From assembly GCA_946618395.1 (NCBI GenBank), contig CAMOLD010000003.1, forward strand, positions 1 to 32,882: a stretch of 32,882 bases of DNA, in the 5' to 3' direction. Source of the DNA: an uncultured Clostridia bacterium. GTDB lineage: Bacteria; Bacillota; Clostridia; Oscillospirales; CAG-272. How positions within the stretch are numbered: the stretch's first letter is position 1; each line of letters begins with the position of its first letter. The position numbers and the translations under genes are program-made. The notes under the pieces were generated by a model. It was not told the origin of the DNA. It saw only the letters and a list, made by a program, of their open reading frames with translations, and ran no database searches. Positions 1 through 32,882 of this stretch are shown here, one piece after another.

Positions 1-1412
1 GGATATTTGGGATAGAACATCCGCTCAATCAGCGGTCCGCCGCCGTTTTGCGGCTGATAATCCACCAGTTTGGAGACTGCGCCCGCGCCAACGGCGATGA
101 TGGAATGCACTTCTTCCATCATATAGATATTATATGCCGCTTCTTTGCCTTCCAGCGCAAAGCCAACATTTTCATAATTGCCAACGGTGTTTTTTTGCCG
201 ATACATATAGTAGGGCTTATACCCTTCCTGCGAGGTTTTGAGCTGCGAATAGTCCACGCATTTGCCGGCGTCTCCCCCGCGCAAAGAATAGATATGGCTA
301 TCCTGCCGCAAAATATCCGCCGCTTTTTTGACGCAAAAGGTATGAACGGTAATATTTTCCGGCCGCAAGGTTAAAATTTGGTCAAAGGTTTTGGAAAATG
401 TTTTGAAACTGTCGCCGGGCAAACCGACGATCAGATCGGTATTCACGGTTGGAATGCCGGAATTCCGCGCCAAATCGTAAGCGCGGAAGAAATCCGCCGC
501 CGTATGGCATCTGCCAATGCCGGCAAGCACTTCGTCGCAAAGCGTTTGCGGATTGACGCAGGTTCTTGTAACGCCGTATTCCTTTGCAACGGCAAGTTTT
601 TCGGCGGTAATGGTGTCCGCTCTGCCGGCTTCCAGCGTAAATTCTTCCAAACCGGAAATGTCGGTTTCCTCATTGATCAGAAAGAGCAGTTCGCGCAACT
701 GATCGGCCGAAAGAATGGTTGGCGTTCCGCCGCCGATGTAGATGGTTTTCAGGCGCAAGCCAAGTTTGCGGATGGTTTGAAAGTTTGCGCGCAGGTCGGT
801 TTTCAGTTTTTGCAGATATTCCGGGATCAAAGCCAGCAATTTTTTGGAAGTATAGGAAACAAAGGAGCAATAGGAGCACCGCGTGGGGCAAAACGGAATG
901 GAAATATACATACTGCAATCGCGCGGGTCCGGCGTTCCAATCAGCTTTTGCTCGGCAAGCGCCACGTCGGTTGCAAGCGCCGCTTTTTTGGGAATGACAA
1001 AATATTCATTCGTCAAAATGCGCTTGGTGCGCGTTTTGCTGACGCCGCGGCGCAAAAGATCGGTTGCAACTTTGGAGGGTCGAACACCGGTAAGCATTCC
1101 CCAAGAAGGGCGATAACCCAGCAGTTCCCCCCAGGCGGAAACAACCGCCGCACCGCAAACCATTTTTGCCGTTTTTTCCTCGGTATAATACGGCGAAAAA
1201 TCCAATGCGCGGCTGCAAACCGCCTTTTCGCCGTTGCATTTGACGGTGGCTTTGGCGCTGTATCCGTTGGCGCGTTTTGTCAGTTTCAGGCGCAGTTCCG
1301 GCGCGCCCTGCTCATTTTGCGCCGCAACGCCGAATTTTTCCCCGGGGAAAAAGATCATGCACAACGTTTGAACATAATATACGTTGATATCCCCGTCTAA
1401 AATCAATTTCAT
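1..1412 (-). CDS. hemZ: Coproporphyrinogen III oxidase-like radical SAM protein (HemZ family), 3' end outside the window
   Basis: Manual minus-strand translation from ATG at 1412 (MKLILDGDINVYYVQTLCMIFFPGEKFG...) is open to position 1. It contains the radical SAM motif CPTRCSYCSF and YIGGGTPT. The ORF track omits it because it runs off the edge. Confidence 0.88.
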   Translation of the reverse strand, partial: MKLILDGDINVYYVQTLCMIFFPGEKFGVAAQNEQGAPELRLKLTKRANGYSAKATVKCNGEKAVCSRALDFSPYYTEEKTAKMVCGAAVVSAWGELLGYRPSWGMLTGVRPSKVATDLLRRGVSKTRTKRILTNEYFVIPKKAALATDVALAEQKLIGTPDPRDCSMYISIPFCPTRCSYCSFVSYTSKKLLALIPEYLQKLKTDLRANFQTIRKLGLRLKTIYIGGGTPTILSADQLRELLFLINEETDISGLEEFTLEAGRADTITAEKLAVAKEYGVTRTCVNPQTLCDEVLAGIGRCHTAADFFRAYDLARNSGIPTVNTDLIVGLPGDSFKTFSKTFDQILTLRPENITVHTFCVKKAADILRQDSHIYSLRGGDAGKCVDYSQLKTSQEGYKPYYMYRQKNTVGNYENVGFALEGKEAAYNIYMMEEVHSIIAVGAGAVSKLVDYQPQNGGGPLIERMFYPKY

Positions 1413-1452
1413 GCTTCAAATCCTTCTGCAAAGCCAAAAAGGCGATGCCGTT

Positions 1453-1908
1453 TTATTTCTTTTTGAGGGCTTCGGTATCCAAAAGAATGGTGACCGGTCC
1501 GTCATTGACCAGCGTGACCTGCATATCTGCGCCGAAAACGCCGCATTCCGTTTTTTCAACGCTTTGGCGGATTCTTTCTTTGAAGAGCTCGTAAAGCCTG
1601 TTTGCCAGTTGCGGCGGCGCCGATTCCAAAAAGTCCGGCCGGTTGCCGTGACGGCAGTTTGCCAAAAGGGTGAATTGGGAAACGACCAGAACCTCTCCGC
1701 CAACATCCAAAACCGAACGGTTCATTTTTCCGTTTTCATCCGAAAAAATACGAAGTTTCAATATTTTTTCGGCAAGAATGCCAACCTTGTTCTCCGAATC
1801 CCCGTTTGCAACGCCGAGCAAAATCAAAAGTCCTTGCCCGATGGAGCCAACCGTTTGCCCTTCAATTTTGACGTTTGCGCTTTGAACGCGCTGAATAACT
1901 GCTTTCAT
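1453..1908 (-). CDS. dtd: D-aminoacyl-tRNA deacylase
   Basis: [33 protein letters not shown]... is typical of Dtd, with [18 protein letters not shown]; it lies beside relA. Confidence 0.95.
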
Positions 1909-1923
1909 GGATTTTCCTCCGCG

Positions 1924-4149
1924 TCAGGCAAATCCGCGCGAAATGCGGCGGACGCCCGCCAAAGATTGCAGGCGCGAAACGATGGATTGATAATGATCGG
2001 TGTTCTTACAGCCGATTTTCAGGTTGAGAATGGAGCCGTCCTCGTTTTTGCTGACGGCGTTGATTTGCAGGATGGAAACCCGCATTTCCGCCAAAACCGC
2101 GGTAATTTCCGCTAAAATGCCAATGCGGTCGTCCACCCAGATTTGCAAAAGCGCTTCGTAAAATCCGGTATAGTTTCCGTCATCGGCGCTCTCCCAGTAT
2201 GCCTCTTTCCAGCGGTCGGCGTTTTCCGAATTTTTTCTGCCCTCAATCACGTTCGGGCAATCGATTTTATGAATGGAAATGCCGAATCCTTTGGTCACAA
2301 AACCGATGATGGGGTCACCGGGTAAGGGATTGCAACATTTTGCAAACTTGATCATGCAGCCGTGTTCCCCGTCCACAACAACGCCACCGTTCGAGCGCAT
2401 ATTGTGCGGTTTGTGCAGTTGCACTTTCTCAGGCGTGAGTTCGACTTTGGGCTCGTCATCTTCAATATGGACAACCCGTTTGCAATCCTCCGGCAGGCGG
2501 TTGATAAACTTGGAAATTGCCAGGCCGCCATAGCCGATGGCATTGTAAAAATCCTCGTTGCTGTTGTATCCGAACCGCTCGGAGATGCCTTTGACGATCT
2601 CTTCCCTTTGCGCTTCGGTCACCGGTCCCCGGCAGATTTTGCGAATCTCGGTTTCCACCATATTTTTGCCGAGGATGACGTTGTCGGTCTTTTGTTCCTT
2701 TTTGAACCAGGCGCGAATTTTGGAGCGCGCACTGCTTGTTTTGACGATATTCAGCCAATCGCGGCTAGGGCCTTTGGCGGATGCGGAAGTCAGAATTTCC
2801 ACAATCTCGCCGTTTTGAAGTGTGCGGTCGATCGGAACGATCATCCCGTTGATTTTACCGCCAATCATCTTGTTGCCGATTGCCGAGTGGACGGCATAGG
2901 CAAAGTCGATCACGTTCGCCCCGTTGGGCAACGAGATCACGTCCCCTTTGGGGGTAAAGACGAACACTTCGTCGTGGAAAATGTCGGTTTTGAAGGCGCT
3001 CAAAAATTCGTCGGGATCGCGCGTGCTGTCCTCAGCTTCCAAAAGCCCTGCAATCCATTCCAGTTTGCGGTCAATTTCCTCTTTGGAAGTGACGCCCGAT
3101 TTATATTTCCAGTGCGCGGCAATGCCGTATTCGGCAATTTGGTGCATTTCCCAGGTCCGGATTTGCACCTCAAACGGAATGCCGTCCCGACCGATGACCG
3201 TTGTATGCAAAGAGCGGTAAAGGTTGGGCTTTGGCGTAGAGATATAATCCTTGAATCTTCCCGGAACCGAATTGAACATTTCGTGGATCAATCCCAGCGC
3301 GGTATAGCATTCCAGCTCGGTATCCACAATAATCCGCATGGCGTAAAAGTCGTAAATCTCGTCAAACGACTTGTTTTGCGTAAACATTTTTTTGTAGATG
3401 GAATAAACCGATTTGATACGCCCTTCCAGAGAAAAATGGATTTTGTTTTCCTTGAGTTTTTGAGAAACCTGCGCGCGGATTTTTTCGATAAAGTTCAGGT
3501 TTTCTCCGTATTTTTCTTCGATATACTTTTGAATTTCCTGGTATCCGATGGGGTCAAGATATTGCAGGCTCAAGCTCTCCAGCTCCTGCTTGATGCGCTG
3601 CATACCAAGGCGGTGTGCCAAAGGGGCATAGACGTGCATGGTCTCCAAAGCGGTCAAACGGCGCTTTTCGTCCGGCTTTGCGTCCAGCGTTCGCATATTG
3701 TGGAGCCTGTCGCAAAGCTTGATGAAAATGACCCGGATATCCCGCGACATGGCAAGCAACATTTTACGCAGGTTCTCGATTTCGGCTTCCTCTTTATCCT
3801 CCACCTGCATCAAAACAATTTTGGTCAAACCGTCAACCAGCCCGGCAACCTCTTTGCCAAAACGCGTCTCAATTTCTTTGAGGTTGGTTTTATCGGCGCA
3901 ATCCTCAACGGTATCATGCAAAAGCGCGGCGCAAATAGAATCGGTATCCAGTTCCAGCCCCGCAACAATCTCGGCAACGGCAACCGGATGGGAAATATAG
4001 GGGGTTCCGTCCGCCCGCATTTGCCCCTCGTGCAGTTCTTTGGCATAGTCAAACGCTTTTTGTATTTTTTCGGTATCATAATTTTTCCCGGTTGCGGCAA
4101 GGATGTTTAACAACCTTGTAATATCCGTTCTGACAGCGGAATTGCTCAT
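1924..4149 (-). CDS. relA: Bifunctional (p)ppGpp synthetase/hydrolase (RelA/SpoT, Rel)
   Basis: 741 aa with HD domain (ISHPVAVAEI...ALLHDTVED), synthetase domain, TGS (VFTPKGDVISLPNGANVIDFAYAVHS) and C-terminal ACT region. Confidence 0.97.
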   Translation of the reverse strand: MSNSAVRTDITRLLNILAATGKNYDTEKIQKAFDYAKELHEGQMRADGTPYISHPVAVAEIVAGLELDTDSICAALLHDTVEDCADKTNLKEIETRFGKEVAGLVDGLTKIVLMQVEDKEEAEIENLRKMLLAMSRDIRVIFIKLCDRLHNMRTLDAKPDEKRRLTALETMHVYAPLAHRLGMQRIKQELESLSLQYLDPIGYQEIQKYIEEKYGENLNFIEKIRAQVSQKLKENKIHFSLEGRIKSVYSIYKKMFTQNKSFDEIYDFYAMRIIVDTELECYTALGLIHEMFNSVPGRFKDYISTPKPNLYRSLHTTVIGRDGIPFEVQIRTWEMHQIAEYGIAAHWKYKSGVTSKEEIDRKLEWIAGLLEAEDSTRDPDEFLSAFKTDIFHDEVFVFTPKGDVISLPNGANVIDFAYAVHSAIGNKMIGGKINGMIVPIDRTLQNGEIVEILTSASAKGPSRDWLNIVKTSSARSKIRAWFKKEQKTDNVILGKNMVETEIRKICRGPVTEAQREEIVKGISERFGYNSNEDFYNAIGYGGLAISKFINRLPEDCKRVVHIEDDEPKVELTPEKVQLHKPHNMRSNGGVVVDGEHGCMIKFAKCCNPLPGDPIIGFVTKGFGISIHKIDCPNVIEGRKNSENADRWKEAYWESADDGNYTGFYEALLQIWVDDRIGILAEITAVLAEMRVSILQINAVSKNEDGSILNLKIGCKNTDHYQSIVSRLQSLAGVRRISRGFA

Positions 4150-4191
4150 GGGACGATCCCCTCCTTTCCTGCTTGAATGTTCATTTAAAAA

Positions 4192-6339
4192 TCATTGCTG
4201 CGATTGGCGCAATTTTTGGAGCAGCTGCGATTGTTCCAAATCGGTTTTTTCGGGATTCGGATTCCATTCCATGACAAAATAATCCCTTCCCGGCTCGCTG
4301 AAAGCGCAAAGGTTCAATTCCTGCAAAATTTGCAGGCAAAAGCGTATTTTTGCATAGGTAAATCCGCTTTCAATTTGGTTCAACGCGCGTTGCAAGCGGC
4401 GCACGGGAAAGCAGGATTTTCCGTTCTCATGTTCTTTTCGTAAATACTGGTAAACTGCCGCAAGGTCTTTTCGATCCGGCAAAATCTGCTCAGACGCGGA
4501 AAAAGATTCCCCTGCCGCAACCGCCTCGTATCTTGCGCGCTCGGAAAGAAACACCAGCTCTTCCTCTTCGGCATAGGCGGCGTCCTGCAACAGCATTTGC
4601 ACGCGCACCGTTCCGTTGAACTCGTTGGCGTCCAAGCGGAACAAAAAATCGGCATATTCGCCCTCTTCAAAGGGCAAATCGGTAATTCCTTTGCCAAACC
4701 AAACGGCAACCATGGAAAGCCCGTCTTTTTCCAACTGCAAACGGATGTGCTTTCCGCCGCTCATCGGCGTAATTCTGGTAACCTTTGCCTTTTGCAAAAG
4801 GAAATTCGGGGTCGGGTTTCCGTTTCCGTAGGGTTCCAAAAGGCGAATCTCCTCGACCAGGCGCAATGTCATTTCGCCGATTTCCAAAGTGCAATCAGCA
4901 TCCTTTTGCAAACAGAAGTCGCCTTCCGTATGCGTTTCGGCATAGTCGTTTAACCGGCGGCGCAACGCCGGAACATCCTTTTTGCGCACCGAAAGCCCGG
5001 CGGCAAGCTCATGCCCCCCGTAACGAAGCAATAAATCCTTGCATTCGGCAAGCGCGTTGACAAGGTTCAAACCCTTGATACTGCGACCGGAGCCTTTTCC
5101 GGAACCGTCTTCCGATCCGTCATACGAGATCAGAATACAGGGCAAGCCATACCGCTCGGTAATGCGAGAGGCAACGATGCCGATAATGCCTGTATGCCAG
5201 TTGTCATTGTCGAGAACGATGACCCTGCTGCGTTCCTCTTTGGGCATTTCCTCAATCATGCGGAACGCCTCTTCGGCGATCTGCGTTTCTTCGGTTTGCC
5301 TTGCAAGGTTCAAATCGCAAAGCTGGTTTGCATAATGGGTTGCGCCGGAAAGCGTTTTGGCAAGCAAAAGCTCGACCGCAATTCCCGCCTCGGCAACCCG
5401 ACCGGCGGCATTGATGCGCGGCGCGATGACAAACCCGATATAAGCAGATGTAATTTTGCGCTGTTTGGTTCTTCCCGGACCGGCGGCAGCCTCCATCAGC
5501 GCCTGCAAGCCGGGTCGGCAATTTGACTCCATATCGGCAATTCCCTTGGCAACCAACAGCCTGTTTTCGTCAATCACCGGCATAACGTCCGCAATGGTGC
5601 CAACGGCAACCAGATCGGCATAGGCGTTGCTGATTTTCATAACGGCTTCCAGTGGTTCTTTACCCTCTTTTTCAAACTGCTTGATCTCCATGGCGCAGGC
5701 AAGTTTGAAGGCAACGCCAACGCCGGCAAGCTCGCAAAACGGATAGGTATCGTCCGCCCGGTGCGGATTGACCACTGCGCAACACTCCGGAATTTCGGGG
5801 CGGCAGGCATGGTGATCGGTGACAATCGTTTCAATGCCTTTGCGCTTTGCGTAGGCAATTTCCTCAATGGAAGTAATGCCGGTATCCACCGTTACAATCA
5901 GCGAGACGCCTTTGCTTTTCAGCAAATCGATGGCATAGGCGGAAAGTCCGTAGCCCTCTTTGCTCCGGCTGGGGATATAGTATCCGACATCGGCGCCTTT
6001 TTCCGAAAGATATAAATATAAAAGGCTTGTGGCGGTGGCGCCGTCCACGTCGTAATCGCCGAAAACGGCGATTCTTTCTTTTTGGTCCAGCGCGCGTTGC
6101 AGGCGCGCAACCGCGCGGTCCATATCTTTCATCAAAAACGGATCGTGCGGCATCAAATCCGAAAAATGCAGAAAACGCTGGGCGGTTTCCGGCGTGGAAT
6201 AGCCGCGCAGACAGAGCAATTTTGCGGTTGTAGAGGTAATTTTTAACGAGGAAGACAGATGGGAGACGGCTAAATTCAATTCCGCATTGGCAGAATCGAA
6301 CAAAACGCGCCATTTTGATTGTTGTGCAGACGGTTCCAT
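4192..6339 (-). CDS. recJ: Single-stranded-DNA-specific exonuclease RecJ
   Basis: 715 aa with DHH-family motifs GDYDVDGATATSLLYLYL, VTVDTGI, VTDHH and GGHELAAGLS. Confidence 0.95.
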   Translation of the reverse strand: MEPSAQQSKWRVLFDSANAELNLAVSHLSSSLKITSTTAKLLCLRGYSTPETAQRFLHFSDLMPHDPFLMKDMDRAVARLQRALDQKERIAVFGDYDVDGATATSLLYLYLSEKGADVGYYIPSRSKEGYGLSAYAIDLLKSKGVSLIVTVDTGITSIEEIAYAKRKGIETIVTDHHACRPEIPECCAVVNPHRADDTYPFCELAGVGVAFKLACAMEIKQFEKEGKEPLEAVMKISNAYADLVAVGTIADVMPVIDENRLLVAKGIADMESNCRPGLQALMEAAAGPGRTKQRKITSAYIGFVIAPRINAAGRVAEAGIAVELLLAKTLSGATHYANQLCDLNLARQTEETQIAEEAFRMIEEMPKEERSRVIVLDNDNWHTGIIGIVASRITERYGLPCILISYDGSEDGSGKGSGRSIKGLNLVNALAECKDLLLRYGGHELAAGLSVRKKDVPALRRRLNDYAETHTEGDFCLQKDADCTLEIGEMTLRLVEEIRLLEPYGNGNPTPNFLLQKAKVTRITPMSGGKHIRLQLEKDGLSMVAVWFGKGITDLPFEEGEYADFLFRLDANEFNGTVRVQMLLQDAAYAEEEELVFLSERARYEAVAAGESFSASEQILPDRKDLAAVYQYLRKEHENGKSCFPVRRLQRALNQIESGFTYAKIRFCLQILQELNLCAFSEPGRDYFVMEWNPNPEKTDLEQSQLLQKLRQSQQ

Positions 6340-6372
6340 AAAGCCGCTCCTTTCTTTGAATTTTTTGATTGT

Positions 6373-8010
6373 TTATTGTCCGGCAATTCCGCCAAACCGC
6401 CTCATCAATGCCTCCGCCGAGCGAAGCCCGTCCACGGCGGCGCTGGTAATTCCGCCGGCATATCCGGCACCTTCGCCGCACGGATAAATAGTATCATGCC
6501 CGAATGCGGTTCGATCTTCAAGCAGGCGCAAGATGCGCACCGGCGCCGAGGTTCGCGTTTCGGCGGCGGTCAAAATGGTGTCCGGCGCGTCGTAGCCTTC
6601 CAGCTTTTTGCCAAACGAGGAGAAGGCATAGCGCAAAGATTTCGTTACAAAATGCGGGAAAATACCGCAAAAATCGGCAATTTGAACCTTGCCGGAACGA
6701 TAGGAAGGCAACACGCGGGAAGGTTCCGTTCCCCGGAAGCCGTCCATCAAATCGCCCAGCGTCATCACGGGGGCAACATAGTTTCCTTTGCCGGCGGCAA
6801 ACGCGGCGCGCTCGATTTTGCGCTGGAAAACGATGGCACCAAGCGCAAGATTTCCGTTGACCGGCGCATAATCCGCGCAGGAAAGCGAAACGGCAACCGC
6901 GGCGTTGGCGTTTTTCCCGTTTCTTGCATGGTTGCTCATTCCGTTGACGACAAGACCGCCCTCCTCGGACGCGGCGGCAACGACCTCGCCGCCCGGACAC
7001 ATACAAAAAGTATAAACGCCGCGCGCGCCTTTGGTGTCCGAAAGCGCATATTCGGCATGACCGAGATTGGGGTGCCCGGCAAAATCGCCGTAAAGCGCAC
7101 GGTCGATATCGCTTTGCAAGTGCTCGGCGCGCACGCCGACCGAAATTGGCTTTGCCTCTATGGAAAACTGCTTTTGCAACAGCATTTCATAGGTGTCGCG
7201 CGCGCTGTGTCCGAGCGCCAGCACCATGGCGCCGCAACAAAACTCGCCTTTGTTTGTAAAAACGGTGATCGTTCCATCGGCTTGCTCGCAAAAATTGTCC
7301 ATTCGCGTGCGGTAAAGCACCGTTCCGCCCAACCGCTCAATCTCTTTCAACATTCCGGAAATGACCCGGCGCAAAACGTCGGTTCCGATATGCGGTTTTG
7401 CCAGGGTCAAAATTTCTTCCGGCGCACCAAAGCGGCAAAAGGTTTGCAACACATAGTTGCAATAGGGATCGTGGATCCGGGTAATCAATTTCCCGTCCGA
7501 AAAGGTCCCGGCGCCGCCGGCACCAAACTGAATATTGGAGTCGGGATCCAGAATGCCGTCCCGCAGAAATTTTTCAACCGAGCGCACCCGGTCCTCAATC
7601 GAATCGCCGCGGTCGATGATCACCGGGGCATATCCGCTTTGGGCAAGCAGGAGCGCACTGAACAGCCCGGCAGGTCCCATGCCGACAACCAGCGGCGGCG
7701 CCTGCAAGCGCTCCGTTCCGCGCACCGGGTTTGGCAATTCCTCCCGCAGCTCGCGCAGTTCCGCGCGTTTTCGGAGTGCCTCCGGTATCGGTGCCTCCGA
7801 TTCGACCGCAACCGAGGAAACAAAGCGGATATCCTCTTTGCGGCGCGCGTCAACAGAGCGTTTATAAAGCCGAAAATGAAGCGACCGGAGAGAAATTCCC
7901 CTGCGCTTCATTTTATCGGCTGCCGCTTTACAAATTTCCTCGCCGCTTGCCGAGACCGGCGTTTTGACGCCTTCCAGCAAATAGCGATAAATCGGCTTGT
8001 TATCCGGCAT
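6373..8010 (-). CDS. NAD(P)/FAD-dependent dehydrogenase, COG2509-like
   Basis: 545 aa with FAD-binding motif VVGMGPAGLFSALLLAQSGYAPVIIDRGD and C-terminal YPCGEGAGYAGGITSAAVDGLRSAEAL. Confidence 0.9.
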   Translation of the reverse strand: MPDNKPIYRYLLEGVKTPVSASGEEICKAAADKMKRRGISLRSLHFRLYKRSVDARRKEDIRFVSSVAVESEAPIPEALRKRAELRELREELPNPVRGTERLQAPPLVVGMGPAGLFSALLLAQSGYAPVIIDRGDSIEDRVRSVEKFLRDGILDPDSNIQFGAGGAGTFSDGKLITRIHDPYCNYVLQTFCRFGAPEEILTLAKPHIGTDVLRRVISGMLKEIERLGGTVLYRTRMDNFCEQADGTITVFTNKGEFCCGAMVLALGHSARDTYEMLLQKQFSIEAKPISVGVRAEHLQSDIDRALYGDFAGHPNLGHAEYALSDTKGARGVYTFCMCPGGEVVAAASEEGGLVVNGMSNHARNGKNANAAVAVSLSCADYAPVNGNLALGAIVFQRKIERAAFAAGKGNYVAPVMTLGDLMDGFRGTEPSRVLPSYRSGKVQIADFCGIFPHFVTKSLRYAFSSFGKKLEGYDAPDTILTAAETRTSAPVRILRLLEDRTAFGHDTIYPCGEGAGYAGGITSAAVDGLRSAEALMRRFGGIAGQ

Positions 8011-8218
8011 TGGATTCTACTTGTTCGGTGCTTGCCGAATTGGGATGGAAGAAAGAATATTTTTTATAATCCGAGTTTGTCAGATTGACCACCAACAGCC
8101 AAATGACAACCGCCAAAAGCAGGCAGATGAGAAAAGGCAGGAAGCGAAAACGGCGGACTTGATTTTCTGCGGCTTCTTTTTTCTTGTTGTAATGTCCCAG
8201 CGTGTTTTTTGCTTTCAT
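8000..8218 (-). CDS. 72-aa single-TM protein resembling only the N-terminal membrane segment of CdaR/YbbR
   Basis: MKAKNTLGHYNKKKEAAENQVRRFRFLPFLICLLLAVVIWLLVVNLTNSD...; follows cdaA and overlaps the next gene by 11 nt. Confidence 0.7.
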   Translation of the reverse strand: MKAKNTLGHYNKKKEAAENQVRRFRFLPFLICLLLAVVIWLLVVNLTNSDYKKYSFFHPNSASTEQVESNAG

Positions 8219-8221
8219 TGC

Positions 8222-9241
8222 TTATCTCCCTCCTTTTTTGTTGGAATTGTTGTCGTTCAACAGTTCGGGAATTCCCGGCTTGGGCAGGGGCATTTCCAGC
8301 TGTTCCCCTTCGCTCTTTTGCGGTTCCGGATCGGTGTTTGAGCGGTTGATGAGTTGCTCCAAGCGCTCCTGGAAGAGCTTTTTGGATTCCTCGCGGCGGC
8401 GGCGCAAATAAAGCTCGCCGGCAAGATAGGTCATCAAAATATCCTCCAGCATTTCGCGGTCAACACCGCGCAAAAGTTTGCCCTCCTGCGCAACCGAAAC
8501 CTTTCCGGTTTGCTCGGAAACCACAACAACCAGCGAGTCACTGACCTCACTGATACCAACGGCGGCGCGGTGACGCGTTCCCAAATTGCCAAAGTTGATG
8601 TTGTTCTTTGCGGAAGGAAGCACAACGCTTGCCGCATAAATGCGGAAATCCCGAATGACCACGGCGCCGTCATGAAGCGGCGCTTTATCAAAGAAGATGC
8701 TGGTAAGCATATGCGAAGTGATTCTTGCGTCGACCAGTTTGCCGGACTCAATATATTCGCCAAGCTTGGTCAGACCTTCAAAAACGATGAGCGCACCGGT
8801 TTGATTTTCGGACATTTCAAAAACGGCGTTCAGAGTTTGCTGCGTAACCTCTTTTGCAAGCGGATACAGCTTTTTGGGCAATGTATCGCTCCGCGGCGCA
8901 AACAAGCGCGAGTTTGCAATCCGTTCCAAAGCGTCCCGGATTTCGGGCTGGAACAGCACAACAACGCAAAGGAAGAAGACCCCTGCCGCCAAACGGATCA
9001 AGAATGTCAGCGCCGGCATGTGGAAGGCGGATACAACCAGGCTCAAAATAACAACGATCACCAAGCCCAAAAGCACCCGGCCGGCACGTCTTGCCTTTGC
9101 AAAACGATACAGCGCATAGAGCAAAAAAGTAAGTATTAAAATATCGACAAGATCGTAGGGCCCGAAATAACGAAACGGATCTACGATTTTATCCATGACA
9201 AACGTGCGGATGATATTCCAAAGCCGTTCAAAGAATGACAT
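8222..9241 (-). CDS. cdaA: Diadenylate cyclase CdaA (c-di-AMP synthase); start chosen at MSFFERLW rather than the ORF-track start
   Basis: DisA_N motifs DGAVVIRDFRIYAASVVLP and GTRHRAAVGISEVSDSLVVVVSEQTG; N-terminal TM segments; start preceded by GGAGGGG. Confidence 0.95.
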   Translation of the reverse strand: MSFFERLWNIIRTFVMDKIVDPFRYFGPYDLVDILILTFLLYALYRFAKARRAGRVLLGLVIVVILSLVVSAFHMPALTFLIRLAAGVFFLCVVVLFQPEIRDALERIANSRLFAPRSDTLPKKLYPLAKEVTQQTLNAVFEMSENQTGALIVFEGLTKLGEYIESGKLVDARITSHMLTSIFFDKAPLHDGAVVIRDFRIYAASVVLPSAKNNINFGNLGTRHRAAVGISEVSDSLVVVVSEQTGKVSVAQEGKLLRGVDREMLEDILMTYLAGELYLRRRREESKKLFQERLEQLINRSNTDPEPQKSEGEQLEMPLPKPGIPELLNDNNSNKKGGR

Positions 9242-9293
9242 AATTCCCCTCCGTCCGAAAAATGCGATTGAGTCAAAATGGCTATACAAAGAT

Positions 9294-9322
9294 ATTATAT
9301 CATAGTTAATTCTATTTTCCAA
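9294..9322 (-). promoter_or_regulatory. Sigma-A-type promoter upstream of cdaA
   Basis: Minus strand: TTGGAA - 17 nt - TATAAT. Confidence 0.75.
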
Positions 9323-9354
9323 TAGCTTTTTTGAAAAAAAGCAAAAATTTGTTG

Positions 9355-9385
9355 AAAAAAAGGACAAGCCCTTGCCGGTTTGCCC
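9355..9385 (-). terminator. Intrinsic terminator after pncB
   Basis: Minus strand: GGGCAAACCGGCAAGGGCTTGTCC followed by TTTTTTT, just downstream of the pncB stop. Confidence 0.6.
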
Positions 9386-9404
9386 TTTTGATTTCAGCTT
9401 TTGA

Positions 9405-10868
9405 TTATTTCTCGGGTTTCCAAACGCCCTTATTCAAAAGCATATTCTGTTTGAGTTTCCAAAGTTTTTCGGAAAGGTCAACGTAGTAGTTATGCGGATT
9501 GTTGAAGCGGCGGACCTCGTCCCACATTCCCTCAATTTCGGCTTTGCAACGGGCGCGGATATCTTCAAGCGCCGGGAGCTTGTAAACCTGTTTGCCGCCT
9601 TGAAAAACCGGAACCATCAGCTCGGTTGCCGTATAGTTTTCCAAAATTTTGCGTTTCCAGACGTGTTCGGGGTCAAAAAGCTCAATCGGTTGGGTGTCAT
9701 CAACCGTTTCGTCATGCAGGCAGATCAGATCTGCCTCGGCTTTCCCGGTGTCTCTGCCGCGCAAACGGTAAATCTTTTTGAAATGCGGCGTTGTGATTTT
9801 GCCGACGTTTTCGCTGATCTTGATTTTGGGAATGATCCGCCCGGATTCGTCCTCAACGGCGCAAAGCTTGTAAACGCCGCCGAAAACGGGATCGCTCTTG
9901 GATGTAATCAACCGCTCGCCAACGCCGAAAGCGTCCACACAGGCGCCCTGGCGGATCAGTTCGCGGATCAGGTATTCGTCCAGCGAGTTGGAAATGATGA
10001 TTTTGCATTCCGTCCAGCCGGCGTCGTCCAGCATTTTGCGAACTTTTTGGGTCAGATAGGTAATATCGCCGGAGTCAATGCGGATTCCGCAACGGGTAAT
10101 GCCCAGCGGTTTGAGAACCTTGTTAAAGGCTTTGATGGCGTTGGGAATGCCGGATTCCACCACGTTATACGTATCCACCAAAAGCGTTGCGTTGCTGGGA
10201 TAAATTTTACAATAGGATTCAAATGCCTCGTATTCGCTATCAAACATTTGCACCCAGGAATGCGCCATCGTTCCTCCGGCGGGAACGCCGTAAACCTCAT
10301 CGCTGATGGTGCAGGCGGTGGACCCGCAACCGCCAATATAAGCTGCACGCGCGCCCAGAATGGCGGCGTCGGCACCCTGCGCGCGACGGGAGCCGAACTC
10401 ACTAACCGCCCTGCCCTTGGAAGCGCGCGTAATTCTTGCGGCTTTGGTCGCAATAAGCGACTGGTGATTGAGCATCATCAAAATATAGGTCTCCACAAAC
10501 TGCGCCTGAATGGCGGTGGCGCGCACCGTTAAAAGCGGCTCGCCGGGAAAAACCACCGTTCCTTCCGGAATTGCCCAAATGTCGCCGGTGAAATGGAAGT
10601 TGGCAAGATATTGCAAAAACTCCTCGGAAAAGCATTTTTTGGAGCGCAGATAGGCAATATCGTCTTCGTCAAAGCGCAGGTTGTTGATATACTCAACAAT
10701 CTGCTCCAACCCGGCAAAAACGGCAAAACCGCCGTTATCGGGATTCTGGCGGTAAAAAGCGTCAAAATAGACGATTTTATCTTTCATTCCCTTTGCAAAA
10801 TATCCGTTGCCCATGGTGAGCTCGTAAAAATCGCAAAGCATGGTCAGGTTGCGGGAAATATCTTTCAT
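9405..10868 (-). CDS. pncB: Nicotinate phosphoribosyltransferase
   Basis: 487 aa; LCDFYELTMGNGYF, SEFGSRRAQGADAAILGARAAYIGG, GIRIDSGDITYL, DAFGVGERLITS. Confidence 0.96.
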   Translation of the reverse strand: MKDISRNLTMLCDFYELTMGNGYFAKGMKDKIVYFDAFYRQNPDNGGFAVFAGLEQIVEYINNLRFDEDDIAYLRSKKCFSEEFLQYLANFHFTGDIWAIPEGTVVFPGEPLLTVRATAIQAQFVETYILMMLNHQSLIATKAARITRASKGRAVSEFGSRRAQGADAAILGARAAYIGGCGSTACTISDEVYGVPAGGTMAHSWVQMFDSEYEAFESYCKIYPSNATLLVDTYNVVESGIPNAIKAFNKVLKPLGITRCGIRIDSGDITYLTQKVRKMLDDAGWTECKIIISNSLDEYLIRELIRQGACVDAFGVGERLITSKSDPVFGGVYKLCAVEDESGRIIPKIKISENVGKITTPHFKKIYRLRGRDTGKAEADLICLHDETVDDTQPIELFDPEHVWKRKILENYTATELMVPVFQGGKQVYKLPALEDIRARCKAEIEGMWDEVRRFNNPHNYYVDLSEKLWKLKQNMLLNKGVWKPEK

Positions 10869-10909
10869 GTTCTGTCCCTCCGGGAAATTCTGTTGTGTAT
10901 TTCCGTATT

Positions 10910-10938
10910 ATTTTAGCACAATTTCTCTTTTTTTGCAA
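10910..10938 (-). promoter_or_regulatory. Sigma-A-type promoter upstream of pncB
   Basis: Minus strand: TTGCAA - 17 nt - TAAAAT. Confidence 0.65.
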
Positions 10939-10958
10939 GTTATTTTGGAAAATAGATA

Positions 10959-10986
10959 AGAAAAGGAGCTTTTGAAAGCCCCTTTC
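10959..10986 (-). terminator. Intrinsic terminator after sigG
   Basis: Minus strand: AAAGGGGCTTTCAAAAGCTCCTTTTCTT; stem plus T-rich tail. Confidence 0.65.
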
Positions 10987-10996
10987 CCGATTCTGA

Positions 10997-11770
10997 TTAC
11001 AATTCTTTTCGGATTTTTTCCAGCGCGGCTTTTTCCAGGCGTGAGACCTGCGCTTGCGAAATGCCGATTTCCCCGGCAATTTCCATTTGCGTTTTATTGG
11101 CATAAAAGCGCAGTTGAATAATCTTTTTTTCGCGCTCCGAGAGCTTGTTGACCGCCTCGCGCAACACCATGTTTTCCAGCCATGCCTCGTCGCCACCCGA
11201 GGTGTCCGAAAGCTGATCCATCAAATAAAGCGCGTCGCCGCTATCGTTATAGACCGGCTCGTAGAGCGAGATTGGCTCCACAATCGCCTCCATGGCGCGC
11301 AGGACGGCTTCCCGCTTTTCCCCCATCCGCTCGGCAATCTCCTCCACGGTTGGCTCGCGCTCTTTTTGGGCAATCAATTCCTCGCGCGTTTGCAGCGCGC
11401 GGTAGGCAAGCTCCCGCACCGATCGGCTGACGCGAATGGCATTGTTATCGCGCAAATAGCGGCGGATCTCGCCAATGATCATGGGCACGGCATAGGTGGA
11501 AAATTTGACGTCCATATCCATATTGAAATGGTCCACCGCTTTGACCAGCCCGATGCACCCGACCTGAAACAAATCCTCCATGCTCTCGCGCCTGCCGGAA
11601 AACCGCTGAATGATGGAAAGCACCAGCCGCAAATTCCCATAAATCAAATCTTTTCTTGCGGTTTCGTCCCCCTCCCGGGCGCGGCGCAAAAGTTCGGTTT
11701 TTTCCTCCTCGGTCAGCACTTTGAGATCGGAGGTGTTGATTCCACAAATTTCCACTTTGAAGCGATACAT
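10997..11770 (-). CDS. sigG: Sporulation RNA polymerase sigma factor SigG
   Basis: 257 aa; KVEICGINTSDLKVLT N-terminus typical of SigG, DLFQVGCIGLVKAVDHFNMDMDVKFSTYAVPMIIGEIRRYLRDN, region 4 HTH. Confidence 0.94.
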   Translation of the reverse strand: MYRFKVEICGINTSDLKVLTEEEKTELLRRAREGDETARKDLIYGNLRLVLSIIQRFSGRRESMEDLFQVGCIGLVKAVDHFNMDMDVKFSTYAVPMIIGEIRRYLRDNNAIRVSRSVRELAYRALQTREELIAQKEREPTVEEIAERMGEKREAVLRAMEAIVEPISLYEPVYNDSGDALYLMDQLSDTSGGDEAWLENMVLREAVNKLSEREKKIIQLRFYANKTQMEIAGEIGISQAQVSRLEKAALEKIRKEL

Positions 11771-11862
11771 TCTTTGCTCCTTTTTTCGTATTCAAAGAAA
11801 GTATTGCCGAAGTTGGAAATGCTTTATTCAGTTTGGAACCGACCAGTTTTTGACAGCAAAAT

Positions 11863-11885
11863 CGCCGCGGCAAAATGCCGCGGCG
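11863..11885 (-). terminator. Intrinsic terminator between the SPFH gene and sigG
   Basis: Perfect 10-bp inverted repeat CGCCGCGGCA-AAA-TGCCGCGGCG, followed on the minus strand by ATTTTG. Confidence 0.75.
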
Positions 11886-11921
11886 AATGCAATATTTTAT
11901 GGTTTTTACCGAGAAAAACAG

Positions 11922-12866
11922 TTATTTTGACGATTTTTTACCCGTATCTGCAACCGCTTCTTTCACACCGGCGATCAGAGAGGTGACGTTTTGAATTTCG
12001 GAAGGAATGATGATTTTGGTGGATTGACCGTCCGCCGCTTTTTCAAACGCTTCCAGGCTGCGCAAAGCGATTGCCGCGTTGCTTGGGGACGCCTCGTTGA
12101 TCATGCGGATACCTTCGGCGGTTGCCTTTTGCACAGCGAGGATTGCCTCGGCTTCGCCTTCCGCCTCGCGGATCTTGGCCTCTTTGTTTGCCTCGGCTTT
12201 CAGAATTTGCGACTGTTTTTCAGCCTCGGCTTGCAGAATCAGCGATTCTTTTTTACCTTGCGCCACCAAAATGGTGGAGTTCTTTTCACCTTCGGCGCGC
12301 AGAATTGCCTCGCGGCGTTCGCGCTCGGCTTTCATTTGCTTTTCCATTGCGTCCTGAATTTCCTTGGGCGGAATGATGTTTTTCAGCTCCACACGGTTGA
12401 CCTTGATGCCCCAGGGGTCGGTCGCCTCGTCCAAAATGGCGCGCATTTTGGTATTGATGATGTCGCGCGAGGTCAGCGTGTTATCCAGTTCCAGTTCACC
12501 AATGATGTTACGCAGGGTGGTTGCCGTCAGGTTTTCAATTGCCGTCATCGGCGTGGTATGACCGTAGGCATACAATTTGCAGTCGGTGATTTGGAAGAAG
12601 ACGACGGTATCAATCTGCATTCGGACGTTATCTTTTGTGATAACCGGCTGTGGGGGAAAATCGGCAACCTGCTCCATCAGGTTGATCTTCTTTGCAATGC
12701 GTTCAATGAACGGAATCTTCCAGTGAAGGCCGGTCTTCCAGGTCTGGTGATAGGCGCCGAGGCGCTCTACAACATACGCCTGTGATTGCGGCACAATGTT
12801 AATGTTTGCAATTACTATAATCAAAAGTAATACGGCAATAACGATTCCTGCAATAATAAACGGCAT
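11922..12866 (-). CDS. SPFH/Band 7 (stomatin/QmcA-like) membrane protein
   Basis: N-terminal TM, VPQSQAYVVERLGAYHQTWKTGLHWKIPFIERIAKKINLMEQVADFPPQPVITKDNV, coiled-coil Glu/Ala-rich C-terminal half. Confidence 0.93.
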   Translation of the reverse strand: MPFIIAGIVIAVLLLIIVIANINIVPQSQAYVVERLGAYHQTWKTGLHWKIPFIERIAKKINLMEQVADFPPQPVITKDNVRMQIDTVVFFQITDCKLYAYGHTTPMTAIENLTATTLRNIIGELELDNTLTSRDIINTKMRAILDEATDPWGIKVNRVELKNIIPPKEIQDAMEKQMKAERERREAILRAEGEKNSTILVAQGKKESLILQAEAEKQSQILKAEANKEAKIREAEGEAEAILAVQKATAEGIRMINEASPSNAAIALRSLEAFEKAADGQSTKIIIPSEIQNVTSLIAGVKEAVADTGKKSSK

Positions 12867-12898
12867 GATAATTTCTCCTTTTTATAAGTATTTTTTTG

Positions 12899-13357
12899 TT
12901 ATGCGTCTTTTTGAAGGTCGCAAATCAGTTTAACGCCCTGAATCTCCCGAATGACAACAACCGATCCGGCGGGGATTTCTTCTCCGGTTGCCGAACGCGC
13001 CGTCCAGACAAGTCCGGCGATCTTCACGCTCCCGGTCTCGGAAATGTTGTTGATTGGCTCCTGAACAATTCCTGTTTTTCCAATCAAACTGTCGGCATTC
13101 AGGTTCGCTTTGCGAAGGTCCAGCTTCTTTTTGACCAGCGTCCGCCCAACGGCGAGAAGTAGGATGGAAAGCCCCAGAAAAACGATCAGCTGGATCCAGA
13201 ATGTTTTGACAAACGGCGAAAGAATCATGGCAACCAGCGCGCTGGGCGCAAACCAGCAGGAAACCAGTTCGGCTGTCAAAGCCTCAACAATTAAAGACAG
13301 CACCGCAATGGTTGCCCAAAAGATGAACGCCCCGTTTTGAATTAAAAATCCTTTCAT
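12899..13357 (-). CDS. NfeD family membrane protein
   Basis: 152 aa; N-terminal TM helices and C-terminal OB-like region (LIGKTGIVQEPI...GSVKIAGLVWTARSATGEEIPAGSVVVIREIQGVKLICD); precedes an SPFH gene. Confidence 0.85.
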   Translation of the reverse strand: MKGFLIQNGAFIFWATIAVLSLIVEALTAELVSCWFAPSALVAMILSPFVKTFWIQLIVFLGLSILLLAVGRTLVKKKLDLRKANLNADSLIGKTGIVQEPINNISETGSVKIAGLVWTARSATGEEIPAGSVVVIREIQGVKLICDLQKDA

Positions 13358-13385
13358 TAAAATCCCTCCTTTCTCTTACAAGAAA

Positions 13386-13414
13386 ATTATACCACATTTT
13401 ACGCGCCATTCCAA
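13386..13414 (-). promoter_or_regulatory. Sigma-A-type promoter for the nfeD-SPFH operon
   Basis: Minus strand: TTGGAA - 17 nt - TATAAT. Confidence 0.75.
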
Positions 13415-13454
13415 GATGTTTTTCAAAAATTTTTCTTTTTTTAGAAAATAATAG

Positions 13455-13482
13455 TTGACAAAGGAAATTTTTTGATTATACT
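13455..13482 (+). promoter_or_regulatory. Sigma-A-type promoter for the riboswitch-transporter transcript
   Basis: TTGACA (13455-13460) - 16 nt - TATACT (13477-13482), about 30 nt before the L-box core. Confidence 0.8.
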
Positions 13483-13510
13483 ATTTCTTGTCGAAAGCAA
13501 ATTTCGGCAA

Positions 13511-13674
13511 AAGATAGAGGTTGCAAATTCAATCAGTAGCGCGAAAAACGCACGAAGAAGCGCGCGCAAAAGGTGAATTTGCCGAAATCCGACTTCCCGT
13601 CTTCGCGGGCTTCGGGTTGGGGCATGACGAAACACGCCATGAACTGTCACAAGCAATTGTGGAGCGCTATCAAA
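13511..13674 (+). ncRNA. Lysine riboswitch (L-box) aptamer
   Basis: AAGATAGAGGTTGCAAATTCAATCAGTAG...AAAAGGTGAATTTGCCGAAATCCGACTTCC...GGGTTGGGGCATGACGAAACACGCCATGAACTGTCACAAGCAATTGTGGAGCGCTATC aligns by eye with the L-box consensus recalled from B. subtilis lysC. P1 GATAG/CTATC, P2 GCAAATTCA/TGAATTTGC, P5 CACAA/TTGTG. Confidence 0.92.
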
Positions 13675-13695
13675 ATACATCTTTTTTTGTATTTT

Positions 13696-13720
13696 AACGC
13701 CTCCATCGGAGGCGTTTTTA
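13696..13720 (+). terminator. Riboswitch expression-platform terminator
   Basis: AACGCCTCC-ATC-GGAGGCGTT followed by TTTA; immediately upstream of the RBS (AAGGAGG) and ATG at 13742. Confidence 0.88.
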
Positions 13721-13741
13721 TTTTAAGGAGGTTTATTCTTT

Positions 13742-15511
13742 ATGTCAAAAACAAGGAAAATCGTTCTTGCCGCCTTCCTTGCAGTCATCGTTGTTCTGAT
13801 GATTATTGCGGTAACGACAAAAGGCATTGACAAAATTGTCACCTGCGCCGATTGTCAAGGAACAGGCGAAGCAGAATGCGGCGAGTGCGAAGGAACAGGT
13901 GAGGTTGAAAACGAAGAAACAAAAGCCATTGAAACTTGTTCCGAATGCGAAGGAACCGGAATTGTTGACTGCGAAACCTGCGAAGGAACAGGAAAAACCA
14001 TCGGTAGTGCCTGGGCGCTCTTGCCGCCGCTGGTTGCAATTGCTCTGGCGCTGATTACCAAAGAGGTTTACAGTTCCCTGTTTGCCGGTATTGCATCCGC
14101 CGTCATTTTGGCGGCCAAGTTCAATCCGGTGCGCACAGCCGACGGCTTGAACGGCGGATTCATTTCCAGCCTTGCCGATGAATGGGACGTTGGTATTCTC
14201 ATCTTCCTGGTCTTGTTGGGAATTGTCGTTGTGATGATCAACAAAGCTGGCGGGTCTATCGCCTTTGGCGAATGGGCAAGCAAACACGTCAAAACCCGCG
14301 TCGGAGCGCAGCTTGCAACCTTTGTTCTCGGCGTTTTGATTTTTGTGGACGACTATTTCAACTGCCTGACCGTTGGTTCGGTCATGCGCCCCATTTCGGA
14401 TAACCATAAAATCTCCCGCGCAAAACTTGCCTATCTGATTGACGCAACGGCTGCACCGGTTTGTATGATTGCTCCGGTATCCTCCTGGGCGGCGGCGGTT
14501 GCCGGCGTTGCAACTGCGTTGGGAATGAACGGTATTCTGTTGTTCGTCAAAGCCATTCCCTACAACTATTATTCGCTTTTGACCATTGTTATGATCATCA
14601 CCATTTCGCTGATGAAATTTGACTTTGGTCCCATGAAGCGCCATGAGCTGAATGCTTTGAACGGTGATCTGTTCACCGAGGGTGATCGGAATGAAACCGA
14701 GTTCAAAACCGAGGCAACCGGAAACGGCAAAATGATTGATTTGCTCCTGCCCGTCGGCGTTCTGATTCTCTGCTGCATTCTCGGCATGGTCTATACGGGC
14801 GGTCTGTTCTCGGGCGAGGGCGTCAGCTTTGTGCAGGCGTTTGCAGATAGCAATGCCTCGATCGGCCTCTCATTGGGCGCTTTGATTGCCGTCCTCTTTA
14901 CAATGATTTACCTGATTGCACGTAAAAAGGTAACCTTTAAAGAAGCCATGGATTCCATTCCAAAAGGATTTACGGCAATGGTTCCTCCAATTCTCATTCT
15001 AACGTTTGCCTGGACGTTGAATGGTGCAACCGGCGCTTTGGGCGCGAAACACTTTGTTTATACGCTGATGAGCGGTTCTGCTGCAGGGCTGCAGATCTTC
15101 CTGCCGGCAATCATCTTTGCCGTTGCGCTCTTCCTGGCATTCTCTACCGGAACCTCCTGGGGAACCTTCGGCATCCTGATTCCGATTGTGGTTGCCGTTT
15201 TCCCGGCAAACAGCCAGCTGCTCATCATCGGCATCTCCGCTTGCCTTGCCGGCGCCGTTTGCGGCGACCACTGCTCCCCCATTTCGGATACCACCATCAT
15301 GGCATCCGCCGGCGCGCAATGCAACCATGTCAACCACGTTTCCACCCAGCTTCCCTATGCATTAACGGTTGCGGGCGTTTCCTTCGTCTGCTTCATTCTT
15401 GCAGGGTTGATTAAGAACTGGATCATCATGCTTCCCATTTCCATTGCGCTGATGGTTGGCACGCTCTTCTTAATCAAATTCATCACGCAAAAGATGAAAA
15501 AAGTAGATTAA
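13742..15511 (+). CDS. NhaC-family Na+/H+ antiporter-type transporter (candidate lysine transporter) with a DnaJ-like cysteine-rich insert
   Basis: 589 aa with many TM helices; LLPPLVAIALALITKEVYSSLFAGI, FVDDYFNCLTVGSVMRPI, GTSWGTFGILIPIVVAVF, CGDHCSPISDTTIMASAGAQCNHVNHV. Residues about 35-84 hold four CxxCxGTG motifs. Directly downstream of an L-box. Confidence 0.92.
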   Translation: MSKTRKIVLAAFLAVIVVLMIIAVTTKGIDKIVTCADCQGTGEAECGECEGTGEVENEETKAIETCSECEGTGIVDCETCEGTGKTIGSAWALLPPLVAIALALITKEVYSSLFAGIASAVILAAKFNPVRTADGLNGGFISSLADEWDVGILIFLVLLGIVVVMINKAGGSIAFGEWASKHVKTRVGAQLATFVLGVLIFVDDYFNCLTVGSVMRPISDNHKISRAKLAYLIDATAAPVCMIAPVSSWAAAVAGVATALGMNGILLFVKAIPYNYYSLLTIVMIITISLMKFDFGPMKRHELNALNGDLFTEGDRNETEFKTEATGNGKMIDLLLPVGVLILCCILGMVYTGGLFSGEGVSFVQAFADSNASIGLSLGALIAVLFTMIYLIARKKVTFKEAMDSIPKGFTAMVPPILILTFAWTLNGATGALGAKHFVYTLMSGSAAGLQIFLPAIIFAVALFLAFSTGTSWGTFGILIPIVVAVFPANSQLLIIGISACLAGAVCGDHCSPISDTTIMASAGAQCNHVNHVSTQLPYALTVAGVSFVCFILAGLIKNWIIMLPISIALMVGTLFLIKFITQKMKKVD

Positions 15512-15563
15512 AAACTTAATTTTTGCGGTATTTTCCGCAAAAAGTGGCTATTGAACACTTGCC

Positions 15564-15598
15564 GGGGCAATTCCGATTTTCGGAATTGCCCCTTTTTT
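15564..15598 (+). terminator. Intrinsic terminator after the transporter gene
   Basis: GGGGCAATTCCGATTTTCGGAATTGCCCC followed by TTTTTT. Confidence 0.9.
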
Positions 15599-15705
15599 GA
15601 TTTTTGACTTTTTTCATTTTTTTCCGTTTTCCTCTTGTATTTTTTTATAAGTATGGTATAATAAAGAATTAGGTTATTATTCCCTGTTTTAGAAAGAGGT
15701 GCCGC

Positions 15706-16953
15706 ATGAAATATCTTGTTTTGATTCCGGACGGAATGGCAGACGAAAAAATTGAAGCGCTTGGCAACAAAACGCCCATGGAAGCCGCAAAAAAGCCGAT
15801 GATGGACGCGCTGGCGAAAAAAGCACTTGTGGGAACCGTTTCCAATGTTCCGCAAGGCATGGTCCCGGAAAGCGATACCGCCAACATGGCAATTCTCTCG
15901 TTCAATCCGCGCGTGTATTCCAAGGGGCGTTCCCCGCTGGAAGCCGTTAGCATGGGGATTGAAATGCAGCCGGACGAAACCGCCTACCGCTGCAATGTGG
16001 TCACGCTGACCGACAACGGCGAGGACTATGACGATAAAATCATTCTTGACCACAGCGCCGACGAAATTTCAACGCCCGAGGCAACCGAGCTGATTGCCGC
16101 ATTGCAGGAAAAAATGGGAGACGACATTCGCAAGTTCTATCCCGGCATCAGCTACCGCCATTGCCTGATTTGGAAGAACGGCAACGACAAATATCCTTTT
16201 GCCCGTCCGCACGATATTTTGGGCAAGCGCATTGGCGAATATCTGCCCAAAAAGGAAAACGGCGGCGAAGCGTTCTACCGCCTGATGCGGGACAGCTTTG
16301 AAATTTTGAACCATCATCCCGTCAACGAGGCGCGGCGCGCCCGCGGGCTGAAACCGGCAAACTCCGCCTGGCTTTGGAGCCCCGGCAAAAAGCCGCAGCT
16401 TCCCAATTTCAGCCAAAAATGGGGGCTCAAAGGCGCCGTTATTTCCGCCGTTGACCTCATCAAAGGCATCGGTCTTTGCGCCGGCATGACCTCCATTGAT
16501 GTTCCCGGAGCCACCGGCAACGTTCACACCAACTACAAAGGCAAGGCGGACGCCGCCATTGAAGCCTTCCGCAAAGGTTTTGACTACGTTTATATCCACG
16601 TAGAAGCTCCGGACGAATGCGGACACCGCGCCGAGCTGGAAAACAAGGTCCTTTCGGTGGAAAAAATCGACGCCGAAATTCTCAAACCGGTCTATAACTA
16701 TCTCGTCTCTTCCGGCGAGGATTTCCGCGTGATGGTCCTGCCCGATCACCCAACGCCCATCCGCCTGCGCACGCACACCATCGACCCGGTGCCCTTCTTT
16801 ATCTATTCTTCCAACCAGGAAAAAAACGGCGTTCCCGCTTTTAACGAGGAAACTGCCGCCGCAAAAAATTTCTATTTGCCCTACGGCTATCATTTGATGG
16901 AGCTACTCCTGAACCCCGAAAAACCGCTTGCCGACCTGACGAATCCAGACTGA
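15706..16953 (+). CDS. ApgM-type 2,3-bisphosphoglycerate-independent phosphoglycerate mutase, or ApgM-like homoserine kinase
   Basis: 415 aa; MKYLVLIPDGMADEKIEALGNKTPMEAAKKPMMDALA, SDTANMAILSFNPRVYSKGRSPLEAVSMGI, VEAPDECGHRAELENKVLSVEKID, LPDHPTP. Confidence 0.9.
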   Translation: MKYLVLIPDGMADEKIEALGNKTPMEAAKKPMMDALAKKALVGTVSNVPQGMVPESDTANMAILSFNPRVYSKGRSPLEAVSMGIEMQPDETAYRCNVVTLTDNGEDYDDKIILDHSADEISTPEATELIAALQEKMGDDIRKFYPGISYRHCLIWKNGNDKYPFARPHDILGKRIGEYLPKKENGGEAFYRLMRDSFEILNHHPVNEARRARGLKPANSAWLWSPGKKPQLPNFSQKWGLKGAVISAVDLIKGIGLCAGMTSIDVPGATGNVHTNYKGKADAAIEAFRKGFDYVYIHVEAPDECGHRAELENKVLSVEKIDAEILKPVYNYLVSSGEDFRVMVLPDHPTPIRLRTHTIDPVPFFIYSSNQEKNGVPAFNEETAAAKNFYLPYGYHLMELLLNPEKPLADLTNPD

Positions 16954-16983
16954 AAAAATTTCCCCTGAAAGGAGTGCGGCAGA

Positions 16984-17613
16984 ATGAACGACCCGCAAAA
17001 TCTTCCAACCGAACCGTTTGCCGCGCCGGCTGCCCTGCCGCCGGAAAAGAAGGAGCGTTCCCTCGCGGCCGTTTTGTTTGACTATGTTGAAATGTTTGCC
17101 TGGGCGGTCTTTATCGTCATGGTGCTCTTTACCTTCGGGTTCCGCATTTGCCGGGTGGAGGGTCCCTCTATGGAAGACACCCTGCAACAGAACGAGCGCC
17201 TGCTTTTGCGCTCCGCGTTTTACACGCCCAAGCAGAACGATATTATCGTCTTTCATTTGACCAAAGTGGATTCGACCATGGAAAAAACGCTGGTCAAACG
17301 TGTCATTGCGCTGGAAGGTCAGGAAGTTGTAATTGACACCAGGGCAAAAACCATCACCGTTGACGGCGTGGAATATGCCGACGCACACCGCTTTTTGAAA
17401 GACAACAACGACCAATACAACACAGGTTACTTTGACGAACGCTTGGATAGAACCACCGGAATTTTCAAAACAACCGTTCCAAAAGGAATGGTATTCGTTT
17501 TGGGCGACAACCGGAATCACTCCAATGACAGCCGCACCGGAGTGGGATTTGTGGATAAAAACTGCATTCTCGGCAAAGTGGTTCTGCGGTTCTCCCCCTT
17601 CACATTCCTTTAA
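16984..17613 (+). CDS. lepB: Signal peptidase I
   Basis: 209 aa; one TM, VEGPSMEDTLQQNERLLL (Ser), KRVIALEGQ (Lys), VLGDNRNHSNDSRTGVGFVD. Confidence 0.95.
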   Translation: MNDPQNLPTEPFAAPAALPPEKKERSLAAVLFDYVEMFAWAVFIVMVLFTFGFRICRVEGPSMEDTLQQNERLLLRSAFYTPKQNDIIVFHLTKVDSTMEKTLVKRVIALEGQEVVIDTRAKTITVDGVEYADAHRFLKDNNDQYNTGYFDERLDRTTGIFKTTVPKGMVFVLGDNRNHSNDSRTGVGFVDKNCILGKVVLRFSPFTFL

Positions 17614-17621
17614 AGAAAGGT

Positions 17622-18488
17622 TTGAAAATGGCATTTGAACAAATCCAATGGTTTCCGGGGCATATGGCAAAAACCCGCCGGCTGATCTCGGAAAACCTGA
17701 AAAATGTTGACCTCGTCATTGAGCTGCTTGACGCGCGCATTCCGGACGCCTCGCGCAACCCGGAAATTTTGCGCCTGACCGAGGGAAAACCGCGCTTGGT
17801 CCTGCTGAACAAATGCTCGCTTGCCGACCCGGCGCAAAATCAAATTTGGCTTTCCCGACTTGCCGAAAAAGAGGTCTTCCCCATTCTGACCGACTGCGTC
17901 AGCGGCGAAGGAATGAACAAAATTGCCGGCGCGGTCAAGACTCTGCTTGCCGAAAAGCTGGCGCGCTACCAGGAAAAAGGAATGTCCGGCAGGCGTTTGC
18001 GCGCCATGGTGCTGGGAATCCCGAACGTTGGCAAATCCTCGCTCATCAACCGCATTTCGGGCAACAAAAAAGCCAAAGTGGAGGATCGCCCCGGAGTCAC
18101 GCGCGAAAAGCAATGGGTCACCACCTCTATAGGCATTGACCTTTTGGATATGCCCGGGATCCTTTGGCCAAAATTTGAGGATCCGCGCGTGGGCGAAAAT
18201 CTTGCGCTGACCGGTGCCATCAAGGACGACATTCTGGACACCGAAGGCCTTGCCGTTCTGCTTTGCAAAAAGCTCCGCGCGCTTTACCCGGAATTGTTGG
18301 CGGCGCGATATAAGCTTGCAAGCGAGGACTTTGAGCTTTCCGATTACGATCTTTTCCTCAAAATCGGCAAAAAACGCGGCTTTTTGATGGGCGGCGGAGA
18401 AATTAACACCGAGCGCACCGCCGCCGTTCTTTTGGATGAATTCCGTGCCGCAAAAATCGGGCGCATCACGCTGGATCGCATATCCTAA
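17622..18488 (+). CDS. rbgA: Ribosome biogenesis GTPase YlqF/RbgA
   Basis: 288 aa; [39 protein letters not shown], circularly permuted G motifs, [24 protein letters not shown]. Confidence 0.95.
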
Positions 18489-18507
18489 AACGACGGAGGT
18501 TCTTTCC

Positions 18508-19122
18508 ATGCTGGAACAAACGATTGAAAACGAGCTCCGCGCAAAAGGCTTTTCGGCAATTTGCGGCGTAGACGAGGCAGGCAGAGGTCCGCTTTGCGGC
18601 CCTGTGGTTGCCGCCGCCGTCATTCTGCCGCCCAACGCCGTCATTGACGGGTTGAACGATTCCAAAAAACTCTCGCCGAAAAAGCGCGACCTCCTTTTTG
18701 ACGAAATTCAAAAACAAGCGCTTGCCTTTTGCATTGCGGAAGCGAGCGTGGAAGAAATTGACCGCTTGAATATTCTGGAAGCCGATCTGCTTGCCATGCG
18801 CCGCGCCATTGCCGGCTTGCAAATTCCGGCGGATTATGCTTTGATTGACGGAAATATCGCCCGCGATTTCCCCATCCCGGCGCGCGCCGTCATCCATGGG
18901 GACGCCCTTTCCCCCAGCATTGCGGCGGCTTCCATTCTTGCAAAAGTTCACCGTGACCGCCTTTGCGAGGAGTTGGACCGCGCCTATCCGCAATACGGAA
19001 TTGCCAAACACAAAGGCTACGGCACAAAAGCGCACATGGACGCGCTCCGCCAATACGGCGCCTCGCCCATCCACCGCAAATTGTTCGTTCGTTTTTTGAA
19101 CGAGGAAACCCATGGGACGTGA
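18508..19122 (+). CDS. rnhB: Ribonuclease HII; start taken at ATG 18508 after GGAGG
   Basis: [56 protein letters not shown]. Confidence 0.95.
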
Positions 19123-19507
19123 TTTTTCCAAACCGACCGCAAAAGAAACCGGAGATTTTGGCGAGCAAAAAGCCGCCAATTACCTGCGGCGCCGCGGATA
19201 TTGGATCAAAGAGCGGAATTTCCGCGCCGGAAAATACGAAATCGACCTGATTGCCGAATCGCTGTTTTCCCTTTTGTTTGTGGAAGTAAAAACAAGGAAC
19301 TACAAATCGAAAGACCTTTCTGATCCCGTTGCGCCAAGTCGCGCCGTGGATGAAGAAAAAATCCGGTTTGTCAAACGGGCGGCCGCGCAGTATTTGCGCA
19401 GGCACCCCACTTGGAAAAAATGGAGAATGGATATTATTGAAATCTGGATGACCGAAAACAAGGTCTTCCGCATCCGTCGGATCAAGGACGTGAAAGAAAC
19501 ATATTGA
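19112..19507 (+). CDS. YraN/UPF0102 family endonuclease-like protein
   Basis: 131 aa; [34 protein letters not shown]...LLFVEVKTR; canonical position after rnhB. Confidence 0.92.
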
Positions 19508-19524
19508 CCTTTCGGAGGCACGGC

Positions 19525-20451
19525 ATGACGCTTTCGCTTTTTGATTTGCATTGCGATACCGCATTGGAAATGTTTGAAAAAAAACAGCCCTTTGCAAAGA
19601 ACAATTTGCATGTTTCCCTGGAAAATACCGCAAAATTCGAGCAATATGTTCAAATTATGGCGTTTTTTACATCTCCGGAGCTGGATGATGAAACCGGCTG
19701 GAATCGCTTTTTACAGCTGCGTCAAAATCTGATCTCCGACCCTTGCGTGCAATCCGGCTCCGCAACTTTGGCAACAACTTGTCCGCCGCGAAAAGCCGGC
19801 GTCTCCCTGTTCTTTGGCATCGAGGACGCGCGCATTTTTGCAGGAAAAGCCGAGCGCGTGGAAGAAGCCCGGCAACTCGGTGTTCGCATCCTGACGCCGC
19901 TTTGGGCGGGAGCAACCTGCATCGGCGGCTCGCACGATACCAACGCCGGATTGACCGACTTTGGCAAGCAAGCGCTGCAAAAAGCGCTGGCTTTGGGAAT
20001 GATTCTTGATATTTCCCATGCGTCGGTTCCATCAGCCGATGAAATTTTTGAGCTCTCCGCGGCGCAAAACCGTCCGGTGATCGCCTCGCATTCCAACGCC
20101 GCCGATATTTGCCCTGTCTCGCGCAACCTTTCGCGCCGGCAAATTCAAAAAATTCTCTCTTCCGGCGGTGTCATAGGCTTGAACCTTTACACAAACTTCT
20201 TAAAAAAAGACGGCAAGGCACACATTTCCGATCTGTTACCGCACATTGAATATTTCCTGGAGCAAGGCGCCGAACGCGCGCTCTGCCTGGGCGGAGACTG
20301 GGACGGCGCAACGCTTCCGCCGGAAATACAAACCGTCGGCGATCTTGATTCGCTTGCCGACCTGCTTCTCTCCCGCAATTATTCCGAAACCTTCATCCGC
20401 AATCTTTTTTTTGAAAACGCATATTCGTTTGCAAAAAAACATCTTGTATAA
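19525..20451 (+). CDS. Membrane dipeptidase (peptidase M19 family)
   Basis: LFDLHCDTALEMF, SLFFGIEDARIF, LTPLWAGATCIGGSH, LDISHAS, IASHSNAADICPVSRNLS, CLGGDWDGA. Start at ATG 19525 after GGAGG. Confidence 0.9.
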   Translation: MTLSLFDLHCDTALEMFEKKQPFAKNNLHVSLENTAKFEQYVQIMAFFTSPELDDETGWNRFLQLRQNLISDPCVQSGSATLATTCPPRKAGVSLFFGIEDARIFAGKAERVEEARQLGVRILTPLWAGATCIGGSHDTNAGLTDFGKQALQKALALGMILDISHASVPSADEIFELSAAQNRPVIASHSNAADICPVSRNLSRRQIQKILSSGGVIGLNLYTNFLKKDGKAHISDLLPHIEYFLEQGAERALCLGGDWDGATLPPEIQTVGDLDSLADLLLSRNYSETFIRNLFFENAYSFAKKHLV

Positions 20452-20473
20452 ATTTCCCCAAGGAGGATTTTCC

Positions 20474-21952
20474 ATGAACTTCATCAGCACCCGCGGACAC
20501 GCACAAAAAGTAACCGCCGCGCAGGCAATTGCACGCGGTCTGGCACCGGACGGCGGCTTGTTCGTCCCCGAAACCATTCCGCAACTTTCCAAAGAGGATA
20601 TTGCCGCGCTTTGCAAAATGTCCTATCCCGAAAGAGCCGCAAAAATCCTCTCGCTCTATCTTTCGGACTATACCGAAGAAGAACTGCTTGCCGACTGCCG
20701 CGCGGCGTATGCCGAAACCTCGTTCATCGGGGGCGCCGCGCCGCTGGTGTCTTTGGATGACACTTTGAACGTGCTCGAACTCTGGCACGGGCCTACCGCC
20801 GCCTTTAAGGATATGGCGCTCCAAATCATGCCCCGCCTGCTTTCCCGCGCGTTGAAGAAGATTGGCGAACAACGCACGGCGCTGATTCTGGTTGCCACCT
20901 CGGGCGACACCGGCAAAGCCGCGCTGGAAGGTTACAAAGACCTTCCGCAAATCAAAATCATCGCTTTCTACCCGGTGGACGGCGTCAGCAAGGTGCAAAA
21001 ACTGCAAATGGCAACCCAGCTGGGCGAAAATGTTTCGGTCTGCGCCATTCGCGGCAACTTTGACGACGCGCAAACCGGCGTGAAAAAGATTTTCGGCAAT
21101 GCGGAAATTGCCAAACAGCTGAACGAAAAGGGCTATTTCCTCTCCAGCGCCAACTCCATCAACTGGGGTCGTCTGGCTCCGCAGATCGTTTACTATGTTT
21201 CGGCATACTGCGATCTCATCAATGCCGGAAAGCGCAAACCCGGCGAGCCTTTCAACGTCTGCGTTCCCACCGGCAACTTCGGCAACATTTTTGCCGCCTA
21301 CCTTGCCAAGCGCATGGGACTGCCGATCGGTAAGCTGATTTGCGCCTCCAACTCCAACAATATCCTCACCGATTTTTTAACCACCGGCGTTTACGACCGC
21401 AACCGTTCCTTCTATCTGACCATGTCGCCCTCCATGGATATTCTCATATCCAGCAATCTGGAGCGTCTTCTTTGGGCAACCACCGGAACCGAAAAGACTG
21501 CCGGCTATATGAAGCAACTGAACGAAACCGGCAAATACGCCGTGGATGCCGGAACGCTTGCCGCTATTCAAAAAGATTTCGTCGGATATTTCGCAAACGA
21601 AGAAGCAACGGCAAATACCATTCTCAAATTCTGGAAGGAAGACCGCTACCTTGCCGATCCGCACACGGCGGTGGCGCTCTCTGCCGCGCAAGCCTATATC
21701 CGGGAAAGCGGCGACAGAATCCCGATGGTCGTGGATTCCACCGCAAGCCCCTACAAGTTTGCAAACAACGTCTTCCGTTCGATTGCAAAGAAGGAACCCA
21801 GCGGAGATTTGGAAGCGCTGGACGAGCTGACCGAGCTGACCGGCGTCAAAATCCCCTATCCGCTTGCCGACCTCAAAAAACGCGCCGTCCGCTTCAAAGA
21901 AGTTTGCGAGCCGAACGAAATGCCCGACCGCGTTTTGCAATTTGTGAAATAA
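20474..21952 (+). CDS. thrC: Threonine synthase; start taken at ATG 20474 after AGGAGG
   Basis: FISTRGHAQKVTAAQAIARGLAPDGGLFVPETIP, HGPTAAFKDMALQ (PLP Lys), LVATSGDTGKAALEG, VPTGNFGNIFAAYLAK. Confidence 0.96.
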   Translation: MNFISTRGHAQKVTAAQAIARGLAPDGGLFVPETIPQLSKEDIAALCKMSYPERAAKILSLYLSDYTEEELLADCRAAYAETSFIGGAAPLVSLDDTLNVLELWHGPTAAFKDMALQIMPRLLSRALKKIGEQRTALILVATSGDTGKAALEGYKDLPQIKIIAFYPVDGVSKVQKLQMATQLGENVSVCAIRGNFDDAQTGVKKIFGNAEIAKQLNEKGYFLSSANSINWGRLAPQIVYYVSAYCDLINAGKRKPGEPFNVCVPTGNFGNIFAAYLAKRMGLPIGKLICASNSNNILTDFLTTGVYDRNRSFYLTMSPSMDILISSNLERLLWATTGTEKTAGYMKQLNETGKYAVDAGTLAAIQKDFVGYFANEEATANTILKFWKEDRYLADPHTAVALSAAQAYIRESGDRIPMVVDSTASPYKFANNVFRSIAKKEPSGDLEALDELTELTGVKIPYPLADLKKRAVRFKEVCEPNEMPDRVLQFVK

Positions 21953-21967
21953 GTTTTTGAAAATAAT

Positions 21968-22008
21968 GCGGAAAATACCGCAAAAATGTAGAAAATACCG
22001 CAAAATTC
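21968..22008. repeat. Two adjacent copies of a short AAAATACCGCAAAA-type repeat
   Basis: GCGGAAAATACCGCAAAAAT then GAAAATACCGCAAAATTC; related copies at 6654-6674, 15520-15543 (reverse complement) and 19621-19638. Confidence 0.75.
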
Positions 22009-22020
22009 AACAACAAAGCA

Positions 22021-22074
22021 GGGCGTTCTGCCTTTTCCCCATTTTTTGAAAAACAGGTAAAAGCAAAACGCCCC
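22021..22074. terminator. Long imperfect inverted repeat between converging thrC and the DUF1540 gene
   Basis: GGGCGTTCTGCCTTTTCC pairs with GGTAAAAGCAAAACGCCC with few mismatches; no strong T-tract on either side. Confidence 0.45.
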
Positions 22075-22088
22075 ACAGTTTGGATTGC

Positions 22089-22283
22089 TTATCCTTGCGC
22101 TCCCTCTTTTGGCTTGAATGTGGAGCAAACCGTTTCATCCGAGCAATGCGCGCAATCCGGTCCTACCGAAATTTCGTGCGCGGTGCAGTTTGTTTCCTGA
22201 TCGTGATAATAGCAGTTTTCCACGTTGCAACGAATTCCCTCAATTTTGCAGTGGTTCTTTTTGCGGTCAAAATCCTGTTCCAT
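22089..22283 (-). CDS. DUF1540 domain Cys-rich small protein; start chosen at MEQDFDRK
   Basis: IRCNVENCYYHDQETNCTAHEISVGPDCAHCSDETVCSTFKPK fits the DUF1540 cysteine pattern; GAGGG-type RBS upstream. Confidence 0.85.
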   Translation of the reverse strand: MEQDFDRKKNHCKIEGIRCNVENCYYHDQETNCTAHEISVGPDCAHCSDETVCSTFKPKEGAQG

Positions 22284-22388
22284 TTTCTTTCCCTCTCTTT
22301 TTCTTTGAAATCCGAAGGGGCAATCCCCTTCAAACTCCAGCATTCCCTGAAAATTCCTTTTCTATTCACCTGAAAGGAGGAAACTTCC

Positions 22389-23117
22389 ATGTCGCTGTTT
22401 GTAATTGCCGATCTGCATCTCTCGTCCGACCAATCCAAATCCATGGAAGTTTTCGGGGCAAGATGGGCAGATTACATGAACAAGCTGGAAAAAAACTGGA
22501 ACGCCGTGGTTTCCCAAAAAGACACCGTGGTTCTTCCCGGCGATATTTCATGGAGTTTGCACCTGAAAGATTCGGAGGCAGACTTTCGCTTTTTGGATTC
22601 GCTCAACGGGCAAAAGCTGGTTGGCAAAGGAAACCATGATTTTTGGTTTTCCACCAATGCAAAGGTAACCGCTTTTTGGCGCGAACACGGATTTGAAAGT
22701 TTGCATATTCTTTACAATAACGCGTATCTGACCGATTCCTGCATTGTTTGCGGCTCCCGCGGCTGGTTTACCGAGGAAGAACAGCAAAACACCAAAGATG
22801 AGGTTGACTACGCAAAAATCATCAACCGCGAGGTCATTCGTCTGCGCATCAGCCTGAAAGAAGCCGTCAAACTGCAAGAACAGGACGGCAGAAACCTGCC
22901 TTTGGTTGCCTTCCTGCATTTTCCCCCCGTTTTCGGCACCTTCGTTTGCCGCGAAATTCTGGATGTTTTGCATGAATTCAATGTCAAAACCTGCTATTTC
23001 GGGCATATCCACGGGGCATATTCCGCGCCGCCGAAAACCACCTTTGAAGGCATTGACTTTTTCTTTTGCGCCGCCGATTATCTGCGGTTTACACCGATTC
23101 CGGTTTCGATTTTCTGA
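22389..23117 (+). CDS. Metallophosphoesterase (calcineurin-like)
   Basis: 242 aa; FVIADLHLS, VLPGDISWSLHLKD, LVGKGNHDFWF, CYFGHIHGA. Confidence 0.93.
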   Translation: MSLFVIADLHLSSDQSKSMEVFGARWADYMNKLEKNWNAVVSQKDTVVLPGDISWSLHLKDSEADFRFLDSLNGQKLVGKGNHDFWFSTNAKVTAFWREHGFESLHILYNNAYLTDSCIVCGSRGWFTEEEQQNTKDEVDYAKIINREVIRLRISLKEAVKLQEQDGRNLPLVAFLHFPPVFGTFVCREILDVLHEFNVKTCYFGHIHGAYSAPPKTTFEGIDFFFCAADYLRFTPIPVSIF

Positions 23118-23133
23118 ATTTTAAAAAAAAGCA

Positions 23134-23162
23134 TTGACAAAAGATAGAAAAACAAGTAAAAT
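23134..23162 (+). promoter_or_regulatory. Sigma-A-type promoter upstream of tig
   Basis: TTGACA - 17 nt - TAAAAT, about 40 nt before the tig start. Confidence 0.75.
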
Positions 23163-23202
23163 ATAGTCTGTATGAATAATTTTCTTTGGAGGAAGTAAAA
23201 AA

Positions 23203-24495
23203 ATGAGTCTCTTGAAGTCCGAAAAATCCAAAAAGGAGAAGAACGTATATACGCTGCAATTCTCCGTTGATCAGGAAACTTTTGCAAAAGCAGTTTCCAA
23301 CGCATACCACAAAAAGGTTGCAAAGATCAATGTTCCCGGTTTCCGCCGCGGAAAAGCACCGCGCACGGTGATTGAAAAAATGTATGGGAAGGGATTTTTC
23401 TACGAGGATGCGTTCAACGATGTTCTCCCCGCCGCGTGGGAGGAAGCATCCCAGGCAAGCAAGCTGGAAATTGTCGGTCAGCCCGAATTTGACGTTGTTT
23501 CGGTAAACGAAGGCGACGCCGGCGTTGTGTTCTCGGCAAAAGTGTTTGTCAAGCCCGATGTCAAACTGGAAGGCTACACCGGCATTGAAGCCGAAAAGAA
23601 GGTCGAACCGGTCACCGATGAGGAAATTGACCGCGAGATTGACACCATCCGCGAGCGCAATGCGCGCGAAACCGAGGTCACCGACGGCGTCAGCGTGATG
23701 GGCGATATTTGCCACATTGACTACGAAGGCTCGGTGGACGGCGTTCCCTTTGACGGTGGAAAAGGCAGCGACTATCCCCTCAAACTCGGCTCCGGCAACT
23801 TCATCCCCGGTTTTGAGGAACAGGTCGCCGGCCACAAGGTAGAAGAAGAGTTTGACGTTAATGTCACCTTCCCCGAAGATTACCACGCAAAAGAGCTTGC
23901 TGGAAAAGCCGCCGTCTTCAAAACGGTCATCCATAAGATCCGCCATATCGAACTTCCCGCGGCGGACGACGATTTTGCAAAAGACGTTTCCGAATTTGAT
24001 ACGTTTGCTGAATATCGCGCCGATATGAAGGCAAAAATTGAAAAGCGGCACGAAGAAGAAGCCGACAAAAAGTTTGAAGAGCAGCTTTTGGACGCTTTGA
24101 TTGAAAAAATGAAAGCCGACATTCCCGAGGTGATGTTCACCACCGAGACCGACAACTTTGTGCGCGATTACGAAAACCGGCTGCGCATGCAGGGGCTGGA
24201 TCTGGAAACCTATTTCAAATATACCGGCATGACCATTGATTCCTTGCGCGAGCAACTCCGCCCGCAGGCTGAAAAGCAGGTCAAACTCCGCCTTGCCCTG
24301 GAGAAAATCGCCAAACTGGAAAAAATCAAGGTTGGAAAGAAAGAAATTGACGCCGAGATCAAACGGATTGCCGACTCCTATCAGATGGACGCCGACAAGG
24401 TGCGCGAGATCATTCCCGAAGAATCTGTTGCCGAGGATCTGAAGGTCAAAAAGGCAATGGACCTTGTCAAGGAGCAGGCTGTCATCAAAGCGTAA
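23203..24495 (+). CDS. tig: Trigger factor
   Basis: 430 aa; INVPGFRRGKAPRTVIEKMYG, PPIase-like GDICHIDYEGSVDGVPFDGGKGSDYPLKLGSGNFIPGFEEQVAG. Confidence 0.97.
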   Translation: MSLLKSEKSKKEKNVYTLQFSVDQETFAKAVSNAYHKKVAKINVPGFRRGKAPRTVIEKMYGKGFFYEDAFNDVLPAAWEEASQASKLEIVGQPEFDVVSVNEGDAGVVFSAKVFVKPDVKLEGYTGIEAEKKVEPVTDEEIDREIDTIRERNARETEVTDGVSVMGDICHIDYEGSVDGVPFDGGKGSDYPLKLGSGNFIPGFEEQVAGHKVEEEFDVNVTFPEDYHAKELAGKAAVFKTVIHKIRHIELPAADDDFAKDVSEFDTFAEYRADMKAKIEKRHEEEADKKFEEQLLDALIEKMKADIPEVMFTTETDNFVRDYENRLRMQGLDLETYFKYTGMTIDSLREQLRPQAEKQVKLRLALEKIAKLEKIKVGKKEIDAEIKRIADSYQMDADKVREIIPEESVAEDLKVKKAMDLVKEQAVIKA

Positions 24496-24523
24496 TTCCC
24501 CGCTTGCAATCAACGGCAAACCA

Positions 24524-24561
24524 GGAGCCGGAAACGAATTTTCTGTTTTCGGCTCCTTTTT
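24524..24561 (+). terminator. Hairpin terminator/attenuator between tig and clpP
   Basis: GGAGCCGGAAAC-GAATTTTCT-GTTTTCGGCTCC followed by TTTTT. Confidence 0.8.
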
Positions 24562-24589
24562 CAAACCAAAATGAAAGGAGATTGACACC

Positions 24590-25201
24590 ATGATCAATCC
24601 TGAAAGCAAAGATCTGCGCAACGCGCTTGTCCCCATGGTCATTGAGCAAACCAACCGTGGGGAACGTTCTTATGATATCTTCTCCCGCCTTCTCAACGAC
24701 CGCATCGTTTTCCTTTCGGATGAGGTCAACGATACCACCGCTTCCCTTGTGGTTGCGCAAATGCTGTTTTTAGAGGCGCAGGACCCCGATAAGGACATTT
24801 CGTTCTATATCAATTCCCCCGGCGGTTCGGTTTCCGCAGGCATGGCAATTTACGATACCATGCAATTTATCAAATGCGATGTTTCCACCATTTGCATCGG
24901 TATGGCGGCAAGCATGGGCGCTTTCCTGCTCTCCTCCGGAACAAAGGGCAAACGCATTGCACTGCCGCATAGTGAAATTATGATCCACCAGCCTTTGGGC
25001 GGCGCAAGAGGTCAGGCAACCGATATTCAAATTCAAGCCGAGCAAATCCTGCGCATCAAACGCACCTTGAACGAGATTCTTGCCGCCAACACCGGCAAGC
25101 CGCTGGAAATCATTGAAAAGGATACCGACCGCGATAACTATATGACGGCGCAACAAGCGCTTGAATACGGTTTGATCGACCAAATTTTAACCCATCGGTA
25201 A
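24590..25201 (+). CDS. clpP: ATP-dependent Clp protease proteolytic subunit
   Basis: 203 aa; [54 protein letters not shown]. Confidence 0.97.
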
Positions 25202-25237
25202 TTCCAAATCCGAAAAAAAGGAGAGTCCGATTCCATT

Positions 25238-26578
25238 ATGGCAAACTCAAATAACAACGGAAGAGGATTGCGCCATTGTTCCTTTTGCGGAAGAAACGAG
25301 CATCAGGTCAATTTTCTGATCCCCTCGCCCACAGGCGCCTATCTTTGCGACTATTGCATTGAGGGCTGTAACCGCATCATTTACGAGAACGAAGAGGAAC
25401 ACCGCCGCGAAGAGCGCTTTACCATGGATGATCTTCCCCGTCCGGCGCAAATCAAAGCCTCTTTGGATCAATATGTCATTGGTCAGGATGAGGCAAAAAT
25501 TGCTCTTTCCGTTGCGGTTTACAACCACTATAAGCGCATTCTTTCCAAGGACGGAACAACCTCGCACCGCAAAAAGAGCGCAAAAGCAGAACAAACCGAC
25601 GACGTGGAATTGCAAAAGAGCAACGTTCTTTTAATCGGTCCCACCGGTGTTGGAAAAACCTATTTGGCGCAAACGCTTGCGCGCACAATGAAGGTTCCCT
25701 TTGCTATTGCCGACGCAACAACGCTGACCGAGGCAGGCTATGTTGGCGAAGATGTGGAAAACATCCTTCTGCGCCTGATTCAAGCTGCCGATTACGACGT
25801 AGAACGCGCCGAACGCGGCATTATCTATATCGACGAGATTGATAAAATTGCGCGCAAAAGCGAAAACCGTTCCATCACTCGCGACGTTTCGGGCGAGGGC
25901 GTTCAGCAGGCGCTTTTGAAGATTTTGGAAGGAACGGTTGCAAACGTTCCCCCGCAGGGCGGCAGAAAGCACCCCAACCAGGAGTTCATCCAGGTCAACA
26001 CGCAGAACATCCTTTTCATCTGCGGCGGCGCGTTTGACGGCCTTGACAAAATTATTGAAAAGCGCAAAGGAAACTCCACCATCGGTTTTGGCGGAGAGAT
26101 TATGACCAAAACCGAAAAGAAGGATATGGGCGTTTTCAAGGACGTTATTCCGCATGACATTGTAAAATTCGGTCTGATTCCCGAAATGGTGGGGCGCATT
26201 CCGGTCATTGTTCCCCTTTCCGATTTGGATCGAGAGGCGCTCGTCAGCATTCTGACCAAACCGAAGAACTCGCTGACCAAGCAATATCAAAAGCTCTTCA
26301 AAATGGACGGTGTGGAGCTCGTCTTTTCCGATGAAGCCTTGCAAGCGGTCGCTGACCTTGCCATTGAGCGCGGAACCGGCGCACGTGGTCTGCGCGCCAT
26401 TTTGGAAAAGGCGATGACAAAATTGATGTATGAGATTCCTTCGCGCCATGATCTTGCAAAATTGGAGATCACGCCGGAGTGCATTCGCGGAACGGGAGAC
26501 TGCAAATATACCCTTTTGCGCGACCTTCCGCAAAGCGAACTTTCGGAGCCGGAATCCGACAAAAAGCAGGGTGCTTGA
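25238..26578 (+). CDS. clpX: ATP-dependent Clp protease ATP-binding subunit ClpX
   Basis: 446 aa; zinc finger [11 protein letters not shown]...CDYCIEGC, Walker [33 protein letters not shown]. Confidence 0.98.
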
Positions 26579-26619
26579 GCAAAATAATCCCAAAAATACC
26601 GTAAAAATCAAAAAATATA

Positions 26620-26672
26620 GGTCAATCCAAAGGAACATTCCAAAGGAATATTCCGGCGGATTGACCTTTTTT
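26620..26672. terminator. Branched bidirectional terminator-like structure after clpX
   Basis: Outer stem GGTCAATCC/GGATTGACC followed by TTTTTT, preceded by an A-rich tract; encloses AAAGGAACATTCC AAAGGAATATTCC. Confidence 0.8.
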
Positions 26673-26687
26673 GAACCGACTGATAAA

Positions 26688-27530
26688 TCAGCCGCCGCAA
26701 CCGCAATGCCGATCGGGACGGGGCGGTTCCGGTTGGTATCCCTGCGAGGAAAATTCGCTCATCGGGAACGGCATACTCTGGAAAATCCGGCAAGGATTAT
26801 CCTCTTCCGCCGCAACGCATTCTTTTTCGGGAATGGCGTATTCTGCCGCCTGAACCAGATATTGCGCCGGGCGAACAATGCGAACCACCGAGAAAATGCC
26901 AAGCGTGACCGTTAAGAAACGATCCCTGCGGTTCTCGTCGTCAAAAACGACGGGCGCCTGCAACTGACCCAGCAAATGGTCCGGGATTTCGCCTTCGCGA
27001 CAGCAGGGGCAGCAGGGGTGATCCGGCTTTTCCATCACGCGGGAGCCGAGAAGAACGGGATCTACTACTTCCACAACCGCGGTGGGCATATTCCGGCTTC
27101 CCTCTCCGGGTTCCCCGATTGAGCAGAAGCTATCGCTTTGAGAACTGCGGAAAATCATTGTTCCGTTTTCACCGCCGTAAAGAATCACGCGCTTTTCCAA
27201 AACGGCAAGCCCTTCAAATTCCTGCGGTTGGGCGCCGCCGCGCCCGGGATGCCCAACGCACGCCTCGCAATCCACGCGGATATAGAAGCGAATGTTAACG
27301 GCGTAAAAGCCGCGGTTGAAGGCAATCGGATCAATGGTCAGGTTGGTCCAAAGAATTTCCGCGTTCTTTGCGCGAACCGCTCCGGCATGCTCCAGAATCT
27401 CGTTTCCGAAATCGGAAAGATAAACGCGAACATTCTCAAAGCAATCCCGATCGCGGCAGGAATCCAGGACGCGGTTGGTTTCAATGCAAACCGTTTCCCG
27501 GGGCAAATTCGGGAATCTGTTTTCCCCCAT
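26688..27530 (-). CDS. Cys-rich protein of unknown function (280 aa)
   Basis: Intact ORF with RBS (AAAAAGGAG) upstream; FPNLPRETVCIETNRVLDSCRDRDCFENVRVYLSDFG..., CCPCCREGEIPD, C-terminal RHCGCGG. Flanked by its own terminator. Confidence 0.75.
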   Translation of the reverse strand: MGENRFPNLPRETVCIETNRVLDSCRDRDCFENVRVYLSDFGNEILEHAGAVRAKNAEILWTNLTIDPIAFNRGFYAVNIRFYIRVDCEACVGHPGRGGAQPQEFEGLAVLEKRVILYGGENGTMIFRSSQSDSFCSIGEPGEGSRNMPTAVVEVVDPVLLGSRVMEKPDHPCCPCCREGEIPDHLLGQLQAPVVFDDENRRDRFLTVTLGIFSVVRIVRPAQYLVQAAEYAIPEKECVAAEEDNPCRIFQSMPFPMSEFSSQGYQPEPPRPDRHCGCGG

Positions 27531-27640
27531 AACCGTAAATCTCCTTTTTGATGATAAGAATTCGGAAGGAGAATACTCTCCTCGCTAACATTCTATGCCG
27601 GGCGCCTTTTTTTGACACGTTTTTCCTTTCTTTTATGTAT

Positions 27641-27672
27641 AAAAAAAGAAGCATTCCGAAAAGCCGGAATGC
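27641..27672 (-). terminator. Intrinsic terminator after the XRE-S24 regulator gene
   Basis: Minus strand: GCATTCCG-GCTTTT-CGGAATGC followed by TTCTTTTTTT. Confidence 0.85.
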
Positions 27673-27689
27673 CTCTGTATTTTTGGGTA

Positions 27690-28496
27690 TTATTTTCTGC
27701 GCAAGCGGCCAATCACCCGCCCGCGGCATTGCACATCCATAAAATCTTTCAAAAGGATGGGTCCGTAATCGGGGTTGAGCGAAATGAGCCGGTCGCCGCC
27801 GAAAATTTTGAAAAAGCCGTTGCCATCCAAAAGGAAAATACCAGCTTCTCCAACTTCTACCGCCTCGGCGTTCTGCACCAGCAAAACATCGTGGTTGTGG
27901 TATTTTGGCTCCATGCTGTTGCCGCTGATGCGCAAGGCGTAGTCCGCCTCCATGGTCCTGGTGTTGTTGGGAACGCAAACGCGCTCGGCGCGGCTATCGT
28001 CCAAATAGACGCCTGTCCCTGCCGAGACCGGCAGTTCGTAAAGCATCAGCGTCCGTTTTCCGGTCTTGGTTTGCGCACCGGCATATCTGCCCGCGGATTG
28101 TTTCGGGAAAATGAGAACGCCTTTTTCCTGCATTTGGGCGGCGGCTTCCTCTTTTGTCTGCTTTGCAAGGGCGCGTTTTTCTTCATGCGCCAAAACCGCG
28201 CCGGTCAATTCCTTTCCCCAGCGGTCCAAATTCCGGTATTGCTCAATCAGTTTGATTTCATCCGGCGAAAGCGTATAGTTGTTTGTATTTTCAGGGTTGC
28301 CTGTAATAATGTAATCCACCGAGCAATCCAAAGCGTTACAAATTGCAACAATGTTGGAAAGCTTTGGCGATTCGTTCATTCCCGCCATCAATTTGCTCAA
28401 AGTTCCAAGCGGAATTCCCGAACGCTCCGAAAGGCGCTCGTTGGTCATCTTGCGCTCGTTCTTCATCAATTTGATCCTGTCAATATAAGTTTCCAT
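27690..28496 (-). CDS. XRE-family HTH plus S24/LexA-like peptidase-domain transcriptional regulator; start chosen at METYIDRIK
   Basis: HTH NERLSERSGIPLGTLSKLMAG; C-terminal LPVSAGTGVYL, LRISGNSMEPKYHNHDVLLVQ, GFFKIFGGDRLISLNPDY. Confidence 0.9.
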   Translation of the reverse strand: METYIDRIKLMKNERKMTNERLSERSGIPLGTLSKLMAGMNESPKLSNIVAICNALDCSVDYIITGNPENTNNYTLSPDEIKLIEQYRNLDRWGKELTGAVLAHEEKRALAKQTKEEAAAQMQEKGVLIFPKQSAGRYAGAQTKTGKRTLMLYELPVSAGTGVYLDDSRAERVCVPNNTRTMEADYALRISGNSMEPKYHNHDVLLVQNAEAVEVGEAGIFLLDGNGFFKIFGGDRLISLNPDYGPILLKDFMDVQCRGRVIGRLRRK

Positions 28497-28526
28497 TTGC
28501 TTCCTCCTTTTTCCGATTCCGATATG

Positions 28527-28555
28527 ATTATAGCACATTATTTTGCATTTGTAAA
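28527..28555 (-). promoter_or_regulatory. Sigma-A-type promoter for the XRE-S24 regulator
   Basis: Minus strand: TTTACA - 17 nt - TATAAT. Confidence 0.75.
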
Positions 28556-28595
28556 TAGTTTTTTGAAAAATTTTTCTTTTTTTGGAAAAAATATT

Positions 28596-29618
28596 TTAGG
28601 AAGCTAGAAAAAGAGCCGATAAAGAAGCGCCGATTTTCTCGGCGGAGCGTTCTGCCTCTTCTGCAAAATTGCCGCCGCTTCCAATCAAAAGCGAAAGCGA
28701 AAGCTTTGCATATTGCTGATTTTGCGGAGTGGATTTGACGCGGATCCCGCGAAAAATGCCGGGCGTTTCCCGCTCCGCTTCTGTTTGAAGCGCCCTTGCC
28801 AGCGCCAAATTCTCTTGCCAGGCAGGGCATGAAGCGCCGCTTTCCCCGCTCCCAACAATCGCCAATACCTGCGCCGTAGGGTCATCAGCGTCCCCGGTCA
28901 CCGTTTTGATGTAATTTCCCTCGCCGTCAAAAAGCGAATCTCTGCCAACCGAGATTACCAACGAAATTTGCGGATGCTCACAAAGCGCTTTCCGAATCAG
29001 ATCTGCGCTGCGTTCCGAGCTTCCCAAATAGCCGCTCTCCGCTTCCTGCTCTTGAAAAATGACCGAAATTCCATGTTCGGTTAAAACATCGCAAAGCTTT
29101 TTAGCAACCGCGGAAATATTCCTTTGAGGATCGGCGGAAAAGGTCGCTTCCCCAGCTCCATCTTCCGGAATTTGCGCCTCCTTTTCCAAATAGGCTTCCG
29201 CCGGGTTGGCGCAATAAATCAAAACCACCGGCGGCGTTTCAAATAGGATTGGCACTTCCCCGGCGCTTGATTCTTCCGGCTTTGGCTCATATAGCGTTTT
29301 GGCAACAACGGGGATTGCGCTCTGCCCCTCTTCCGGCGGATTTTCGCTTGTTTCCGGGGCGGAAGAGGAAGGTTCGTCGCCGGCATTTTCCGGCTTTTGC
29401 TCGGTAACTCGTTCGCGGCGGAAAATCCCCTCAAAAAAGGTTTTTACCGGCGCACCAAAGGAGGTCCAAATACCGCTCACGGCAAATGCCGCAACCAAAA
29501 TCGCCGTGCAAACCAAAAAGGAGAGCAAGCGGAAAAGCCTTTTCCCAATGGGCTTTTGGAGTTTGACCTTTTCCGACGGAATGGGCAGCTGTTTTTTCAA
29601 ATCATCTTGTTTCATCAT
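28596..29618 (-). CDS. spoIIP: SpoIIP-like protein lacking recognisable catalytic motifs (start ambiguous: 29615, 29618 or upstream to 29651)
   Basis: N-terminal TM, Pro/Ser/Glu linker, then VLIYCANPAEAYLEKE, RNISAVAKKLCDVLTEHGISVIF, ISLVISVGRDSL, QVLAIVGSGESGASCPAWQENLALARALQTEAERETPGIFRGIRVK, NQQYAKLSLSLLIGSGGNFAEEAERSAEKI, which align with SpoIIP. Located directly after gpr. Confidence 0.8.
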   Translation of the reverse strand: MMKQDDLKKQLPIPSEKVKLQKPIGKRLFRLLSFLVCTAILVAAFAVSGIWTSFGAPVKTFFEGIFRRERVTEQKPENAGDEPSSSAPETSENPPEEGQSAIPVVAKTLYEPKPEESSAGEVPILFETPPVVLIYCANPAEAYLEKEAQIPEDGAGEATFSADPQRNISAVAKKLCDVLTEHGISVIFQEQEAESGYLGSSERSADLIRKALCEHPQISLVISVGRDSLFDGEGNYIKTVTGDADDPTAQVLAIVGSGESGASCPAWQENLALARALQTEAERETPGIFRGIRVKSTPQNQQYAKLSLSLLIGSGGNFAEEAERSAEKIGASLSALFLAS

Positions 29619-29684
29619 TTTTCTCCCCGTTTTTTGTTCCATTTTATGCAAAATACGGGGGTTTTATGTGGGAAAGATTCCTCC

Positions 29685-30584
29685 TCAATCGGTCAAATCT
29701 CCCAAAAAAGCAAGCGAAAGCGCACGGGAAAGAATTTTGGTCATTTGTTCGGTTACAACGTCGCATTCTTTCAGCGATACAAAAAAATCATTTCCGCTCC
29801 GCAATGCCGTTTGGAGCCGCTCGTCCGGCTCTCCGATTCCGGCTTTTGCAAGCGTATGCCAAATCAAGGTGGAGGTTGCAACCACCGTTGGGACGCCAAG
29901 CGCCAAAACCGGAACGCCAAGCGTTTCTTCGGTCAGTCCCTCGCGGTGATTGCCAACGCCGGAACCCGGAATAATGCCGGTGTCCGAAAGTTGCACCGTG
30001 GCGGCAAGGCGCTCCAAATCCCTTGCGGCAAGCGCGTCAATGGCAATAACAAGATCGGGCTTGCAGTTCTTTGCAACCGCGCGCACAATTTTTCCCGCCT
30101 CCATTCCGCTCTGCCCCAAAACACCCGGCGCCAGCATGGAAACCGCGCAACAACCCAGCGCATGGAAAAGCCCGGGGTCCTGCTCCCGCAAATGTGCGGT
30201 CGCATTCAGGCGGCAAAGCGTTCCCGGCCCGATCGCGTCCGCCGTCAAAGACGCGTTTCCAAGGCCGACAAGAAAAACGGAAAAGGTGGAATCCACACGT
30301 CTGCCGCAAACCCGCTCCGCAAATCCGCAAAGTTCGCCGCAAAGGATACGCGCAAGCATCTCGCGCTCTTCCGCGCCCAAAAAATCGATGCGGCCGCATT
30401 CAATCGTCAAATAATGCCCCATCGGCTTTCCAACGGCTTTTGCCCCCTCTTCGGAGAGGATTTTCACTGTATCAATCAAAAAAGGGCCGCTTTTTCGCCT
30501 TTCCTGCGCAATGCCTTTGCGCTGTTCCGCCGCTTCGGGAATGCACTCTTTCGCCAAATCGCTTTGCAAAAATCGTCTCTCCAT
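29685..30584 (-). CDS. gpr: Germination protease (spore protease GPR); start chosen at MERRFLQSDL
   Basis: LFLVGLGN-type segment VFLVGLGNASLTADAIGPGTLCRLNATAH, SMLAPGVLGQSGMEAGKIVRAVAKNCKPDLVIAIDALAARDLERLAATVQLSDTGIIPGSGVGNHREGLT. Confidence 0.95.
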   Translation of the reverse strand: MERRFLQSDLAKECIPEAAEQRKGIAQERRKSGPFLIDTVKILSEEGAKAVGKPMGHYLTIECGRIDFLGAEEREMLARILCGELCGFAERVCGRRVDSTFSVFLVGLGNASLTADAIGPGTLCRLNATAHLREQDPGLFHALGCCAVSMLAPGVLGQSGMEAGKIVRAVAKNCKPDLVIAIDALAARDLERLAATVQLSDTGIIPGSGVGNHREGLTEETLGVPVLALGVPTVVATSTLIWHTLAKAGIGEPDERLQTALRSGNDFFVSLKECDVVTEQMTKILSRALSLAFLGDLTD

Positions 30585-30619
30585 ATCCGCTCTCCTCTTT
30601 CTTTCTCTGTTTTTAAGGC

Positions 30620-30649
30620 TACTTTTCCATAATTTTTTACAAAATATAC
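30620..30649 (-). promoter_or_regulatory. Candidate sigma-F/sigma-G promoter for gpr
   Basis: Minus strand: GTATA - 16 nt - GGAAAAGTA, about 36 nt upstream of the gpr ATG. Confidence 0.6.
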
Positions 30650-30670
30650 ACGAAAATCTTCTCTTTTCTA

Positions 30671-30699
30671 TTGCAATTTCTGAAATATTATGATATGAT
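30671..30699 (+). promoter_or_regulatory. Sigma-A-type promoter for the OppA-like gene
   Basis: TTGCAA - 17 nt - TATGAT. Confidence 0.7.
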
Positions 30700-30760
30700 A
30701 TATTTATATATGTGCAATGATTTGTCAGTTTTCTCGGAAACAAGGAGGTTGATTGCCGCT

Positions 30761-32882
30761 ATGATGAAGAAAATAATCGCCCTGTTGCTCTGCCTTGCCG
30801 TCTTTGTTGGCATTTTTGCAGGATGCGGAGGGCTTTCGGGAAAGGATAAAGGCGCTTATATCCCGGTATCGCTGAACGCGGAAACGTTTGATTTTGACCC
30901 CGCAAACGCCTACCATAACACCGATAGCCTGAATATTCTCGGCTTGATTTACGAGCCGTTGTTCACTGTGGATTCCAACGGCAAAATCAAACCTGCGCTT
31001 GCAAAAAGCTACCGGACCTATACGGATGACGAAGGCGTCCACATGGATATCTCCATCAAATCCACCAATTGGAGCGACGGCACGGCGCTGACGGCAAACG
31101 ACATTGTGTATGCCTGGAACCGTCTTTTGGACCCGAGCAACCGTTTTTCTGCCGCTTCCCTGTTGTTTGACATCAAAAATGCGCGCGCCTACAACCGCGG
31201 GCTGACGACCGACCTTGCCATTGAGGCAATCGAGCAGCAAAAAATTCGCCTGACCTTTGAAGGCCCCATTGATGAAAACGCCTTCCTTCTCAACCTGACA
31301 AACGTTGCAACCGCTCCGCTTTATGAATACGCCGTTTTGGGCAATCCCGACTGGGCAAAAAGCAATGCCGACATTTTAACAAACGGTCCGTTCAAGCTGG
31401 TTTCCATTGAGTATGTTGACGATCTGAACGAACATGAGTTCTCCTTCACCGTTTCGGATGACTATATCTTTGATTCCAAGGGCAATCGGATGCTGGATGA
31501 AAACGGAAATCCCAAAAAAGCCAGCTCCTCCGCCAAAAAGATCCGCAGTTTCGTTTTGGAACGCAACGCCTACTATTACCGCGACAAGAGCCGCGATGCC
31601 CTGGATAAATACGTTACCCCCTATCGGATCCTGGTGGACTGCACAAAGACCGACAGCGAAATTTTGCAGGATTACAAAGACAACAAGCTCTTTTATATCG
31701 ATTCCATTCCGCTTTCTTTGCGCAAAGACGACTATGTGACCAAATATACCAAGGTGAGCGACGCGCTTTCCACCTTCGTTTGCTATCTGAACGAAACGGC
31801 CCAGATTAACGGCGTGGCGATTTTTGCCGACGTTCATGTCCGCCAGGCGCTTTCCCTTGTCCTTGACCGCGATGCAATTGCAAAAGAGATCGTCTATGCC
31901 GAGGCGGCAACCGGACTGGTCAGCAACGGCATTTTTGAAAAAGGAACTTCCGGCTCTTTCCGCAAATCCGGCGGCGCACTGCTTGCAACAAGCGCAAATC
32001 TGGAAGCGGCAAAAGAAGAACTCAAACAAGTCGAAATTTCCGGTTTCAGCGCTTCCAAATATTCTTTCACCATCAAGGTTGCAAGCCATGACGAAGTGCA
32101 GATTCGTATGGCGGAAATGATTGCCGAAGCTTGGAGTTCTTTGGGCTTCCGCGTCACCGTTCAAAAAATGTATGCCATTGAGAACAACGACTTTATTGCG
32201 CAGGATGGCAAGGAAGTCAAAAAAACCAACGCCTGCGACGATCTGTTTACCGAAGCCTTGCAAAGAGGCGATTTCCAAGCGATTGTGTTTGACTACAACG
32301 CCTATGCGCCCACGGCTTATGCAATGCTTTCCTCCTTTGCAACCGGCTTTGCCGGCGGATCTTCCCGCTCGCAATCCGGCGATTACACCATGATCTCTCA
32401 TATCACCGGCTATAACAGCACGGAATATAACACTTTGATGGAGGCAATCTATCTGCTTCCCTATTTCTCGCAGCTGGATCCCGACCCCAACGCAAAGCTC
32501 TTTGACAACCCGGACACCAATCCTTATTTGAGCCTTGGCTTTGAAGATTACGAGGATTATATTCTCACTTACAGAACCATCAACCGGCTCTATGCAAAAT
32601 ACAACATCGAAACGACTGATAACTCCAAAAAATGGGAAGAGCAAAAAGCCATTCTGCTTCACGAAGCCGAAAAACTGCTGATGAACGATATGCCGGTCAT
32701 CCCGGTCATCTTCAACAAGCAGGCAACCCTGACAAGCAAAAAGCTCTCCAATGTTTCTTCCAACTATTTTATCCCCGCGCTTTTTACCAAGACGAAGTTG
32801 AAGAATTACAAAGATTACATTTATGTGTTCTATGATTTCCCCAAATCGGTCAACTGGGAAAACTTCGGGCTGACGGAAGAAC
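30761..32882 (+). CDS. ABC transporter substrate-binding lipoprotein, OppA/DppA family (3' end outside the window)
   Basis: Manual translation from ATG 30761 (MMKKIIALLLCLAVFVGIFAGCGG lipobox; NAETFDFDPANAYHNTDSLNILGLIYEPLF; WSDGTALTANDIVYAWNRLLDP; VRQALSLVLDRDAIAKEIV) open to the window end; AAGGAGG RBS. Confidence 0.93.
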   Translation, partial: MMKKIIALLLCLAVFVGIFAGCGGLSGKDKGAYIPVSLNAETFDFDPANAYHNTDSLNILGLIYEPLFTVDSNGKIKPALAKSYRTYTDDEGVHMDISIKSTNWSDGTALTANDIVYAWNRLLDPSNRFSAASLLFDIKNARAYNRGLTTDLAIEAIEQQKIRLTFEGPIDENAFLLNLTNVATAPLYEYAVLGNPDWAKSNADILTNGPFKLVSIEYVDDLNEHEFSFTVSDDYIFDSKGNRMLDENGNPKKASSSAKKIRSFVLERNAYYYRDKSRDALDKYVTPYRILVDCTKTDSEILQDYKDNKLFYIDSIPLSLRKDDYVTKYTKVSDALSTFVCYLNETAQINGVAIFADVHVRQALSLVLDRDAIAKEIVYAEAATGLVSNGIFEKGTSGSFRKSGGALLATSANLEAAKEELKQVEISGFSASKYSFTIKVASHDEVQIRMAEMIAEAWSSLGFRVTVQKMYAIENNDFIAQDGKEVKKTNACDDLFTEALQRGDFQAIVFDYNAYAPTAYAMLSSFATGFAGGSSRSQSGDYTMISHITGYNSTEYNTLMEAIYLLPYFSQLDPDPNAKLFDNPDTNPYLSLGFEDYEDYILTYRTINRLYAKYNIETTDNSKKWEEQKAILLHEAEKLLMNDMPVIPVIFNKQATLTSKKLSNVSSNYFIPALFTKTKLKNYKDYIYVFYDFPKSVNWENFGLTEE

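Follow-up and report, generated by a model that had tools for sequence, protein, structure and literature searches.

In the published view, the catalytic residues of SpoIIP, a member of the SpoIID-SpoIIM-SpoIIP complex, are conserved in every spore-former. The SpoIIP described here, like those of relatives that have lost the same histidines, contradicts this view, and the question raised by the locus is what such a protein may be: a remnant on its way out, an enzyme with another chemistry, or a protein kept for something other than bond cutting. The window, as we call the whole stretch of DNA analysed, counts 32,882 nucleotides and comes from an uncultured gut bacterium, whose genome is called G000 below.

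A SpoIIP homologue with a substituted active site

Positions 28596-29651 of the minus strand form a single uninterrupted ORF of 351 aa, as an earlier note on this sequence had described. That note let the gene begin with the TTG at 29651, a start we do not retain, as a conserved ATG is found at 29615 (residue 13 of the 351-aa ORF), and its Met is invariant in 7 relatives; the gene is, thus, placed at 28596..29615 (-) and codes for 339 aa. Its identity as a spoIIP, which had been proposed from the letters, is borne out by the adjoining gpr and by a match to the Pfam profile SpoIIP PF07454 (100.4 bits, 1.6e-28, cut-off 24.4) whose alignment spans profile positions 43-264 of 269; the score against NCBIfam TIGR02867, 93.3 bits, is under the cut-off of 123.15. 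It is the sole SpoIIP of its genome: the idea of a second active copy elsewhere was rejected, as no second SpoIIP was found in G000 (1.28 Mb, 92% complete) or in the other congeners that have lost the histidines. An N-terminal transmembrane helix, KRLFRLLSFLVCTAILVAAFAV (29478..29543, -), is given by the translation and by helix 25-46 of the structural model, and its A-F-A-V-S is invariant in 14 relatives. The NETxY segment preceding the SpoIIP domain is missing in seven members of the genus that have lost the histidines, window included.

The motifs of canonical congeners (HTHTSESY, DLHRD, and LLLEIGSGGN) were used as the reference for the active site. By translation and alignment, CANPAEAY (29190..29213, -) replaces HTHTSEAY, with C135 and N137 for the histidines and E140 and Y142 kept; SVGRD (28938..28952, -) replaces DLHRD, with G224 for the second essential histidine and R225 and D226 kept; and LSLLIGSGGNFAEE (28656..28697, -) replaces LLLEIGSGGNxxEE, with L310 for the glutamate and G312, N316, and E320 kept. 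Both essential histidines of SpoIIP, one in HTH and one in DxHRD, are, thus, gone (N137 and G224), as is the first histidine of HTH (C135); the glutamate of GgxxNxxxE, at the motif position given in the literature, is in place as E320 in SGGNFAEE. The first two motifs had been read in the same way in the earlier note. Its third motif is indeed altered at the LLLE glutamate, but was misaligned, SGGN being intact; the statement that all recognisable catalytic motifs are replaced holds for the two essential histidines, the first HTH histidine, and the LLLE glutamate, and has to be given up for E140 and E320.

In C. difficile, H142R or H222R abolishes amidase products and spores, with an arrest after asymmetric division (PMC6221140); H142 should correspond to N137 and H222 to G224 in the window, a mapping made from review text. 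The third catalytic residue given in the review for C. difficile, E309, sits in GgxxNxxxE and corresponds to E320. One has to be cautious with wordings such as “canonical metal site” or “zinc site lost”, because the C. difficile enzyme was found free of detectable metal by ICP-MS (PMC6221140): the earlier claim that the protein cannot use the canonical metal site is right in that the canonical histidines are gone, and calls for care where it speaks of a metal. Zinc ligands supplied from other positions, named in advance as something that would overturn the reading, are not evident. The loss of SpoIIP catalysis is, as far as sequence can tell, well supported, and we infer that the window protein lacks activity; some residual or altered activity may persist, because E320 and E140 remain.

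The first histidine of HTH is variable in Bacilli, and we found it repeatedly changed to Cys in SpoIIP that keep the two essential histidines (L008, L019, L135, and L144). Another divergent variant occurs in genus g48 (L130, L133, and L134), with DxHRM for DxHRD and Asp for the LLLE glutamate.

Distribution of the histidine loss

The classification of a SpoIIP as lost or kept rests on the two essential histidines, regardless of the first histidine of HTH; G011, G027, G038, G060, G106, G117, G145, and G203, in which both are kept, are not counted as lost. SpoIIP is present in 34 of the 35 genomes of the genus. Both histidines are gone in seven of them (G000, G001, G025, G028, G029, G032, and G033), and an eighth congener, G034, has lost one of the two. 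A family-wide search, followed by PF07454 on the weak-matching genomes, yielded further cases outside the genus, with both histidines gone (G036, G055, G091, G118, G123, G152, G209, and G244) or one (G104, G150, G193, and G263); these twelve genomes span five other genera of the family, and gpr is mostly still adjacent. One or both histidines are lost in 20 of the 66 aligned SpoIIP, which is not to be taken as a frequency, the sampling being biased to weak matches.

The four-species subclade of the window has a fixed motif, Y-C-x-N-[PS]-x-E-A-Y, together with [GS]-R-D-S and L-L-I-G-S-G, and similar substitutions recur in MAGs of other projects (L073-L079). Chance, assembly or sequencing error, and recent decay were considered and rejected, since the substitutions are shared by MAGs of independent origin and mark out a clade. 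Indeed, the absence of the histidines from the entire clade excludes both recent decay and sequencing error: the motifs of close relatives are not intact either, and their ORFs are uninterrupted. The earlier note, too, had argued against a fresh pseudogene.

In a tree built on an independent marker, a SpoIID-like PG_binding_1 protein, the His-lost genomes of the genus form one clade (100/100) with G034 basal; in that tree, the rows of G007 and G011 were badly extracted and have very long branches, and G033 is absent. The basal position of G034, with one histidine lost, suggests that the DxHRD histidine went before the other in the genus clade. Over the family, the GPR tree needs at least six changes between kept and lost, with an unsettled bootstrap and a few long branches.

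Sporulation genes and engulfment partners

The contig that carries the altered spoIIP also codes for SigG, the forespore sigma factor (10997..11770, -; NF006071 400.5 bits, cut-off 372). Among the 35 genomes of the genus, SASP was detected in 31, SpoIIIAE in 34, and SpoIVA in 31; SpoIIIAH was detected in G000 and relatives. SpoIVA was not detected in G000; it lies ~9-20 kb upstream of spoIIP in G025, G028, G029, and G033, and the equivalent position would fall past the end of the window contig.

Directly upstream of spoIIP, on the same strand and as had been noted before, lies gpr, coding for the spore germination protease (29685..30584, -; TIGR01441 249.7 bits, cut-off 120; PF03418 195.5 bits); the two genes adjoin co-directionally wherever both are on the retrieved stretch, intact and eroded cases alike. 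Upstream of gpr, we found a promoter-like element of the sigF/sigG forespore type, GTATA-N16-GGAAAAGTA (30620..30656, -), with one match in the window and 0 in 100 shuffles. Its general form, GTATA-N16-GGxAAAxTA, was found by comparing relatives and is conserved 5' of gpr in genomes with kept and with lost histidines; the window has no match to a fixed-spacing consensus for sigma F. The 37-base element as a whole (TTTTCRTGTATATTTTGT...GGxAAAxTA) is unusually conserved genus-wide, beyond the promoter hexamers. Because SigG, GPR, SASP, SpoIIIA, and the promoter element are kept, together with SpoIVA in relatives, the sporulation programme appears to be retained in the window lineage. The conserved operon of gpr and spoIIP probably drives the expression of spoIIP during sporulation.

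The picture is another one for the partners of SpoIIP. For SpoIIM, PF01944 has no match in any of the 35 genomes of the genus (0/35), species with an intact SpoIIP included, and it did match the B. subtilis control; no classical SpoIID was found in these 35 genomes, again including those with an intact SpoIIP. The sole SpoIID-domain protein has 464 aa and combines a weak SpoIID-like domain (24.8 bits) with PG_binding_1 repeats. The engulfment machine would, thus, be built differently, because SpoIIM and classical SpoIID are missing; of the two possibilities foreseen in the earlier note, another SpoIIP that is active or an engulfment that works differently, it is the latter that agrees with the genomes. 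A SpoIID-like protein of ~480 aa with PG_binding_1 is found genus-wide (L049:376-1770, -; equivalents in L043-L072) and could possibly be a SpoIID stand-in.

Strong SpoIID matches (E < 1e-12) are found in other genera, and in none of the 12 extra-genus genomes with lost histidines (0/12); both histidines are kept in 22/22 examined genomes with a strong SpoIID-domain match, G111 being left out for its weak match only. A Fisher test of strong SpoIID against histidine status gives p = 0.0023 for all genomes and 0.0005 for those outside the genus, to be taken as a lead only because the genomes were not sampled at random and are not independent of each other in phylogeny; many of the strong matches are proteins of 600-700 aa, which may not be the SpoIID of the DMP complex. 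In C. difficile, engulfment becomes asymmetric when SpoIID is lost, and this defect is relieved if SpoIIP is catalytically inactive (PMC6934232), which offers a possible reason for a loss of catalysis after that of SpoIID.

As for other wall hydrolases, a transmembrane-anchored LytM protein, whose HxxxD and HLH motifs are both intact, is found in G000, G001, G033, G028, G029, and G034. Its best NCBIfam match is SpoIIQ, and since the score, 64.5 bits, is far under the cut-off of 250, it is a candidate SpoIIQ only. Single-TM, SpoIIQ-like LytM (M23) proteins of this kind (L215:308-1093, +; L200-L218) keep the metal motif in genomes with lost histidines and are candidate engulfment hydrolases. A gain of extra amidases as a replacement was rejected: Amidase_3 is not expanded, with 1-2 copies in congeners that have lost the histidines and 1-4 in those that keep them.

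Selection, fold, and possible roles of the altered protein

A lineage that is losing sporulation or engulfment could carry a partnerless SpoIIP that drifts and is kept for a while by time lag or by mild structural constraint. Such a slow relic would fit the graded erosion in the family (one histidine or both lost), where SpoIIP could not be detected in some members and several have small genomes (1.1-1.7 Mb); it would also fit the missing NETxY segment in the window clade and a somewhat raised dN relative to GPR. Indeed, SpoIIP outpaces GPR ~1.7-1.8x at nonsynonymous sites (1.0-1.9 in intact pairs), so that some relaxation is possible. Selection on the gene, however, makes this explanation unlikely. 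The SpoIIP ORFs are intact in all 7 species with synonymous divergence near saturation; between those of G000, G001, G032, and G033, with dN at 0.32-0.41 and dS at 1.2-2.8, dN/dS comes to about 0.14-0.26, which is rough because dS is near saturation, and third codon positions carry ~2x as many differences as first and second positions. The new motif common to four species is fixed, and SigG, SASP, SpoIIIA, and GPR are kept, with SpoIVA in relatives. Judging by these substitution patterns, the His-lost SpoIIP is maintained by purifying selection.

What selection has kept can be seen in an eroded set of 28 sequences, which follows an earlier and broader classification: E140, Y142, R225, and an AQ pair are kept in 93-96% and G312 in 100%, versus 25% for the first HTH histidine, 46% for the second, and 29% for that of DxHRD. 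Because pocket residues stay and histidines go, the pattern fits a putative binding cleft that is retained around a catalytic centre that is lost. Could SpoIIP still be a hydrolase through other residues (e.g., C135, E140, R225, and E320), with a metal or with none? In its favour, ICP-MS showed no metal in the C. difficile enzyme (PMC6221140), which leaves room for another chemistry, all four species of the subclade have Cys135 and Asn137, and E140 and E320 are kept; we nevertheless consider this quite improbable, as the substitutes at the three histidine positions vary among eroded species (C/N/G, V/R/G, H/C/R, and C/Y/G), whereas a single new active site common to them would not be expected to vary so, and single histidine substitutions kill the C. 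difficile enzyme (PMC6221140). Least probable of all is a function outside engulfment, in which the forespore would make the protein together with GPR and use it to bind the wall, be it in the spore wall or in germination: the likely co-transcription with gpr from a forespore-type promoter element and the absence of SpoIIM and SpoIID would suit it, but in C. difficile, too, it is forespore sigma F that directs the synthesis of SpoIIP, which yet serves engulfment (PMC7924749), and nothing points specifically to germination.

The structural model of the window SpoIIP has a modest mean pLDDT of 72 (78.5 for the canonical model), and Amidase_3 structures are the best PDB fold matches of both; for the window model, 5emi is among them (E 2.1e-7), and the TM-score normalised by target is about 0.5-0.6 for many matches. 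Profile-profile alignment of SpoIIP with the genus's own Amidase_3 proteins gave no useful similarity. By sequence, fold, gpr-spoIIP synteny, and N-terminal membrane anchor, the protein is an orthologue of the SpoIIP of the SpoIID-SpoIIM-SpoIIP complex and shares the framework E140, R225, G312, and N316 with canonical SpoIIP, from which it differs by its replaced residues (both essential histidines, the first HTH histidine, and the LLLE glutamate), by the lack of NETxY, and by the absence of its partners SpoIID and SpoIIM. The Amidase_3 amidases (CwlV, CwlD, AmiA/B/C, and Rv3717) share the fold of the model, but the window protein is without the SpoIIP active-site histidines. EnvC and the degenerate LytM amidase activators are non-catalytic hydrolase folds that regulate wall cutting, and the AmiB-EnvC complex is among the fold matches of the window model; unlike these systems, the window lineage gives no sign of an activated partner amidase. 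A precedent for a wall-hydrolase fold used in engulfment minus its catalytic site is SpoIIQ of B. subtilis, which belongs to the LytM family and takes part in engulfment although its metal site is not intact, in contrast to the intact SpoIIQ of C. difficile (PMC4982068); fold and gene are others, and the situation here is reversed, with the SpoIIQ-like metal motif intact and the SpoIIP site lost.

Our best reading, which we hold with moderate confidence, is that of a non-catalytic, membrane-anchored, wall-binding SpoIIP kept after the loss of SpoIID. The orthologue would have retained its anchor and its Amidase_3-like fold and lost the amidase residues; its former substrate cleft, in which E140, Y142, R225, G312, and N316 are retained, would still bind peptidoglycan, and the protein would presumably act as a membrane-anchored tether or scaffold in engulfment. 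Bond cutting, so far as needed, would be left to compensating enzymes, the top candidate being the SpoIIQ-like LytM with its intact metal motif, alongside which the SpoIIIAH zipper and wall synthesis would work. SpoIIM and SpoIID would have been lost first, because they are absent genus-wide, even where SpoIIP is intact; the cutting of an unpartnered SpoIIP may then have been dispensable or harmful, and its catalytic residues would have been lost several times in the family. More tentatively, we propose that in spore-formers of this Oscillospiraceae-like family SpoIIP became a non-catalytic scaffold several independent times, only in genera without classical SpoIID, and that engulfment is completed there without SpoIIDMP cutting, probably by SpoIIQ-type LytM and wall synthesis instead.

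None of the papers searched joins SpoIIP with “pseudoenzyme”, and the published engulfment surveys that we found have gene presence/absence as their subject. What is new here would be a known protein family in an altered form, with a putative functional consequence. Tables of engulfment-gene presence/absence, when used for predicting spore-formers in gut metagenomes, can mask such a loss of function. A conserved, inactive-looking SpoIIP in lineages where sporulation genes are kept allows its structural role to be told apart from its enzymatic one, and engulfment on wall synthesis and another hydrolase becomes a testable idea: this uncultured gut bacterium and its relatives may carry out spore engulfment by a modified route.
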